A DNA stretch of 64,000 nucleotides from contig NZ_BAIV01000017.1 of NCBI RefSeq assembly GCF_000517545.1, positions 1 through 64,000 on the forward strand, in the 5' to 3' direction. A program made the translations under genes and the position numbers. The notes under the pieces are model-generated. The model was not told the origin of the DNA. It saw only the letters and a list, made by a program, of their open reading frames with translations, and did not search any database. Positions within the stretch are counted from its first letter, which is position 1. Each line of letters starts with the position of its first letter. Of this stretch, positions 1 through 64,000 are shown one piece after another. This DNA comes from Bacteroides reticulotermitis JCM 10512. GTDB lineage: Bacteria > Bacteroidota > Bacteroidia > Bacteroidales > Bacteroidaceae.

Positions 1-687
1 TCCTTTTCGTTTTATCCGTTCCGGACGTGTCAATCCGGGCATCTATCCACAGAACATGAGTAAGCAAGAGCGAAAGCAGAAATGGAATTTCTCTGCATAT
101 AAGGAGTGGTGGACGCTCAGTGGTATGTGGCAATTGAGAAAGGCCTGTTTGTGAAACGAGATTTGCAGGGAGGACAGATGTCAAGGGATATGACGTTGTT
201 TATGGATGATGACGGAAAAGCATATCATATCTATTCTTCAGAGGACAACCTTACCTTGCAGATTGCCGAACTAACCGATGATTATCTTAATCATTCCGGA
301 AAATACATACGCATCTTTCCCGGAGGACATAATGAAGCACCGGCCATCTTTAAAAAGAACGGAGTCTATTGGATGATAACTTCCGGCTGTACGGGCTGGG
401 AGCCTAATAAAGCTCGCTTATTAACAGCTACGTCTATCTTCGGGGAATGGAAACAACTGCCCAATCCGTGTGTAGGAATAGATGCCGATAAAACCTTTGG
501 CGGACAAAGTACATACATTTTACCGATACAAGGTACGGATAGTTTGTATATCTTTATGGCGGATATGTGGCGCCCGGAGAGTTTGAAAGATTCTCGTTAT
601 ATGTGGTTACCTATTCAATTTGACGAGAATGATATACCTTTTATTGAATGGAAAGATAGGTGGAATACTGAGCTTGAACGTATATAA
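1..687 (+). CDS. GH43 (subfamily 24-like) exo-beta-galactosidase, C-terminal part, frameshifted
   Basis: The 5' end lies outside the window. The visible part is the C-terminal half of a five-bladed GH43 propeller. It matches the downstream gene at 1979-3031 motif by motif: MSRDMTLFMDDDGKAYH here against MSRDQTVFVDDDGRAYQ, then EAPAIFKKNGVYW, SGCTGWEPN and DADKTFGGQSTY. The reading frame changes near position 116; one extra C (acgcctcag instead of acgctcag) joins the frames as EWWTPQWYVA, so this is probably a sequencing deletion. In B. thetaiotaomicron the equivalent pair of GH43_24 enzymes (BT3683/BT3685) act as exo-beta-1,3-galactosidases on arabinogalactan protein. The exact subfamily is inferred from context. 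Confidence 0.8.
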
Positions 688-711
688 TAAAGGAAATATA
701 AAATTAGAATC

Positions 712-1965
712 ATGAATTTGAATAGACTGTATATTGGTATATTGATTGCCGTATTATTACTGCCATCAATGGATTTGTCGGCAAAGAAGAAACCGGTAAA
801 AGAACCGACTGAACGTGAATTGTGGACGGGAGTGCTGTATCAGATGGCTGCACCGGTACTTAGTAATATGAGTGAAGGCAAACTTCAACAAAATATGTTG
901 GTAGAACTTAGCCCGACTTGGGACGGACGAAATAAAAAAGTCACTTATATGGAGTGCTTCGGACGGTTGATGGCAGGTCTGGCTCCCTGGATATCTCTAC
1001 CGGATGATGATACTGCGGAAGGTGTACAACGGAAACAAGTACGTGAATGGGCCTTGAAAAGTTATGCACAGGCTGTTGATCCGGAAAGTCCGGACTATTT
1101 ATTGTGGCGCAAAGAAGGGCAAACACTGGTCGATGCGGCCTATATTGCAGAGAGCTTTTTGAGAGGATATGATGCACTTTGGTTGCCGTTGGATGATCTG
1201 ACTAAGAAACGCTATATTGAAGAGTTCACGCAACTCCGTCGTGTAGATCCTCCCTATACCAATTGGTTGTTATTCTCGGCGATGGTAGAATCTTTTCTAC
1301 GCAAGACAGGAGCTCCTAGTGATACCTATCGCATCGCATCGGCTTTGCGAAAAGTAGAAGAGTGGTATGTCGGCGATGGCTGGTACTCAGACGGACCGGG
1401 ATTTGCTTTCGATTATTACAATAGCTTTGTATTGCACCCGATGTATATGGAGCCTTTGGAGATCATGACTCAAGGAGGTAAGAATAAGGTCTGGAATATG
1501 TCGGAGTGTAATTACGGCCGTGCTTTGAAACGGATGCAGCGTTTTGGAATGATCTTGGAACGTTTTATCTCGCCCGAAGGTACACTTCCTGTCTTTGGAC
1601 GTTCCATTACGTATCGAACAGGTACCTTACAGCCTTTAGCTATGTTGGCTTGGCGCGAATGGTTACCCAAAGAATTACCGAATGGACAGGTGCGTGCAGC
1701 TATGACTGCTGTAATCAAGCGCATGTTCGGCGATAACCGTAATTTCAATGAGAAGGGTTTTCTTACATTAGGATTTAACGGCAAACAACCGAATATATCC
1801 GATTGGTACACGAATAATGGAAGCCTTTATATGGCCTCACTGGCTTTCCTACCTTTGGGACTCCCGGCAGATCATCCATTTTGGACAGACCCTGCACAGT
1901 CTTGGACTTCGAAAAAGGCTTGGGAAGGCGAGGACTTTCCCAAAGATCATGCGTATTATGAATAA
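712..1965 (+). CDS. DUF2264 family protein of arabinogalactan utilisation locus
   Basis: A 417-residue secreted protein. Residues 1-24 form a signal peptide (basic start, hydrophobic ILIAVLLLPS core). The body has the features of DUF2264, an alpha/alpha-toroid type family: NWLLFSAMVESFLRK, YSDGPGFAFDYYNSFV and ERFISPEGTLPVFGRS. It lies 24 bp after one GH43 gene and 13 bp before another, so it is almost certainly cotranscribed with them. Some proteins of this type in arabinogalactan loci act on glucuronic acid (CAZy GH154 is a possible family), but I cannot assign an activity from sequence alone. The call rests on the family fold and on context. Confidence 0.75.
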   Translation: MNLNRLYIGILIAVLLLPSMDLSAKKKPVKEPTERELWTGVLYQMAAPVLSNMSEGKLQQNMLVELSPTWDGRNKKVTYMECFGRLMAGLAPWISLPDDDTAEGVQRKQVREWALKSYAQAVDPESPDYLLWRKEGQTLVDAAYIAESFLRGYDALWLPLDDLTKKRYIEEFTQLRRVDPPYTNWLLFSAMVESFLRKTGAPSDTYRIASALRKVEEWYVGDGWYSDGPGFAFDYYNSFVLHPMYMEPLEIMTQGGKNKVWNMSECNYGRALKRMQRFGMILERFISPEGTLPVFGRSITYRTGTLQPLAMLAWREWLPKELPNGQVRAAMTAVIKRMFGDNRNFNEKGFLTLGFNGKQPNISDWYTNNGSLYMASLAFLPLGLPADHPFWTDPAQSWTSKKAWEGEDFPKDHAYYE

Positions 1966-1978
1966 CATTAGATAATAG

Positions 1979-3031
1979 ATGGAAATGATGAAGTATGTGA
2001 ATAAACTGCTGTTGGTAGCAGTCGTTTGTGTGGGACTCTTCCCGGCACAGCAGCTTAGTGCTCAGAAGAATAAAAGTTTTATTCCCGGAGAAGTGTGGCG
2101 TGATACGGATGGCAATCTCATCAATGCGCACGGTGGAGGATTGCTCTATCACAAGGGAACCTATTATTGGTATGGAGAGTATAAAAAAGGGCAGACGATC
2201 TTACCGGATTGGGCAACCTGGGAATGCTATCGTACCGATGTAACCGGTGTTGGCTGTTATTCTTCCAAAGATCTATTGAACTGGAAGTTTGAAGGCATCG
2301 TGCTTCCGGCTGTCAAGGATGATCCAGAGCATGATTTGCATACGTCTAAAGTATTGGAGCGTCCCAAAGTTGTTTATAATAAGAAGACCGGGAAGTTTGT
2401 GATGTGGGCACATGTAGAGAGTGCCGATTACAGCAAAGCTTGTGCAGGAGTCGCTGTTTCGGATACACCGAACGGAGAGTTTACCTATTTAGGTAGTTTT
2501 CGCCCGAACGATGCTATGAGCCGGGACCAGACCGTATTTGTCGATGATGATGGCAGAGCTTACCAGTTTTATTCTTCCGAGAATAATGCGACTATGTATA
2601 TCAGCCTGCTGACAGACGATTACCTCAAACCGAGCGGACGTTTTACGCGTAACTTTATCAAAGAGTCTCGGGAAGCTCCTGCTGTTTTTAAGCATGAAGG
2701 TAAATACTATATGTTGAGTTCAGGTTGCTCGGGATGGGATCCCAATATTGCTGAGATTGCTGTTGCCGATTCTATTATGGGTACTTGGAAAACCATCGGT
2801 AACCCTTGTACAGGCCCCGATGCAGATAAAACATTCTATGCACAGAGTACGTATGTGCAGCCTGTGATGGGAAAGAAAGGTGCATACATTGCTCTATTTG
2901 ACCGTTGGAAAAAGAAAGATATGGAAGATTCGCGGTATGTGTGGCTTCCGCTATTCATAGAGAAAGGCGAGATCACGATTCCATGGCATGCTAAATGGGA
3001 TATGAGTGTTTTTGATAAAAAGAAAAAATAA
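1979..3031 (+). CDS. GH43 (subfamily 24-like) exo-beta-1,3-galactosidase
   Basis: A complete GH43 enzyme of 350 residues with a signal peptide (hydrophobic LLLVAVVCVGLF, cleavage probably after LSA). Propeller motifs in order: NAHGGGLLYHKGTYYWYGE near residue 50, ERPKVVYNKKTGKFVMW near 130, MSRDQTVFVDDDGRAYQ near 180, EAPAVFKHEGKYYMLSSGCSGWDP near 230 and DADKTFYAQSTYV near 280. It is the intact paralogue of the truncated gene at the window start. The family role in Bacteroides arabinogalactan loci is removal of beta-1,3-linked galactose from the backbone. Translation may start at the first ATG (1979) or at a second in-frame ATG a few codons later. The stop lies 3 bp before the next gene. Confidence 0.85.
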   Translation: MEMMKYVNKLLLVAVVCVGLFPAQQLSAQKNKSFIPGEVWRDTDGNLINAHGGGLLYHKGTYYWYGEYKKGQTILPDWATWECYRTDVTGVGCYSSKDLLNWKFEGIVLPAVKDDPEHDLHTSKVLERPKVVYNKKTGKFVMWAHVESADYSKACAGVAVSDTPNGEFTYLGSFRPNDAMSRDQTVFVDDDGRAYQFYSSENNATMYISLLTDDYLKPSGRFTRNFIKESREAPAVFKHEGKYYMLSSGCSGWDPNIAEIAVADSIMGTWKTIGNPCTGPDADKTFYAQSTYVQPVMGKKGAYIALFDRWKKKDMEDSRYVWLPLFIEKGEITIPWHAKWDMSVFDKKKK

Positions 3032-3034
3032 AAG

Positions 3035-4327
3035 ATGAGACATCTGCTGCTATCAATCTTTGGGCTGGCGTTTTTCACCCTCACCTGCTTCTCTCAACAG
3101 TTGGTTGAAGTAGGGAAGGGATATAGCCGTACCTCTGTGAATACTACGATATTCCGTAATAATTCATTGGTCACACATGGCAATGAACAGTATATTAGCT
3201 ATTACGATTCCGATGGTTATTTGACTTTAGGCAAGCGTCAGCTAGGAGAAGAACAATGGCAGTTGCGTCGCTCACAATATAAAGGTAACGTAAAAGATGC
3301 GCATAATGTAATTAGCATGATGGTTGATGGAGAAGGCTATGTGCATATCTCTTTCGATCATCATGGACATCCACTGAACTATTGTCGCAGTGTTGCCCCC
3401 GGCTCCTTGGAGTTGGGAGATAAAATGCCGATGACCGGGAATGACGAAGGGAATGTTACTTATCCGGAATTCTACTCTTTGGCAGGCGGTGATCTTTTGT
3501 TTGTCTATCGCTCCGGATCCTCCGGCCGCGGAAACCTGGTGATGAACCGTTACTCACTTAAAGAGCACACTTGGACACGCGTACAAGATATTTTGATTGA
3601 CGGCGAGAATGAGCGTAATGCATATTGGCAGCTTTATGTCGACGAACGCGGGACTATTCACCTATCGTGGGTGTGGCGGGAAAGTTGGTTGGTAGAGACT
3701 AACCATGATCTTTGTTATGCCCGTTCTTATGATAATGGTGTGACCTGGTATAAGACGAATGGCGATCAATATGAACTCCCAATTAAGATGTCGAATGCGG
3801 AATACGCTTGCCGCATTCCGCAAAACTCGGAGCTGATCAACCAGACCAGTATGAGTGCAGATGCAAAAGGAAATCCGTATATCGCCACTTATTGGCGGGA
3901 CCTGGATAGCGAGATACCTCAATATCGCATGATTTGGCATGATGGTAAAAAGTGGCATCAATATCAGGTCTCTGATCGAAAGACACCCTTTACGTTAAAA
4001 GGCGGTGGTACAAAAATGATTCCGATTGCTCGCCCACGTATTGTGGTTGATGGGAAGAAAGTGTACTATATCTTTAGAGATGCGGAACTAGGCAGTCGTG
4101 TTTCTATGGCATATACCCGGAATGTAGGTAAAGGGAAATGGGCAGTAGCGGACTTGACAAACTTTTCGGTAGATGCCTGGGAACCTTCGCATGATACGGA
4201 GTTGTGGAAGCAGCAACGGAAATTGCATCTCTTTGTGCAGCATACTTCCCAAGGAGACGGTGAACGTACGGTGGAGGTGGAACCACAAATGGTTTATGTG
4301 GTCGAAGTCGATTTAAGTATTAAGTAA
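3035..4327 (+). CDS. GH145-type alpha-L-rhamnosidase (BNR_4 propeller)
   Basis: A secreted seven-bladed propeller of 430 residues with a signal peptide ending near CFSQ (residue 20). The sequence from VGKGYSRTSVNTTIF onward and the ISFDHHGHPLNYCRS segment (about residue 110) match the BT3686/GH145 and PL27 group. In GH145 a single histidine, His48 of BT3686, is the reported catalytic residue, and homologues lacking it are inactive as glycosidases. Counting from the first Met, residue 48 here is His (VTHGNEQ), which favours an active rhamnosidase removing Rha-alpha-1,4-GlcA caps from arabinogalactan protein. A lyase activity (PL27) at the other face cannot be excluded. The gene sits in a tight run with GH43 and GH105. 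Confidence 0.85.
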   Translation: MRHLLLSIFGLAFFTLTCFSQQLVEVGKGYSRTSVNTTIFRNNSLVTHGNEQYISYYDSDGYLTLGKRQLGEEQWQLRRSQYKGNVKDAHNVISMMVDGEGYVHISFDHHGHPLNYCRSVAPGSLELGDKMPMTGNDEGNVTYPEFYSLAGGDLLFVYRSGSSGRGNLVMNRYSLKEHTWTRVQDILIDGENERNAYWQLYVDERGTIHLSWVWRESWLVETNHDLCYARSYDNGVTWYKTNGDQYELPIKMSNAEYACRIPQNSELINQTSMSADAKGNPYIATYWRDLDSEIPQYRMIWHDGKKWHQYQVSDRKTPFTLKGGGTKMIPIARPRIVVDGKKVYYIFRDAELGSRVSMAYTRNVGKGKWAVADLTNFSVDAWEPSHDTELWKQQRKLHLFVQHTSQGDGERTVEVEPQMVYVVEVDLSIK

Positions 4328-4343
4328 ATAATAGTAGAACCTG

Positions 4344-5476
4344 ATGAAGAAGATTTATATATTTCTTTCTTTGGCCCTGTTTTGGGGACATACCGTTCTT
4401 GCGGGTTGTGTGGAGAGCGAAGCCCGTTCTTCGAAAGCAGTGATTGAGATTATCCACAAAGTGAATAACTATTGGCAAACCACTCACCCTAAGCATGGAC
4501 GTGCTTTCTGGGATAACGCAGCTTATCACACGGGCAATATGGAGGCCTATTTCTTAACAGGCAAGCCGGAATACCTGCAATTCTCTAAAGACTGGGCCGT
4601 GCATAACGAGTGGAAAGGTGCCAAGTCGGATAATAAGGCGAATTGGAAATACGGCTATGGAGAGAGTGACGATTATGTACTCTTTGGCGATTATCAGATT
4701 TGTTTTCAGGTCTATGCCGATTTATATAATCTGGAGCCGGATGCGTATAAGATTGCCCGGGCCCGTGAAGTGATGGAATATCAGATGAGCACCCCTGAAC
4801 GTGATTATTGGTGGTGGCTGATGGCTTGTATATGGTGATGCCGGTAATGACTAAACTGTATAACATTACTAAGAATCCGCTTTATCTGGAGAAGTTGCAC
4901 GAATACCTGGAATACGCTGACAGCATTATGTATGATGATGAGGCCGGACTCTATTATCGGGACGGGAAGTACGTATACCCTAAGCATAAAAGTGCGAATG
5001 GAAAGAAGGACTTCTGGGCGCGTGGTGACGGCTGGGTACTGGCCGGGCTAGCCAAAGTCTTGAAGGATCTTCCCAAAGAAGATAAGTACCGTCAGCATTA
5101 CATCGAACGTTTTCGTAGGTTGGCCGAATCAGTAGCCGCCTGTCAGCAACCGGAAGGATATTGGACGCGCAGTATGCTTGATCCTACACATGCTCCGGGG
5201 CCGGAAACCAGTGGAACCGCATTCTTTACCTATGGTTTGCAGTGGGGAATCAACAATGGTTTTCTGGATTCTAAACGCTACCAACCGGTTGTGGAAAAAG
5301 CATGGAAGTATTTATCTAAAGTAGCTTTACAGCCTGACGGTAAAGTAGGCTATGTACAGCCTATCGGTGAGAAAGCCATACCCGGACAAGTTGTCGACGC
5401 GAATTCTACATCTAACTTCGGTGTGGGAGCTTTTCTCTTGGCAGCCTGTGAGCGGGTACGTTATCTGAATAACTAA
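4344..5476 (+). CDS. GH105 unsaturated rhamnogalacturonyl/glucuronyl hydrolase, frameshifted
   Basis: An alpha/alpha-barrel hydrolase of about 377 residues. A signal peptide with a possible lipobox (VLAGC, residues 18-22) suggests a lipoprotein. The frame breaks near 4817; adding one G gives DYWWWADGLYMVMPVM, the GH105 catalytic motif with its acidic residue, and restores one frame to the stop at 5476. Further family motifs are KKDFWARGDGWVLAGL near residue 220 and PETSGTAFFTYGLQWG near 290. GH105 removes unsaturated uronic acid from lyase products, here probably from glucuronate-containing arabinogalactan side chains. It is the last gene of the locus; its final bases overlap the opposing gene by 4 bp. 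Confidence 0.85.
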
Positions 5477-6486
5477 TTCAACATCAAACTCATATAAGGA
5501 TTTAGCCGTTCAAAAACTTTGGCGGTTAAATCACTTATGTTCATTTGTACGTGAGCACCTGGAAGGCGTTGGTCGCTGAACATGCATCGTCCGCCATATA
5601 GATAATAATATCCACTGTTACCAGTCAACTGTTTATCCGTGAGTTCCAACTGCATTTTCTCTTCGGGAAAAGCGGAAGCATACAACGTCAGTACCTCTTT
5701 GGCATTAATGATACGAGCCATACCCAGCCGATGTAACTCTTGTGTGTTATCATCGGGAGGAAGGAGCTGCGTTATATGATTACACCCGGTATGCTTTTTA
5801 ATGTGGTGCAACAAACAATGCTCAATATCTTTATTGTCTGCAATAAACTCATTGATAATAAGCTTTTTCCCTCTCTTATATGCAATGGCTACCCCGTCCA
5901 CGCTGCCATCTTGCCTAGCCGTAAACAGATATCCACCGCTAATTGGCAGATCGGCCATGATTACTTGAAAATCCGCTTGCGTATGCTGGATGCAATAAGG
6001 GCGTTTGGCCAGTTGTGCGTTTAGATACTGATAAACATCTTCTTCGTATTCAGTAATGGTATCAACCGAAACCTCTTTGGAAGGAATGAAGTCGGGAATT
6101 GTGCTTTCTTTGATTGCATGGCGAAAAACCGGAGCATATCCCATCCGTGCATAATAGTCGAACAACCAAGGTTCGGCAGGTATCAACGTACTGAAATATA
6201 TCCGGTGCCGAAACATGCGAGTGAAAGCCTGTGAAAGAAGTTCGCGCATGATGCCGTTTCCCCTGAATTCCGGATGCGTACAAGCCCCCGAAATGTAAGA
6301 GGTGTGTACCGTATGCCCACAGAAGGTCATAGGGTATGGAAGCATCTGAAGGGCGGAAACTACTTCCTCACCACTCCGTATAGCAATATTTACCTCATTG
6401 TTATAGCGTAAGCGGAAATACATGTCGATGAATTCCTCGCTATCGTTAAAACAGAGCTTCCATAATGCTTTTACTTCTTCTTTCAT
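5473..6486 (-). CDS. GNAT family N-acetyltransferase, two-domain
   Basis: A 337-residue cytoplasmic protein. Residues 20-130 form a GNAT domain with an acetyl-CoA loop of the R/Q-x-x-G-x-G/A type (HPEFRGNGIMREL), preceded by SYISGACTHPEFRG and followed by FDYYARMGY. The C-terminal half resembles the second GNAT-like and sterol-carrier region of the Eis/YkwB group, but no residue identifies the substrate. It lies 21 bp before, and in the same direction as, the start of its neighbour at 6508-7414 (which is upstream on the minus strand), suggesting one transcript. Its end overlaps the GH105 stop. Substrate unknown. Confidence 0.8.
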   Translation of the reverse strand: MKEEVKALWKLCFNDSEEFIDMYFRLRYNNEVNIAIRSGEEVVSALQMLPYPMTFCGHTVHTSYISGACTHPEFRGNGIMRELLSQAFTRMFRHRIYFSTLIPAEPWLFDYYARMGYAPVFRHAIKESTIPDFIPSKEVSVDTITEYEEDVYQYLNAQLAKRPYCIQHTQADFQVIMADLPISGGYLFTARQDGSVDGVAIAYKRGKKLIINEFIADNKDIEHCLLHHIKKHTGCNHITQLLPPDDNTQELHRLGMARIINAKEVLTLYASAFPEEKMQLELTDKQLTGNSGYYYLYGGRCMFSDQRLPGAHVQMNISDLTAKVFERLNPYMSLMLN

Positions 6487-6507
6487 AGTTCGTTGCAGAT
6501 TACCATT

Positions 6508-7414
6508 TTACCATTTCCATTGGACAGGTTTGTAGCATGCCATATATTTCTCTAGAATAATTGTGGGTTGGTAAGATAGTTTGGCTTTACGAAGTCCTTC
6601 AATCCCAAGATCTTCTTCCCGATTGATATACGTATATTGTTCCGGAATACGGCTGGAAAATTCGTAGTTGATCATAGCGTATGCACCATCGATGGAAGTA
6701 TCAGCCTTCTCTACATGTACACCGAAAGTGTCCTTGTTGATAGGCATTCCAAAGGTGAAAGCTACGATTTTGCCATCCACATGTAAAATGCCTCCGGTCA
6801 ATCCCAATGCTTCAAAATTGTGCAAGGCATAAATCAATGCACGACGTTCGTTACCGGTACCCTCTTGTTGGTCGCAGTTGTTTACTTTACACCACTCAGC
6901 CTCCAGTTCCATACACTCTTTGATACGGTCGGGCGTAATGGGCGTGTACTCATAATTAGGGTAAGAGTTGCGAAAACGATTAATATGATTCCGTTTAGCT
7001 TGGAATTTCTTTCCTTTCAGCGTAGCGAGGTCACTACGCAGATATATATAATCGGCATAGTCACGGTCGGCAGTAAATTGAAACTGTTCCGGCATGGTGT
7101 CTTCCAGTTCATTCCGCATTCCTGTGCATACTCCCAATATACAAAACGGCTGATTCTCCTCAGTCGCATCGTTGATGAGCTTTTGTAACACATCTTTCGG
7201 ATTACCTGTACCCACAGGCATCATATAGCTAATTTATCTTCAGCCAGAACTTGAAAACCAGGAAATTATCTACAATCGCGAACTTCGTGTTATAGAGAAA
7301 TCGCCAACTACATAAGTTTGAAAAAGAAAGATCACAATTCCGGCGGGAACTGTTCATTGTATAAGAGGTTATTAAGTCTTTATCTGCTAAAGTGATGTCT
7401 TTAAAATCAATCAT
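6508..7414 (-). CDS. DUF2156 / phosphatidylglycerol lysyltransferase C-terminal domain protein, frameshifted
   Basis: About 302 residues, a stand-alone version of the lysylphosphatidylglycerol synthetase C-terminal fold (paired GNAT domains) without the membrane flippase part. N-terminal start MIDFKDITLADKDLI. Later motifs: KGKKFQAKRNHINRFRNSYP near residue 145, GGILHVDGKIVAFTFG near 225, YTYINREEDLGIEGLRKAK near 275. The frame changes between 7226 and 7245. Adding one G and one T gives FWAEDKLAYMMPVG, which fits the family better than either broken end, so two single-base deletions are likely. Biological substrate is unknown for the short bacterial forms; aminoacyl transfer is a family-based guess. 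Confidence 0.75.
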
Positions 7415-7472
7415 GAAATGTTTATTACGTTTAACTATTAACTATATAACGCTGTAGACCGCTATTTTGTTG

Positions 7473-8168
7473 CTATAGCATGCCTAATAGTCGCAGAATA
7501 GTGGGAGTTAGCAAGGCGGTGAGTATCCCGTTTAGTGTTAGCCCCAGACTGGCATAAGCACCATACTTACTGCTGATATCCATGGCGGTAGAAGTACCTA
7601 CGGCGTGAGCAGCCGTACCCATGGATAAGCCTTGCGCAATAGGACTCCCCACCCGCATTATTTTCATGGTTTTAAAACCACAAACAGCACCTAGTAAACC
7701 TACGCAAACCACTACAGCAGCCGTGAGTGAGGGGATTCCCCCGATGGACTTTGTTACTTCCATCGCTATCGGGGTGGTGACCGATTTCGACGCAAGTGAA
7801 AGGATTACTTCTTGCGAAGCTCCCAACAGTTTCGCTATTAGAACAACAGCGATAACTCCCACAACACAACCAGCTAACTGGGACAGTAAGATTGGTAGCA
7901 GTTGCTTCTTGATGGTCTCCAGTTGTAAGTAGAGGGGGACTCCCAACGCAACTACTGCCGGTTTAAGCCAAAACTCAATGAGGTGTCCTCCTTCATTGTA
8001 TGTCTCATACGAGATGTTAGTTGTCTTTAAGAAAACAATGAGTATAGCTATGGTGAGTAGTATGGGGTTGAGTAAAACCAGCCCGGTTTTTTTCTGTAAT
8101 AACTTAGCGAGGAAGAAGATCCCGAAGGTGATGGCCAGCAGGAAGAATTCATTTTCAAAGAAACTCAT
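7473..8168 (-). CDS. lrgB: LrgB family membrane protein
   Basis: A 231-residue integral membrane protein with about six hydrophobic segments and the LrgB signature region around VTTPIAMEVTKSIGGIPSL and MGTAAHAVGTSTAMD. LrgB partners with LrgA. The pair was first described as regulating murein hydrolase activity and is now also known as a pyruvate (and possibly acetate-linked) transporter in other bacteria. The start overlaps the lrgA stop by 4 bp, so translation is coupled. The operon is divergent from pta-ackA, which fits a role in overflow metabolism. Confidence 0.9.
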   Translation of the reverse strand: MSFFENEFFLLAITFGIFFLAKLLQKKTGLVLLNPILLTIAILIVFLKTTNISYETYNEGGHLIEFWLKPAVVALGVPLYLQLETIKKQLLPILLSQLAGCVVGVIAVVLIAKLLGASQEVILSLASKSVTTPIAMEVTKSIGGIPSLTAAVVVCVGLLGAVCGFKTMKIMRVGSPIAQGLSMGTAAHAVGTSTAMDISSKYGAYASLGLTLNGILTALLTPTILRLLGML

Positions 8169-8503
8169 CTGATTTTACGTGTTAATTGGTGAACCCATCC
8201 GGTGACAGCAAGGACTAAGATGGTACTTACTAAAGTGGCAATTACAATCGGCCAAAATTGAGCGGCAATAATATCAAAATAAAGCATTAATGCCACTCCG
8301 GGAGGAACAAAGAAGAAACTGAGATTAGCCACTAGAAAGTCGGACATCCCCTGAACCCATTGCAGTTTAATCCATCCCAATTTTAGAAACAAGGTGAGAA
8401 ACAGCATTCCGATAATGCTGGACGGGAGCTTTACGCCCGTGAGATAGACAAGAAGTTCACCTAAAGCCAAACAGCCAAATAAAATGGCGCACTGACGTAT
8501 CAT
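8165..8503 (-). CDS. lrgA: LrgA/CidA family holin-like membrane protein
   Basis: A 112-residue protein with four hydrophobic helices. The motifs KLPSSIIGMLFLTLFLK and FLVANLSFFFVPPGVALM are typical of CidA/LrgA. It is the first gene of a two-gene operon with lrgB (4-bp overlap). A promoter-like TACCTTTGC lies 31-39 bp upstream of the start on the minus strand. Location next to the acetate pathway genes supports a pyruvate/acetate-related transport function, but this is inference. Confidence 0.9.
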   Translation of the reverse strand: MIRQCAILFGCLALGELLVYLTGVKLPSSIIGMLFLTLFLKLGWIKLQWVQGMSDFLVANLSFFFVPPGVALMLYFDIIAAQFWPIVIATLVSTILVLAVTGWVHQLTRKIR

Positions 8504-8533
8504 AACTATTACCTGTTGAATATTGAAAACCGT

Positions 8534-8542
8534 GCAAAGGTA
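8534..8542 (-). promoter_or_regulatory. Bacteroides -7 promoter element for lrgAB
   Basis: Reading the minus strand, TACCTTTGC matches the Bacteroides -7 consensus TAnnTTTGC and sits just upstream of lrgA. Confidence 0.6.
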
Positions 8543-8635
8543 TGAAAAATAGGAATAACGTGTTAAATATTATAATATTTTAGAATAGGAAGCGAAAATA
8601 AGGCGAAATTGTAATGTGTATGTTGCAAAATTGAG

Positions 8636-8644
8636 TACTTTTGC
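8636..8644 (+). promoter_or_regulatory. Bacteroides -7 promoter element for pta-ackA
   Basis: TACTTTTGC matches the -7 consensus. It lies 50 bp before the pta ATG, so a leader of about 45 nt is expected. It is divergent from the lrgAB promoter about 100 bp away. Confidence 0.6.
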
Positions 8645-8694
8645 ACTGCAATTGATGCATACTACCAGAGTTTATATACATACATTATATTTCT

Positions 8695-9714
8695 ATGCTT
8701 AATTTAATCAACCAGATTGTAGAGCGGGCAAAAGCTAACCGCCAACGCATTGTTCTTCCTGAAGGAACAGAGGAACGTACATTAAAAGCTGCCAATCAGA
8801 TTTTGACAGACGAAGTTGCCGATTTAATTCTGCTGGGTAAACCGGACGAAATAAACGAACTTGCTGTGAAGTGGGGATTGGGTAATATTGGTAAGGCTAC
8901 GATAATCGATCCGGAGGATTCTCCGAAACACGAAGCGTATGCACAATTGCTGTGCGAACTTCGTAAGAAGAAGGGGATGACTATCGAAGAAGCTCGTAAG
9001 CTTACTAATGATCCTTTGTTTTTTGGTTGTTTGATGATTAAAAGCGGTGATGCCGACGGTCAGTTGGCAGGTGCTCGCAACACGACCGGTAACGTGCTTC
9101 GACCGGCGTTGCAAATCATTAAAACAGCTCCCGGTATTACCTGTGTATCAGGTGCAATGCTGTTGTTAACCCATGCTCCCGAATGTGGAGATCACGGTGT
9201 TTTGGTAATGGGTGACGTAGCAGTTACTCCGGTTCCGGATGCGAATCAATTAGCTCAGATTGCAATTTGTACGGCAAAGACAGCTAAGGCGGTTGCAGGT
9301 ATTGAGGTGCCCAAAGTGGCGATGCTAAGTTTCTCTACGAAAGGTTCGGCTTCACATGAAGTTGTTGACAAGGTAGTAGAAGCGACTAAAATAGCGAAAG
9401 AAATGGATCCTTCCTTAAACTTGGATGGTGAAATGCAAGCGGATGCCGCTCTAGTACCGGAAGTTGGTACAAGCAAAGCACCGGGTTCAAGTGTAGCAGG
9501 ATATGCCAATGTGTTGGTTGTTCCGAGCCTTGAAGTTGGTAACATCTCTTATAAGTTGGTGCAACGTCTGGGACATGCGGATGCAGTTGGACCAATCTTG
9601 CAAGGAATCGCTCGTCCGGTGAATGACCTTTCACGTGGTTGCTCTATTGAAGATGTATACCGTATGATAGCCATTACTGCGAATCAAGCTATTGCAGCGA
9701 AGTCTGCCCAATAA
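8695..9714 (+). CDS. pta: phosphate acetyltransferase
   Basis: 339 residues, the usual length of the short (class I) Pta without the N-terminal DRTGG/CobB-like regions. It converts acetyl-CoA and phosphate to acetyl phosphate. Family motifs: RIVLPEGTEERTLKAA near residue 18, GQLAGARNTTGNVLRPALQ near 120, VLVMGDVAVTPVPDANQLAQIA near 170, and a C-terminal VPSLEVGNISYKLVQRLG. It stands 26 bp ahead of ackA, forming the classic acetate-producing, ATP-yielding pair. Confidence 0.97.
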   Translation: MLNLINQIVERAKANRQRIVLPEGTEERTLKAANQILTDEVADLILLGKPDEINELAVKWGLGNIGKATIIDPEDSPKHEAYAQLLCELRKKKGMTIEEARKLTNDPLFFGCLMIKSGDADGQLAGARNTTGNVLRPALQIIKTAPGITCVSGAMLLLTHAPECGDHGVLVMGDVAVTPVPDANQLAQIAICTAKTAKAVAGIEVPKVAMLSFSTKGSASHEVVDKVVEATKIAKEMDPSLNLDGEMQADAALVPEVGTSKAPGSSVAGYANVLVVPSLEVGNISYKLVQRLGHADAVGPILQGIARPVNDLSRGCSIEDVYRMIAITANQAIAAKSAQ

Positions 9715-9740
9715 ATATTAATCATATAATTGTTGAAAAA

Positions 9741-10943
9741 ATGAAGATTTTAGTATTGAACTGTGGTAGTTCATCGATTAAATATAAGTTGTTTGACATG
9801 ACCGGTAAAGAGGTCATAGCCCAGGGAGGTATTGAGAAAATCGGACTGAAAGGTTCTTTCCTGAAACTGACTTTGCCTAGTGGCGAGAAGAAAGTATTGG
9901 AAAAAGATATTCCCGAACACACCGTAGGAGTTGAATTTATTCTGAATACATTGATCAATTCCGAATATGGAGCAATTCGTTCGCTTGAAGAAATTGGTGC
10001 AGTTGGCCATCGTATGGTACACGGCGGAGAGCGTTTTAGCGAATCTGTTCTGTTGAACAAAGAAGTATTGGACGCGTTTACAGCTTGCAACGACTTGGCT
10101 CCTTTGCACAACCCGGCCAACCTGAAAGGTGTGAATGCGATCTCTGCGATTCTGCCTAAGGTGCCACAAGTAGGTGTCTTTGATACTGCTTTCCACCAAA
10201 CGATGCCGGATTACGCTTATCTATATGCTATTCCGTTTGAATTGTATGAGAAGTACGGCATACGTCGTTACGGTTTCCACGGAACATCTCATCGGTATGT
10301 ATCCAAACGGGTATGCGAATTCTTGGGAGTGAATCCGGAAGAACAAAGAATTATCACTTGCCATATTGGTAACGGAGGTTCCATTGCTGCGATTAAAAAC
10401 GGTAAATGTATAGATACCACCATGGGACTTACTCCGCTGGAAGGCCTGATGATGGGTACACGTAGTGGCGATATTGATGCCGGTGCAGTTACTTTTATCA
10501 TGGATAAGGAAGGACTGAATACGACCGGAGTATCCAATCTGCTGAATAAGAAGAGTGGTGTACTCGGTATCTCAGGTGTATCTAGTGATATGCGCGAACT
10601 TCTGGCAGCTTGTGAAGCTGGTAATGAAAGAGCTATCTTGGCTGAGCAAATGTATTACTACCGCATTAAGAAATATATCGGTGCTTACGCAGCTGTTTTA
10701 GGAGGGGTCGATATCATCTTGTTTACAGGCGGTGTAGGCGAAAATCAGTTTGAATGTCGCCGTGACGTTTGTAAAGGACTCGAGTACATGGGCGTTGAGA
10801 TCGACTACGAATTGAATGACAGAATCCGTGGAACGGAAACGGTTATTTCAACTCCGGCTTCCAAAGTCAAAGTATTGGTAATCCCAACAGACGAAGAACT
10901 GCTGATTGCTTCAGATACAATGGATATTCTGAGTCGGAAGTAA
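9741..10943 (+). CDS. ackA: acetate kinase
   Basis: 400 residues, full length for AckA of the ASKHA kinase fold. It makes ATP and acetate from acetyl phosphate. Visible motifs: NCGSSSIKYKLF (residues 7-18, phosphate binding), VGHRMVHGGERFS near 90, LAPLHNPANLKG near 120, FDTAFHQTMPDYAYLYAIP near 150 with the catalytic His, RRYGFHGTSHRYVS near 180, and LFTGGVGENQ near 325. It follows pta and is closed by a clear terminator. Confidence 0.97.
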   Translation: MKILVLNCGSSSIKYKLFDMTGKEVIAQGGIEKIGLKGSFLKLTLPSGEKKVLEKDIPEHTVGVEFILNTLINSEYGAIRSLEEIGAVGHRMVHGGERFSESVLLNKEVLDAFTACNDLAPLHNPANLKGVNAISAILPKVPQVGVFDTAFHQTMPDYAYLYAIPFELYEKYGIRRYGFHGTSHRYVSKRVCEFLGVNPEEQRIITCHIGNGGSIAAIKNGKCIDTTMGLTPLEGLMMGTRSGDIDAGAVTFIMDKEGLNTTGVSNLLNKKSGVLGISGVSSDMRELLAACEAGNERAILAEQMYYYRIKKYIGAYAAVLGGVDIILFTGGVGENQFECRRDVCKGLEYMGVEIDYELNDRIRGTETVISTPASKVKVLVIPTDEELLIASDTMDILSRK

Positions 10944-10967
10944 GAAGTACCAAGAATAGAATAAGTA

Positions 10968-11008
10968 AAGGCTATATTTCACGAAGACGTGGGATATAGC
11001 CTTTTTTA
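10968..11008 (+). terminator. Rho-independent terminator after ackA
   Basis: AAGGCTATAT and ATATAGCCTT form a 10-bp stem around a GC-containing loop, followed by a T run. It lies 25 bp past the ackA stop. Confidence 0.85.
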
Positions 11009-11124
11009 GTTGTTGTTGGTGTGGCTTTTGTAATAAAACCGTAGAAAAGATCCCGCTTCTCATTTTTTTTCCTTTTATTTGCATACACGATTCAAGTTAT
11101 TAGCAGCCTAAAGCCGAAAATAGA

Positions 11125-12213
11125 ATGCGCTATTCCGTTATTATACCTGTTTACAACCGTCCCGATGAAGTGGACGAGTTACTGTATAGCCTGACTACAC
11201 AGACCTTTGAAGACTTTGAAGTCATTATTGTTGAAGACGGCTCCTCCATTCCTTGCAAGGAGGTATGCGACCGATATGCCGATCGTTTAAATGTCAGTTA
11301 TTACTCCAAACCGAATTCCGGGCCGGGGCAAACACGTAACTACGGTGCCGAACGGAGTCAAGGAGACTACCTTATTATATTAGACTCGGATGTGATTCTC
11401 CCCGAAGGCTATTTTGCTTCGATCGAGGAAGAACTGCAAACCAGTCCGTCCGATGCGTTTGGAGGGCCTGACCGTGCTCATGAGTCTTTTACAGCTATTC
11501 AGAAAGCAATCAACTATTCGATGACCTCCTTCTTCACCACCGGAGGAATCCGCGGCGGGAAGAAGAAAATGGATAAGTTCTATCCCCGCAGTTTTAATAT
11601 GGGCATTCGCCGTGAAGTTTATCAGACCTTGGGTGGGTTCTCGAAGATGCGCTTTGGTGAAGATATCGACTTTAGCATTCGTATTTTCAAAGGAGGCTAT
11701 TCGTGTCGGCTTTTCCCTGGCGCTTGGGTCTATCACAAGCGCCGTACCGATTTGAGGAAGTTCTTCAAGCAAGTGCATAACTCGGGCATTGCGCGTATCA
11801 ACCTATATAAGAAATATCCGGATTCATTGAAGATGGTCCATTTGCTACCGGGAATCTTTACGCTGGGAGTCGTTCTGCTCACCATCTTGTTTGGCGTAGG
11901 ATTGTTGGGTGGGGTGTGTGCTCTTGTATGGATGCAGACAGCGGCTCATCGTTCGGTAACCGGAGAAGCGATTCTGCTGATGTGTTCCCTCTGGACCATG
12001 TTAATCGCTCTACTCCCTTTGCTATTCTACTCTTTGCTGGTTTGTGTCGATGCGGGTATCCGTAACCGGAGCTTCCGAATAGGGCTTTTATCTGTTGGGG
12101 CATCTTTTGTTCAACTAATCGGCTATGGAGCCGGCTTCTGGCGGGCATGGTGGAAACGCTGTGTATTGGGTAAGGACGAATTTGAAGCGTTTCGTCACAA
12201 TTTCTATAAATAG
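11125..12213 (+). CDS. family 2 glycosyltransferase, membrane-anchored
   Basis: 362 residues. The N-terminal 230 residues form a GT2 (GT-A) domain: SVIIPVYNRPDEVDELL at residue 4, VIIVEDGSS near 35, the DXD-like ILDSDVILP near 90, and GFSKMRFGEDIDFSIRI near 175 with the ED catalytic region. Residues about 240-320 hold two or three transmembrane helices, so the enzyme acts at the inner face of the membrane, probably on a polysaccharide or glycolipid. Sugar donor and acceptor cannot be read from sequence. It lies 21 bp upstream of radC. Confidence 0.85.
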   Translation: MRYSVIIPVYNRPDEVDELLYSLTTQTFEDFEVIIVEDGSSIPCKEVCDRYADRLNVSYYSKPNSGPGQTRNYGAERSQGDYLIILDSDVILPEGYFASIEEELQTSPSDAFGGPDRAHESFTAIQKAINYSMTSFFTTGGIRGGKKKMDKFYPRSFNMGIRREVYQTLGGFSKMRFGEDIDFSIRIFKGGYSCRLFPGAWVYHKRRTDLRKFFKQVHNSGIARINLYKKYPDSLKMVHLLPGIFTLGVVLLTILFGVGLLGGVCALVWMQTAAHRSVTGEAILLMCSLWTMLIALLPLLFYSLLVCVDAGIRNRSFRIGLLSVGASFVQLIGYGAGFWRAWWKRCVLGKDEFEAFRHNFYK

Positions 12214-12233
12214 TTTCATTAACGTATATCAGG

Positions 12234-12928
12234 ATGGAAAACAAACACAAACTCTCCATCAATCAATGGGCCTTGGAAGACCGTCCACGTGAAAAGATGA
12301 TGGAAAAAGGCACCGAAGCTTGAGTGATGCCGAATTGTTGGCTATACTCATTGGTTCCGGAAACACCGACGAGAGTGCGGTGGAGTTAATGCGACGGGTA
12401 CTTTGCGCCTGTGATAATAACTTGAATACATTGGCTAAGTGGAAAGTGCGCGATTATTCACAGTTTAAAGGCATGGGCCCGGCAAAAAGCATAACCATCA
12501 TGGCGGCGTTGGAACTGGGGAAACGTCGTAAACTACAAGAAACTAAAGAACGATTACGCATTGCTTGCTCGCAAGATATCTATCAACTGTTCCAACCCTT
12601 GATGTGCGATCTGGATCAGGAAGAGTTCTGGATATTGCTGTTGAATCAGGCAGGGCGTGTGATTGATAAAGTACGTATCAGTACCGGAGGAATTGATGGA
12701 ACCTATGCCGATGTGCGTACCATTCTGCGGGAAGCGCTTATGCAGCGAGCCACGCAACTAGCGGCCGTTCATAATCACCCCTCGGGGAATGCGTCCCCCA
12801 GCCAAGCCGATCGCGTCTTAACGGAGCATATCCACAAAGCAACGGAGACCATGAACATTCATCTGATAGACCACGTTATAGTTTGTGAGGAGAAGTATTA
12901 CAGTTTTGCCGATGAAGGACTGATCTGA
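12234..12928 (+). CDS. radC: DNA repair protein RadC (MPN/JAB domain), frameshifted
   Basis: About 231 residues after repair. The N-terminus MENKHKLSINQWALEDRPRE is in one frame. Near 12321 the frame changes; one added T gives KGTEALSDAELLAILIGSG, the RadC helix-hairpin-helix start. The C-terminal JAB/MPN domain has the metal motif: glutamate near residue 110 (QEEFW), then AVHNHPSGNASPSQAD (HxH...S...D). RadC-like proteins are linked to repair or genome maintenance, but their biochemical role is unsettled. The frameshift is a TTT-to-TT contraction and probably not real. Confidence 0.9.
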
Positions 12929-12943
12929 ATTCTTTTTATTTCT

Positions 12944-12952
12944 TATCTTTGC
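12944..12952 (+). promoter_or_regulatory. Bacteroides -7 promoter element before the DUF59 gene
   Basis: TATCTTTGC fits the -7 consensus and lies 21 bp before the ATG at 12974, separating this gene from radC. Confidence 0.55.
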
Positions 12953-12973
12953 AACCATTAAAATACGAACGTT

Positions 12974-13285
12974 ATGACCACATTTGAAATAGAAGAGAAA
13001 ATAGTAAATATAATCAAGACCGTGTATGACCCTGAAATTCCAGTGAACATTTACGATCTTGGGTTGATTTATAAGATAGACGTTGCCGAAACCGGTGATG
13101 TTGTTGTTGATATGACTTTGACTGCTCCCAACTGTCCGGCTGCTGATTTCATTATGGAAGATGTACGCCAGAAAGTAGAATCGGTAGCCGGTGTGAAGTC
13201 AACCGTTATCAATCTGGTCTTCGAACCGGAGTGGGATAAAGATATGATGAGTGAAGAAGCAAAACTGGAACTGGGCTTTTTGTAA
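12974..13285 (+). CDS. DUF59/MIP18-like iron-sulfur cluster assembly factor
   Basis: 103 residues, almost entirely a DUF59 domain. The family signature VYDPEIPVNIYDLGLIYKI is at residues 18-36, and the conserved cysteine segment TLTAPNCPAADFI is near 55. Proteins of this group (PaaD/SufT/MIP18-like) help maturation of Fe-S proteins; an anaerobe such as Bacteroides depends on many of these. It has its own promoter-like element. No suf genes are adjacent, so the pathway link is by family only. Confidence 0.88.
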   Translation: MTTFEIEEKIVNIIKTVYDPEIPVNIYDLGLIYKIDVAETGDVVVDMTLTAPNCPAADFIMEDVRQKVESVAGVKSTVINLVFEPEWDKDMMSEEAKLELGFL

Positions 13286-13341
13286 AAGAGTTCTCGTCTC
13301 CGGATGCTTTTCTATGTACCTAATCCTTTAATATCCGTCTT

Positions 13342-14105
13342 ATGAAGAATGTTTATTTCCTTTCCGATGCACACTTGGTTCTCGTGCGATAGCGCATGGG
13401 CGTACACAAGAACGCCGTTTGGTGAATTTTCTGGATAGCATCAAGCATAAGGCTGCTGCGGTTTATCTACTGGGAGATATATTTGACTTCTGGTACGAAT
13501 TCAAGTTGGTGGTGCCCAAAGGGTATACTCGTTTCCTTGGTAAGTTATCCGAGTTGACCGATATGGGGGTAGAGGTACACTTCTTTGTCGGCAACCATGA
13601 TCTTTGGTGCGATGATTACCTTACGGAAGAGTGCGGGGTGATCATTCATCGCAACCCGTTGACAACCGAAATCTATGGAAAGGAGTTCTATCTGGCGCAT
13701 GGTGACGGATTGGGCGACCCTGATAAGAAGTTTAAGTTGCTGCGTTATGCTTTTCGAAGCAAAACGTTGCGAACTCTTTTTTCCACCCTTCATCCCCGTT
13801 GGAGTATAGAACTCGGACTGTCGTGGGCTAAACGTAGCCGCTTGAAGAGGGTGGAAGGAAAAGAACCTGAGTATATGGGGGAAGATAAAGAATTCCTGGT
13901 TCTCTATACCAAAGAATATCTGCAAGGACACCCCAATATCAACTACTTTATCTACGGACACCGTCATATCGAATTAGATCTTATGCTCAGTGCCACCGCT
14001 CGGGTGCTTATCTTGGGGGATTGGATCAGTTACTTTTCTTATGCCGTGTTCGACGGTGAAAATCTGTTTTTGGAAAACTTTGTAGAGGGCGAAACGCAGT
14101 TCTAA
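13342..14105 (+). CDS. lpxH: UDP-2,3-diacylglucosamine pyrophosphatase-like metallophosphoesterase (LpxH), frameshifted
   Basis: About 254 residues. Calcineurin-like metal motifs in order: SDAHLGS (D-x-H, residues 8-14, restored by adding one G near 13378), LLGDIFDFW (near 40), FVGNHD (near 75), LAHGDGLGD (near 115) and YGHRHIE (near 200). This pattern is that of LpxH-type enzymes, which release lipid X from UDP-diacylglucosamine at the membrane surface during lipid A synthesis. Without the added base only a truncated ORF from 13419 remains, lacking the first metal ligands. As lipid A synthesis is normally needed, the break is almost certainly an error. Confidence 0.88.
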
Positions 14106-14178
14106 ACTTACGGACACGCCTGTATCTGTTTTATAGGCGATCAACTGACTGCAACTAAAGACTCGGATTACCCTAACC

Positions 14179-14313
14179 TAGTACTCAAGTTACTTCAGCC
14201 CGTACTTGGATTGAGTAAATCGAGCACTAGGCTGTTAATGCTTAATCTCTAGCTTGTTAATACTTAAGAAATAGGCTATTAATACTTGAACGTTCAAGTG
14301 TTAATAGTTGAGA
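14179..14313. repeat. 22-bp period repeat array A1 (TTAAT units)
   Basis: The pentamer TTAAT recurs at 14235, 14257, 14279 and 14301, exactly 22 bp apart. Units are of the form ACTTnAn...TGTTAAT and are diverged. The pair of units around 14291 makes a near-perfect 28-bp palindrome (14278-14305, one mismatched pair) with the core ACTTGAACGTTCAAGT. Less regular related sequence (GTACTCAAG, ACTTGGATTGAGTA) precedes it. The array lies between the convergent lpxH and phosphatase genes. Confidence 0.75.
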
Positions 14314-14446
14314 ACCCGTCTGTAAGAGCCTGATCTGCTGGAAAGAGGAACTCCGCGAAACCATTCAGAAACGCGTCTGTTCTTTTCACCCAACGTGTTT
14401 GCTCAAGGCCTACATCCTTCCTCTCTACAAGAAAGAAATAAAATTT

Positions 14447-14612
14447 CATCTCTCATGGTCTCATCATTTCTTGATTAATGCTCAGGTAATCAATCTGATA
14501 TGCAATGAGAGATGTTTTCTGAAAGCGGTATCTCTCATCATTTTCCCGTATTTTTGCCCCTTTTTTAGCTTATCTCTCATCAATTTTGGACTTATCTCTC
14601 ATTCAGTTTAAG
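14447..14612. repeat. Repeat array A2 (TATCTCTCAT units)
   Basis: TATCTCTCAT occurs at 14529, 14571 and 14593; a shortened copy (ATCTCTCAT) lies at 14448 and an inverted copy (ATGAGAGAT) at 14505. The last two are exactly 22 bp apart, and the step of 42 between the first two is close to two periods. Its sequence is unrelated to array A1, which lies only about 130 bp away. No gene in this stretch is convincing. Confidence 0.65.
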
Positions 14613-14635
14613 CTGATTCCGGTATGATTTGATAA

Positions 14636-14674
14636 AAAAAGAACCGGACACCTTTTAAGATGCCCGGTTCTTGT
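14636..14674. terminator. Bidirectional terminator between lpxH and the phosphatase gene
   Basis: AAGAACCGG and CCGGTTCTT form a 9-bp stem, with an A run on the left (a T run on the minus strand). It serves the minus-strand phosphatase gene best and could also close transcripts from lpxH. Confidence 0.7.
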
Positions 14675-14773
14675 GATGTAAAAGTATGCTTGTTTGAGTC
14701 TAAAAGACTGCTTCTTTTCGGTCAAAACACTATTTGTTTTGGAACAGCAGTTCTTTAGATCCCGGTATAATCT

Positions 14774-16173
14774 TTATTTATATCCGGCAACTTTAGCTAT
14801 GCGTTTGGCAATTTCCGTATTGTCAATCTTCTCGCCGAAGAGTTGAGAACCTGCGCCAATGGCAAATACCGGGACATAGCCTCCGGAGTGTCCGCCGCTA
14901 GTCCAACCAACCATGCAATCTCATTGATTACCTCTTTGGCACACGCTGCTATCGGTTCGCTTTTAGAATACATGCTTTCGGCGAATACCACCTTGTTCTT
15001 CACGAAGGACTTGTCGAACTCATCATGCAGTCTTCTTTCCTGTTCCCAAGAGATCGGAAGCTTGCTCCAGAAACCCATCTCTTCACTTAAGAATGTTTTC
15101 ATTTCTTCCCAAGTCACCTTATTCCCTTTTGATTTTCTAAGTTCGCTGATACGATTAGAAAGTCCGTCGGCAGAGTGTTTCTGATATTGCAATGCTTTCA
15201 GATTCAATTCGTATTTACCGGTACCCAATACAATGCCACCGGTCTCGTGGTCAGCGGTTATTACGATCAGTGTTTCTTTCGGATGTTTTTTGTAGAACTC
15301 GTAAGCTACCTTAACGGCTTGATCCATATCGTTTACTTCGTTGAATACAGTTGCCGCATCATTGCCGTGACAAGCCCAGTCGATTTTGCCGCCTTCTACC
15401 ATCAGGAAGAAACCTTTATTCTTGCCTTTAGTCAGAAAGTCAACGGCACTTTCGGTTATCTGCGCCAGAGTCAGGTCGCCTTCTTTCCGGTCGATAGCGT
15501 AAGGCAGGCAGTCAGAGGCAGCACCTTCTTCCTGAATCAGAATCATCTTTTCTGCGGTGGAAGATTTGGCTTTATAATCATTATAACCACGTGCTACGGT
15601 GTAGCCGGCTTTGTCGAATACCGGGTAAATGCTCGGAGCTTCTTTCTTGTCGAAAGTAGTAGTAGGTTTCAGAAAACCGCTACCGGCATAGAAGTCGAAG
15701 TTTGCTTTTGGAAGATCGAGCGCGATTTCATAATACATATTACGATCCGGCTGATGTGCGTAGAAAGAAGCCGGTGTAGCGTGGTCTACGCTGACAGAAG
15801 TAGTAACGCCGACTTTCTTGCCGGATCTTTTTGCTTTTTCGGCAATTGTTACGATCGGGTTTTTGCTTTGATCTACAGAAATCGCACCGTTATACGTTTT
15901 GCTTCCGGTTGCCAAAGCAGTACCTCCGGCGGCCGAATCGGTAACCGAATTGGTAGCAGAGAACGTAGCCGCTACAGTAGCTACAGGAAATTGAGCAAAG
16001 GTTAGCGGTTCGATTCCAATGCGTCCGTTTTGAACTTCCGCATTATACATTTCCGTTCCGTTCACTTGGTTTACTCCCATTCCATCGCCGATGAAATAGA
16101 ACACATACTTTGCCTGTCCATTTGCAACGACGGACACCATGACAAAGAGTAGAGCATAGAGTAGTCTCTTCAT
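14774..16173 (-). CDS. alkaline phosphatase, frameshifted near the C-terminus
   Basis: About 466 residues after repair, with a signal peptide (ending near VANGQ). Alkaline phosphatase superfamily motifs: YFIGDGMGVNQVNG near residue 27 (first metal Asp), SVTDSAAGGTALATG near 78 with the nucleophile Ser, MVEGGKIDWACHGND near 260, and VITADHETGG near 305. The frame is lost near 14906; adding one base (gtttgg for gttgg on the coding strand) restores WTSGGHSGGYVPVFAIG, which carries the last metal-binding His, and a normal end GYK. Unrepaired, the enzyme would lack this ligand. It hydrolyses phosphomonoesters in the periplasm. A -7 element TACCTTTGC lies at 16208-16216. Confidence 0.9.
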
Positions 16174-16207
16174 TGGATTATTTATTTAAAAGTTGTTTTT
16201 GGTTGGG

Positions 16208-16216
16208 GCAAAGGTA
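16208..16216 (-). promoter_or_regulatory. Bacteroides -7 promoter element for the phosphatase gene
   Basis: Minus-strand TACCTTTGC, about 35 bp before the start codon at 16173. It lies just beyond the efp terminator, so the two genes are separate transcription units. Confidence 0.55.
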
Positions 16217-16218
16217 AT

Positions 16219-16256
16219 AAAAAACGGCGGAAGTGCTGTTGCAAGTCCGCCGTTTC
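16219..16256 (-). terminator. Rho-independent terminator after efp
   Basis: AAACGGCGGA and TCCGCCGTTT form a 10-bp GC-rich stem; on the minus strand it is followed by a T run. Confidence 0.85.
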
Positions 16257-16277
16257 TTTATTACAATAAGATGACAC

Positions 16278-16844
16278 TTATCCTTTGATGCGTCCTACAT
16301 AAGAACCATCGCGTGTATCGATTTCAATTGTTTCACCTTCGCCTACAAACAAAGGTACACGTACTGTCGCACCCGATTCTACCGTAGCCGGTTTCAGGGT
16401 GTTAGTAGCCGTATCGCCTTTCAGGCCCGGTTCCGTATAGGTAATCTTCATTTGAACTTTGATAGGCATATCCGCGTAAAGTACAGTTTCGGCAGAAGCG
16501 TCAGAAACTACTTCCACTACCATGCCTTCCAACAAGAAGTCAACGCCGTTGATCAAGTCGTGAGCGATCGGATGTTGATCGAATGTCTCCTGATTCATGA
16601 AGATGTAATCGCCTCCTTCTTTATAAAGGAATTGGTATGGACGACGTTCTACGCGTACGTCTTCCAATTTTTCACCGATATTGAAGCGACGTTCGATTAC
16701 GTATCCGCTTACTACGTCTTTCAGTTTGGTGCGCATGAAAGTGTTACCTTTACCAGGTTTTACGTGCAGAAATTCGATACAAAAATAAAGCTTTCCGTCC
16801 ATACGGATACAAGTTCCGTTTTTGATGTCTTGAGCGTTAATCAT
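16278..16844 (-). CDS. efp: elongation factor P
   Basis: 188 residues, the standard EF-P length, in three beta-barrel domains. The domain I loop that reaches the ribosomal P site reads HVKPGKGNTF, with a lysine at the usual modified position (about residue 34). The domain III end is SGATVRVPLFVGEGETIEIDTRDGSYVGR. EF-P relieves stalling at polyproline. A minus-strand -7 element TACTTTTGC (16900-16908) with an upstream TTTGC-like -33 box about 20 bp away precedes the gene. No modification enzyme is nearby. Confidence 0.97.
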   Translation of the reverse strand: MINAQDIKNGTCIRMDGKLYFCIEFLHVKPGKGNTFMRTKLKDVVSGYVIERRFNIGEKLEDVRVERRPYQFLYKEGGDYIFMNQETFDQHPIAHDLINGVDFLLEGMVVEVVSDASAETVLYADMPIKVQMKITYTEPGLKGDTATNTLKPATVESGATVRVPLFVGEGETIEIDTRDGSYVGRIKG

Positions 16845-16899
16845 ACTTCTATGTTCTTATTTATAATGTTATTTAGTGATAATCATTCTTCTCGCAGCC

Positions 16900-16908
16900 G
16901 CAAAAGTA
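16900..16908 (-). promoter_or_regulatory. Bacteroides -7 promoter element for efp
   Basis: Minus-strand TACTTTTGC with a TTTG-type -33 element (plus-strand CAAA at 16929-16932) at 20-bp spacing. Confidence 0.65.
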
Positions 16909-16981
16909 ATCTAAATCAGTAAAAAACGCAAAACTTTTGAGCAAAAATGACTTATCTCTTGGAGATTTTAAAAAAAGTGTC

Positions 16982-16990
16982 TATTTTTGC
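16982..16990 (+). promoter_or_regulatory. Bacteroides -7 promoter element for rpmH
   Basis: TATTTTTGC, 42 bp before the rpmH ATG, divergent from the efp promoter. Confidence 0.6.
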
Positions 16991-17032
16991 AGCCCGATTA
17001 CGTAGAATAATAACATAAAACAAGATACAGTA

Positions 17033-17197
17033 ATGAAAAGAACATTTCAACCCTCTAACAGAAAGAGAAAAAACAAACACGGTTTCCGTGAGAGAATGGC
17101 AACAGCTAATGGTCGTAGAGTATTGGCTGCCCGTCGTGCAAAAGGAAGAAAGAAACTAACCGTTTCTGACGAGTACAACGGAGGAGTGAAAAACTAA
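17033..17197 (+). CDS. rpmH: 50S ribosomal protein L34
   Basis: 54 codons, too short for many gene finders. The product starts [20 protein letters not shown] and continues [20 protein letters not shown], the invariant L34 core, ending in a slightly longer acidic tail ([11 protein letters not shown]) as usual in Bacteroidetes. A -7 element lies upstream and a strong terminator follows. It is not next to dnaA or rnpA, unlike in many other phyla. Confidence 0.97.
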
Positions 17198-17216
17198 TCA
17201 TTCCGTTTGTTAACGA

Positions 17217-17257
17217 AAACAATAAAAGCAGAGCGATACGCCCTGCTTTTATTGTTT
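17217..17257. terminator. Terminator after rpmH
   Basis: AAACAATAAAAGCAG and CTGCTTTTATTGTTT form a long stem extended by GCG/CGC near the loop. Being A/T-flanked on both sides, it could work in either direction. Confidence 0.8.
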
Positions 17258-17429
17258 ATAGACGTTGACAATAGCCTGGTACCGATGAACGCGCTGCCGG
17301 TAGTAGAGCTAACGAATTTGATGCATCTATTATAGAAGGTTCTTTTTGCATCGGAAGACTTTTCATGCCAGTCATTTCCACAATTCAACTATTTTATCGT
17401 ATCTTTGGCGCAGATTAACAGCAAAGAGT

Positions 17430-18077
17430 ATGTCAATAAAAGATTTTTTTTCTTTTAAAACGAACAAGTTTTTTTGGATCAATATCATTGCTATGGTGAT
17501 AGTAGTGATTGGTCTACTGTTTGTTACATTGAAAGGACTTGATGTATATACCCGTCATGGCGAAGCAGTCGTTGTGCCCGATGTGAAGGGTATGACGGTA
17601 GATGAAGCCACAAGGATGTTTCGCAACCATGGGATCAACTGTGTTGTTTCGGACTCTAACTACGTCAAGAATAAGTCGGCAGGCATCATTCTGGAGTTGA
17701 GCCCCGCAGCCGGTCAGAAAGTAAAAGAAGGCCGGGTGATCTATCTTACTATTAATACATTAAATATTCCCTTGCGTCCCATCCCCGATGTGGCGGACAA
17801 TAGTTCTGTGCGACAAGCGCAGGCAAAGATCCTGGCAGCCGGCTTTAAGTTAGGCGAGATGCAGACCGTGAGTGGAGAGAAAGACTGGGTATACGGTGTG
17901 AAATATCAGGGGCGTCAACTTATGGCGGGTGATAAAGTTCCCTTGGGAGCTTCGCTGACGCTGATGATAGGTAATGGTACAACTGAATTCTTGGAAGAAG
18001 ATTCAGTCGATACGTCAGCTACCGATGAGAAACCCGTTGCATCGGAAACGGCAACAGAGGACAACAGTTGGTTCTAA
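17430..18077 (+). CDS. PASTA domain membrane protein
   Basis: 215 residues from the ATG at 17430 (preceded by a purine-rich AAAGAG and a -7 like TATCTTTGG near 17400). An N-terminal cytoplasmic segment (MSIKDFFSFKTNKF) is followed by one transmembrane helix (IIAMVIVVIGLLFVTL, about residues 17-35). Two or three PASTA repeats then face the periplasm: VVVPDVKGMTVDEATRMF, LRPIPDVADNSSVRQAQAKI and a shorter third. The acidic tail is disordered. There is no kinase domain, unlike Ser/Thr kinases with PASTA modules. PASTA domains bind muropeptides in other systems. It heads a run with rluD and ddl. Confidence 0.88.
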   Translation: MSIKDFFSFKTNKFFWINIIAMVIVVIGLLFVTLKGLDVYTRHGEAVVVPDVKGMTVDEATRMFRNHGINCVVSDSNYVKNKSAGIILELSPAAGQKVKEGRVIYLTINTLNIPLRPIPDVADNSSVRQAQAKILAAGFKLGEMQTVSGEKDWVYGVKYQGRQLMAGDKVPLGASLTLMIGNGTTEFLEEDSVDTSATDEKPVASETATEDNSWF

Positions 18078-18102
18078 CTTGATAAAACAGATACTGCTTA
18101 AC

Positions 18103-19176
18103 ATGAACGAGGACGAATTACCGGACGAACTGGAAAATGACATTGACGATATAGAGCCCATCGGCGACGAAAGTCAATTGTACGAACATTTTCGAGTAGT
18201 GGTAGACAAGGGGCAGGCAATGGTACGGGTCGACAAATACTTGTTTGAACGTATTGTCAATGCTTCGCGCAACCGCATCCAGAAAGCCGCTGAAGGCGGG
18301 TTCGTGATGGCCAACGGCAAACCGGTGAAGAGCAACTACAAGGTGAAGCCGCTCGACGTTATTACCGTCATGATGGATCGGCCCCGGTACGAAAATGATA
18401 TTATTCCCGAAGATATACCCCTGGACATCGTCTATGAAGATGACTATGTGATGGTGGTCAACAAGCCTGCCGGGCTGGTCGTACATCCCGGACACGGTAA
18501 CTATAACGGCACGCTGGTCAACGCATTGGCTTGGCATATGAAGGATACACCCGGTTATGATGCCAATGATCCGCATGTCGGTCTTGTGCACCGTATCGAT
18601 AAAGACACTTCCGGCTTACTCGTAATAGCCAAAACGCCTGATGCCAAGACAAACTTAGGCATTCAGTTCTATAATAAAACCACGAGCCGTAAATACCAGG
18701 CACTTGTGTGGGGCACGGTAGAGCAAGACGAAGGTACCATTGTCGGTAGCCTTGCCCGTAATCCGAAAGACCGGATGCAGATGGCAGTTATGGCCGATCC
18801 GGAGACAGGCAAACATGCGGTAACTCATTATCGGGTGTTAGAACGGTTAGGTTATGTCACATTGGTGGAATGTATACTCGAAACGGGGCGTACACACCAG
18901 ATTCGCGTTCACATGAAGTACATCGGCCATACGTTGTTTAACGACGCACGTTACGGCGGACATGATATTCTAAAAGGAACTCATTTTAGTAAGTACAAAC
19001 AATTTGTAAACAATTGCTTCGACACTTGTCCCCGACAAGCTTTGCATGCCATGACTTTGGGATTTGTACATCCCGCAACCGGTGAGGAGATGAATTTCAC
19101 ATCCGAACTTCCGGAAGACATGACTCGGCTTATCGAGAAGTGGAGGGGCTATATAAGTAATCGAAATTTAGAATGA
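18103..19176 (+). CDS. rluD: 23S rRNA pseudouridine synthase RluD-type
   Basis: 357 residues from the ATG at 18103. The upstream in-frame extension overlaps the PASTA gene and is not plausible as coding. An acidic N-terminus (about 35 residues) precedes an S4 RNA-binding domain (VRVDKYLFERIVNASRNRIQ, residues about 45-100) and the RluA-family catalytic domain with GLVHRIDKDTSGLLVIAK (catalytic Asp near residue 170) and RTHQIRVHMKYIGHTLFND near 265. RluD-type enzymes make pseudouridines in helix 69 of 23S rRNA. The stop overlaps the ddl start by 4 bp. Confidence 0.93.
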   Translation: MNEDELPDELENDIDDIEPIGDESQLYEHFRVVVDKGQAMVRVDKYLFERIVNASRNRIQKAAEGGFVMANGKPVKSNYKVKPLDVITVMMDRPRYENDIIPEDIPLDIVYEDDYVMVVNKPAGLVVHPGHGNYNGTLVNALAWHMKDTPGYDANDPHVGLVHRIDKDTSGLLVIAKTPDAKTNLGIQFYNKTTSRKYQALVWGTVEQDEGTIVGSLARNPKDRMQMAVMADPETGKHAVTHYRVLERLGYVTLVECILETGRTHQIRVHMKYIGHTLFNDARYGGHDILKGTHFSKYKQFVNNCFDTCPRQALHAMTLGFVHPATGEEMNFTSELPEDMTRLIEKWRGYISNRNLE

Positions 19177-20147
19177 AGCGCACAATTGCCATTGTAGGGG
19201 GAGGGGATACCTCCGAGTTTTACGTGTCTCTGCGTAGTGCACAGGGCATCTACTCCTTTATTGATAAGGAGAAATACACATTGTATATAGTTGAAATGCA
19301 AGGGCTTCGTTGGGAAGTACAATTGTCGGACGGTACAAAAGCGCCGATAGACCGGAACGATTTCAGCTTTCAGAACGGAGCAGAGAAGGTGAAGTTTGAC
19401 TTCGTCTACATCACCATCCATGGTACTCCGGGTGAAGACGGACGACTGCAAGGCTATTTTGACCTGTTGCAGATACCCTACTCCTGTTGTGGCGTACTGG
19501 CGGCGGCTTTGACATACGATAAGTTCGCGTGCAACCAGTATTTAAAATCGTTTGGTGTTCGTGTTGCCGAATCTCTACTCTTGCGTCAGGGACAAGCCGT
19601 GTCCGATGAAGACGTTATTGAGAAAATTGGTTTGCCTTGCTTCATCAAACCTAGTCTGGGGGGATCCAGCTTCGGTGTTACCAAGGTAAAAGATAAGGAA
19701 CAGATACAACCAGCCATTGCCAAGGCTTTCGAAGAGGCTCAGGAAGTTGTAGTCGAAGCCTTTATGAATGGAACGGAACTGACTTGCGGGTGCTATAAGA
19801 CGCTCGATAAATCTCTCGTCTTCCCGCCTACCGAGGTTGTAACGCATAATGAGTTCTTCGATTATGATGCCAAGTATAACGGTCAGGTGGACGAAATCAC
19901 CCCGGCACGCATTTCCGACGAATTGACCTTGCGCATACAGACCCTTACTTCAGCTATTTATGATATATTGGGCTGCTCCGGTATTATCCGCATCGACTAT
20001 ATTGTGACGGCCGGTGAAAAGATCAACTTATTGGAGGTAAATACGACTCCGGGAATGACAGCGACTAGCTTTATACCGCAGCAAGTGCGAGCTGCCGGGC
20101 TGGATATTAAGGAGGTCATGACCGATATAATAGAAAATAAATTTTAA
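19173..20147 (+). CDS. ddl: D-alanine--D-alanine ligase
   Basis: 324 residues, ATP-grasp fold. It joins two D-alanines for peptidoglycan precursors in the cytoplasm. Motifs: IVGGGDTSEF at residue 7 (the GG-x-S-x-E position), YITIHGTPGEDGRLQGYF near 75, CFIKPSLGGSSFGVTKV near 155, and IRIDYIV...LLEVNTTPGMT near 270-300 (metal ligands and the closing PGMT). It overlaps rluD by 4 bp and is 14 bp ahead of an acyltransferase gene, so it is part of an envelope-related operon. Confidence 0.96.
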   Translation: MKRTIAIVGGGDTSEFYVSLRSAQGIYSFIDKEKYTLYIVEMQGLRWEVQLSDGTKAPIDRNDFSFQNGAEKVKFDFVYITIHGTPGEDGRLQGYFDLLQIPYSCCGVLAAALTYDKFACNQYLKSFGVRVAESLLLRQGQAVSDEDVIEKIGLPCFIKPSLGGSSFGVTKVKDKEQIQPAIAKAFEEAQEVVVEAFMNGTELTCGCYKTLDKSLVFPPTEVVTHNEFFDYDAKYNGQVDEITPARISDELTLRIQTLTSAIYDILGCSGIIRIDYIVTAGEKINLLEVNTTPGMTATSFIPQQVRAAGLDIKEVMTDIIENKF

Positions 20148-20161
20148 GATTAGCGTTTTAT

Positions 20162-21313
20162 ATGGTGGATATTACAGAGTTTGATGAGATTCGTCCTTAT
20201 CATGATGAGGAACTTCCTCCGATTTTTGAGGAGTTGATTGCCGATCCTGCTTTTCAAAAGGCAGCCTGCGAAGCAGTACCGAACGTTCCATTTGAACTTC
20301 TGGCACAGAAGATGCGTACCTGTAAAACTAAATTAGATTTTCAGAAAGCATTTTGCTATGGTATCTTGTGGAAAATAGCGGGAGATCATACCGATGGCCT
20401 GACTTTAGACCATACGGCTTTGCCCGATAAGAGCAAGGCTTATACCTATCTATCCAATCACCGGGATATTATTCTCGACTCCGGCTTCTTATCCATTCTA
20501 CTGGTCGATCAGGGGATGGACACGGTAGAGATAGCCATTGGGGACAATTTATTTGTTTACCCATGGATAAAGAAGTTGGTGCGGGTAAACAAATCCTTCA
20601 TTGTGCAGCGAGCCTTAACGATGAGACAGATGTTGGAGGCATCGACCCGGATGTCGCGCTATATGCACTATACCATTGCCGAGAAGAATCAGTCCATTTG
20701 GCTGGCACAACGTGAAGGCCGTGCCAAAGACTCGAACGACCGTACGCAAGACAGTGTGCTCAAGATGTTAGCAATGGGAGGTGAAGGCGATGTAGTCGAT
20801 CGCTTGATCGAGATGAACATCGCTCCTCTGGCTATTTCGTACGAATATGATCCTTGCGACTTCCTGAAAGCTCAGGAGTTTCAATTAAAGAGAGACATCG
20901 AGGGATATAAGAAAACTACGCAAGATGATCTGCTCAATATGGAAACGGGACTGTTCGGATATAAGGGAAAGGTTCATTTTCAAGCTGCACCTTGTCTGAA
21001 TGAGCAACTGAAAGGATTGGACCGTACAGGGCCTAAGGTAGAGCTCTTTACGCGGATATCCACACTTGTCGATCAGCAGATTCATCGTAACTATCGAATC
21101 TATTCGGGCAACTATGTCGCTCACGATCTCCTCGCTGGAACGCATGAGTTTGCATCTCATTATACAGCGGAAGATGAGAAGCGTTTTGAGACTTATATCG
21201 ACAATCAGCTAAAGAAGATTCAAATTCCGAATAAAGATGAAGACTTTTTGCGTGAGAAATTGTTATTAATGTATGCCAATCCGTTGACTAACTATATAGC
21301 TGCTTGCCAATGA
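20162..21313 (+). CDS. PlsC-like glycerol-phosphate/lysophospholipid acyltransferase family protein
   Basis: 383 residues. The acyltransferase signature is present: block I NHRDIILD (H-x4-D, about residues 100-107) and block III WLAQREGRAKDSNDR (about 180). No obvious transmembrane helix or signal peptide is seen. The enzyme is long for PlsC and closer to the group annotated in Bacteroidetes as glycerol acyltransferase. The reaction is transfer of an acyl chain to a lipid hydroxyl; the acceptor is not known. Its TGA stop shares bases with the ATG of the next gene (ATGA overlap), so the two are translationally coupled. Confidence 0.85.
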   Translation: MVDITEFDEIRPYHDEELPPIFEELIADPAFQKAACEAVPNVPFELLAQKMRTCKTKLDFQKAFCYGILWKIAGDHTDGLTLDHTALPDKSKAYTYLSNHRDIILDSGFLSILLVDQGMDTVEIAIGDNLFVYPWIKKLVRVNKSFIVQRALTMRQMLEASTRMSRYMHYTIAEKNQSIWLAQREGRAKDSNDRTQDSVLKMLAMGGEGDVVDRLIEMNIAPLAISYEYDPCDFLKAQEFQLKRDIEGYKKTTQDDLLNMETGLFGYKGKVHFQAAPCLNEQLKGLDRTGPKVELFTRISTLVDQQIHRNYRIYSGNYVAHDLLAGTHEFASHYTAEDEKRFETYIDNQLKKIQIPNKDEDFLREKLLLMYANPLTNYIAACQ

Positions 21314-22020
21314 GGGGACTGAAATTGCATATCATTTGTTTTTGGGCGCTGTTACTTACCGTGACGGCCTGTGGTGATGATGAATATTATTATCCATCGG
21401 TACAACTCGAGTTTGTAACTGTAGAAGCAGGAGCAGACGGAACTCTGCAACGGCTTATTCCCGATAAGGGTGAAGCCTTGCCGATTTCTAAAGATCGTAC
21501 AGGTTCTACAATTGCCTCTAATAGTTCCAGACGTGTGTTGAGCAACTATGAGAAGGTATCTTCGGGTGGAGTCAGCTCCGCTGTGATTTATGCCGTTCAG
21601 TCTCTGGTGGCTCCGGAACCTAAGTCGAGGAATGAGGATCCCTATAAAGATGGAGTGGTAACCGATCCGGTAGACGTGACCAGTATCTGGCTCGGAGGAG
21701 GATACCTCAATATGATCTTGAACCTGAAAGTAAAAGGTGATGTGCAGCATGTCTTCGGTATGGTAGAAGAAGAAGTGATCGAGGAAACTCCTTTCGAAAC
21801 GGAGGTGACTCTGTTGCTCTATCACAATGCGAGTGGTGATTTGGAATGGTACAACCGCCGGGCTTACATCTCCGTTCCTCTGGCTAAATATGTAAAAGAG
21901 GGCCAAACGAAAAAGGTAACAGTTCGATTTAAATATTACACGTATGATAAGGCGGGTAATAAGGTTGAAGAAGATAAATACATGGAACCGGGATTTGATT
22001 ATGTGGTTTCAGGCAATTGA
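21310..22020 (+). CDS. NigD-like lipoprotein
   Basis: 236 residues from the ATG at 21310 (ATGA overlap with the acyltransferase; the TTG two codons earlier is less likely). The lipoprotein signal is WALLLTVTAC with Cys near residue 20, followed by an acidic GDDEYYYPSVQLEF, the start typical of NigD-like proteins of Bacteroides. The C-terminal half is beta-rich (MILNLKVKGDVQHVFGM, TEVTLLLYHNASGD). The family is named for a gene in a bacteriocin cluster, but its biochemical role is unknown. Cell location is probably the outer membrane or periplasm. Confidence 0.85.
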   Translation: MRGLKLHIICFWALLLTVTACGDDEYYYPSVQLEFVTVEAGADGTLQRLIPDKGEALPISKDRTGSTIASNSSRRVLSNYEKVSSGGVSSAVIYAVQSLVAPEPKSRNEDPYKDGVVTDPVDVTSIWLGGGYLNMILNLKVKGDVQHVFGMVEEEVIEETPFETEVTLLLYHNASGDLEWYNRRAYISVPLAKYVKEGQTKKVTVRFKYYTYDKAGNKVEEDKYMEPGFDYVVSGN

Positions 22021-22033
22021 ATAAGTAGAAGAA

Positions 22034-22426
22034 ATGTTGAAAGCGAACCTATTGGTTATGGGAATATTACTCTTTTTGTCTTCTCTCTACGGCTGTCGGC
22101 CGAAAGGAGATTTTGAGTCCTTGTCGGTCGATGAGTTTGCGTCCCGCATAGAGAATGAAGAGGTGCAACGGCTGGATGTCCGCACGCCGGGTGAGTACTC
22201 GGAAGGCCGCATTAAGAAGTTTATCAATATCAATGTGCTGGATGACTCCTTCGGAGCTATGGCAGATACATTACTCGAAAAGAATCGTCCGGTAGCTCTG
22301 TATTGCCGGAGTGGCAAACGCAGTAAGAAAGCGGCTATGATCTTGAGCGAGAAAGGCTATAAAGTCTTGGAGCTGGATGAAGGATTCAATGCCTGGCAAA
22401 TGGCCGGAAAAGATATCGAGCGTTAA
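22034..22426 (+). CDS. rhodanese-like domain lipoprotein
   Basis: 130 residues. A lipobox (LSSLYGC, Cys near residue 21) is followed by a single rhodanese domain: LDVRTPGEYSEGRI near 48, and the active-site loop ALYCRSGKRSKKAA near 90 with the catalytic Cys, then VLELDEGFNAWQ. Single-domain rhodaneses transfer sulfane sulfur; an exported lipidated form suggests a role in the periplasm. It lies 13 bp after the NigD-like gene and is probably the last gene of the run. Confidence 0.88.
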   Translation: MLKANLLVMGILLFLSSLYGCRPKGDFESLSVDEFASRIENEEVQRLDVRTPGEYSEGRIKKFININVLDDSFGAMADTLLEKNRPVALYCRSGKRSKKAAMILSEKGYKVLELDEGFNAWQMAGKDIER

Positions 22427-22538
22427 TCCAGGCCTTACACGGTTACTTTCCGGCAGATTCACAATACGCATAATCCGGTTATGCTAAACCGGGGAATGTA
22501 TATAATGGAGGGGCATGACCCTCTATAAATGTAATTAG

Positions 22539-22898
22539 ATGAAAGTTCTATTGTATCCTTTACTATTCATGTTTACCATCTGTAGAACTCAAAACAAATT
22601 TCCTATCAATGTTAAGTCTGAATCTGTCAACTCAATTATTATTACAGATAGAACTACAGGAATTGATACGAAGGTTGTTGATAAACAATGGATTGAAGAA
22701 CTATTTGATACTTATATAAATACTGCCACCGAAGAACCTCGAAAATTTGTCACAAAGTATAAAGTCTCTTTTAAAGATCAAAAACAAGATTATAACCTCT
22801 TCGTAAATTCTAAATATTTGAAGCTTGAGGGAGCTGCTTATAAATCTAATTCTGATATAGAAGCTTTTATTCAAGAGAAGATGAATGGGATTCAATAA
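22539..22898 (+). CDS. small secreted hypothetical protein
   Basis: 119 residues, unrecognised. A short hydrophobic N-terminus (VLLYPLLFMFTIC) suggests export, possibly as a lipoprotein (Cys at residue 15). The rest is polar, with alternating beta-like segments (SVNSIIITDRTTGIDTKVV) and ends in a helix. The base composition is more A/T-rich than its neighbours, which may indicate recent acquisition. It lies alone after the rhodanese gene, next to a gene-poor stretch with a mobile-like element. Confidence 0.55.
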   Translation: MKVLLYPLLFMFTICRTQNKFPINVKSESVNSIIITDRTTGIDTKVVDKQWIEELFDTYINTATEEPRKFVTKYKVSFKDQKQDYNLFVNSKYLKLEGAAYKSNSDIEAFIQEKMNGIQ

Positions 22899-23298
22899 AG
22901 TTGATTGAGGCGGTATTGTCATAATAAAAGCACAAAATCGGGCCTGTCGAGGTAATCAAACATACCATCAGGAAAGGTGAAGCGAAGGGAGCTTCATTTA
23001 TATGTCTTTGCGACAAAGCTAAGAGAATAGCCATTAAACTCCTTAGGAATTCGGTGTAATTCCCTCTTTCAGTCTACCAACTTCTTTAATAAATGATCGA
23101 ACTTCTTCAATAGTTCGCCCCGGACTTCCGAACCTTACTACCCCCGTAAGCTAACTTACGGATCGCTTGCAAAAGTATGGGATCTCTCTTTTTACCTGAG
23201 TACTATTTAAGTTTTGACTCTTTTGGCAAACTGTGCAATACCGTGTAGCCATTCTGTGTTCCTAATTTCATCATCGGGGCTTGACAGAAGCACTTTGT
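22899..23298. other. gene-poor stretch left of the inverted-repeat element
   Basis: No convincing full gene. It holds small hairpins (for example CCGTAAG/CTTACGG near 23145-23162), a minus-strand -7-like TACTTTTGC at 23169-23177, and a degraded small ORF described separately. Confidence 0.5.
23043..23202 (-). pseudogene. possible frameshifted small ORF of unknown function
   Basis: On the minus strand two frames read sensibly in succession: KKRDPILLQAIRKLAYGG, then VVRFGSPGRTIEEVRSFIK, ending KEGITPNS and a stop at 23043. They join if a run of five G near 23145 is really six. This is the same error type as elsewhere in the window. No ATG is visible upstream and the frame is closed by TAG at 23203. 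It may be a fragment of a small DNA-binding or mobile-element protein, but I do not recognise it. Confidence 0.25.
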
Positions 23299-23823
23299 AC
23301 AATGATACAACACGCTTATGTCATAATCACTTTTTTGCGTATCATTCAGTATATCAGTGTCTTATTTTGCGTCTTCTTTTTTTAGATCATTTCATTTCGA
23401 TGAGTGGCCGCTATTACTTATTTTCTCAAAAAACAGAGCCTTCAATTCACCAAACAAGCCTGTTTTAGAACCGTATTGTGCGCAACTATTCGTAAATTCA
23501 AACAGTCTTTTCTATGTTTATTCCCTTCTATTTCCTGTCGCACCTATGTGCGACGGCTGTTCCACATTATGTGGGACACGTGCTTCACAATATGTGAGTC
23601 AGCTGTTCCACAGTTGTGGAACAGGAAATATTATGGGCAAAGATGTCTTTTACTAGTTGTTTACTACTAGCTAGCGGGAGATTTTTGCTAAGTACACAGT
23701 CTTTGGAAACCGGTATTATTTATTGAGTAGATCAGTCTGAGAAAAGTAGACGCAATATATCAAACTGTCAATCAGTAGTTTATATCAAAAAGTGATTATG
23801 ACATAAGAGTCTTGTATCATTGT
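23299..23823. mobile_element. MITE-like element with inverted terminal repeats
   Basis: The left end (23299-23336) and the reverse complement of the right end (23787-23823) share about 37 bp with two mismatches: ACAATGATACAA, three or four variable bases, then CTTATGTCATAATCAC and a T run. A second shared block, TGCGTCT, follows inside each end at 32-33 bp distance (23368 and 23754). The interior of about 525 bp has no credible gene and encloses palindromic array A3. No target-site duplication is obvious. The architecture fits a non-autonomous transposable element, but I do not recognise the ends from a named IS family. Confidence 0.6.
23529..23630. repeat. palindromic repeat array A3 (four units, ~22.5-bp period)
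   Basis: Four palindromes are centred near 23545.5, 23568, 23591 and 23613.5, a spacing of 22.5-23 bp. Unit 1 is GTCGCAC/GTGCGAC, unit 2 TGTTCCACA/TGTGGGACA, unit 3 TTCACA/TGTGAG, unit 4 CTGTTCCACA/TGTGGAACAG. The whole array is bounded by a perfect 10-bp inverted repeat, TATTTCCTGT (23529) and ACAGGAAATA (23621). It lies in the middle of the MITE-like element. Confidence 0.75.
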
Positions 23824-24106
23824 GTACTCGCTTCAATTGCATGTTTTACCGGTTAATTAGTTTGTAGATGCAGGCTATATTCCTAGATTTCAGTTAAGGG
23901 GAATAATGAATATCCTCTTATTATTGTATAGATTCACGAAGATTCAGGCGTAATCCCCAGCCTTTTGCAGGTGATCCACTTTATACATATAAAGGGCCAT
24001 CTTGCTTAGCAGATGACCCTTTACATGTATATTTATTATGCCCTCCGGCCTATTCTACTCATCGAATACGCTCGATCGAGCTGTATGGAAGAGGAGTTGC
24101 CCGAAT
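23824..24106. other. intergenic stretch right of the element
   Basis: No gene seen. A hairpin AAGGGCCATC/GATGACCCTT lies near 23991-24023; it probably ends the minus-strand argF' transcript. Confidence 0.4.
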
Positions 24107-25061
24107 TTACTTCAAGCCCTCCAGCATACGTTTCAATACAACAGTAGCCGATATTTCACGGTTGGCTGCTTCCGGTATAACGATAGACTGTGCGCTTTCG
24201 ATTACATCATCCGTCACAATCATATTTCTACGAACGGGTAAGCAGTGCATGAAAAACGCGTTGTTGGTTACCCCCATCTGTCGATCTCCTACTGTCCATT
24301 CACGATCTTTACTCAAAATCTGTCCATAGTTCTCGCCGGTATAGGCAGCCCAGTTCTTGGCATATACGAAGTCGGCTCCTTCAAAAGCTTTCATCTGGTC
24401 GTACTCAACGCGAGCATTCCCTACAAAAGCCGGATCGAGTTCATACTTCGGGATGCGTAATAACGAAGTCATAGTCCGTTGCATTCATCCATTCAGCAAA
24501 CGAGTTCGGTACGGCTTGTGGCAATGGACGCGGATGCGGTGCCCAAGTCATAACAACTTTAGGACGTGGTGTTTTCTTATATTCCTCAATGGTAATCAGG
24601 TCGGCAAAACTTTGCAACGGATGGCGGGTAGCCGCTTCCATCGAGAATACAGGTCTTCCTGAGTATTTGATAAACTGATTGATAATTACCTCTTGGTAGT
24701 CATAGTCGCGGTTCTCAAAGCGGGCAAACGAACGTACGCCAATGATGTCGCAATAGCAACCCATTACCGGAATAGCTTCTAAAATATGTTCGGGCTTGTC
24801 TCCATCCATGATAACACCCCGTTCGGTCTCCAACTTCCAGGCTCCTTGGTTGATATCGAGTACGATCACATTCATTCCCAGGTTGGTTGCTGCTTTTTGC
24901 GTGCTCAGACGAGTACGTAGGCTAGCGTTGAAGAAGATCATCATCAACGTTTTGTTACGTCCCAACTCCACATACTTAAAGCGGTCATTCTTAATCTCAA
25001 ATGCTTCGGCAAGGGCGGCTTTCAAATCGCCAATGTCCTGTACACAAGTAAATTTCTTCAT
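24107..25061 (-). CDS. argF: N-succinylornithine carbamoyltransferase (SOTCase), frameshifted
   Basis: About 318 residues after repair. Carbamoyltransferase motifs: FFNASLRTRLSTQKAA near residue 44 (carbamoyl phosphate binding), ATRHPLQSFADL near 147 and MHCLPVRRN near 265. Residue 90, counted from the first Met, is Pro (GDKPEH). In the B. fragilis enzyme Pro90 is the residue that fixes preference for N-succinyl- over N-acetylornithine, so arginine is probably made through succinylated intermediates. The two ORFs meet near 24446; restoring one G and one T gives THPEGYELDPAF. Downstream of proA by 47 bp. Confidence 0.93.
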
Positions 25062-25108
25062 TATACTTATTATTTATGTCTTAAATTTCTGTTGGTTTAT
25101 TCTCTTAG

Positions 25109-26361
25109 TTATTGCCGGGTCTGTCCGTCTCCTTCAATGATCCATTTATACGAAGTGATTTCTTCCAGTCCCATGGGGCCGCGAGCATGCAACTTCTGTG
25201 TGCTGATACCTATCTCAGCTCCCAGGCCAAACTGAGCGCCATCGGTAAAAGCGGTGGATACATTGGTATAAACACATGCCGCATCCACTATTTGAGTGAA
25301 TAAACGGGCGTGTGATGTGTCTTCCGTCACGATGCACTCGCTGTGTTTGGAGCCATGTTCCTGAATATGTCCCAAGGCATCTTCAAAGCTTTTTACGGTC
25401 TTTACCGCCATTTTATAATCCAAGAATTCGGTTCCGAAGCTTTCCGGAGTTGCATGTAGCAGAAGATGGGCCGGGTAATGCCCTTCTAAGGCTGATACGC
25501 TTGCGGGTCGGCATAAATAACCACTTCATTCTGCGATAGCTTTTGGCAGAGGGTGGGTAAATCATTCAATCGCTTCTCATGAATGATTGTGCAATCGAGT
25601 GAGTTGCAGACACTCACGCGGCGTGTTTTCGCATTGTGGATAATAGCTGCCCCTTTGTTAACGTCGCCATATTCGTCAAAGTAGGTGTGACAAATGCCCG
25701 CTCCTGTTTCGATAACCGGTATTTTGGCATTCGCCCGTACGAAGTTGATCAGGCTACTGCTTCCCCGGGGGATAATCAGATCGACCCATCCGATCGCATT
25801 CAACAGAGCCGTAGTTGCTTCCCGGTCGGGCGGCAGAAGTTCGACTATATGTGTGTCGACATTGAATTGTTTCAGAACTTGGTGTATCACGCTGACAATG
25901 GCCCGGTTGGAAGAGTCCGCATCGCTTCCTCCTTTTAACACACAGGCATTACCGCTTTTGAGACAGAGCGAGAATACGTCAAAGCTTACGTTGGGGCGAG
26001 CCTCATAAATGATTCCGATGACTCCAAAAGGAACGCTGATTTTAGTCAGTTTCATTCCGTTGGGGCGAACGCTCTCTTTCAGAACCCTGCCCAACGGGGT
26101 GGGAAGCGTGGCAACACTACGCGTATCGGCAGCGATGCTTCGCAGGCGTTCTTCGGTTAGTTTCAATCGATCATATTTCGGATTACTTTCCTCCATGCGG
26201 GCCAGATCTTTCGCATTCTCGGCAAGAATAAATGGGGTTTGCTCAATGGCGGCATCCGCTACAGCATTCAAAATCCGGTTGATTGTTTCATCACCTAGTA
26301 AAGCCAACTGGCGGCTGGCGGACTGTACGGCGGCGAATATCTGGTTAGTATTTGTAATCAT
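25109..26361 (-). CDS. proA: gamma-glutamyl phosphate reductase, frameshifted
   Basis: About 417 residues after repair. It reduces glutamyl phosphate to the semialdehyde in proline synthesis. Motifs: [20 protein letters not shown] near residue 110, [16 protein letters not shown] near 135, and [14 protein letters not shown] near 245 with the catalytic Cys. The frame breaks near 25489; one added T on the coding strand restores [14 protein letters not shown] and then [15 protein letters not shown] -7 element (TATATTTGC on the minus strand, 26399-26407) precedes it. It is transcribed ahead of argF', linking proline and arginine synthesis. Confidence 0.93.
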
Positions 26362-26398
26362 AAGCTTTACTTTAGCGATAAATAGAAAGATAAACTAT

Positions 26399-26407
26399 GC
26401 AAATATA
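26399..26407 (-). promoter_or_regulatory. Bacteroides -7 promoter element for proA-argF
   Basis: Minus-strand TATATTTGC, 38 bp upstream of the proA start. Confidence 0.6.
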
Positions 26408-26620
26408 GTGAATGATGCGAATAAACCTCGCCGAAAACTGAAATAAAAGTTGATCCGATCTGCTCCAGACACTCCCTAAAAGTAGGTATACGCTCCATTG
26501 AAACTACCAATCTATCGTGATTGTCCTTCTGGTTTGGAATGTATTCCTTTGCAAGCCGTTTCGAGTTATAATAAATAGGCAGTATGGCTACTGTGTGAAA
26601 CTTGTATAAAAGACTAATGT

Positions 26621-27475
26621 ATGAATATCAAAGGGCTATTTCTTCTCTTGTCGCTAATCATTTGCATCCCGGAATTGTTCGCGCAAACATATATCATATC
26701 GGGTGAAAAGTGTCGAATTCATTCCGAACTCTTGAATGAGGATCGGGAATATTGGATCTCTCTTCCCAAGGAGTATAATGAAGATGCCGGTAAGGACCGC
26801 ACCTATCCGGTTATTTATCTGCTGGATGCGGAAAAGAACTTTCAGATTCTGCTGGGTGTTCAGCAAACCTTGGTTCGTGGCTTTCACGACGAAACGTCTC
26901 CGTCTATTATTGTGGGTATTACAAATACCGATCGTCCCCGGGATATGACTCCTTCTTTTTCTGCCGAGAAACATCACGGGCGAGATATCTTTCAAACAAG
27001 TGGGAAGAGTGAGAACTTTACCGCTTTTCTTCTAAAGGAGCTTAAACCCTGGATCGAATCGACTTACCGGACGAATAAGCAATCGACGATTATTGGGCAT
27101 TCGCTGACCGCATTGTTTGTCGTCAATACGCTTATTCATCACACGGATGCTTTCGATAACTATGTAGCGCTCGATCCCAGTTTGTGGTGGGATCAGTTTA
27201 AGGTGTATAAGGAGGCTCGCGAACTCCTAAAGCATAAAGACCTGAGAAACAAAAAGGTTTTTATCGGTTCTTCCCGAGAGGATAAAGAGGGAGATGCTAA
27301 AAACCGGACTTATACTATCCGGGACTTTTGTAAGACCGTATTGCCTGAGACTCGTTCTAGCGGGTTAGTTTATGACTGGAAGTATTACGAGGATGAAGGG
27401 CACGGCTCTATGATATTGCCGGGCATGTTCGACGCTTTTAAGTTTCTGTACAAAGATTCCACCGCTCATAAATAA
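26621..27475 (+). CDS. secreted alpha/beta-hydrolase esterase (esterase D / IroE-like)
   Basis: 284 residues with a signal peptide (LFLLLSLIICIPELFAQ). Putative esterase family (Pfam esterase): YPVIYLLDAEKNFQILLG near residue 65, the nucleophile elbow IIGHSLTALFVV near 165, and a C-terminal EDEGHGSMILPG near 262 with the catalytic His. Such enzymes cleave acyl or siderophore esters; the substrate is unknown. The gene stands alone between the opposing proA and proB genes and may be a later insertion into an ancestral proBA order. Confidence 0.85.
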   Translation: MNIKGLFLLLSLIICIPELFAQTYIISGEKCRIHSELLNEDREYWISLPKEYNEDAGKDRTYPVIYLLDAEKNFQILLGVQQTLVRGFHDETSPSIIVGITNTDRPRDMTPSFSAEKHHGRDIFQTSGKSENFTAFLLKELKPWIESTYRTNKQSTIIGHSLTALFVVNTLIHHTDAFDNYVALDPSLWWDQFKVYKEARELLKHKDLRNKKVFIGSSREDKEGDAKNRTYTIRDFCKTVLPETRSSGLVYDWKYYEDEGHGSMILPGMFDAFKFLYKDSTAHK

Positions 27476-27523
27476 AGCCCCAATCACGGAGCTTTCGACA
27501 GCTGAATGACTATTCGGTAACGA

Positions 27524-28606
27524 TTATTCGATGTATAGATAATCGTAATGCACCACGGCTTTCTTCCCGTGCTTTCCCATCGCTTCGAGGGTTTGGCGAG
27601 AGTCACAATTGGCTTTTCCGACTCCGACTTGCTTTCCTTGGAAGTCGATGATGCGTACAATATCGTCCTTTTCGAATTCACCTTCGATGTGAGTGATGCC
27701 TATCGGTAGAATGCTGACTGCCTTTTCGGAATTCAGAACATCGGTGGCACACGCATTGATGTGTATTTCTCCCTTGGCGAATCCTTCGCTATGCGCAATC
27801 CACTTCTTGACGCTGGATACCGGTTCACTCGAGGGGAGGAAGCGGGTACAAACTGTTTCATCGGGATGTTGAAGCAAGTCAACCAGGATATGATCGCGTT
27901 TGCCGTTGGCTATAATCACGGTTATGCCTTCGTCGGCTACTTTGCGGGCTATATTGGTCTTAGTCAGCATCCCGCCTCGTCCGAAGCTCGACTTGGAGGC
28001 TTGTATATAAGCTGATAAATCTTTGCCTTGTCCGATTTCGCGGATTACGGAGGAAGCCGGATCTGTGGGCGCTCCGTTGTAGATTCCGTCGATGTTGCTT
28101 AGGATGATGAGCGCGTCGGCATCCATCATTGATGCGATAAGTCCGGACAACTCATCGTTATCGGTAAACATCAATTCGCTGACTGAGATGGTATCGTTCT
28201 CATTGACAATGGGTATCACACCGTTCTCCAGCATCACGGTCATGCAATTCTTCTGATTCAGGTAATGCCGACGGGTGGCAAAGCTTTCTTTAGTCGTCAG
28301 TACCTGGCCAACCGGAATGCTGTGCTCGCGAAAAAGTTCGTAGTAACGGTTGATTAGCTTGGCTTGTCCGACAGCGGAAAACAATTGGCGTTGATCTACA
28401 CTGTCTAGTTTCTTCTGCGGTTGTATTTCACTGCGCCCCGATGCTACTGCTCCGGAAGAAATGAGAATGATTTCAATACCTGCTTTATAGAGTTCGGCTG
28501 TCTGATCTACAAGTGCCGACATACGGGTGATATCCAGTGTACCATCCCGACGTGCCAATACATTACTACCTATTTTTACCGCAATCCGTTTGAATTTCTG
28601 CTCCAT
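27524..28606 (-). CDS. proB: glutamate 5-kinase
   Basis: 360 residues: an amino acid kinase domain (residues 1-255) and a C-terminal PUA domain (about 275-355). Motifs: RIAVKIGSNVLARRDG near 7, ILISSGAVASGR near 48, IPIVNENDTISVSELMFTDND near 140 and SSFGRGGMLTKTNIA near 210. It phosphorylates glutamate as the first step of proline synthesis and is normally feedback-inhibited by proline. The promoter-like TATATTTG (28629-28636, minus) is divergent from the aminotransferase gene. Confidence 0.96.
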   Translation of the reverse strand: MEQKFKRIAVKIGSNVLARRDGTLDITRMSALVDQTAELYKAGIEIILISSGAVASGRSEIQPQKKLDSVDQRQLFSAVGQAKLINRYYELFREHSIPVGQVLTTKESFATRRHYLNQKNCMTVMLENGVIPIVNENDTISVSELMFTDNDELSGLIASMMDADALIILSNIDGIYNGAPTDPASSVIREIGQGKDLSAYIQASKSSFGRGGMLTKTNIARKVADEGITVIIANGKRDHILVDLLQHPDETVCTRFLPSSEPVSSVKKWIAHSEGFAKGEIHINACATDVLNSEKAVSILPIGITHIEGEFEKDDIVRIIDFQGKQVGVGKANCDSRQTLEAMGKHGKKAVVHYDYLYIE

Positions 28607-28628
28607 GCTTTCTGACGATTTGAAAGCA

Positions 28629-28636
28629 CAAATATA
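28629..28636 (-). promoter_or_regulatory. Bacteroides -7 promoter element for proB
   Basis: Minus-strand TATATTTG, about 23 bp upstream of the start. Confidence 0.5.
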
Positions 28637-28678
28637 GAGTTTTTTACTGATATGTTACTAAAACAGCTCGGAAAGAAT

Positions 28679-28687
28679 TATCTTTGC
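28679..28687 (+). promoter_or_regulatory. Bacteroides -7 promoter element for the aminotransferase gene
   Basis: TATCTTTGC, 16-25 bp before the candidate start codons at 28703 and 28712. The predicted leader is therefore very short. Confidence 0.55.
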
Positions 28688-28702
28688 ACTTGCTTAAACA
28701 AA

Positions 28703-29862
28703 ATGCCAACAATGAAATTTACCAATCGTCAGGTAGACCAAATGACTTCCTTTATTGTAATGGATGTTTTGGAACGTGCCAATGAATTACAAAAAGAAGG
28801 AGTCGATATCATTCACTTGGAAGTTGGCGAGCCCGACTTTGATCTCCCCTCGTGTGTGTTGATGCCGCGAAAGCTGCTTATGATAATCATCACACTCATT
28901 ATACCCATTCGCTGGGTGATCCGGAATTGCGGAAGGAAATAGCTGCTTTCCATCAACGTGAGTATGGGGTAGTGGTTGATCCCGATTGCATGGTTGTGAC
29001 TTCCGGTTCTTCGCCGGCTATCTTGCTTGTGTTGATGTTGCTGTGTAATCCGGACAGTGAAGTGATTCTGTCCAATCCGGGGTATGCCTGTTACCGTAAT
29101 TTTGTATTGGCGGCGCAGGCCAATCCGGTACTTGTTCCGTTGAATGAGGCTACCGGTTTGCAGTATAATATGGAGGCTATACGTAAATGTGTAACTCCAC
29201 GTACGGCGGCGATCTTTATCAATTCGCCGATGAACCCAACGGGGATGTTGTTGGATGAGTCTTTTCTGAAGGAGATTGCTTCTCTTGGTGTGCCGATTAT
29301 CTCCGATGAGATCTATCACGGCTTGGTGTACGAAGGACGTGCGCATAGCATCCTCGAATATACTGATCAGGCTTTTGTGTTGAATGGCTTTTCCAAACGG
29401 TTTGCAATGACCGGACTTCGGCTAGGGTATCTCATTGCTCCCAAACCTTGTATGCGCTCTTTGCAAAAGTTACAGCAGAACTTATTTATCTGTGCATCCA
29501 GCATTGCGCAACAAGCGGGGATCGCTGCTTTGCGGCAGGCCGGGCCGGATGTAGAACGGATGAGGCAGACTTATGATGAACGCCGAAGGTATATGATCGA
29601 TCGGCTTCGTGAAATGGGATTCGGCATTAAAGTTGAACCGCAAGGAGCCTTTTATATCTTTGCCAATGCCCGCAAGTTTACATCCGATTCTTATCGCTTT
29701 GCGTTCGATGTCCTGGAGAATGCGCATGTTGGCATCACTCCAGGCATTGATTTTGGAACCGGAGGAGAAGGCTATGTGCGCTTCTCCTATGCGAACTCTT
29801 TGGAAAATATCAAAGAGGGGCTGGATCGGCTTAGTCGGTATCTTTCTCTTCGCGGCTTTTGA
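28703..29862 (+). CDS. class I/II PLP-dependent aminotransferase (aspartate aminotransferase-like), frameshifted
   Basis: About 386 residues after repair. Fold-type I motifs: HLEVGEPDFDLP near residue 35, HYTHSLGDPELRKEIA near 62, VTSGSSPAILLVLML near 97, NSPMNPTGMLLD near 175, IISDEIYHGLVYEG near 200 and NGFSKRFAMTGLRLGY near 232 with the PLP lysine. The frame shifts near 28851, in the stretch before CVDAAKAAYDNHH; one missing base explains it. The start is either 28703 or 28712; both lie downstream of a -7 element. Substrate specificity is not certain. Confidence 0.88.
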
Positions 29863-30064
29863 TTAACTCAACAGCTGTTTCGTATTGATCGTCGGTAACG
29901 AGGACGGATACTGCCGGAGCAATATAAGGAGCGAGGGTACCCATAATACCATCTTTGATCACGCAGCGGATGTCATTGCTTTCCAATAAACCTTTGATGA
30001 TTTCTGCTTCCCAAGGTGAACCGGAGAATACCTCAACGGATTTGCTATAGTCTTCTTCTTTCAT
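29831..30064 (-). CDS. DUF2007 family protein
   Basis: 77 residues, a small ferredoxin-like DUF2007 domain: VEVFSGSPWEAEIIKGLLESNDI then SVLVTDDQYETAVELI. The Pfam family is described as a putative signal-transducing protein, but no function is established. It has a minus-strand -7 element (TATATTTG, 30091-30098) and ends inside the 3' end of the convergent aminotransferase gene (32-bp overlap). Confidence 0.85.
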   Translation of the reverse strand: MKEEDYSKSVEVFSGSPWEAEIIKGLLESNDIRCVIKDGIMGTLAPYIAPAVSVLVTDDQYETAVELIKSREEKDTD

Positions 30065-30138
30065 AATTGTAGGCTTTAATTGTTGTTCTTCAAATATAAC
30101 ACAAAAGAATGGTAAAACGTTCTCTATTCCGTGGTTTT

Positions 30139-30981
30139 TTATTCGAGCGACACTCGTTTTACATCGATTTGCTGATTGAGAAAAGTGGATGCTGATTCAA
30201 TAAATTTCTCTTCGGCTTCTGTGGTATAGAACTCACAATTACCTCCTTTGGTGCATTTAGCATCCATCTCGGGGTGACGGCGAAGATAATCTTCAAGGCT
30301 GTGCGCTACATACTCTCCCTGTGCGATCACTTGAATTCCTTCAGGTGTATATTGTCTGATCTTCGGTAGTAGGATAGGGTAGTGCGTACAGCCCAGAATA
30401 AGCGCATCGATCAATGGATCTTTCTCAAGCAATTGATTGATGTATTTGCGAATAAAGTAATCGGCCCCTTCATCTTGGGCTTCGTTATACTCTACGAGCG
30501 ATACCCACATCGGACACGCCATGCCGCTTACTTGAATGTCGGGGAAAAGCTTGTGGATTTCCAACGGATAAGATTCCGACTTGATGGTTCCTCCGGTGGC
30601 TAACACACCGATGTGTCTGCTTTGGGTCATATCTCCGATGCTTTCTACTGTAGGACGGATTACTCCCAGTACACGTCGGTCGGCATCCATCTTTGGTAAG
30701 TCGTTCATCTGAATGCTTCGTAGTGCTTTGGCAGAGGCTGTGTTGCATGCTAATACCACCAGGTGGCATCCTTTCTCAAATAGCTTCTGGACTGCCTGCA
30801 ACGTGAATTCGTACACAACCTCAAATGATCGGGTGCCATAAGGAGCCCGCGCATTATCGCCTAAGTAGATATAATCGTACTGGGGTAGAACCTCTCTGAT
30901 TTTACTGAGGATGGTAAGCCCACCGTATCCGGAGTCGAACACTCCGATCGGACCGGGAATCTGGGGTAAGGGTCTTTTCAT
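30139..30981 (-). CDS. murI: glutamate racemase
   Basis: 280 residues from the ATG at 30981; a longer upstream reading frame has no family similarity and crosses the promoter-like ACAAATGTA (31003-31011). It makes D-glutamate for peptidoglycan. Motifs: GVFDSGYGGLTIL near residue 11, VLACNTASAKAL near 78 with the first catalytic Cys, and ALILGCTHYPILLP near 190 with the second. Family length is typical. Confidence 0.95.
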   Translation of the reverse strand: MKRPLPQIPGPIGVFDSGYGGLTILSKIREVLPQYDYIYLGDNARAPYGTRSFEVVYEFTLQAVQKLFEKGCHLVVLACNTASAKALRSIQMNDLPKMDADRRVLGVIRPTVESIGDMTQSRHIGVLATGGTIKSESYPLEIHKLFPDIQVSGMACPMWVSLVEYNEAQDEGADYFIRKYINQLLEKDPLIDALILGCTHYPILLPKIRQYTPEGIQVIAQGEYVAHSLEDYLRRHPEMDAKCTKGGNCEFYTTEAEEKFIESASTFLNQQIDVKRVSLE

Positions 30982-31002
30982 GACGTAATATGGTTTAGAA
31001 GT

Positions 31003-31011
31003 ACAAATGTA
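31003..31011 (-). promoter_or_regulatory. Bacteroides -7 promoter element for murI
   Basis: Minus-strand TACATTTGT, 21 bp before the ATG, which supports the internal start chosen for murI. Confidence 0.5.
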
Positions 31012-31120
31012 CACGATAAAATTAAGAAACCGCCATAAAACTTCAAAAGAAAAAGTGGGCTTGAAAAGGGGAGTTCCGTGTATACTTATCGACCGGGTTT
31101 GTTGCGGTGAGCGATAGGGG

Positions 31121-31166
31121 ATAAAAAAAGTGTGGTGTACCGGAGAACCGATACACCACACTTCTT
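31121..31166 (-). terminator. Terminator after the bamA-skp genes
   Basis: AAGTGTGGTGTA and TACACCACACTT form a 12-bp stem; the A run at 31123-31129 becomes a T run on the minus strand. Confidence 0.85.
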
Positions 31167-31183
31167 ATTCTGTTGTAGATTGC

Positions 31184-31699
31184 TTACTTAATTCCAAGAT
31201 GAGCTTTAACCTTAGTTGTAAGGTTGATGCTTTGTGATTCGTTTACATAAGGAATCGAAGTTCTAGCCAGGTCGAAGATGTAGATAACACCTTCAGATAC
31301 ACCTACAGCTTTGATAGCGTCGTCCATCTTTTTGTAAACAGGAGCTAGCAAATCATTTTGAGCTTTTTCCATTTGCTGAGAAGCATCTTGTTGGAATTGC
31401 TCTTGTCTTTGCATCATATCTTGCAATTCTTTTTGTCTTCTTTCTGCAATGTTAGGAGGTAGAGAGTCTTTAGAAATTGCTTGTTGGAACTCCTGATATT
31501 TTTTATTGAATTCTTCCTGCGTTCTTTTGATTTCGTTTGTCAATTGAGTATTTAACGTTTGAAGATCATTTTGTGCTTTTGTAAATTCAGGCATCACAGT
31601 AATGATCTCCTGAGCATTAATATGACCAAATTTCAAGTTTTGCGCAAATACTCCCATAGGCAGTACAAGCATAATTAAGAGTGCAATTTTTTTAAGCAT
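31184..31699 (-). CDS. OmpH/Skp-like periplasmic chaperone (second copy)
   Basis: 171 residues from MLKKIALLIMLVLP (the upstream extension to 31750 has no signal-peptide character). The signal peptide ends at VFAQ. The OmpH start LKFGHINAQEIITVMPEF is followed by a long charged coiled coil (about residues 45-115) and a compact C-terminal strand region, as in Skp jellyfish chaperones. Skp holds unfolded outer membrane proteins on their way to BamA. It has its own -7-like element between the two copies (TACATTTGC minus, 31747-31755). Confidence 0.88.
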   Translation of the reverse strand: MLKKIALLIMLVLPMGVFAQNLKFGHINAQEIITVMPEFTKAQNDLQTLNTQLTNEIKRTQEEFNKKYQEFQQAISKDSLPPNIAERRQKELQDMMQRQEQFQQDASQQMEKAQNDLLAPVYKKMDDAIKAVGVSEGVIYIFDLARTSIPYVNESQSINLTTKVKAHLGIK

Positions 31700-31760
31700 A
31701 GTTCTATTATTTATTTGAATGATTATCATAGGTTTATTTTTCCTGTGCAAATGTATGAAA

Positions 31761-32276
31761 TTAATTTGAATATCCTAATTTCCTCAGTATTTCATCGCTA
31801 ATGTCGATGCGTGGATTGGCAAAAATAATGCCGGAAGCCGAAGCTCTGTCTACTACGAGTGCATATCCTTGTTGCTCAGAAACAGCTTTTACGGCTTCAT
31901 AAATGCTATCTTGAATCGGAGAGATTAATTTCTCTCTCATCTTGACAAGCTCACCTTCAGGACCGAAATAGGTACGCTTTAGTTCTGCGGCCGATTGTTC
32001 TTTGGCTACGATCTCATCTTCTTTCTTAGTCTTTTGAGCAGCAGAGAGTGTAGATGATTTAGCTTGATAGTCTTTGAATAGGTTCTGTGCTTCCTTAGCT
32101 ATAGCCTCTACTTCAGCCTGATACTTCTGAGTTGCTTGTTGCAGCTGCTCATTAGCGTTCTCATAGGCAGGAATATTCTTCAGTATATATTCCGTATCAA
32201 TCAGTGCAAATTTTTGTGCGTTAGCTGCCATACTGATGGCAAACAATAGCACAATGGATAAAATAGACTTTCTCAT
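31761..32276 (-). CDS. OmpH/Skp-like periplasmic chaperone (first copy)
   Basis: 171 residues with a signal peptide (ILSIVLLFAISMAANAQ). Mature start KFALIDTEYILKNIPAYENA, then a coiled coil (about residues 40-110) and the ending YALVVDRASASGIIFANP. It is 24 bp downstream of bamA, the usual context. Together with the neighbouring copy it forms a tandem pair with moderate similarity, so duplication followed by divergence is likely. Confidence 0.9.
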   Translation of the reverse strand: MRKSILSIVLLFAISMAANAQKFALIDTEYILKNIPAYENANEQLQQATQKYQAEVEAIAKEAQNLFKDYQAKSSTLSAAQKTKKEDEIVAKEQSAAELKRTYFGPEGELVKMREKLISPIQDSIYEAVKAVSEQQGYALVVDRASASGIIFANPRIDISDEILRKLGYSN

Positions 32277-32300
32277 AACGCTTAATCTTTTAGTGAAACA

Positions 32301-34954
32301 TTAGAATTCTTGTCCTAAGATAAAGTGGAATTGGCTTCCACCGTAATCGCTTCTGCCATTAATTTTGTCGAAACCGTAACCCCAGTCGATACCCATCATA
32401 CCGATCATCGGTAAGAAGATACGAACACCGACACCGGCCGAGCGTTTCAGCTCAAATGGATTGAATTTCTTAATATCATGCCATGCGTTACCAGCTTCCA
32501 AGAAACCTAACACATAAATGTTGGTACTTGTTTCCAGCATCAGCGGGTATCTTAATTCCAGTCCTAAACGTGCATAGGCATATCCTTCTTCTCCGTAGGG
32601 AGTCAATGAGCTATTTTCGTAACCACGCAAAGCAATACTTTCTGTTGCATAGCTTGAGTAGCCGGTCATACCGTCACCACCCACGTCGAATGTACCGAAC
32701 GGTGATTTCTTGTATTGGTTATAATGTCCCAGCAAACCGAATTCTGTACGAGTCATTAACACCAGACATTTCGGATGAGCTACATAGTCCATCAACGGAG
32801 TATAGGTCTTAGCTTTGAATTTCCATTTATGGTATTCTACCCATTTATGGAGCTTATTCATATTGTCCTGCGTAATAGTTCCGGCTTCCGGATTAGAGAA
32901 ATAGCTCTTGTAATCTTTACCGTCAATCAACGAATAAGGAGGTGTAAACTGTACCGACAATGATACATCCGAACCTACACGTGGGAAGATCGGGTTGTCG
33001 ATTGAGTTACGTGCCAACGTTAAGTTGATGCTTAGGTCATTACATTTACCGTTAGTAACCGGGAAGTATTGCCAATCTTTCAGTGTATAACGTTGGTAAG
33101 CCAATTCGGCTGAAAGTGTAAAATAGTCATCCGGCCAGTTCAAACGTTTACCCCAACCTACAGAGAGTCCCCACATCTTGATCGACTTGTCGGGGTCATA
33201 ATAGTTCTCGTAGCTGTTGTTGTTACCGTAGTTATAGCTACCATATCCACCGTATCCACCATAATAGCTGTTGTAGTAGTTATTGAAATAGTTGGAGTTA
33301 TAGTACCGGCTACTGATATCTGTCTGTACAGAGAAGAAGGCAGATACAGAAAGTGAATTCGGACGTTTACCACCAAACCAAGGATCAAAGAACGAAATGC
33401 TGTAAGACTGATAGTACTTCGCATTGGTCTGTCCACTGATGGTCAAAGTCTGTCCATCACCTTGCGGGAGGATACCCCGATAGTTCTCTCCCGGATGTAG
33501 CAAGTTAGCTACCGAGAAGTTTGTAAACTTCAAACTCAGTTTACCAATCACACCCGTTTGTCCCCAACCGGCCGAAAACTCTACCTGGTCATTGGCTTTG
33601 GAAGTCAGCGGCAAACCTATATCTACTGTTCCGTTTACTGGATCCGGCTGAATGTCCGGTTGCAGTTTTTCCGGGTCAAAGTGTCCCATTTGCTGGATCT
33701 CGCGCAAAGAACGCATCAAGTCCTCTTTGCTGAACAATTGTCCCGGGCGGATACGAAGTTCACGACGAACTACGTTCTCGTATAGACGGTCATTACCACT
33801 AATTTTAATCTTACTGATTGTAGCCTGGCGTCCTTCGTAAATTCTCATTTCAAGGTCAATCGAGTCGCCTACGATATTTACCTCTACCGGGTCTACATTA
33901 TAGAACAAATAACCGTTGTTATAATAAAGGTTACCTATCGCGTCATCATCGGTCGAAAGACGTTCATCCATCAACTTTTGGTTGTAAACATCTCCCTTTT
34001 TCATGCGAAGCAGGTAGTTTAGTTGTTCAGACGGATAAAGCGTATTACCTACCCAGGTGACATTACGAAGATAATACTTCTGTCCCTCTTCGATTTGCAT
34101 GAATACATTAACAGTCTTCGCATCATACTGAGATGTGCTATCTGCTACAATCATTGCATCACGGTATCCTAATTCGTTGTATTTATCTATAATGAGCTGT
34201 TTGTCTGCGTCATAGTTTTCAGGTACAAACTTCTTCGTGCGGAATAAGTTGCGTAGTTTACCTTTCTCATTCGTCTTTTTCATGACACGTTTCAACTTCG
34301 ATGTTTTAATGGCTTTGTTACCAACGATCTGAATCTCGTGTACTTTCACTTTCTCTTTCTTGTCAATGTTGATGTCTACAATGACTTGGTTCTCGTTCGA
34401 AGCGTCATCTTTCTGCGCGATGATTACTTCTGCATTTTTAAATCCTTTATCATCAAAATAACGTTTGATTAACGTCTTTGCACGGTCTACGCTATTCGGG
34501 GTGATTTGCATCCCTTTAACCATACCCAATCGGCCTTCGAGGTCAGTGCGTTCCGACTTCTTGACGCCGTGGTATCGTACGTCTGCAATACGTGGACGTT
34601 GTGTCAGGCTGATCTTCAACCAAACCTTACTACCTTCCATTTTCTCGGCAGTGATTTGTACGTTAGAGAACAGACCGTGTCGCCAATAACGTTTGATAGC
34701 CCCTGTAATCTCATCGCCGGGAATGGTGATAGTCTGTCCGACAGATAATCCCGATAGTCCGATGATACATAGTCTTCATAATTCTTCACGCCTTCAACCT
34801 TAATATCTGCAATCTCATATTTCTTGGGCACTCCCGAATACAAGATCACCGGTTTAGACTCTTCGTCAGTATTGGCATTTTGCGCAACGCCTGTAGCAGC
34901 GAAGCTGAACAGGCAGATAAACGTTACGAATATAAAGGTAATACGATAATGCAT
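32301..34954 (-). CDS. bamA: outer membrane protein assembly factor BamA, frameshifted
   Basis: About 884 residues after repair. Signal peptide (residues 1-25), POTRA domains over roughly residues 40-450 (IADIKVEGVKNYEDYV, VHEIQIVGNKAIKTSKL, ISKIKISGNDRLYENVVRRELRI) and a C-terminal 16-strand barrel with GVGVRIFLPMIGMMGIDWGYGFD and the terminal strand ending in F. The frame breaks near 34766; one added A on the coding strand gives YVIIGLSGLSVGQTITIPG. BamA is essential, so this is an error. Residues about 548-589 form an unusual Tyr/Asn/Gly-rich stretch within the barrel, probably a surface loop. Confidence 0.95.
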
Positions 34955-34982
34955 TTATGTTATAATTTGATGTTTCGAGTAA

Positions 34983-35717
34983 TTAGCTGATTTGTTCACT
35001 GGTCTTTCCGAAGCGGCGTTCCCTTTTCTGATATTCACAAATGGCTTTGTATAGCTCTTCGTTGCTGAAGTCCGGCCAAAATGTATCACAGAAATAAAGT
35101 TCTGAGTAGGCACATTGCCATAGCAGATAGTTACTTAATCGGATCTCACCGCCTGTACGAATTAATAAATCGGGGTTGGGCATGAAATTAGTATTTAGGT
35201 GAGACGATATATATTTATCTGTTATTTGTTCCGGCGATATTTCTCCGGTTTTGGTAAGTGCAGCTATTTTTCGGACAGCTTCGGTTATTTCCCAATGGGA
35301 TGAATAACTGAGAGCTAGCACAAGGCACATACCGGTATTCTTACTGGTATGATCAATACATTTTTGAAGACTACTTTGTACATCGGGGGGAAGTTTCTTG
35401 AAGTCGCCTATAACGCGGAAACTAATGTTGTTTTTCATTAAAGTGTCTTCTTCTATCGAATCGAGGAGCAAGCCCATTAGGGCAGAGACCTCTTCGAGTG
35501 GGCGGTTCCAGTTTTCAGTAGAGAAAGTATATAAAGTCAGATACTTAATACCCAAATGGGCAGCTTCCTCGATAATCTTATGTACCGTTTCCGCTCCCGC
35601 ATAATGCCCGAATGTGCGCTCTTTTCCCCGTTGTTTAGCCCACCGTCCGTTACCATCCATAATGATGGCCACATGTTCGGGTATCCGATCCTTATCTATT
35701 TGTTCTATATAGGACAT
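34983..35717 (-). CDS. uppS: undecaprenyl (polyprenyl) diphosphate synthase
   Basis: 244 residues from the ATG at 35717; the upstream extension overlaps the neighbour and lacks family similarity. Motifs: [17 protein letters not shown] near residue 15 with the catalytic Asp, [15 protein letters not shown] near 65, and [24 protein letters not shown] near 185. It makes the C55 lipid carrier for cell wall and surface glycans. It is 28 bp upstream of bamA, the order known in many bacteria. Confidence 0.95.
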
Positions 35718-35742
35718 CTTTGTATCAAACGTTATATGTCTG

Positions 35743-37242
35743 TTATTTGCCGGAGTTCGCAAGGTCAAACCAAAGTTGGTTCAAGCGTCCACTCCATACT
35801 TCCGAACTATAATTATAAGTACGTGTTACGTCAGTCGTTTCTTTTGTGCTCTCAGCCACTGTCACTTTTTCTGTGAAACTAGCTTCTCCGCCACTGAACA
35901 TAAAGATTAAGTTATGAGTCAGTGTGTCAGAGACCATGGCATAGTTCTTTCTTCCTCTGAATTCAGGAGTCGCAATCGTATGGTTAGCACCTGATTTTGA
36001 CCAATCTACTTGAGGGAAGTTGAATTTAGTTGCCAACTTCCAGTCACGTCCGGAATTTGATCTATAAAAACCATTAAACCCTTCGCCAAATAAGTAGAAT
36101 AAATCGTTGTAATAGAGGATTGACGGATTTTTAAGTTCCGGACAATATGAGTTGATAGAGCCTGCCGGCAAGTTTATCCAACCTGATGCCCCTTCCATAT
36201 ACGCCCAAGTTTCTGTGGTATTGATCTTGGTACTGTTGGATCCTTCTATCGTAGTAGGCTCTTTAGGTTCACCCACTAACATAACCCCTCGCATTCCTGA
36301 CGAAGTCTTGTGAAGCGTATAAGAAATGTTCTTTACAGGGAACTTATCTAGATCATCGCTGTCCACGCTGATCTTGTTTCCGGTTTCCGTATCACTTCCC
36401 GTTGAGTAAAAAGTGCGTGCTTCGCCAGCTATTCTGCTGTATAGGATTTTGTTATCATAAGCCGCTAAAAATAAATCGACTACGGAACCATCTCCATTAG
36501 CAGCGGGGAAAGAGGCTGCTACCCAGTTTATACCATCACTTGACTTAAATGCGTGATTGTCTCCACTCGTAGCATACAGTGTCTCTTTAAAGTTGATCAC
36601 TGATGTCAAAGGTTGTCCGCTTGGCCAATCAGAACCCATGGCTGATGTACTCCATGCAGTCGGATTATTCAAAGGAGCTGTGTGAACTTTCAATGAAGTG
36701 CTACCGGAGTAAGTTATGATTTTACCTTTAAGTATTACAGATTTCAACGATTCATTGTTTAGAATGCTGGGATTCGTATTCATGTATTTCCAAGATACTG
36801 AGTCCGGATCATGTTTGTGTATATTTACCCAGAGTTTGTACTCTTTGGTTTGTTGCATATCGGGTGCCCACACTTTCAATACCAGTGGAGCTCCTTTATT
36901 GATGGTTTTACTCAAGTCTATTGAATCGGATAAACTCAGAATAGAGTCATTGCCGTTTTGATCCTTTACTGTAACAATTCCCGCAGTAGTTATGGTTTTG
37001 ATCAAGATGCGATTGATAATTGTGTCTGCCCGAACGGGTAGTGAATCTTCGTTATAGATTTCTCCTTTTAGTTGGTCGATTGTGAATGGGTAAGTGACCC
37101 CATAACCTATAGTGTCGAGTACGAATGCACGTATAGTAGCATCAGGGCTGTATTCGATATTATCATCATTGTCAAGGCATGAAGTAATGACTAATGATAC
37201 GATGAAGAAACTCGCAATGACTGATAAAAACTTTATTTTCAT
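35743..37242 (-). CDS. DUF6242 family lipoprotein
   Basis: 499 residues. The lipoprotein signal [11 protein letters not shown] has its Cys near residue 22, then an acidic [13 protein letters not shown]. An N-terminal Ig-like region (residues about 30-145; pattern [26 protein letters not shown]) is followed by a beta-propeller-like region with repeated W/G strands ([25 protein letters not shown]). This is the layout of DUF6242 proteins of Bacteroidales; function unknown. It ends 26 bp before uppS. A -7 element TATTTTTGC (minus, 37271-37279) lies upstream. Confidence 0.8.
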
Positions 37243-37270
37243 GTTGAAAGATAGTGTTTATTTACAAGTT

Positions 37271-37279
37271 GCAAAAATA
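37271..37279 (-). promoter_or_regulatory. Bacteroides -7 promoter element for DUF6242-uppS-bamA
   Basis: Minus-strand TATTTTTGC, 28 bp upstream of the ATG. With short gaps (25-30 bp) down to the first skp copy, it may drive a long envelope-biogenesis operon. Confidence 0.55.
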
Positions 37280-37376
37280 GAAACAATTTTTCCGATTTAG
37301 AACATAAAGGGGAAGTTTTATATAAAATTATAGATAACAACGACGATTTTGTCGACATAAAAGCCTCTGAACCTCG

Positions 37377-38429
37377 CTATTTTACATTTTTTGGGGGAGT
37401 GTAATGACAGAAGTGTACTCCAAAATGTTTTTCTATCAAACAAGTGCTTTCTCCGCTTATCTGTGGGGCTTTTACGCCTGAGCCTAGTTGCATGGAACTC
37501 TTTTCAATGTAAATTTCATCCCACAAACCGGAATCGAGAAATGATTGAAGTAGCTGAGTCCCCCCCTCTACAAGTAGTGTTTGTTTTTTTTGTTGGTATA
37601 AGTATGTCATTAGTTGAGGAAGTAGCGGTTTCTTATAATCAAATATTGAATAAGATATGAAGTGCTTTTGTGGATGTTGTTGGGCAGTGCAAACAATCGT
37701 AGAGACCTTTTCGTCGAATAAATGCAACGAAGGAGGAAGTGTCAAGCTCCGGTCGAGTACAATTCGTACAGGGTTCTCTCCGTACCAGTTACGTACAGTT
37801 AATGAAGGATTGTCTAAGAGGGCTGTGCGAGTACCTACGAGGATTGCGGCAGACTCGGCCCGTCTTTTGTGTGCAAGCATAGCAGTTAGAGGCGACGACA
37901 AGATGACTGGCGTACCTGCGGTGCGGATTAAATCGATAAAACCGTCGGCAGATTCTGCCCACTTTAAAGTTATGTACGGCCTTTGCTTCGTATTAAAAGT
38001 AATGAAGTGGCGAATGAGTTGCTGACATTCGTTCTCCATAACCCCCACGATAACCTCCCGGCCGGCATCTTTAAGCTTTTGTATTCCTCTGCCAGCTACT
38101 TCCGAAAAAGGATCCCGACAGCCGATGACAATCCGGGGTATCTGCTTCTTTATAATAAGGTCGGCGCATGGAGGTGTCTTACCCTGATGTGAACATGGTT
38201 CTAAGCTGACATAGATTGTCGACTCTTTTAATAGAGGTTTATCTTGCTCCGAAACAGAACGGATGGCGTTTACTTCTGCATGAGCTTCACCGCAACGTAC
38301 ATGATAACCTTCGCCAATAATACGTCCGTTATGTACAATAACAGCTCCTACCATGGGGTTGGGTGGGGTATTGCATAAACCGTTTCTGGCTAGTTGTATG
38401 CAGCGTTGCATATATTTTCTTTCTTCCAT
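37377..38429 (-). CDS. ribD: bifunctional pyrimidine deaminase/reductase RibD
   Basis: 350 residues in two domains. The N-terminal deaminase (residues 1-145) has the zinc site AHAEVNAI and LEPCSHQGKTPPC. The C-terminal reductase (150-345) begins RPYITLKWAESADGFIDL and includes VGTRTALLDNPSLTVRNW and LLVEGGTQLLQSF. It carries out the second and third steps of riboflavin synthesis. It is divergent from prmC; no FMN riboswitch is visible in the 56-bp gap. Confidence 0.95.
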   Translation of the reverse strand: MEERKYMQRCIQLARNGLCNTPPNPMVGAVIVHNGRIIGEGYHVRCGEAHAEVNAIRSVSEQDKPLLKESTIYVSLEPCSHQGKTPPCADLIIKKQIPRIVIGCRDPFSEVAGRGIQKLKDAGREVIVGVMENECQQLIRHFITFNTKQRPYITLKWAESADGFIDLIRTAGTPVILSSPLTAMLAHKRRAESAAILVGTRTALLDNPSLTVRNWYGENPVRIVLDRSLTLPPSLHLFDEKVSTIVCTAQQHPQKHFISYSIFDYKKPLLPQLMTYLYQQKKQTLLVEGGTQLLQSFLDSGLWDEIYIEKSSMQLGSGVKAPQISGESTCLIEKHFGVHFCHYTPPKNVK

Positions 38430-38455
38430 TCTTTTAGACTTAACTATTTTATTCT

Positions 38456-38464
38456 TATTTTTGC
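38456..38464 (+). promoter_or_regulatory. Bacteroides -7 promoter element for prmC-recX
   Basis: TATTTTTGC, 21 bp before the prmC ATG. Confidence 0.6.
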
Positions 38465-38485
38465 GCTCTCAAATAAAAGGTAGAA

Positions 38486-39325
38486 ATGAACAGTCTCACA
38501 TCTCGTATTCGCCAGACTTTACAAAAAACTTACTCCCCTGAGGAAGCCAAAGCGTTGGCAATGATGATTTGTTGTGATATGCTTGGCTTAAATGCACTTG
38601 ATATTTATACGGGCAAAGATATAATATTATCTGCAAGCACGCACTGCGAATTGGAAAACATTCTATTGCGTTTGCAAAAACACGAGCCAATTCAGTATAT
38701 CCGCGGATTTGCTGAGTTTTATGGTAATTCATTTCGGGTAGCTCCCGGCGTGTTGATTCCGCGTCCTGAAACCGTGGAGTTGGTCGAGATGATCGTAAAA
38801 GAACATACTGCCATGGCTCCTGCGGTGTTGGATATTGGCACGGGGAGTGGATGCATTGCCATTTCATTAGCAAAAGCTTTGCCCAAAGCGAAGGTTACCG
38901 CGTGGGACATTTCGGAAGAAGCCTTGACGATTGCCCGTTATAACAGCGAGAAGTTGGAGGTGAATGTACGGTTTGAAAAACAGGATGTACTTTTGGAGGG
39001 GATAAGCAGTGAAGTACAATACGATGTGATTGTGAGTAATCCTCCTTATATACTAGAGGGTGAGAAACTTGCTATGGAGGCGAATGTGCTTGAATGGGAA
39101 CCGGAGCAGGCTTTGTTCGTACCGGATAATGATCCGTTGTTGTTCTATCGGCGAATCGCTGACTTGGGCAGGGAGTTGTTGCTTCCGAATGGTAAAATCT
39201 ATTTTGAGATAAATCAAGCATACGGTAATGAAGTTAGGGATATGTTGCGTGAAATGCATTATAAAGAGATTGAAGTAATAAATGATTTTTTTGGTAATCC
39301 TAGAATGGTAAAAGCGAATAAATGA
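38486..39325 (+). CDS. prmC: peptide chain release factor N5-glutamine methyltransferase
   Basis: 279 residues. An N-terminal helical domain (1-80) precedes a class I methyltransferase domain: APGVLIPRPETVELVE near 88, VLDIGTGSGCIAISLA near 113 (SAM binding) and VSNPPYILEGE near 182 (the NPPY motif that holds the target glutamine). It methylates the GGQ glutamine of release factors. It overlaps recX by 4 bp. Confidence 0.95.
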   Translation: MNSLTSRIRQTLQKTYSPEEAKALAMMICCDMLGLNALDIYTGKDIILSASTHCELENILLRLQKHEPIQYIRGFAEFYGNSFRVAPGVLIPRPETVELVEMIVKEHTAMAPAVLDIGTGSGCIAISLAKALPKAKVTAWDISEEALTIARYNSEKLEVNVRFEKQDVLLEGISSEVQYDVIVSNPPYILEGEKLAMEANVLEWEPEQALFVPDNDPLLFYRRIADLGRELLLPNGKIYFEINQAYGNEVRDMLREMHYKEIEVINDFFGNPRMVKANK

Positions 39326-39804
39326 GTGCACAAGTAACTGAAGAAGAAGCATTAAAGAAAGTAGCGTCCTATTGTTCCACAGCGGAGCGCTGTCGTTCGG
39401 AGATTAGTGATAAATTGCAGCGATGGGGTATTGCGTATGAAGCGGTTGCTCGTATATTAACCTGGCTTGAAACCGAAAATTTTATTGATGAAGAGCGCTA
39501 TTGTCGTGCCTATGTTAACGATAAGTTTCGGTTTGCCAAGTGGGGTAAAGTTAAAATAGCCCAAGGGCTTTATATGAAAAAAATTCCGTCGGATGTTGCT
39601 TGGCGACATTTAAATGGAGTGGATGAAGAAGAGTATCTTTCAATTCTACGCTCCTTGCTCGCTTCAAAGCGTAAAAGTATTCATGCTCAGGATGATAGGG
39701 AAGAGGCCGGAAAGCTGATTCGTTTTGCTATGAGCCGTGGATTTGAGATAAAGGATATTCGTCGATGTATTGAAGTCTCGGATGAAGATGTGTATGAAGG
39801 GTGA
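39322..39804 (+). CDS. recX: RecX family regulatory protein
   Basis: 160 residues, three-helix repeats typical of RecX: VASYCSTAERCRSEISDKLQRWG (residues 12-34), ETENFIDEERYCRAYVNDKFR near 52, and KLIRFAMSRGFEIKDIRRCIE near 130. RecX modulates RecA filaments in other bacteria. Here it is not next to recA and is translationally coupled to prmC (ATGA overlap). Confidence 0.9.
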   Translation: MSAQVTEEEALKKVASYCSTAERCRSEISDKLQRWGIAYEAVARILTWLETENFIDEERYCRAYVNDKFRFAKWGKVKIAQGLYMKKIPSDVAWRHLNGVDEEEYLSILRSLLASKRKSIHAQDDREEAGKLIRFAMSRGFEIKDIRRCIEVSDEDVYEG

Positions 39805-39846
39805 AAAATAAACTACTTTCTTCTTTCAATTCTCATTCTATTTCCG

Positions 39847-39855
39847 TATTTTTGC
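39847..39855 (+). promoter_or_regulatory. Bacteroides -7 promoter element for pyrE
   Basis: TATTTTTGC, 28 bp before the pyrE ATG. Confidence 0.6.
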
Positions 39856-39882
39856 GGAAAATAATTAATAGTTGGTTTAGTT

Positions 39883-40521
39883 ATGAAAAACTTAGAGAGA
39901 CTGTTTGCGGAGAAGCTTCTTAAAATAAAAGCCATTAAGCTTCAGCCGGCTAATCCGTTTACGTGGGCTTCAGGATGGAAATCACCTTTTTATTGTGATA
40001 ACCGTAAGACACTGTCTTATCCTTCTCTTCGTAATTTTGTGAAGATTGAAATTACACGTCTGATATTGGAACGATTCGGACAAGTGGATGCTATTGCAGG
40101 TGTTGCTACCGGTGCTATTCCGCAAGGAGCCTTGGTTGCAGACGCATTAAACCTTCCATTTGTGTACGTTCGTGCCACTCCGAAAGATCATGGATTGGAA
40201 AACCTTATTGAGGGAGAGTTACGCCCGGGTATGAAAGTGGTGGTTGTAGAAGACCTCATCTCTACCGGTGGAAGTAGTTTGAAAGCAGTTGAGGCTATTC
40301 GTCGCGATGGTTGTGAAGTAATTGGTATGGTGGCCGCTTATACTTATGGCTTTCCGGTTGCAGAGCAAGCATTTAAAGAAGCTAAGGTTCCTTTGGTGAC
40401 ATTGACGAATTATGAAGCTGTGCTTGATGTGGCTCTTCGTACAGGTTATATTGAAGAAGAAGACGTTGCAACCCTGAATGAATGGCGTAAAGACCCAGCT
40501 CATTGGGACGCAGGGAAATAA
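39883..40521 (+). CDS. pyrE: orotate phosphoribosyltransferase
   Basis: 212 residues, type I phosphoribosyltransferase. It joins orotate and PRPP in pyrimidine synthesis. Motifs: FTWASGWKSPFYCDNRKTLSYP near residue 26, IAGVATGAIPQGALVAD near 70, YVRATPKDHGLENLIEG near 92 and the PRPP loop VVVVEDLISTGGSSLKA near 118. The gene has its own promoter and a downstream terminator. Confidence 0.96.
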   Translation: MKNLERLFAEKLLKIKAIKLQPANPFTWASGWKSPFYCDNRKTLSYPSLRNFVKIEITRLILERFGQVDAIAGVATGAIPQGALVADALNLPFVYVRATPKDHGLENLIEGELRPGMKVVVVEDLISTGGSSLKAVEAIRRDGCEVIGMVAAYTYGFPVAEQAFKEAKVPLVTLTNYEAVLDVALRTGYIEEEDVATLNEWRKDPAHWDAGK

Positions 40522-40557
40522 GATTCGTTTTTGAATTTAAATATGTACAAAAGTAGA

Positions 40558-40603
40558 AAGGACCATTCGGACACTAATTGTTCGGATTGTTCTTTTTTGT
40601 TTT
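40558..40603 (+). terminator. Terminator after pyrE
   Basis: An imperfect stem (AAGGACCATTCGGAC with GTTCGGATTGTTCTT, several G-U pairs) is followed by a T run. Placed between pyrE and the START-like gene. Confidence 0.65.
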
Positions 40604-40619
40604 TATAATACAAGAAACT

Positions 40620-41030
40620 ATGAATAAATTTGAGAGTGAGGTAAAGACACTATCTTATGGGCAAGAACGCGTGTACGAAAAGTTATCCGATTTGAGTAAT
40701 GTGGAAAAGATCAAAGATCACTTGCCTCAGGATAAGGTGAAAGATATGAGCTTTGATACCGATACGCTTAGCTTCAATGCTGCTCCGCTAGGACAAATGA
40801 CGCTTAAGATTGTTGAGCGCGAACCGTGCAGTTGCATCAAGCTCGAGAGTATCAACTCGCCGCTCCCCTTCAATCTCTGGATTCAATTGGTTCCGGTAAC
40901 CGAAGAAGAATGTAAAATCAAGATCACCATTGGGCTGGAAATCAATCCATTTATGAAGGCGATGATACAAAAACCTATTCAAGAAGGTTTAGGGAAAATG
41001 GTTGATATGCTTGCAATGATTAAATATTAA
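40620..41030 (+). CDS. START/SRPBCC-like small protein
   Basis: 136 residues from the ATG at 40620; the longer frame starting at 40578 runs through the pyrE terminator. The sequence KFESEVKTLSYGQERVYEKLSDL, then LSFNAAPLGQMTLKIVEREPCSCIKLES, resembles the SRPBCC (Bet v 1-like) family of Bacteroidetes. A hydrophobic cavity for a ligand is expected, but none is known. It lies 17 bp ahead of argH. Confidence 0.78.
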   Translation: MNKFESEVKTLSYGQERVYEKLSDLSNVEKIKDHLPQDKVKDMSFDTDTLSFNAAPLGQMTLKIVEREPCSCIKLESINSPLPFNLWIQLVPVTEEECKIKITIGLEINPFMKAMIQKPIQEGLGKMVDMLAMIKY

Positions 41031-41047
41031 TTCTTGAAGTAGAGAAA

Positions 41048-42388
41048 ATGGCGCAGAAACTTTGGGAGAAATCCACGCAGGTAAATAAAGATATCGAGAA
41101 CTTTACGGTTGGACGTGACCGTGAGATGGACCTCTATTTGGCCAAGCATGATGTGTTAGGCTCGATGGCTCATATTACGATGCTCGAAAGTATCGGTTTG
41201 CTAACTAAAGAAGAATTGGCGCAATTGCTTGCCGAATTGAAGCGAATCTATGTTTCTGCTGAGAATGGGCAGTTTGTGATTGAAGAAGGCGTGGAGGATG
41301 TGCACTCGCAAGTCGAACTGTTGCTAACCCGTTCTTTGGGAGATGTTGGGAAGAAAATTCATAGCGGACGTTCCCGCAATGATCAGGTATTACTCGACTT
41401 AAAGCTTTTCACCCGTACGCAAATCAGAGAGATAGCAGAAGCTGTCGAAGAGCTCTTTCATGTGCTCATTCATCAAAGCGAGCGATACAAAGACGTTTTG
41501 ATGCCCGGATATACCCATTTGCAGATTGCGATGCCCTCATCGTTCGGTTTATGGTTTGGTGCCTATGCTGAGAGTTTGGTTGATGATATGCTCTTTCTGC
41601 AAGCAGCCTTCAAAATGTGTAATCGTAATCCGTTGGGATCGGCTGCCGGCTATGGCTCGTCCTTTCCGTTGGATCGTACAATGACTACACAGTTGCTGGG
41701 CTTCGATTCTTTAAACTACAATGTGGTATATGCGCAGATGGGGCGTGGAAAGATGGAGCGTAATGTAGCGTTTGCATTGGCTACTATTGCCGGTACCATC
41801 TCCAAACTTGCTTTTGATGCTTGCATGTTCAATAGTCAGAACTTTGGGTTTGTGAAGCTTCCTGACGATTGTACCACCGGATCTAGTATTATGCCGCATA
41901 AAAAGAATCCGGATGTATTCGAATTGACACGTGCCAAGTGCAATAAACTGCAATCATTGCCTCAACAGATTATGATGATAGCGAACAATTTGCCTTCCGG
42001 CTATTTTCGTGATTTGCAGATTATCAAGGAAATCTTTCTTCCGGCATTTCAAGAATTGAAAGATTGCTTGCGAATGACCACCTATATCATGAATGAGATC
42101 AAGGTGAACGATCATATTCTGGATGATGATAAATACCTTTTGATCTTCAGTGTCGAGGAAGTAAACCGGCTGGCTCACGAAGGAATGCCTTTCCGGGATG
42201 CTTATAAAAAAGTGGGATTGGATATTGAGGCTGGTAAATTTGCGCATAATAAAGAAGTTCATCATACCCACGAAGGTAGCATTGGAAATCTCTGTAACGA
42301 TGAAATCTCTGCATTGATGCAGCAAGTAGTCGATGGGTTTAGCTTTCAGGAGATGGAAGAAGCCGAAAAGCGTTTGCTAGCCAGATAG
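41048..42388 (+). CDS. argH: argininosuccinate lyase
   Basis: 446 residues of the fumarase/aspartase superfamily. It cleaves argininosuccinate into arginine and fumarate, the last step of arginine synthesis. Motifs: DVHSQVELLLTRSLGDVGKKIHSGRSRNDQV near residue 88, TQIREIAE near 120, GYTHLQIAMPSSFGLWF near 155 and the signature GSSIMPHKKNPDVFEL near 280. It is separated from the other arg genes. Confidence 0.96.
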   Translation: MAQKLWEKSTQVNKDIENFTVGRDREMDLYLAKHDVLGSMAHITMLESIGLLTKEELAQLLAELKRIYVSAENGQFVIEEGVEDVHSQVELLLTRSLGDVGKKIHSGRSRNDQVLLDLKLFTRTQIREIAEAVEELFHVLIHQSERYKDVLMPGYTHLQIAMPSSFGLWFGAYAESLVDDMLFLQAAFKMCNRNPLGSAAGYGSSFPLDRTMTTQLLGFDSLNYNVVYAQMGRGKMERNVAFALATIAGTISKLAFDACMFNSQNFGFVKLPDDCTTGSSIMPHKKNPDVFELTRAKCNKLQSLPQQIMMIANNLPSGYFRDLQIIKEIFLPAFQELKDCLRMTTYIMNEIKVNDHILDDDKYLLIFSVEEVNRLAHEGMPFRDAYKKVGLDIEAGKFAHNKEVHHTHEGSIGNLCNDEISALMQQVVDGFSFQEMEEAEKRLLAR

Positions 42389-42432
42389 TTAATTCTTTTA
42401 GCGGGTTGAGATAAAACTTTCCTCTGAAAAAG

Positions 42433-42465
42433 TTTGGCAGTAAGAAGTAAACTGCTTATCTTTGC
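42433..42465 (+). promoter_or_regulatory. Bacteroides promoter for the tRNA pair
   Basis: TTTG (42433-42436) and TATCTTTGC (42457-42465) at 20-bp spacing: a textbook -33/-7 pair, 15 bp before tRNA-Gly. Confidence 0.8.
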
Positions 42466-42480
42466 ACCCGTTGAAAAAAC

Positions 42481-42553
42481 GCGGAAATAGCTCAGTTGGT
42501 AGAGCATAACCTTGCCAAGGTTAGGGTCGCGAGTTCGAGTCTCGTTTTCCGCT
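42481..42553 (+). tRNA. tRNA-Gly (GCC)
   Basis: GCGGAAA and TTTCCGC form the acceptor stem; the anticodon loop CTTGCCAAG gives GCC. D loop AGTTGGTAGA and T arm GGTTCGAGTCTC-like (GAGTTCGAGTCTC) are normal. No CCA is encoded. Confidence 0.96.
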
Positions 42554-42568
42554 CTTCTTTGAAAGGAT

Positions 42569-42653
42569 GCTCGAATGGTGGAATCGGTAGACACGAGGGA
42601 CTTAAAATCCCTTGGCCATTGCGGCTGTGCGGGTTCAAGTCCCGCTTCGAGTA
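42569..42653 (+). tRNA. tRNA-Leu (UAA)
   Basis: A type II tRNA of about 85 nt. The anticodon loop ACTTAAAAT gives UAA; a long variable arm follows (TTGGCCATTGCGGCTGT region), then T arm GCGGGTTCAAGTCCCGC. The acceptor stem pairs GCTCGAA with TTCGAGT. It shares the promoter and terminator with tRNA-Gly, 15 nt away. Confidence 0.95.
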
Positions 42654-42660
42654 CTTGAAG

Positions 42661-42700
42661 AAACGCCAACCCCTTGTAAAAGGTGGTTGGCGTTTTTGTT
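42661..42700 (+). terminator. Terminator after the tRNA genes
   Basis: AAACGCCAACC and GGTTGGCGTTT form an 11-bp stem followed by T-rich sequence. Confidence 0.85.
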
Positions 42701-42751
42701 TTATGTTGGTTGCACAACATTTACACAACATGCAGATGATCCTTCAAGATC

Positions 42752-43660
42752 TCAGGATTTCGGTATGATTTCTTTTCTGCACACTACTTTCACGCAATAC
42801 TGATTGAATATGATGCCACCTACAATCAAGATTAATCCTAGGTAAGTAGTGAAAACAATCTGTTCACCCAGCACGAGAGTAATAAAGAGAAGCGAAAGGA
42901 ATGGGGAGAAATAACACATCTGATTTATCAGTGCCGGGTTGGTCGTTTTCCGCATGGCTAGACCGAAAAAGATAAAAGGAATGGCTATTTCGAAACATCC
43001 AACGTACATACTGGAGAGTAGGCCGGAGAGTGAATAGCTATGAGTACCAATGATGGATGCTGCAAGTATTAGGTAAACGGTTCCAAATAAGAACGTAATA
43101 AGCAATGCCACGCTGGTATCCACTTTACGTTGTCGGTTGTTGATCAGCCAGTATGATGCCCAAAGTATGGCACTTGAAAGTGCAAGTGCAATTCCTACGG
43201 CAGAAGCATTTTTTCCTCCTTGACCACTGCTCATTGTAATCAACACGATACCTCCTAATGATATGAACATACCGATGTACTTCCGGGGTGGTATCGGTTG
43301 GTGTGCAAATGCGGCTAGCAGGATTAAAAGAACAATAGGCCAGGTATAGTTAAGTGGTTGGGCTATTTGTGCAGGAAGCAAATCATAGGCTTTGAATAAT
43401 ATCAGGTAGTAGGCTACCGGATTGAGTAGGCCTATTCCCGCAAAAGTTCTCCATTGTTTGCCGGATAGTTGGTTTACTTTGCTCCACTTTTTCTGAACAG
43501 TCACTATCATTAAAAAGAATAAAAGAGCTGTACTGCTTGCTATCAATAACATTTCAAAATGCGTTTGATATTTTAATGCTACTTTGAGAGCGGTTGCTAT
43601 CGTAGACCAGCTTAATACAGCTGCTCCTGCGTAGATCACCGCTTGCGTGTTTGCTTTCAT
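42752..43660 (-). CDS. EamA/DMT family transporter
   Basis: 302 residues, ten hydrophobic helices in two EamA halves (about residues 5-140 and 155-290). First half AVLSWSTIATALKVAL and LNPVAYYLILFKAYDLLPAQIAQPLNYTWP; second half ALSSAILWASYWLINNRQ. It is a drug/metabolite exporter of the inner membrane; substrate unknown. Its end is 50 bp past the tRNA terminator on the opposite strand. Confidence 0.88.
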   Translation of the reverse strand: MKANTQAVIYAGAAVLSWSTIATALKVALKYQTHFEMLLIASSTALLFFLMIVTVQKKWSKVNQLSGKQWRTFAGIGLLNPVAYYLILFKAYDLLPAQIAQPLNYTWPIVLLILLAAFAHQPIPPRKYIGMFISLGGIVLITMSSGQGGKNASAVGIALALSSAILWASYWLINNRQRKVDTSVALLITFLFGTVYLILAASIIGTHSYSLSGLLSSMYVGCFEIAIPFIFFGLAMRKTTNPALINQMCYFSPFLSLLFITLVLGEQIVFTTYLGLILIVGGIIFNQYCVKVVCRKEIIPKS

Positions 43661-44182
43661 CTTTCTTGAATCCTTCTATATTGCTCTTTGATTTAATACT
43701 TGCAAAGATGCATCATGCGAAAGGAAAAGACTAATAGAAACGTCTAAATATATATGCCAATTGTACAAACCGCAGTTGTGACATTGACTTTTATTCTGTA
43801 ATTTCTTATTTCTGAATATTCCATTGGCTGAAACAACCCTGATATCTTTTGCCAAACCAAATTTTCCGTACCCAAATTACGATAACTTATCGCTTCAGCC
43901 AAGCGATTGGATAAAAACCACATAATAAAAGACATAATCGATATATGTTCTTTATAATCTCAACTCTATAGAATGTCTTTGTCATAGCTAAGTGAGTAGC
44001 AATGACTAATTTTACAAACCGAGAAACTCTGCCGGACGACAATCGGTTGGAACTCCTACCGAACAGTGCTGACTGGTATGAACCGGAAGTCTTGAAAGGG
44101 TTCACTCCCTTGCGGACGCTCATAAATAACTTTTATATAAACTCAGCTTATTGTTGAATCACAGACTTAAAAATGTAGCCTA
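43661..44182. other. gene-free stretch between transporter and lyase genes
   Basis: About 520 bp without a gene I can support. A 63-codon minus-strand ORF (43744-43935) reads smoothly but has no ribosome binding site or known family. Small inverted repeats (for example CGATAA/TTATCG near 43880) are present. No array with 22-bp period was found here. Confidence 0.45.
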
Positions 44183-46662
44183 ATGAGAACACAAATGATT
44201 ATTCTTTTAGCATTGTGCTTGGGTATGCTTCCTTTGAACGCCAATAATCCGCAGCGTAAGGAGCCTTACCCCCAACAACGTAATATTGTTTATTTGAATC
44301 CCGCTCCACTGTTGGTGCCACTGGCAATGAAGCAATCGGATTACCTTCAATTCTGTTTGTCACAAGACAAGAATTTTAACGGGCGGAACACGATTTTATC
44401 CAAGCCGGTTCCTTGGTGTATGTTCAACCCGCATCAGGTGTTGAAAACGGGAACCTGGTATTGGCGTTTCCGATCGGTTAGTAAATCGGGAGACGAACTG
44501 CCTTGGGGCGAAACGTATAGCTTCATAATCGAAGAGCTACGCCCAAGTTTGCAACACCTCCATTTGCTACATTCCTGGAAAATATCCCTCAGCAATATCC
44601 ACGTATCTATTGTTTCTTGAATGATCACCTGGAAGAAGCCCGAAAGGATATGCGTTCACACCCCGAATTCGAGGAGATGATTACAGACTCCCGCAAGGCA
44701 CTTGCGATGGATTTTAGTACGGACACTCAACCCTATAAACATGTCTTTACCATGTCGGAGTATTGCGATAACCTGAATACGGCTTATCAAATGCTACAGC
44801 AGCAAGTTTATGCCGATAAAATGGTGGCCAATGTGCGGTGTCTGTTACCCATAGAGCCTGATGAGCGGTTTGTACAGAATGATTTCAGTGCGGGAGAGCT
44901 GGTTTATCTATTGGCTTGTACGTACGAAAACTGCTATGCGTATTTCTCTTCGGAAGAACGTGAACAGATAGAAGCTCGGATTATGAAGATCCTTTCTTAT
45001 TATTATGAAGGGCGTATTTTGGGACGTGAGGAAAATATGTTCTTTGATGAACATATCTGGCAGTTCACCATCCGCCGCTTTGTGCAAGCCTCACTGGTTG
45101 TATACGATAAATATCCTCTGGCAAAAGAATACTTGGAATATTACTACGAGCTTTGGAATACCCGCGGACCCGCTACCGGATTCAATCGGGACGGGGTTTG
45201 GCATAATGGAGCCAACTATTTCAGCGCGAATGCTGTGAGCTTATCTTATATGCCTACATTGTTCAGCTATATAACCGGAACGGATTTTCTGCAACATCCT
45301 TGGTATAAAAATGCCGGTATGGGTACTGCGTATACATGGCAGCCGGGCTCGCTTAGTGCAGGCTTCGGTGATGGCCACGAAAAAATGAATGGTAAACCTT
45401 TGCGCATTCGGAGTGCTTTTGCTGACTTCTTGGCTCGTAACACAGGCGATCCGTATGCAACTTGGTACTCTTCGCTGAATGATCGCTATAAGACCGAACC
45501 AGAAACGCGCTTGTATCGTTTGGCAAGCGGCAAGCACCGCCCAATGAACCATGAGTTGCCGATAAATGCACCGAAGGCTGTCTGGTTCAGAGATTGCGGA
45601 GAAATGATAGCGAATAGCAGTTTAAATAATTTGGAGCAGAACCTCAGTTTAAGTTTCCGTTCCAGTCCTTTTGGCTCAGGTAATCATACACATTCCAATC
45701 AGAACGCTTTTAATCTGCACTATGCCGGGAAGGCTATTTATCATGCAGCCGGTCATTATATGAATTTCAGTGATCCTCACAACCTATTGTCTTATCGCAA
45801 TACGCGTGCTCATAACACAATGTTGATAAACGGCATTGGGCAACCTTTTACAACCGACGCTAATGGATACATCGTACGTATGTTTAATGGCGATCACATC
45901 TCGTATGCTTTGGGTGATGCTTCTAGGGCGTATTGCGGAATCAGCAATGTACGTTTGTGGAAACGCAGTTTCGAGAAGTATCAACTGGAACAGTCGCCCG
46001 AAAATGGTTTTGGTGAGACATCGTTGAAGAAATACCGCAGGCATATCTTTTTGTTGCATCCCAATAAGATCGTTATCTATGATGAGTTGGAAGCGGGAGA
46101 GGAAGTGCGTTGGGATTGGCTACTGCATAGTCCGGTGAAATTTGAGATCGATAAGCAATCATCCCTCTTGACAACGGTCTACGAAGCGATGAATGTGAAG
46201 TCCGTTGCTCAATTGTTCTGCGAACAGAAAAGTGACATAACACAGACCGATACGTATGCGGCAGCGCCTAATGAAAAGATTGCTCAGCGTGGAGAAGACT
46301 TTACGCCTTCATGGGCACTTACGGCAAGCTTTGGGCCCAGCAAAGCGAATCGCATACTGACTATTATTCAGGTAGAGGCTGCCGGAGATCGGACCGTTGA
46401 AATTGTGCGGAGCAATAATCGGTTCCAATGTGGCGAGTGGGTGATTGACGCAGAGTTGAATGCTAAAAAACCGGCAAGCTTATCTATACATAATACAAGT
46501 AATAAAGCCGTTTTCAGCTATGGGAAACAGAACTTGAAAATTGGGGGACAGTCCTACTCCAGTAAAGCGAAAGGAAATTCTGTGCTATTCGATCAAGTCG
46601 ATGGTAAATGGGAAACGCAAGAGATGGGTGACCAAAGAATACAATCGATGGGTAAATGGTGA
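44183..46662 (+). CDS. heparinase II/III-like polysaccharide lyase (DUF4962), frameshifted
   Basis: About 826 residues after repair. A signal peptide (LLALCLGMLPLNA) precedes a fibronectin-like/DUF4962 region (VLKTGTWYWRFRSVSKSGDELPWGETY), an alpha/alpha-toroid (residues about 160-430) and a heparinase II/III beta-domain with GNHTHSNQNAFNLHYAGKAIYH near 510 and NTRAHNTMLINGIGQPF near 545, the His-rich segment of these lyases. The frame breaks near 44546; one added A restores RPKFATPPFATFLENIPQQYP. It should cleave a uronic-acid polysaccharide by elimination. No sulfatase or SusCD is nearby, so heparin itself is not certain. Confidence 0.85.
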
Positions 46663-46712
46663 TCGGCGCAATTGGCTTATAAATCGAGGGCAAGTAAGGT
46701 CGTGTTTGATAA

Positions 46713-46826
46713 AGAAGCCGGTCGTGATCTCCCATCGCAACCGGCTTAAACCTAAATATATTAACCTAAAACCAATGAAGCATACTTAGCGACACGCGTC
46801 CGGCACATCTTGCCTGTTGACTTGGT
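46713..46826 (-). ncRNA. candidate small RNA
   Basis: On the minus strand a -7 element TAAATTTGC (46832-46840) is followed about 110 nt later by AAGCCGGT...ACCGGCTT and a T-rich tail (46713-46748). There is no ORF between. The hairpin has no T run on the plus strand, so it is unlikely to be only the lyase gene's terminator. No clear -33 box is visible. Function unknown. Confidence 0.3.
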
Positions 46827-46920
46827 CGACTGCAAATTTAAGAGATGTCGTAGAAACGGAATGGCTCATTTGTGTCAGGATAGGTATGCGAATGATTCAT
46901 TTTACGGTTGAATGTAAATA

Positions 46921-46966
46921 AGAAGTCCTTCCGAATGGGGTTGTAGCCAATCGGAAGGACTTTCTG
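46921..46966. terminator. Terminator between lyase and acyl-CoA synthetase genes
   Basis: AAGTCCTTCCGA and TCGGAAGGACTT form a 12-bp stem with A/T-rich flanks on both sides; it serves the minus-strand synthetase gene that ends at 46997. Confidence 0.8.
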
Positions 46967-46996
46967 TAAAGGTGGATAAGAGAGTTACCCCCTTAT

Positions 46997-48651
46997 TTAT
47001 TTCTCATCATTTTTCCGAATCTCTACCCGGCGTATTTTACCGCTGATTGTTTTAGGCAGTTCGTCGATGAATTCGATTACGCGAGGATATTTATAAGGAG
47101 CCGTTACCTTCTTTACATGATTCTGCAACTCCTTGATCAGTGCTTCTCCGGCACGTGCTTTATAATCCTTGGAAAGAACAATTGTAGCTTTTACTACCTG
47201 TCCGCGTATTTCGTCCGGTACTCCGGTGATGGCGCATTCGATTACAGCCGGGTGAGTCATCAAGGCACTTTCTACTTCGAAAGGGCCGATGCGGTAACCG
47301 GAACTTTTGATAACATCATCCGAGCGGCCTACAAACCAGAGATAACCGTCTTCGTCTTTCCAGCTACGTCGCCCGTATAATAGATACCGTCGTGCCAAGC
47401 GTCATGTGTGCGCTCCGGATCACGGTAGTACTCTTTGAAGAGCCCCAACGGTTTGCTTTTGTCGGTACGGATTACGATTTGTCCCTGTTCACCGGCTTCC
47501 ACCGAACGCCCTTCCTGGTCAATCAGGTCGACGTCATACTGTGGGTTCGGCAATCCCATACTTCCGGGCTTAGGCTCCATCCACGGCATGGTAGCGATGG
47601 TTAAGGTTGTTTCGGTCTGCCCGAAGCCCTCCATCAGTTTAATGCCCGTCAGGTTCTTGAATGTTTCAAATACAGCCGGGTTTAAAGCCTCTCCGGCAAT
47701 CGTACAGTATTGAAGCGAAGATAGATCGTATTTAGTCAGATCTTCGTGGATTAGGAAACGGAAGATAGTCGGGGGAGCGCAGAGAGACGTGACGCGATAG
47801 TCTTGTATTTTCTCCAGAATGTCACCGGGCGCAAACTTTTCATGATCGTATACAAAGATGTTAGCACCGGCTATCCACTGTCCGTAGAGTTTTCCCCAGA
47901 CAGCTTTTCCCCATCCGGTATCAGCAATGGTGAGGTGCAGGCTTTGTTCGTCCAGATGATGCCAGAGACTACCGGTAACGATATGTCCCAACGGATACGT
48001 AAAGTCGTGCGCAACCATCTTCGGCTCGCCGGTAGTACCTGATGTAAAGTACATCAGCGAAATATCATCATTGGTGTTTACGTGCGACGGACGTATGAAC
48101 GGAGCCGCACTTTCTATTCCTTGATGGAAATCGTCAAACCCTTCCGATATTTCGGGGCCGACACTTACTAATTGTTTAACGCTCGGGCTTTCGGGCATGG
48201 CATCGACAATATGTTTGGTGATAACACCTTCGCCTGCCGCGACAATCATTTTGATGTCGGCCGCATTGCAACGATACACAATATCCTTTTTGGTCAGGAG
48301 GTGTGTGGCCGGAATAGCCGTAGCCCCGAGTTTGTGCAGGGCAATAATGCTGAACCAGAACTCATACCGGCGTTTGAGAATAAGCATAACCATATCTCCT
48401 TGGCCGATGCCCAGGCTTTGAAAGTAAGAGGCTGCCTTATCCGAATACTCTTTCATTTCCGCAAAAGAGAACTGACGGCTTTCTCCTCTGTCATTTGTCC
48501 ACAGCAATGCTTTCTTATTGGGCTGTTGTTCAGCCCAGACGTCTACAACGTCATATCCGAAGTTGAAATCTTCCGGAACATTCACTTTAAAGTTCTCGAC
48601 GAAATCCTCTTGTGAGGCGAAAGCAGTTTGTGCTAAAAATTTCTCTACCAT
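46997..48651 (-). CDS. AMP-forming acyl-CoA (acetyl-CoA-like) synthetase, frameshifted
   Basis: About 551 residues after repair; ANL superfamily. Motifs: [22 protein letters not shown] near residue 190 (AMP binding), [14 protein letters not shown] near 335, [39 protein letters not shown] near 420 and the closing [14 protein letters not shown] near 535 with the catalytic Lys. The frame is lost near 47362; one added T (gcttgg) restores it. The gene runs 8 bp after the XRE-cupin gene. Substrate may be acetate, propionate or a longer acid. Confidence 0.9.
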
Positions 48652-48658
48652 AATATAA

Positions 48659-49213
48659 TTACATGATTACTGCCAGAAAGCGTACGGTTTTGCCGTCGAG
48701 CGCTTTCATGCCATGTGGAAGTTTTGAATTGAAGAAAAGGCTATCACCTTCATTAAGTATCAGGTTTTTACCATCGATGCTAACAAGCATACGTCCTTCG
48801 ATAACGAGGTTGAACTCTTGTCCACTATGGCTGTTGAAATGCAGGGGTTCGCTATCCGCCTTCGGCTCTACGGTTACGATAAACGGATCTGCCGAACGGT
48901 TTATAAACCCGGCGGCAAGCGACTGGTACTTATATGCTTTGGTACGTTCGATGCTGGTTCCTGTGCCGGCGCGAGTAAGGAAGTAGCTACTCATCTTCGG
49001 TTCTTCGCCAAACATTAAAGCGTCTAAAGCTATATCATATTTACGGGCTATCTTTTGCAGCATACTTATGGAAATGTCGTGATTCCCAGATTCAGCAAGC
49101 CGATACTCCTCTGCAGAGATGTCACAGCTGCGAGCTATATCTTCTGAACTCAACTCAAGAGCGTCGCGTAGTCCGTGCAGGCGTTCTGCTATTTGTTTAA
49201 TTTGTTCGTCCAT
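48659..49213 (-). CDS. XRE-family regulator with cupin domain
   Basis: 184 residues. An N-terminal helix-turn-helix (residues 8-62: LRDALELSSEDIARSCDISAEEYRLAESG) is joined to a C-terminal cupin (about 105-184: GQEFNLVIEGRMLVSIDGKNLILNEGDSLFFNSKLPHGM). Such regulators usually sense a small metabolite in the cupin pocket. It is 7 bp ahead of the acyl-CoA synthetase gene on the same strand, so it probably controls that gene in response to its substrate or product. Confidence 0.9.
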   Translation of the reverse strand: MDEQIKQIAERLHGLRDALELSSEDIARSCDISAEEYRLAESGNHDISISMLQKIARKYDIALDALMFGEEPKMSSYFLTRAGTGTSIERTKAYKYQSLAAGFINRSADPFIVTVEPKADSEPLHFNSHSGQEFNLVIEGRMLVSIDGKNLILNEGDSLFFNSKLPHGMKALDGKTVRFLAVIM

Positions 49214-49334
49214 AATTTAACGTTCCCATTCTTATTGATAAGAAGGCTTTTTTATCGTTTAATACTAAATACTATCTTATACGTAAATCAATTCGTGGTT
49301 GCGCTTCTTGTATGAAGAACCGCGCACAAGTTAT

Positions 49335-50107
49335 TTACCGGCTCTCTTTCATTGCTTTAATCACAGCAGAAGTGAATCCGGTATGCTCCAGCTCGTTGAG
49401 GCCTTTGATGGTGATTCCTCCGGGAGTTGTTACTTTATCGATTTCAACGCTCGGGTGCGTATCATTATTTAAGATCAGAGTTGCTGCGCCTTTTACCGAT
49501 TGGGCTACCATTTGCATCGCGTCTTTCGGACGGATGCCCATTTCGATTCCCGCCTGCATAGCTGCCTGAATATATTTCAGCACAAAAGCAATCCCGCAGG
49601 AGGCGAGGGCAGTAGCCGCTTCCATCTTATCCTCAGGAATAAGCATTGCCATTCCCATCTCGTTGAATAGGCTGAGGATGAAGAGTTCCTGCTCGTTTGT
49701 GGTGTTGCGAGAGGCGATTAGTGTCATGCTTTCCTGCTCACTGATAGCCGTATTGGGGATGAGGCGGAACATAGGCATTTCGGGGTCCACAACGTAGTGA
49801 GCTAACTGTTCAAAGCTTATCCCGGCGGCTACGGAAATCAGAATCTGCTTGCTCTTGAGCTTCAGTTCGCGTGCGACTGATTCAATTAGCCACGGTTTGA
49901 CGGAGAGTATCACAATGTCCGCTCCGGCAACGGCATCTGTGTTGCTCTGCGTGGTTGTGATCATGGGGAAGTTAACTTTCAATTCCTTTAACTTGCCCCT
50001 GCTGGGGTTCGAAACGATGATGTCTGATTCGGAAATCATGCTTCCTTTTGCTAGTCCGCGGGCGATAGAACCACCCATGTTTCCGGCGCGATAATAGCTA
50101 TTTTCAT
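49335..50107 (-). CDS. proC: pyrroline-5-carboxylate reductase, frameshifted near the N-terminus
   Basis: About 257 residues after repair. The long frame begins at MGGSIARGLAKG, lacking the first beta strand of the Rossmann fold. The preceding bases from the ATG at 50107 read KIAII, and one added G near 50089 gives MKIAIIGAGNMGGSIARG, the NAD(P)-binding start. Later motifs: ILISVAAGISFEQLA near 105 and the C-terminal KVTTPGGITIKGLNELEHTGF. It completes proline synthesis. A terminator lies between it and argD. Confidence 0.94.
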
Positions 50108-50163
50108 ATGCGCTTGTTTTGGTGAATTGTTATAGACAAAGGTAACGGTAAATTGTGAAAAAA

Positions 50164-50209
50164 CAAAAAGCAGCCTGTAAGAAATGACTTCTCGGGCAGG
50201 CTACTTTTT
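50164..50209 (-). terminator. Terminator between argD and proC
   Basis: AAAAAGCAGCCTG and CAGGCTACTTTTT form a near-continuous stem. It ends the arg operon; proC then needs its own promoter. Confidence 0.8.
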
Positions 50210-50241
50210 GAGGTTGGCTGTTTATTAATCAAAAAAGAGGG

Positions 50242-51363
50242 TTAGAGGACTTTTCTGAACTTAGTCAGGAACTCATCGGCCTCTTCTTTGCGAATGCAAA
50301 GGGGAGGTAGCAAGCGAAGTACGTTGGTACCGCTAGCTCCGGTAAATACATGTTCATCGTAAATTAACCGGCTACGCATCTCTTTGATCGGTTTGTCAAA
50401 CTCCAGGCCGATCATGAGTCCGCAACCGCGAACCTCTTTAATCTCCGGAAACTTCTTGAACTCGTTCAATAGATAATCTCCTATCTTGCGGGCGTTTTGC
50501 ACCAGGTCTTCTTGTTCAATTACGTCCATCACGGCAAGCGCGGCTGCACAAGCGAGGTGATTGCCACCAAACGTCGTGCCGAGCTGTCCGTATACCGGTG
50601 TAAAAATGGGACTGATCAGTACGCCTGCCATTGGGAAACCGTTGCCGATTCCTTTCGCAACCGTGATCAGGTCCGGACGGATGTCAGCGTATTGGTGAGC
50701 GAAGAATTTGCCACTCCGTCCATATCCGCTCTGTATCTCGTCCAGTACCAGGATGGTACCCGTTTCCGTACAAGCTTTGCGGAGCTCCTGCATGAATTCC
50801 GTTGTCGGAGTCTGAATGCCTCCCACGCCCTGAATGCCTTCAATGATGGCAGCGCAGAACTCACCTCCGGCCAATGCGGTTCTCATGGCTTCGATATCGT
50901 TCAGCGGAAGATACGTTACGTGCCCGTTGTCGTTGATCGGGGCAATTATTTTAGGGTTTTGTGTAACCTCTACTGCCAGTGAAGTACGGCCGTGGAACGA
51001 TTGGTTGAATGAAAGCACTTTGGTGCGTCCGTTGTGGAAAGATGCCAGTTTGAGCGCATTCTCGTTGGCTTCGGCACCGCTATTGATGAGGAATAGCGAA
51101 TAGTCTTCGTAGCCGGACAATTTACCCAATCGTTCGGCAACTTCCTGTTGAAGCTTATTGATGACCGAGTTAGAGTAGAAGCCAAGCTTGGCTATCTGGT
51201 CACTAACCACTTTCACATAGTGAGGATGTGAATGTCCGATGGAAATCACAGCATGTCCTCCGTAAAGGTCGAGGTACTTTGTACCGTTTTCGTCCCATAC
51301 GTAGCAGCCTTCTCCCTTTACTATGTTTACATTATATAATGGATATACGTCGAATAAATTCAT
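50242..51363 (-). CDS. argD: N-acetyl/N-succinylornithine aminotransferase
   Basis: 373 residues, class III PLP aminotransferase. Motifs: GEGCYVWDENGTKYLDLYGGHAV near residue 18, FLINSGAEANENALKLA near 92, ILVLDEIQSGYGRSGKFF near 195 and LITVAKGIGNGFPMAG near 225 with the PLP lysine. Given the SOTCase at 24107, the substrate is likely N-succinylglutamate semialdehyde. It lies 21 bp after argC. Confidence 0.94.
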   Translation of the reverse strand: MNLFDVYPLYNVNIVKGEGCYVWDENGTKYLDLYGGHAVISIGHSHPHYVKVVSDQIAKLGFYSNSVINKLQQEVAERLGKLSGYEDYSLFLINSGAEANENALKLASFHNGRTKVLSFNQSFHGRTSLAVEVTQNPKIIAPINDNGHVTYLPLNDIEAMRTALAGGEFCAAIIEGIQGVGGIQTPTTEFMQELRKACTETGTILVLDEIQSGYGRSGKFFAHQYADIRPDLITVAKGIGNGFPMAGVLISPIFTPVYGQLGTTFGGNHLACAAALAVMDVIEQEDLVQNARKIGDYLLNEFKKFPEIKEVRGCGLMIGLEFDKPIKEMRSRLIYDEHVFTGASGTNVLRLLPPLCIRKEEADEFLTKFRKVL

Positions 51364-51384
51364 AATACTTTGGTTCGTTTTACG

Positions 51385-52356
51385 TTAAAATGCACTCGGC
51401 TTCAAGCGTAGGCCGATTGTTTCCTCCAGGTTGAACATCAGGTTCATGTTGTGAACCGCTTGTCCACTGGCCCCCTTTAGCAAGTTGTCGATGCAGGAAA
51501 TAATTAAAAGCTTGTCGCCGTGCTTTTCCAGATGGATGAGGCACTTATTGGTGTTGACCACCTGTTTGAGATCTATGTTCTTGTCCACGATGTGTACAAA
51601 CGAATCTTTTGCGTAATACTCTTCGTACATACGCGTGATCTCATCGAGCGCCACTTTTGTTTTTACTACCAGCGTGGCGAATATGCCGCGTGCAAAGTCC
51701 CCGCGATAGGGGATGAAATCAATCTCCGCATTGAAACTGTTTTGCAACTGCTTCAACGATTGTTTGATTTCCGGCACATGCTGGTGGTCGAATGCTTTAT
51801 AAACACTCATATTATTATTACGCCAGCTGAAATGAGTAGTGGCTCCGGGTTTAACGCCGGCTCCGGTACTTCCGGTGATTGCATTTACCATGATGTCGTC
51901 TTTCAGCATCAGGTGTTTGGCCAGCGGAAGAAGTCCCAACTGAATGCAAGTGGCGAAGCAGCCGGGGTTGGCCACGTATTTGGCGGTGCAAGTGGCCCGG
52001 CGATTCAATTCGGGTAACCCATATACAAATTCGTGCTCATCGTCGCTTTTCAGGCGATAGTCCATCGATAGGTCGATGATTCTGAGATTTTCCGGTAAGT
52101 TATGGCTCTCTATGAATTTCTTGGTATCGCCATGAGCGGTACAGAAGAAAAGCACGTCGATGCTGTCCAATGGGAGTTCGTCGGTGAATACCAAATCCGT
52201 TTCTCCATATAACCCTCCGTGTACATCGGTAATTTTATTGCCTGCGTTGCTGTTGCTGTTGATAAATACGATTTCAGTTTCGGGATGGTTGATCAGCAAG
52301 CGAATTAATTCGCCCGCTGTGTATCCGGCTCCACCGATGATTCCTGCTTTAATCAT
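51385..52356 (-). CDS. argC: N-acyl-gamma-glutamyl-phosphate reductase
   Basis: 323 residues. N-terminal Rossmann fold (MIKAGIIGGAGYTAGELIRLL), catalytic Cys in VANPGCFATCIQLGLLPL (near residue 133), and substrate-binding FSWRNNNMSVYKAFDHQHVPEI near 175. It reduces the acyl-glutamyl phosphate. The start overlaps the argG stop by 4 bp. The family name says N-acetyl, but the pathway here is probably the succinyl one. Confidence 0.95.
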   Translation of the reverse strand: MIKAGIIGGAGYTAGELIRLLINHPETEIVFINSNSNAGNKITDVHGGLYGETDLVFTDELPLDSIDVLFFCTAHGDTKKFIESHNLPENLRIIDLSMDYRLKSDDEHEFVYGLPELNRRATCTAKYVANPGCFATCIQLGLLPLAKHLMLKDDIMVNAITGSTGAGVKPGATTHFSWRNNNMSVYKAFDHQHVPEIKQSLKQLQNSFNAEIDFIPYRGDFARGIFATLVVKTKVALDEITRMYEEYYAKDSFVHIVDKNIDLKQVVNTNKCLIHLEKHGDKLLIISCIDNLLKGASGQAVHNMNLMFNLEETIGLRLKPSAF

Positions 52357-53561
52357 ATCTCTTCGTCCTTATGGTTATTGTAGTAAACACGTAGCGGTGT
52401 GGAAGTAACCTTGATAAAGCCCTTGGCATCTTCGGCAGTCCATCCCTTTTGCATCTCACCATATTCACCGAATTTGGTTTTCACGAGGTCGTCTTCCGAT
52501 TCTACCCCTATGGTAGAGAAAGAAAGAGGGCGCAGTTCCAGAATAACGGTTCCGTTGACGTTACGCTGACTCTCTTGAAGCATGGCTTCGATGTCGCGCA
52601 TCACCGGTTCCAGGTATTGGCTCTCATGAAGGAACATACCGTACCAATTGGCCACCTGGTCTTTCCAATATTGCTGCCATTTGCTTAATGTGTATTTTTC
52701 GAGGAAGCGGTGTGCGCCGATGATCAACATCGGGGCGGCAGCTTCGAAGCCTACCCGGCCTTTGATTCCGATAATCGTGTCACCTACGTGCATATCACGT
52801 CCGATGCCGTATGCGGCGCCAATCTCTTCTACCTTTTGGATAGCTTCGATCGGATCGTCAAATGTGGTATCGTTGACAGCCTTTAGTTCGCCTTTTTCGA
52901 AAGTCAGGCGTAGCTGTTCGGTTCCTTCCTTTTCTACATGCTTCAGGTAGGCGGTTTCGGGCAATCCCTGAGCCGAGTCGAGTATCTCACCTCCGCAGAT
53001 AGAGGTACCCCATAAGCCTACGTTATAGGAGTATTTCAGCTTGGCGAAATCGGCGCTGAAACCATGTTTGTTCAGGTAATCTATTTCGTCCTGGCGAGTT
53101 AGCGCCATGTCGCGAGTCAGTGTTATGATCTCTACGTTTGGTGCCAGTACAAGGAAGGTCATGTCGAAGCGGATCTGGTCGTTGCCGGCTCCTGTGGAAC
53201 CATGAGCGATGGCGTCAGCTCCGATTTCATTGGCGTAGCGCGCAATGGATAATGCCTGAAAGATACGTTCCGAACTCACGGAAACGGGGTAGGTACCGTT
53301 ACGGAGTACATTACCGTAGACCATGTATTTGAGACTTTTCTCGTAATATTCCTGTGTAACGTCGAGCGTTACATATTTTACCGCTCCTAGTTTATAGGCA
53401 TTTTCTTCATTCGTTTTCAGCTGTTCTTCGCTGAAGCCGCCGGTGTTGGCGCAAGCTGCATATACTTCATAGCCCTTTTCTTTGGCGAGGTACATGACGG
53501 TGAACGATGTATCCAATCCACCACTGAATGCTACCACTACTTTTTTCTTTTTTCCGTCCAT
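52353..53561 (-). CDS. argG: argininosuccinate synthase
   Basis: 402 residues from MDGKKKKVVVAFSGG (53561). The reading frame extends upstream to 53630, but that part is not family-like. Motifs: VVVAFSGGLDTSFTVMYL (PP-loop), NVLRNGTYPVSVSSER near 95, AIAHGSTGAGNDQIRFDMTF near 123 and YSYNVGLWGTSICGGEI near 182. It joins citrulline and aspartate. The citrulline form is free, as in the Bacteroides scheme deacylation happens before this step. Confidence 0.95.
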   Translation of the reverse strand: MDGKKKKVVVAFSGGLDTSFTVMYLAKEKGYEVYAACANTGGFSEEQLKTNEENAYKLGAVKYVTLDVTQEYYEKSLKYMVYGNVLRNGTYPVSVSSERIFQALSIARYANEIGADAIAHGSTGAGNDQIRFDMTFLVLAPNVEIITLTRDMALTRQDEIDYLNKHGFSADFAKLKYSYNVGLWGTSICGGEILDSAQGLPETAYLKHVEKEGTEQLRLTFEKGELKAVNDTTFDDPIEAIQKVEEIGAAYGIGRDMHVGDTIIGIKGRVGFEAAAPMLIIGAHRFLEKYTLSKWQQYWKDQVANWYGMFLHESQYLEPVMRDIEAMLQESQRNVNGTVILELRPLSFSTIGVESEDDLVKTKFGEYGEMQKGWTAEDAKGFIKVTSTPLRVYYNNHKDEEI

Positions 53562-53574
53562 AGTGCTGTATATA

Positions 53575-54153
53575 TTAAATGTTATTATTCTCTTGTTCTT
53601 TTTTACGATTTCGGGGATCTTCCGGATCATATAGCATGGCTGTGCAGATGCAGAATTTACGATTCTTGGCTACCAATATGTCGTGGTTGGTGCATCCCTC
53701 GCATCCTTTCCAAAAAGCTTCATCATCTGTAAGCTCGTTGAAAGTCACAGGTACATAACCTAGTTCGGTATTCATTTTCATCACAGCAGCCCCCGAAGTT
53801 AAGCTAAATATTTTAGCTCTCGGCCATCGAAGCCGTGCTAATTGAAATGAAGCTTGTTTGATGCGTTTGGCCAATCCCGCTCCTCGGAAGTCGGGATGCA
53901 CAATCAGACCGGAGGTTGCCACATATTGCTTGTTTCCCCACGACTCGATATAGGTAAAGCCGGCGAAGGTATCGCCACTCAGGGCGATGATTGCTTTGCC
54001 TTCTCTCATTTTGGTTGCCACATACTCATGCGTGCGTTCGGCGATCCCGGTTCCACGTACGGCCGCTGCTTTTCTGATTGTGTCCAAAATAGTGTCAACA
54101 TAAACCTCATGTGAGGCGTCGGCTACCATAACATCTATTTGCTGAGTATCCAT
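53575..54153 (-). CDS. GNAT acyltransferase of arginine biosynthesis, probable N-succinylglutamate synthase
   Basis: 192 residues. GNAT fold with SGLIVHPDFRGAGLAKRIKQASFQLA near residue 87 (acyl-CoA loop R-G-A-G). The last third carries a cysteine cluster (CEGCTNHDILVAKNRKFCIC, about residues 150-172) that could bind metal. No argA, argJ or argE is in the window. Its place between argR and argG and the SOTCase with Pro90 point to succinylation of glutamate. A related gene in Echinicola has been reported as N-succinylglutamate synthase, as far as I recall. Confidence 0.75.
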   Translation of the reverse strand: MDTQQIDVMVADASHEVYVDTILDTIRKAAAVRGTGIAERTHEYVATKMREGKAIIALSGDTFAGFTYIESWGNKQYVATSGLIVHPDFRGAGLAKRIKQASFQLARLRWPRAKIFSLTSGAAVMKMNTELGYVPVTFNELTDDEAFWKGCEGCTNHDILVAKNRKFCICTAMLYDPEDPRNRKKEQENNNI

Positions 54154-54179
54154 TTTTTTACTAACTAATCTAAATAGGT

Positions 54180-54653
54180 TTATTGTATGTTGGGAATGAT
54201 AAATGAAAGAAAATTGCGTACCGCAGTCGACGAAACTCCTTCACGTAGCACCAGCATGATCGTATCATCACCGGCAATTGTTCCTAATATATCACTGTAT
54301 TCGTGGTTGTCGATGTCGTAAGCCATGCTACTGGCGTATCCCGGACGCGTACGGATTACTGCGATATTGCCCGAAAACTGGAGAGAGATAAAGCCGTGAT
54401 TGACCAACATCTCGCGGGTACTTTGGTCGTTCGGACGTTTGTACATGATGTTGTTTGGCAATACATATACGTATTTCCCACTCATGCTGGCAGCTTTAGC
54501 TACTTTGAGTTGTTTCAGATCGCGCGAAAGAGTAGCTTGCGTTAGTTCGAAGCCTTCGCGGTTCAACTCTTGCAACAGTTCTTCTTGAGAGCCTATTTCC
54601 TTGCTGGAGATAATCATTTTGATGGCGTCTAACCGGTTTGCTTTTTTCTTCAT
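54180..54653 (-). CDS. argR: arginine repressor ArgR
   Basis: 157 residues. N-terminal winged helix (residues 8-75: FELTQATLSRDLKQLKVAK, with SR-D DNA contact motif) and C-terminal arginine-binding hexamer domain (SDILGTIAGDDTIMLVLREG near 130). It is first in the argR-GNAT-argG-argC-argD run (26-bp gap to the GNAT gene), so it probably represses its own operon. A -7 element TACTTTTGC (54679-54687, minus) and three half-boxes are upstream. Confidence 0.93.
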   Translation of the reverse strand: MKKKANRLDAIKMIISSKEIGSQEELLQELNREGFELTQATLSRDLKQLKVAKAASMSGKYVYVLPNNIMYKRPNDQSTREMLVNHGFISLQFSGNIAVIRTRPGYASSMAYDIDNHEYSDILGTIAGDDTIMLVLREGVSSTAVRNFLSFIIPNIQ

Positions 54654-54678
54654 TTTGTATAATTATTCTGAAAGAGCT

Positions 54679-54735
54679 GCAAAAGTATGCATAATTTTGG
54701 AGAAACATGCATAAAAACAAGCTTTCTTTGCATAA
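54679..54735 (-). promoter_or_regulatory. argR operon promoter with ArgR-type half-boxes
   Basis: The -7 element (plus GCAAAAGTA, 54679-54687) is next to three copies of TGCATAA at 54688, 54708 and 54729, 20-21 bp apart. ARG boxes in other bacteria are AT-rich with TGnAT half-sites, so these may be ArgR sites overlapping the promoter. Inferred. Confidence 0.5.
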
Positions 54736-54921
54736 AAGCGAAAAAAACATTCGGAGAGGGCAGTTCCGCTTATTTATTTTATGAGGATGCTTTGTTTTGT
54801 GAATGGCCTGTGATGGAGTTTGGCGATTCGGGAATGATATACGGTATTGCTCCCGCATGCCTTTTTCTCTTCTTCCTGCTGCATTCGTTTGTTAGCTCGC
54901 TTGCTGCTATTTATTCGTATG

Positions 54922-55009
54922 ACTATAGTTATACGAAAGAGTAACTACAGTCATACGCAAGAGACACTATAGTCATACGAAAGGGAGACTATAGTTATAC
55001 GAAATAATA
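54922..55009. repeat. 22-bp tandem array A4 (ACTATAGT units)
   Basis: Four contiguous units of exactly 22 bp start at 54922, 54944, 54966 and 54988, each ACTAnAGTnATACG then a variable tail. With the preceding TTCGTATG the first unit forms a 24-bp near-palindrome (TTCGTATGACTATAG...). It lies between the divergent argR and rhaK genes. The unit sequence is unrelated to arrays A1-A3. Confidence 0.8.
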
Positions 55010-55200
55010 AAGGCAATGGCGCTGAATAATTAGTGCATCGGAGAGAGATAAACGCTGCGATGGAAGGCGTTATCTGTTAAAACAGATGCCCGGGCTTCCC
55101 GATACCGGAGGCTCGGTGTAGGCTGGAATTAGAACATTTCATTTATTTAACTCCTTGTGTTTCATAGGATATGGTATCTTTGTGTCAAAATGCACACCCT

Positions 55201-55249
55201 TTCTATCAAAATGAATAAGGAAAAGGGGGATAGAATAGCCTATCTTTGC
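55201..55249 (+). promoter_or_regulatory. rhaK operon promoter and possible RhaR operator
   Basis: A -7 element TATCTTTGC (55241-55249) lies 43 bp before the rhaK ATG. Just upstream TTCTATC (55201-55207) and GATAGAA (55229-55235) form a spaced inverted repeat that may bind a regulator such as RhaR. A second -7-like TATCTTTGT is at 55175-55183. Confidence 0.5.
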
Positions 55250-55291
55250 CATGTAGGTAAATGTATACCTTAAACATATAGACAGAATACC

Positions 55292-56749
55292 ATGAAACAA
55301 AACTTTTTCGCAGTCGACTTGGGCGCAACGAGCGGCCGTACCATCTTAGGATCTTTCATTGAAGGAGGATTGAATCTGGAAGAGATCAACCGCTTTCCAA
55401 ACCATCTGATCGAAGTCGGCGGACATTTCTACTGGGATATTTACGCATTATATAGTCACATCATTGACGGGTTGAAGCTGGTAGCTCACCGTGGTGAATC
55501 CATCGCTTCCATCGGTATTGATACCTGGGGAGTCGATTTTGTTTGTGTCGGAAAAGATGGCAATCTGCTTCGCCAACCTTACGCATACCGTGACCCGCAT
55601 ACCGTGGGAGCACCGGAAGCGTTCTTTGCCCGGATCTCACGTAGCGAAGTTTATGGAAAAACGGGTATACAGGTGATGAATTTTAATTCACTATTTCAGT
55701 TAGATACCCTGCGCCGCAATAATGACAGTGCGTTGGAAGCGGCCGATAAGATATTGTTTATGCCGGACGCGTTGAGCTATATGCTCACTGGAAACATGGT
55801 GACTGAATATACCATCGCTTCGACTGCGCAAATGGTGAATGCACAGACTCAGCGTTTGGATCCATCCTTGCTGGAAGCGGTAGGACTGTCGGAAGAGAAC
55901 TTCGGACGCTTCGTCTTTCCGGGAGAAAAGGTTGGCGTGCTGACTGAAGAAGTACAAAAGATAACCGGGCTGGGTGCAATCCCTGTGATTGCGGTAGCCG
56001 GACATGATACCGGATCGGCTGTTGCCGCTGTGCCTGCGCTCGATCGCAACTTTGCGTATTTAAGTAGCGGTACTTGGTCCTTGATGGGTGTTGAAACAGA
56101 CGCTCCTGTGATCAACGCGGAAACGGAGGCTCTCAACTTTACGAATGAAGGCGGCGTAGAAGGAACCATCCGTCTACTGAAAAACATTTGCGGTATGTGG
56201 CTGTTGGAGCGTTGCCGTCTGAAATGGACGGAGGCAAGCTATCCTGAATTGATCAGTGAAGCCGATTCCTGCGAACCGTTCCGTAGCCTGATTAATCCGG
56301 ATGATACTTGTTTTGCCAATCCCGCGGATATGGAGAAAGCAATTATGGACTATTGCCGGGCTACCGGACAATCGGTCCCGGAGAAACGTGGACAGATCGT
56401 ACGCTGTATCTTCGAAAGTCTGGCTTTGCGCTATCGGCAGGTGTTGGAGAACTTGCGGGCACTTTCTCCCCGGCCTATTGAAACGCTGCACGTGATTGGC
56501 GGAGGTAGCCGCAACGATTTGCTCAATCAGTTTACGGCCAATGCAATCGGTATTCCGGTTGTTGCAGGACCGTCCGAAGCAACTGCTATCGGTAATGTGA
56601 TGATTCAGGCAATGGCGGCAGGCGAAGCGACCGATGTTGCCGGCATGCGTCAGCTGATTAATCGTTCGATCCCACTGAAAACTTATCACCCGCAGGATAC
56701 CGAGGCTTGGGATACAGCTTATATCCACTTTAAAAACTGTATTCGATAA
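55292..56749 (+). CDS. rhaK: rhamnulokinase
   Basis: 485 residues, FGGY carbohydrate kinase. N-terminal FFAVDLGATSGRTILG (phosphate 1 loop), ASIGIDTWGVDFVCVG near 72, AVAGHDTGSAVAAVPA near 235 and the C-terminal LHVIGGGSRNDLLNQFTANAIG near 395. The residues and the neighbours (rhaI, rhaT, rhaD) identify it as rhamnulose kinase. In B. thetaiotaomicron the operon is called rhaKIPAO and is switched on by RhaR with rhamnose. Confidence 0.95.
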   Translation: MKQNFFAVDLGATSGRTILGSFIEGGLNLEEINRFPNHLIEVGGHFYWDIYALYSHIIDGLKLVAHRGESIASIGIDTWGVDFVCVGKDGNLLRQPYAYRDPHTVGAPEAFFARISRSEVYGKTGIQVMNFNSLFQLDTLRRNNDSALEAADKILFMPDALSYMLTGNMVTEYTIASTAQMVNAQTQRLDPSLLEAVGLSEENFGRFVFPGEKVGVLTEEVQKITGLGAIPVIAVAGHDTGSAVAAVPALDRNFAYLSSGTWSLMGVETDAPVINAETEALNFTNEGGVEGTIRLLKNICGMWLLERCRLKWTEASYPELISEADSCEPFRSLINPDDTCFANPADMEKAIMDYCRATGQSVPEKRGQIVRCIFESLALRYRQVLENLRALSPRPIETLHVIGGGSRNDLLNQFTANAIGIPVVAGPSEATAIGNVMIQAMAAGEATDVAGMRQLINRSIPLKTYHPQDTEAWDTAYIHFKNCIR

Positions 56750-56795
56750 TAAAATATATAACCGAAATAATATTAATTTTAAAGATTAGAATATC

Positions 56796-58052
56796 ATGAA
56801 GAAAGAAGAAATGATTCAGAAAGCGTATGAGATTGCTGTGGAGCGTTATGCAGCCATAGGTGTTGACACTGAAAAAGTGTTGGAGACTATGCAGGACTTC
56901 CACTTGTCACTTCATTGCTGGCAGGCTGACGATGTAACAGGTTTTGAGGTACAAGCCGGTGCATTGACCGGAGGAATACAGGCTACCGGTAACTATCCGG
57001 GCAAAGCTCGTAACATTGAGGAACTGCGTGCTGACATTTTAAAAGCAGCTTCTTACATTCCGGGTACTCACCGTTTGAACCTGCACGAAATCTATGGTGA
57101 TTTCCAAGGCAAGGTAGTAGACCGCGACCAAGTAGAACCCGAACATTTCAAAAGCTGGATCGAATGGGGTAAAGAGAACAACATGAAGCTTGATTTCAAC
57201 TCTACTTCTTTCTCACATCCGAAATCTGGTGATTTATCACTGTCTAACCCCGACGAAGGCATCCGCCAATTCTGGATCGAGCATACAAAACGCTGTCGTG
57301 CTGTAGCCGAAGAGATGGGTAAGGCACAAGGTGATCCTTGTATCATGAATCTTTGGGTACATGACGGAAGCAAGGACCTTACTGTAAATCGTATGAAATA
57401 CCGTGCGTTGCTGAAAGATTCTTTGGATCAGATCTTCGCTACCGAATATAAGAATATGAAAGACTGTATCGAATCGAAAGTATTTGGTATCGGTTTGGAA
57501 AGCTATACCGTTGGTTCGAACGACTTCTACATCGGTTATGGCGCTTCTCGCAACAAGATGGTTACACTGGATACCGGTCACTTCCATCCGACAGAAAGCG
57601 TAGCCGACAAAGTTTCTTCACTGTTGCTTTATGTTCCTGAACTGATGTTGCACGTAAGCCGTCCGGTTCGTTGGGACTCAGACCACGTTACAATCATGGA
57701 TGATCCGACACTGGAACTGTTCAGCGAAATCGTTCGTTGCAATGCTTTAGATCGCGTACATTATGGCCTTGACTACTTCGATGCTTCTATCAACCGTATC
57801 GGTGCTTATGTAATCGGTAGCCGTGCTGCTCAGAAGAGCATGACTCGTGCTTTGCTTGAACCGATCGTTAAACTGCGCGAATACGAAGCAAACGGACAAG
57901 GTTTCCAACGTCTGGCGTTGCTTGAAGAAGCTAAAGCACTTCCTTGGAATGCCGTATGGGATATGTATTGCTTGAAGAACAATGTTCCGGTAGGTGAAGA
58001 TTTTATTGCGGAAATTGAGAAATACGAAGCCGATGTCACTTCTAAACGATAA
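56796..58052 (+). CDS. rhaI: L-rhamnose isomerase
   Basis: 418 residues, TIM-barrel isomerase with a two-metal site. It converts L-rhamnose to L-rhamnulose. Motifs: LHCWQADDVTGFE near residue 38, NLWVHDGSKDLTVNR near 188, VTLDTGHFHPTESVADKVSS near 258 and HVSRPVRWDSDHVTIMDDP near 288. Length is typical. It begins 46 bp after rhaK and ends 3 bp before rhaT. Confidence 0.96.
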   Translation: MKKEEMIQKAYEIAVERYAAIGVDTEKVLETMQDFHLSLHCWQADDVTGFEVQAGALTGGIQATGNYPGKARNIEELRADILKAASYIPGTHRLNLHEIYGDFQGKVVDRDQVEPEHFKSWIEWGKENNMKLDFNSTSFSHPKSGDLSLSNPDEGIRQFWIEHTKRCRAVAEEMGKAQGDPCIMNLWVHDGSKDLTVNRMKYRALLKDSLDQIFATEYKNMKDCIESKVFGIGLESYTVGSNDFYIGYGASRNKMVTLDTGHFHPTESVADKVSSLLLYVPELMLHVSRPVRWDSDHVTIMDDPTLELFSEIVRCNALDRVHYGLDYFDASINRIGAYVIGSRAAQKSMTRALLEPIVKLREYEANGQGFQRLALLEEAKALPWNAVWDMYCLKNNVPVGEDFIAEIEKYEADVTSKR

Positions 58053-58055
58053 GAT

Positions 58056-59070
58056 ATGGACATTCTAATAGGCTTGTTGATTATAGCTATCGGTAGCTTT
58101 TGCCAGTCCAGCTCGTATGTACCTATTAATAAGGTAAAGGAGTGGAACTGGGAAAGCTTCTGGTTGACACAAGGTGTATTTGCCTGGTTAGTGTTCCCGT
58201 TCCTGGGATCACTACTGGGAGTACCCCAGGGGAGCAGTTTGCTCGAACTATGGGGATCGGGAGGTGCTGGAATGAGCATCTTTTATGGTATATTGTGGGG
58301 AGTAGGCGGATTGACTTTCGGACTCTCTATGCGTTACCTCGGCGTTGCGTTGGGACAGAGTATCTCTTTGGGAACCTGTGCCGGTTTCGGAACGCTTCTT
58401 CCGGCTCTCTTTGGCGGAACTAACCTGTTCGAAGGTGACGGCTTGACTTTGCTGCTCGGTGTTTGTATCACCTTGCAGGTATCGCCATTATTGCTATGCC
58501 GGTAGTCTGCGTGCGAAGAACATGAGCGAAGAAGAGAAACGTGCTGCCGTAAAAGATTTTGCGTTGACCAAAGGTTTACTCGTAGCTCTGCTTGCCGGTG
58601 TGATGAGTGCTTGCTTCGCACTGGGACTTGACGCCGGAACCCCGATTAAAGAAGCTGCTCTGGCAGGTGGCGTTGAAGGTTTGTATGCCGGTCTTCCTGT
58701 AATCTTCCTGGTTACGGTGGGCGGATTCCTGACCAATGCGGTTTACTGCTTGCAGCAGAATGTAGCCAACAAATCAATGGGTGACTACGCGAAAGGAAAA
58801 GTATGGGGAAATAATTTATTGTTCTGCGCATTGGCTGGAGGTTTGTGGTATATGCAATTCTTCGGACTGGAGATGGGCAAGAGCTTCCTCACCGGCAATC
58901 CGGTACTTTTGGCTTTCTCTTGGTGTATCCTGATGGCGCTGAATGTAACATTTAGCAATGTATGGGGGATTATCCTGAAAGAGTGGAAGGGCGTTTCTAC
59001 CAAGACAATCGTTGTATTGCTTAGCGGATTGCTAGTCCTGATCTTCTCACTGGTTTTCCCAAACCTGTAA
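58056..59070 (+). CDS. rhaT: L-rhamnose/proton symporter, frameshifted
   Basis: About 338 residues after repair, with ten hydrophobic helices (RhaT family). N-terminal LIGLLIIAIGSFCQSSSYVPINKVKEWNWESFWL is typical. The frame shifts in a short stretch: two single G losses near 58475 and 58493 explain it (ITLAGIAIIGYAGSLRAKNMS when both are restored). The second half contains FALGLDAGTPIKEAA and GGFLTNAVYCLQQN. It is called rhaP in the B. thetaiotaomicron operon. It imports rhamnose across the inner membrane. Confidence 0.93.
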
Positions 59071-59084
59071 TTAAATAAATAGAT

Positions 59085-59893
59085 ATGAAATCAATTTTAG
59101 AAAATCGTCCGGGACTAGCCAAAGAAGTGAATAAAGTAGCGGAAGTTGCCGGCTACTTGTGGCAAAAAGGATGGGCGGAACGCAATGGTGGAAACATAAC
59201 CGTTAATATCACTGAGTTTGTGGATGAAGAGATACGCCAACTGGCACCGATCAGTGAGGTGAAATCTATCGGAACCACACTTCCTCATCTGAAAGGCTGT
59301 TATTTCTATTGCAAGGGAACCAACAAACGTATGCGTGACCTGGCTCGCTGGCCGATGGAAAACGGTTCGGTAATTCGTATTCTGGACGACTGCGCCAGCT
59401 ATGTGATCATCGCCGACCAACCGGTTGCTCCTACTTCCGAACTCCCTTCACACTTGAGCGTACACAATAATCTGATCGCTAAAGGTTCTCCTTATAAAGC
59501 GTCTGTTCATACGCATCCGATCGAACTGATTGCCATGACACATTGTAAAGCGTTCTTGGGAAAAGATGTAGCTTCCAATTTATTGTGGAGCATGATTCCC
59601 GAAACGAAAGCATTTTGTCCGCTTGGCCTGGGAATTATCCCTTACGAACTGCCTAGTTCGGTGAAATTGGCTGAAGCAACCATCAAAGAGTTGGAAGAAT
59701 ATGACGTTGTCATGTGGGAAAAACACGGCGTGTTTGCCATAGACTGCGATGCGATGCAAGCTTTTGACCAGATCGATGTGCTCAATAAATCGGCTTTGAT
59801 TTATATTGCTGCTAAGAATATGGCTTCGAACCCGACGGAATGTCTCAGGAACAGATGAAGGAGATGAGTGTCGCCTTCAACCTGCCTAAATAA
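59085..59893 (+). CDS. rhaD: rhamnulose-1-phosphate aldolase, C-terminal frameshift
   Basis: About 269 residues after repair; class II zinc aldolase. Motifs: ERNGGNITVNITEFV near residue 27, SVHTHPIELIAMTHCKAFLG near 143 (zinc His), and VMWEKHGVFAIDCDAMQAF near 206 with a further zinc His. The end is broken near 59834; one added G gives NPDGMSQEQMKEM and a normal tail ending LPK. It splits rhamnulose-1-P to DHAP and L-lactaldehyde. Confidence 0.94.
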
Positions 59894-59910
59894 TAGAACA
59901 ATTTATATTC

Positions 59911-59958
59911 AACTGCCGTAACAGACTTGTGTAAAGAGAATGTTACGGCAGTTTTTAA
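59911..59958 (+). terminator. Hairpin between rhaD and fucO, possible internal terminator
   Basis: AACTGCCGTAACA and TGTTACGGCAGTT form a 13-bp stem, followed by a T run. It may lower fucO expression relative to rhaKITD or protect the upstream transcript. Confidence 0.8.
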
Positions 59959-59974
59959 AACTCATGTTATCCTT

Positions 59975-61127
59975 ATGAACCGCATTATTCTGAACGAAAC
60001 TTCTTACTTTGGTGCCGGATGCAGAAGCGTAATTGCTGTAGAAGCTTCCCGCCGTGGCTTTAAAAAAGCTTTTTTGTAACCGACAAAGATCTTATTAAAT
60101 TTGGTGTGGCTGCCGAAATTGTGAAAGTATTTGATGATAACCAAATCCCTTACGAACTATTTAGTGATGTAAAAGCCAATCCGACCATTGCCAATGTGCA
60201 AAGCGGAGTAGCTGCTTACAAGGCTTCCGGTGCCGACTTTATCGTGGCGCTGGGTGGAGGCTCTGCCATTGATACGGCTAAGGGAATCGGTATTGTGGTT
60301 AACAACCCCGATTTCGCTGATGTGAAATCGTTGGAAGGTGTAGCCGATACCAAACATAAGGCTGTGCCTACTTTTGCACTGCTACTACTGCCGGAACAGC
60401 GGCTGAGGTAACCATCAATTACGTGATTATTGATGAAGAAGCCCGTAAGAAAATGGTATGTGTAGACCCGAACGATATCCCTGCTGTAGCGATTGTCGAT
60501 CCGGAATTGATGTACTCGATGCCGAAAGGACTGACTGCGGCTACCGGTATGGATGCGCTGACTCATGCGATCGAGAGTTATATCACTCCGGGAGCTTGGG
60601 TAATGAGCGATATGTTCGAACTGAAAGCGATTGAAATGATTGCCCAGAATCTGAAAGCGGCAGTTGATAACGGCAAAGATGTAGCTGCGCGCGAAGCAAT
60701 GTCGCAAGCACAATATATCGCCGGTATGGGATTCTCGAATGTAGGTTTGGGAATTGTCCATTCCATGGCTCATCCGTTGGGTGCTTTCTATGATACTCCG
60801 CACGGTGTGGCTAACGCTTTGTTGCTGCCTTACGTGATGGAATACAATGCCGCATCTCCCGCTGCTCCTAAATACATCCAGATTGCCAAAGCAATGGGTG
60901 TGAATACGGATGGCATGAGTGAAGCAGAAGGCGTACAGGCTGCTATTGAAGCTGTTAAAGCTTTATCGCTGAGCGTGGGTATTCCGCAGAAACTGCATGA
61001 GATCAACGTGAAAGAAGAAGATATTCCGGCATTGTCAGTGGCTGCATTCAACGATGTATGTACAGGCGGTAATCCGCGTCCGACATCGGTTGCAGATATT
61101 GAAGCATTGTATCGGAAAGCTCTCTGA
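59975..61127 (+). CDS. fucO: lactaldehyde reductase (iron-dependent alcohol dehydrogenase), two frameshifts
   Basis: About 384 residues after repair. It reduces L-lactaldehyde to 1,2-propanediol. N-terminal NRIILNETSYFGAG; ALGGGSAIDTAKGIG near residue 98 (NAD binding), GIVHSMAHPLGAFYDTPHGVANALLLP near 262 (iron ligands). Frames break near 60075 (T7 read as T6; restores KKAFFVTDKDL) and near 60382 (one C; restores FALPTTAGTAAEVTINYV). It is the last gene of the rhamnose run (rhaO in B. thetaiotaomicron). Confidence 0.93.
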
Positions 61128-61155
61128 AATCCTATTGCATAAAGTTTATATAGTG

Positions 61156-61196
61156 ACATCCGGGCGTACCTCAAAGCGGGTAGCGGATGTTTTTTG
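61156..61196 (+). terminator. Terminator after fucO
   Basis: ACATCCG and CGGATGT with a T run directly after. It separates the operon from rhaR. Confidence 0.75.
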
Positions 61197-61228
61197 TGTT
61201 TTAGCGTGTGTATTATGAAAATAATATC

Positions 61229-61237
61229 TATTTTTGT
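61229..61237 (+). promoter_or_regulatory. Bacteroides -7 promoter element for rhaR
   Basis: TATTTTTGT, about 30 bp before the rhaR ATG. Confidence 0.5.
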
Positions 61238-61266
61238 TCATTTCAACGCCATGAAAGCACGCTTAT

Positions 61267-62166
61267 ATGACTGAAGACAACAACGTAGGATTAGAATTTA
61301 AATACCTGATCGTGAACGATATGGACCGTAAGTTCGGTCTGTGGGTGAATGCGGTTGGCTATCAGTCTATACCTCCCGACTCTCCCTATCCGTTGAAAAA
61401 CCACCCTTCGGGTTACTTCTTTAATGCAGACAAGGGCCGCGTGTTGCGTGAATATCAATTGGTTTATATTACGAAAGGCCGGGGACTGTTTTCTTCGGAC
61501 TCTACACTGGAAAAGCAGGTCTGTAAAGGCCGGCTAATTGTACTGTTTCCCGGACAATGGCATACATATACTCCGCTTCGACAGACCGGATGGACCGAAT
61601 ATTATATCGGATTTGAAGGCCCCATTATGGATGCTATCGTACGCGATTCTTTCTTATCTTTGGAGCAACAAATACTGGAAATCGGGATAAATGAAGAACT
61701 TACGTCTTTATTTCTTCGGGCAATTGAAGTGGCCGAAGCCGATAAAATCTCGGCTCAGCAATATCTCTCAGGCATCCTTTTGCACATGATCGGACTCATC
61801 CTGACTGTATCTAAAAATAAGGTTTATGAGATAAGTGATGTTGATCAGAAAATCGAACAGGCTAAAATCATAATGAATGAAAATGTGGCTGGGTCGATTG
61901 ATCCGGAAGAGTTGGCGATGCGCTTAAATATCAGTTATTCCTGGTTTCGCCGTGTATTCAAAGACTACACCGGTTATGCGCCTGCCAAATATTTTCAGGA
62001 GCTAAAACTTCGTAAAGCTAAACAATTGTTGGTTGGTACTTCGCAGTCGGTTAAAGAGATTGCTTTTACATTAGGTTATCAATCAACGGAATACTTCTTC
62101 TCTTTCTTCAAGAAACGGACCGGACTTACACCTTTGGAATATCGCTCTTTCGGGCGGGAAGAATAG
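61267..62166 (+). CDS. rhaR: AraC-family regulator RhaR
   Basis: 299 residues. N-terminal AraC-type cupin (residues about 40-150: KGRLIVLFPGQWHTYTPL) and C-terminal HTH pair (about 195-295: LAMRLNISYSWFRRVFKDYTGYAPAKYF and VKEIAFTLGYQSTEYFFSFFKKRTGLTPLEYR). It follows the rha operon as in B. thetaiotaomicron, where RhaR is a positive regulator of rhamnose use. It has its own promoter. Confidence 0.92.
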   Translation: MTEDNNVGLEFKYLIVNDMDRKFGLWVNAVGYQSIPPDSPYPLKNHPSGYFFNADKGRVLREYQLVYITKGRGLFSSDSTLEKQVCKGRLIVLFPGQWHTYTPLRQTGWTEYYIGFEGPIMDAIVRDSFLSLEQQILEIGINEELTSLFLRAIEVAEADKISAQQYLSGILLHMIGLILTVSKNKVYEISDVDQKIEQAKIIMNENVAGSIDPEELAMRLNISYSWFRRVFKDYTGYAPAKYFQELKLRKAKQLLVGTSQSVKEIAFTLGYQSTEYFFSFFKKRTGLTPLEYRSFGREE

Positions 62167-62197
62167 AAAGCAACTTGGTGGTTATCGTAAAAATGCC

Positions 62198-62206
62198 TAT
62201 GTTTGT
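62198..62206 (+). promoter_or_regulatory. Bacteroides -7 promoter element for the hybrid sensor gene
   Basis: TATGTTTGT, 38 bp before the ATG at 62244. Confidence 0.45.
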
Positions 62207-62243
62207 ATGCTAAACATAGACTTATTAAACCTTGGATCATCGT

Positions 62244-64000
62244 ATGCGTGCACAAAGGCTACTTATACCTCTCTTTTTTTTCTTTTTAGGAAATATCTTA
62301 ACTCTTTCTGGGCAGGAGTACCGATTCGAAACATTAAGTGTCGAGGATGGGCTGTCTCAAATAACGGTGAGCGATATCTGTCAGGACGAGAAGTCCCGGA
62401 TTTGGATTGCTACCTTAGATGGGTTGAATTGTTACGACGGTAATCGTATCAAGGTTTTCAACTATTTCCATAATGATTCAATTAGTTATGGCAACCTTTA
62501 CGTCACTCAGATGATAGATGACGGGCAGGGGAGCCTTTTTTTATTGACCTCTACCGGAGTCTTTCAGTTTGATTTGGCAACTGAGAACTACCACCTGCTT
62601 CCCATATCTTCCCCTTCTATATTGGCAAAAGGTAAACATGGGGTATGGATTGTGAAGAACAATAAACTTTTTCTGTACGAAAAGACCACTCGTCACCTGA
62701 AACAGATGCATACGGGCATACAACTTCCGGAATGCGGCACAAGTATGATTGAGGATGCGGCGGGAACTTTATGGATTGCGCTGAAAGAAAATGGGGTTAT
62801 GCGACTAGATACTAGCGGACAGATAGGCCTGGAGCTACCCGGCATCAAAGTCATGAAGCTCATGAGTAGCCGTAATCAGAATATATGGATCGGTTCCCAA
62901 GGCCATGGCGTCTTTTGTTTCTCACCCGATGGGAAGCCTTTGCATCATTATGAATATGAAGGAAAAGAGACCCATAAGCTTCGGGATGATATGGCGAGAG
63001 CGTTATCTCAGGATCTCGAGGGAAATATTTGGGTTGGGTATCGAAGCGGACTGAGTAAGATAGAGGTTGCTACGGGGAGAGTTTACCATTATCAGGCAGA
63101 CCCTACGCGCATGGGCGCTTTGTCTAACCGTTCGATAACTTCTTTGTATACCGATAATCAAGGTACTATTTGGGTGGGTACGTATTGGGGTGGCGTGAAT
63201 TATTTCTCGCCCGAATACCAGAACCTACGACATTACCAGGCATCTGCTGACGGACTTTCCTTCTCCGTGGTAGGGGCTATGGCCGAAGATAAACTCGGTC
63301 AAGTTTGGATCTGCACCGAAGGTGGCGGATTGAATTTGTATCAGCCGGGGAAAGATCAATTCAAGCATTTCAACGTGCATACGGGACATCATTTCAGTTC
63401 CGACTTCCTGAAAGACATTGTTTACGATGAGGCTCATAACTGTTTGTGGATTGCGGCCGATTATACGAATCAGATTAACTGTTTCCGACTGGACACCTAT
63501 CGGAATGAGGTATATGCGATAGCTACCGGAAAAGAAGCGGAAGTTGGCGAGGCTCTTTTCGCATTGGCCGATACACCGGACACCTTATATATAGGTACAA
63601 CGTCCGCAGTGGTTAGTTTGGATAAACGAACACTCAAAACGGAAGTACTGTTTCATCAGAAAGAACTGTTTACACATAACTATAATACGTTGTTGCTCGA
63701 CTCGAAGAAGCGGTTGTGGTTTGCGTCCGATGCCGGATGTATTGCCTATTCGATCGATACCAAGCAGACAAAAACCTATAAAATAAGCCTAAAGAAGCGT
63801 GTGAAGTCTCAAAAAGAACTGGTTAACGTCATTTATGAAGACCGGAACGGAGATGTTTGGGTGGGCACACATGGTAGCGGATTGTTCCTATTGAACGAAA
63901 AAGAGCAAACGTTTTTCCTGCATACCGGTGAAGAGATGCTTTCGGGGGAGAATATACGGGTGTTGAGTGAGACACCCTCCGGAAAGTTGTTGATGGGAAC
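62244..64000 (+). CDS. hybrid two-component system sensor (HTCS), N-terminal part
   Basis: An open frame of 585 codons from the ATG at 62244 to the window end, without a stop. A signal peptide (RLLIPLFFFFLGNILTLSG) is followed by FETLSVEDGLSQITVSDICQDEKSRIWIATLDGLNCYDG, the start of the reg_prop propeller of Bacteroides hybrid sensors. Repeats such as GNIWVGYRSGLSKIEV, GTIWVGTYWGGVNYF and GDVWVGTHGSGLFLL recur about every 45-50 residues. The kinase, receiver and AraC parts should lie beyond the window. Such sensors bind an oligosaccharide in the periplasm; which one is unknown. Confidence 0.9.
   Translation, partial: MRAQRLLIPLFFFFLGNILTLSGQEYRFETLSVEDGLSQITVSDICQDEKSRIWIATLDGLNCYDGNRIKVFNYFHNDSISYGNLYVTQMIDDGQGSLFLLTSTGVFQFDLATENYHLLPISSPSILAKGKHGVWIVKNNKLFLYEKTTRHLKQMHTGIQLPECGTSMIEDAAGTLWIALKENGVMRLDTSGQIGLELPGIKVMKLMSSRNQNIWIGSQGHGVFCFSPDGKPLHHYEYEGKETHKLRDDMARALSQDLEGNIWVGYRSGLSKIEVATGRVYHYQADPTRMGALSNRSITSLYTDNQGTIWVGTYWGGVNYFSPEYQNLRHYQASADGLSFSVVGAMAEDKLGQVWICTEGGGLNLYQPGKDQFKHFNVHTGHHFSSDFLKDIVYDEAHNCLWIAADYTNQINCFRLDTYRNEVYAIATGKEAEVGEALFALADTPDTLYIGTTSAVVSLDKRTLKTEVLFHQKELFTHNYNTLLLDSKKRLWFASDAGCIAYSIDTKQTKTYKISLKKRVKSQKELVNVIYEDRNGDVWVGTHGSGLFLLNEKEQTFFLHTGEEMLSGENIRVLSETPSGKLLMG

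Follow-up and report, generated by a model that had tools for sequence, protein, structure and literature searches.

A probable MITE-like element family of Bacteroides reticulotermitis with a palindromic array related to an HU-HIG locus

Introduction

REP, BIME and REPIN sequences, which are linked to RAYT transposases, are palindromes dispersed between genes, like the element described here; they differ from the present family in that the latter has terminal inverted repeats (TIRs) of 22 bp and, in some copies, 8-bp target duplications. The name HU-HIG, used below for a group of HU-related proteins, reportedly originates in work by Burroughs, Aravind and colleagues.

On comparison, the closest known system appears to be the BrickBuilt family of MITEs of Porphyromonas gingivalis. 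In the passages of Klein et al. (2015; PMC4596501) that concern us, BrickBuilt has 19 copies, both ends being present in 4 of the 19, and one copy, BrickBuilt_14, is listed beside a gene for a DNA-binding protein of the HU family (PF00216); a review, in its section on these repeats, describes BrickBuilt as strictly intergenic (PMC10969869). Like the element studied here, BrickBuilt is gene-less and dispersed; 23-nt units form a tandem array in its interior, the ends are inverted, long hairpins are predicted, and its end GAGACCTTTGCA has a TTGCA block in common with the end of our element. In contrast, the BrickBuilt unit AGAYCATARTATCCTCTCRTRTG and the GAGACCTTTGCA ends differ from those of our element when compared by eye, target duplications are irregular in BrickBuilt and 8 bp long in some copies of our family, and BrickBuilt ends match resident IS5-family elements, whereas those of our element match none seen. 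The array of our element appears to derive from an HU locus, a derivation absent from the BrickBuilt passages (PMC4596501). In Correia elements, as outlined in the review, a mobile repeat brings a binding site of the HU/IHF class, as is proposed here; that site is a single demonstrated IHF site, whereas our element has a tandem palindromic array related to an HU-HIG locus, at which binding is presumed (PMC10969869). A further report deals with the HU protein of P. gingivalis and an inverted repeat of 77 bp (PMC3969353).

Results and Discussion

Architecture of the element

The window, a 64,000-nt stretch of B. reticulotermitis JCM 10512, contains one copy of an element which is probably a member of a non-autonomous, MITE-like family of transposable elements, with a putatively protein-binding array derived from an HU-HIG locus as its cargo. 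From TIR to TIR, the element spans 818 bp of the forward strand (window 23160..23977), a boundary common to other copies. The TIR sequence of the family is GGATCAC(C/T)TGCAAAAGTATGGG; the left TIR (23160..23181, forward strand) has one mismatch and the right TIR (23956..23977, reverse strand) three mismatches to the family consensus used. These termini replace those of the preliminary description, in which a pair of 37-bp inverted sequences had been taken as the ends. Both sequences are present as described (23299-23335 and 23787-23823; 37 nt, 95% complementary, 451 nt apart), but copies stay similar outwards on both sides as far as the 22-bp TIRs, and the assignment as ends was rejected because the alignment of 37 copies extends past them; they are subterminal arms. 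Searched by themselves, the outer flanks matched the own genome 29 and 27 times. The left arm (23299..23335, forward strand) is homologous to the 3′ end and terminator of an HU-HIG gene at the xylE locus described below, while the right arm (23787..23823, reverse strand) has two alleles among the copies, and in many of them it is represented by the other allele, the outer part of which has no match to the left arm. The conserved TGCGTCT block reported earlier was recovered inside a longer inverted similarity of about 75% over 88 bp (23299-23386 versus 23736-23823).

The 525-bp interior is gene-less, as had been claimed, with short ORFs of up to 99 aa. The palindromic array occupies positions 23529..23630 (forward strand), is built of CACA..TGTG half-sites with a period of 23 bp (TRF, 23545-23612, score 73), and is bounded by its own inverted sequences TATTTCCTGT/ACAGGAAATA, in agreement with the earlier account. 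Folded as DNA, the array reached z = -7.45 relative to shuffles. A CRISPR array was considered and rejected, the units being contiguous at 22-23 bp and imperfect (73-86%), with no unique spacers.

A dispersed family in the own genome

A single assembly of one species was examined, comprising 5.37 Mb in 97 contigs. The 525-bp core had at least 104 matches in it, a lower bound obtained with 40 of 77 candidate places scored. For alignment, 39 matched places were taken together with the initial 20 kb of the contig that holds the window; the 36 places matching over 400 bp or more formed, with the window copy, a set of 37, and L045-L047 were left out since their matches were shorter or split. The earlier proviso that the end sequence might be found only here is thus answered by 36 further core copies. 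Alignable copies are short (538-827 bp), their cores have a mean pairwise identity of 0.771 (range 0.626-0.954), and many are devoid of part of an outer arm. The closest pair is 95% identical, a level from which present activity does not follow. In an ORF test ignoring short ORFs over the core, 35 of the 37 copies overlapped no ORF; L038 contains one of 129 aa, in L029 a 107-aa ORF spans the left border, L032 and L040 touch an adjoining ORF by about 30 bp, and no core copy lies inside a recognisable long gene. The neighbouring ORFs are convergent in 14 cases, tandem in 20 and divergent in 3.

The location of 34 of the 37 copies in convergent or tandem gaps would also suit an element that acts as RNA, its transcribed long hairpin serving as a terminator or mRNA stabiliser. 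The 818-nt sequence folds with z = -10.9 (20 shuffles), and all 37 cores reach z <= -2 on one strand or both (12 shuffles each, with values from -0.4 to -14); such stability, however, follows from the inverted layout of the DNA. The RNAalifold covariation term was just -1.19 kcal/mol, any double change was seen in 7 of 54 pairs, and no Rfam family matched at gathering level, a single sub-threshold hit in E-value mode being taken as chance. Function as RNA is therefore regarded as quite improbable, and a conserved RNA structure was rejected because covariation is nearly absent.

Another dispersed repeat, TGAGAGATACCTC..ATGCGAGAAAATGATGAGAGATACC, with a spacing of about 22 bp, adjoins several copies (flanks of L013, L020, L022, L036, L039, L106 and others).

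Additionally, a second form of the element was identified. In L102, L103, L105 and L178, both arms enclose an interior of another sequence, which carries the 22-bp array TTTCATAAGGGTGAAACA (type II), and in L086, L179, L180 and L181 the left arm lies beside the type II interior, near contig ends or truncated. Alone, this interior gave 19 matches in the own genome. The finding of two different arrays between the same arms bears out the proposal that the array travels as cargo and suggests that the cargo can be swapped. No matching array was found for the type II array upstream of the HU-HIG loci examined. In L102, L180 and L181 the type II interior is inverted with respect to the left arm, an arrangement such as recombination of the arms might produce.

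Termini and target duplications

At up to six mismatches, the left TIR was found in 21 and the right TIR in 17 of the 37 copies; among random stretches of comparable length the figure was 1 of 185. Both TIRs are kept in 10 of the 37, which counts against a mobile element. Among these two-ended copies, an 8-bp target duplication (at least 7 of 8 positions identical) flanks three (L012, L014, L015), while mispaired flanks, used as a null, gave 0 of 90. At the same identity cut, duplications of 5-7 or 9-11 bp occurred in no copy and no null pair, and those of 4 bp in 0 of 10 copies versus 3 of 90 null pairs. A target duplication is present in these three copies and absent from the other seven two-ended ones, among them the window copy, in which 7 of the 8 positions differ; its absence may reflect age or recombination between copies. 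Overall, the mobility of the family is well supported, and the classification as MITE-like is upheld by the 22-bp TIRs, the dispersed gene-less copies and the 8-bp duplications in some of them.

No transposase gene with the ends of the element was seen at the TIR matches inspected away from alignable cores. Of these, those on C39, C60 and C83 adjoin truncated copies, that on C46 is 12 bp short of the end of its contig, among whose ORFs there is no transposase, and that at C93:41827 precedes a regulator-like gene. A further match, C93:30703, is known at the level of blastn. In L085, a TIR-like sequence with two mismatches (about 5001-5022) immediately precedes a regulator-like gene, and no element was seen there; TACTTTTG within it resembles a Bacteroides -7 promoter box.

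As a working model, a DDE transposase acting in trans, of which none was seen in the assembly, would have recognised the 22-bp ends and made cuts staggered by 8 bp. A segment of the HU-HIG locus would have been captured between such ends, its coding parts then decaying, and the array would have been carried along to every new insertion site.

Distribution in relatives

Among 158 genomes of the genus, full-length matches were confined to the own genome, with none in the 157 others; four of these yielded no more than 52-78 bp of the array or an arm, in a search that scored three candidates per genome and may miss weak copies. Likewise, a search of 41 genomes gave long matches in the own genome and short pieces only in two others. 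With at most one mismatch, the TIR was confined to the own genome among 393 sampled from the order, a sample with few members of the genus. A wider scan of contigs for the TIR returned two stretches, from Bacteroidales UBA714 (L108) and Grimontia indica (L109), where about one chance match would presumably be expected by our own estimate. A second TIR-like site lies 20 bp away in the same direction with five mismatches in L108, and 313 bp away in the opposite direction with six mismatches in L109.

Empty sites, whose absence had been named as grounds for doubt, were found in all three relatives with a readable site among nine loci tested (L112, L113, L114). In these, the gap between the rhodanese gene and argF measures 94-108 bp, as opposed to about 1680 bp in the window, where the gap also holds an extra ORF.

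The argF-like gene of the window (24107-25061, reverse strand; named by eye) appears as overlapping ORFs in different frames, as do the xylE- and ileS-like genes of L101 (6888-8338 and 13185-16446; named by eye). The split ORFs suggest frameshifts or indel errors in the assembly.

Origin of the interior at the xylE locus

Weak matches in two other genomes (G012 and G001) pointed to a locus downstream of xylE, which is also present in the own genome (L091/L101) and consists of an HU-HIG gene, a palindromic 23-bp array and a VapE-like gene. By Pfam, the two proteins correspond to HU-HIG (PF18291) and to a VapE-like protein (PF05272) with a C-terminal DUF3874. Parts of this locus occur in the copies in the same order, with the array region in 37 of 37, the left arm (3′ end of the HU gene) in 35 of 37 and a patch of HU coding sequence in 19 of 37. 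In the window copy, the left arm stretch 23318-23381 matches L091 1444-1507 (80%, E 1.7e-11), and a segment homologous to the HU-HIG start and array region (23473..23631, forward strand) matches L091 2126-2287 (66% over 162 columns, E 6e-15). Between them lies a decayed HU-HIG coding fragment (23380..23457, reverse strand) corresponding to about residues 113-138 of the 206-aa protein, with a nucleotide match of 70% (23391-23450 versus L091 1716-1775, E 1.8e-5) and a weak tblastn value of E 0.058. Such protein remnants are weak throughout, the best copies reaching E 0.002 and 11 of 37 falling below E 1; the L036 copy was also found in a genome search for the HU protein (E 9.8e-4). No TIR was present at the xylE locus within six mismatches in 19 kb. 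Judged by sequence similarity, the interior of the element reproduces the HU-HIG/array/VapE intergenic region in degraded form, in which the coding parts have decayed or gone and the array was kept. The array of a mobile repeat thereby gets a traceable origin, a resident locus.

Close orthologs of this HU-HIG protein (E <= 1e-50) were found in 5 of 60 genomes of the genus, and a CACA/TGTG array lies beside the HU gene in all five, as judged by eye. In G012, the end of the HU-HIG gene is the site of an insert, about 2.9 kb long and containing three ORFs (L089, about 4985-7920), which is flanked by direct repeats of about 40 bp (both by eye).

With HU-HIG on one side and the VapE-like protein (C-terminal DUF3874) on the other, the array could also be read as a replication origin of the iteron type belonging to a degenerate replicon, with VapE as helicase and HU as architectural factor, and the element as a dispersed origin fragment. 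A repeat length of about 22 bp is familiar among iterons, and this counts in its favour. This origin is nevertheless unlikely, as viral contigs hold no close VapE relative, the core had no match in phages or plasmids, and arrays precede many HU-HIG genes (a count covering the HU-HIG side only).

Conservation of the array and a candidate reader protein

Across the 37 copies, the 32 positions of the CACA/TGTG half-sites have a mean conservation of 0.976, compared with 0.860 at 64 other array positions and 0.838 at 356 other core positions, and none of 10000 permutations was as extreme. The array units are palindromic at P 0.036 (column shuffling). Since RNA covariation is nearly absent, a constraint at the DNA level by protein binding is the better reading of the half-sites, and exchange among units that resemble each other could account for part of their conservation. 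Were such exchange its only cause, the copies might be functionless remnants of a burst long past, which recombination and gene conversion had spread, a reading in keeping with the mean pairwise identity of 0.77, the truncated and composite copies and the lack of duplications in most two-ended ones. We consider it rather doubtful, because the CACA/TGTG positions are far better conserved than their neighbours and 8-bp duplications flank the TIRs of three copies. The idea that the array serves as a mobilisation signal found no support in our results; constrained half-sites would fit a site for a host protein or a role in transposition.

The structure model of the HU-HIG protein (pLDDT 86.5) combines an HU body with a C-terminal part made up of three helices and short strands. 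Its fold matched the Bacteroides structure 4fmr (E 1e-5) and HU/IHF proteins, as well as an IclR-type regulator over 62 columns (E 0.014), and in the model the latter match fits a C-terminal winged helix without proving it. Less certain than the origin of the array is its proposed role as a tandem operator, for which the HU-HIG protein of the xylE locus, with its HU body and winged-helix-like domain, is the candidate ligand. The element would then have dispersed candidate binding sites of a nucleoid-type protein round the chromosome. If this binding is true, direct tests become possible of what this expanded and little-studied protein family does, its sites being spread by mobile elements.

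Arrays upstream of other HU-HIG genes

Matches to PF18291 were present in all 13 genomes of the genus searched, ranging from 2 to 41 each, with 22 in the own genome and 41 in G012; the profile also matched 9 of 14 control genomes, for example that of E. coli, so these counts include ordinary HU proteins. The 330 bp upstream were scanned for periods of 19-27 in 39 of 40 loci (L157 was too short), of which three repeat places already included (L139, L154, L165), leaving 36 distinct. An array attained by at most 1 of 100 shuffles was detected in 26 of 39 loci (24 of 36 distinct), all with periods of 20-23, although in several loci the chosen ORF may not be HU (e.g., L148, L151, L159, L161, L164, L165). 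For control genes, which were taken from the own genome only, the count was 1 of 60; z exceeded 4 in 24 of 39 HU-HIG loci versus 0 of 60 controls, the 30 added HU-HIG loci being those returned by the search. Palindromic units were assessed in 21 of the 24 distinct arrays (L097, L145 and L158 aside), with P <= 0.05 in 11 and P <= 0.01 in 7, while 10 of 21 stayed above 0.05. A strict count of 16-bp palindromes in 25 upstream regions exceeded all 200 shuffles in 1 and gave little because only short cores are common. A first scan for hairpin clusters, which was too strict, found nothing even at known arrays. The array motifs vary between HU-HIG loci.

A stricter scan of the own genome, within the stretches examined, yielded 47 arrays, at least 20 of them copies of the element. 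Seven adjoin an HU-like ORF and the rest do not, which counts against the proposed operator role. A broader and tentative proposal is that Bacteroides HU-HIG proteins are paralogous, sequence-specific nucleoid proteins, each with a palindromic 22-bp array of its own upstream of its gene and orphan arrays elsewhere, and that MITE-like elements copy and swap such arrays, rewiring the sites of one paralog within one species. HU-HIG is a concrete candidate reader for the recurrent intergenic palindromic arrays of 20-23 bp in the own genome. A search of the open-access literature, to which subscription papers and preprints were external, found nothing on HU-HIG arrays.

Among the orphan arrays, the 22-bp array CGTATGACTATAGTTATACG at window 54915-55004 precedes a gene that by eye is rhamnulokinase-like. 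This orphan (window 54923) shares the ACTATAGT motif with the array preceding an HU-HIG gene (L096), and its units are palindromic at P 0.018, or 0.215 over a slightly different stretch. Two further orphan 22-bp arrays, at window 14230-14311 and at position 1303 of L106, have a common TATTAATACTTGA-like motif.
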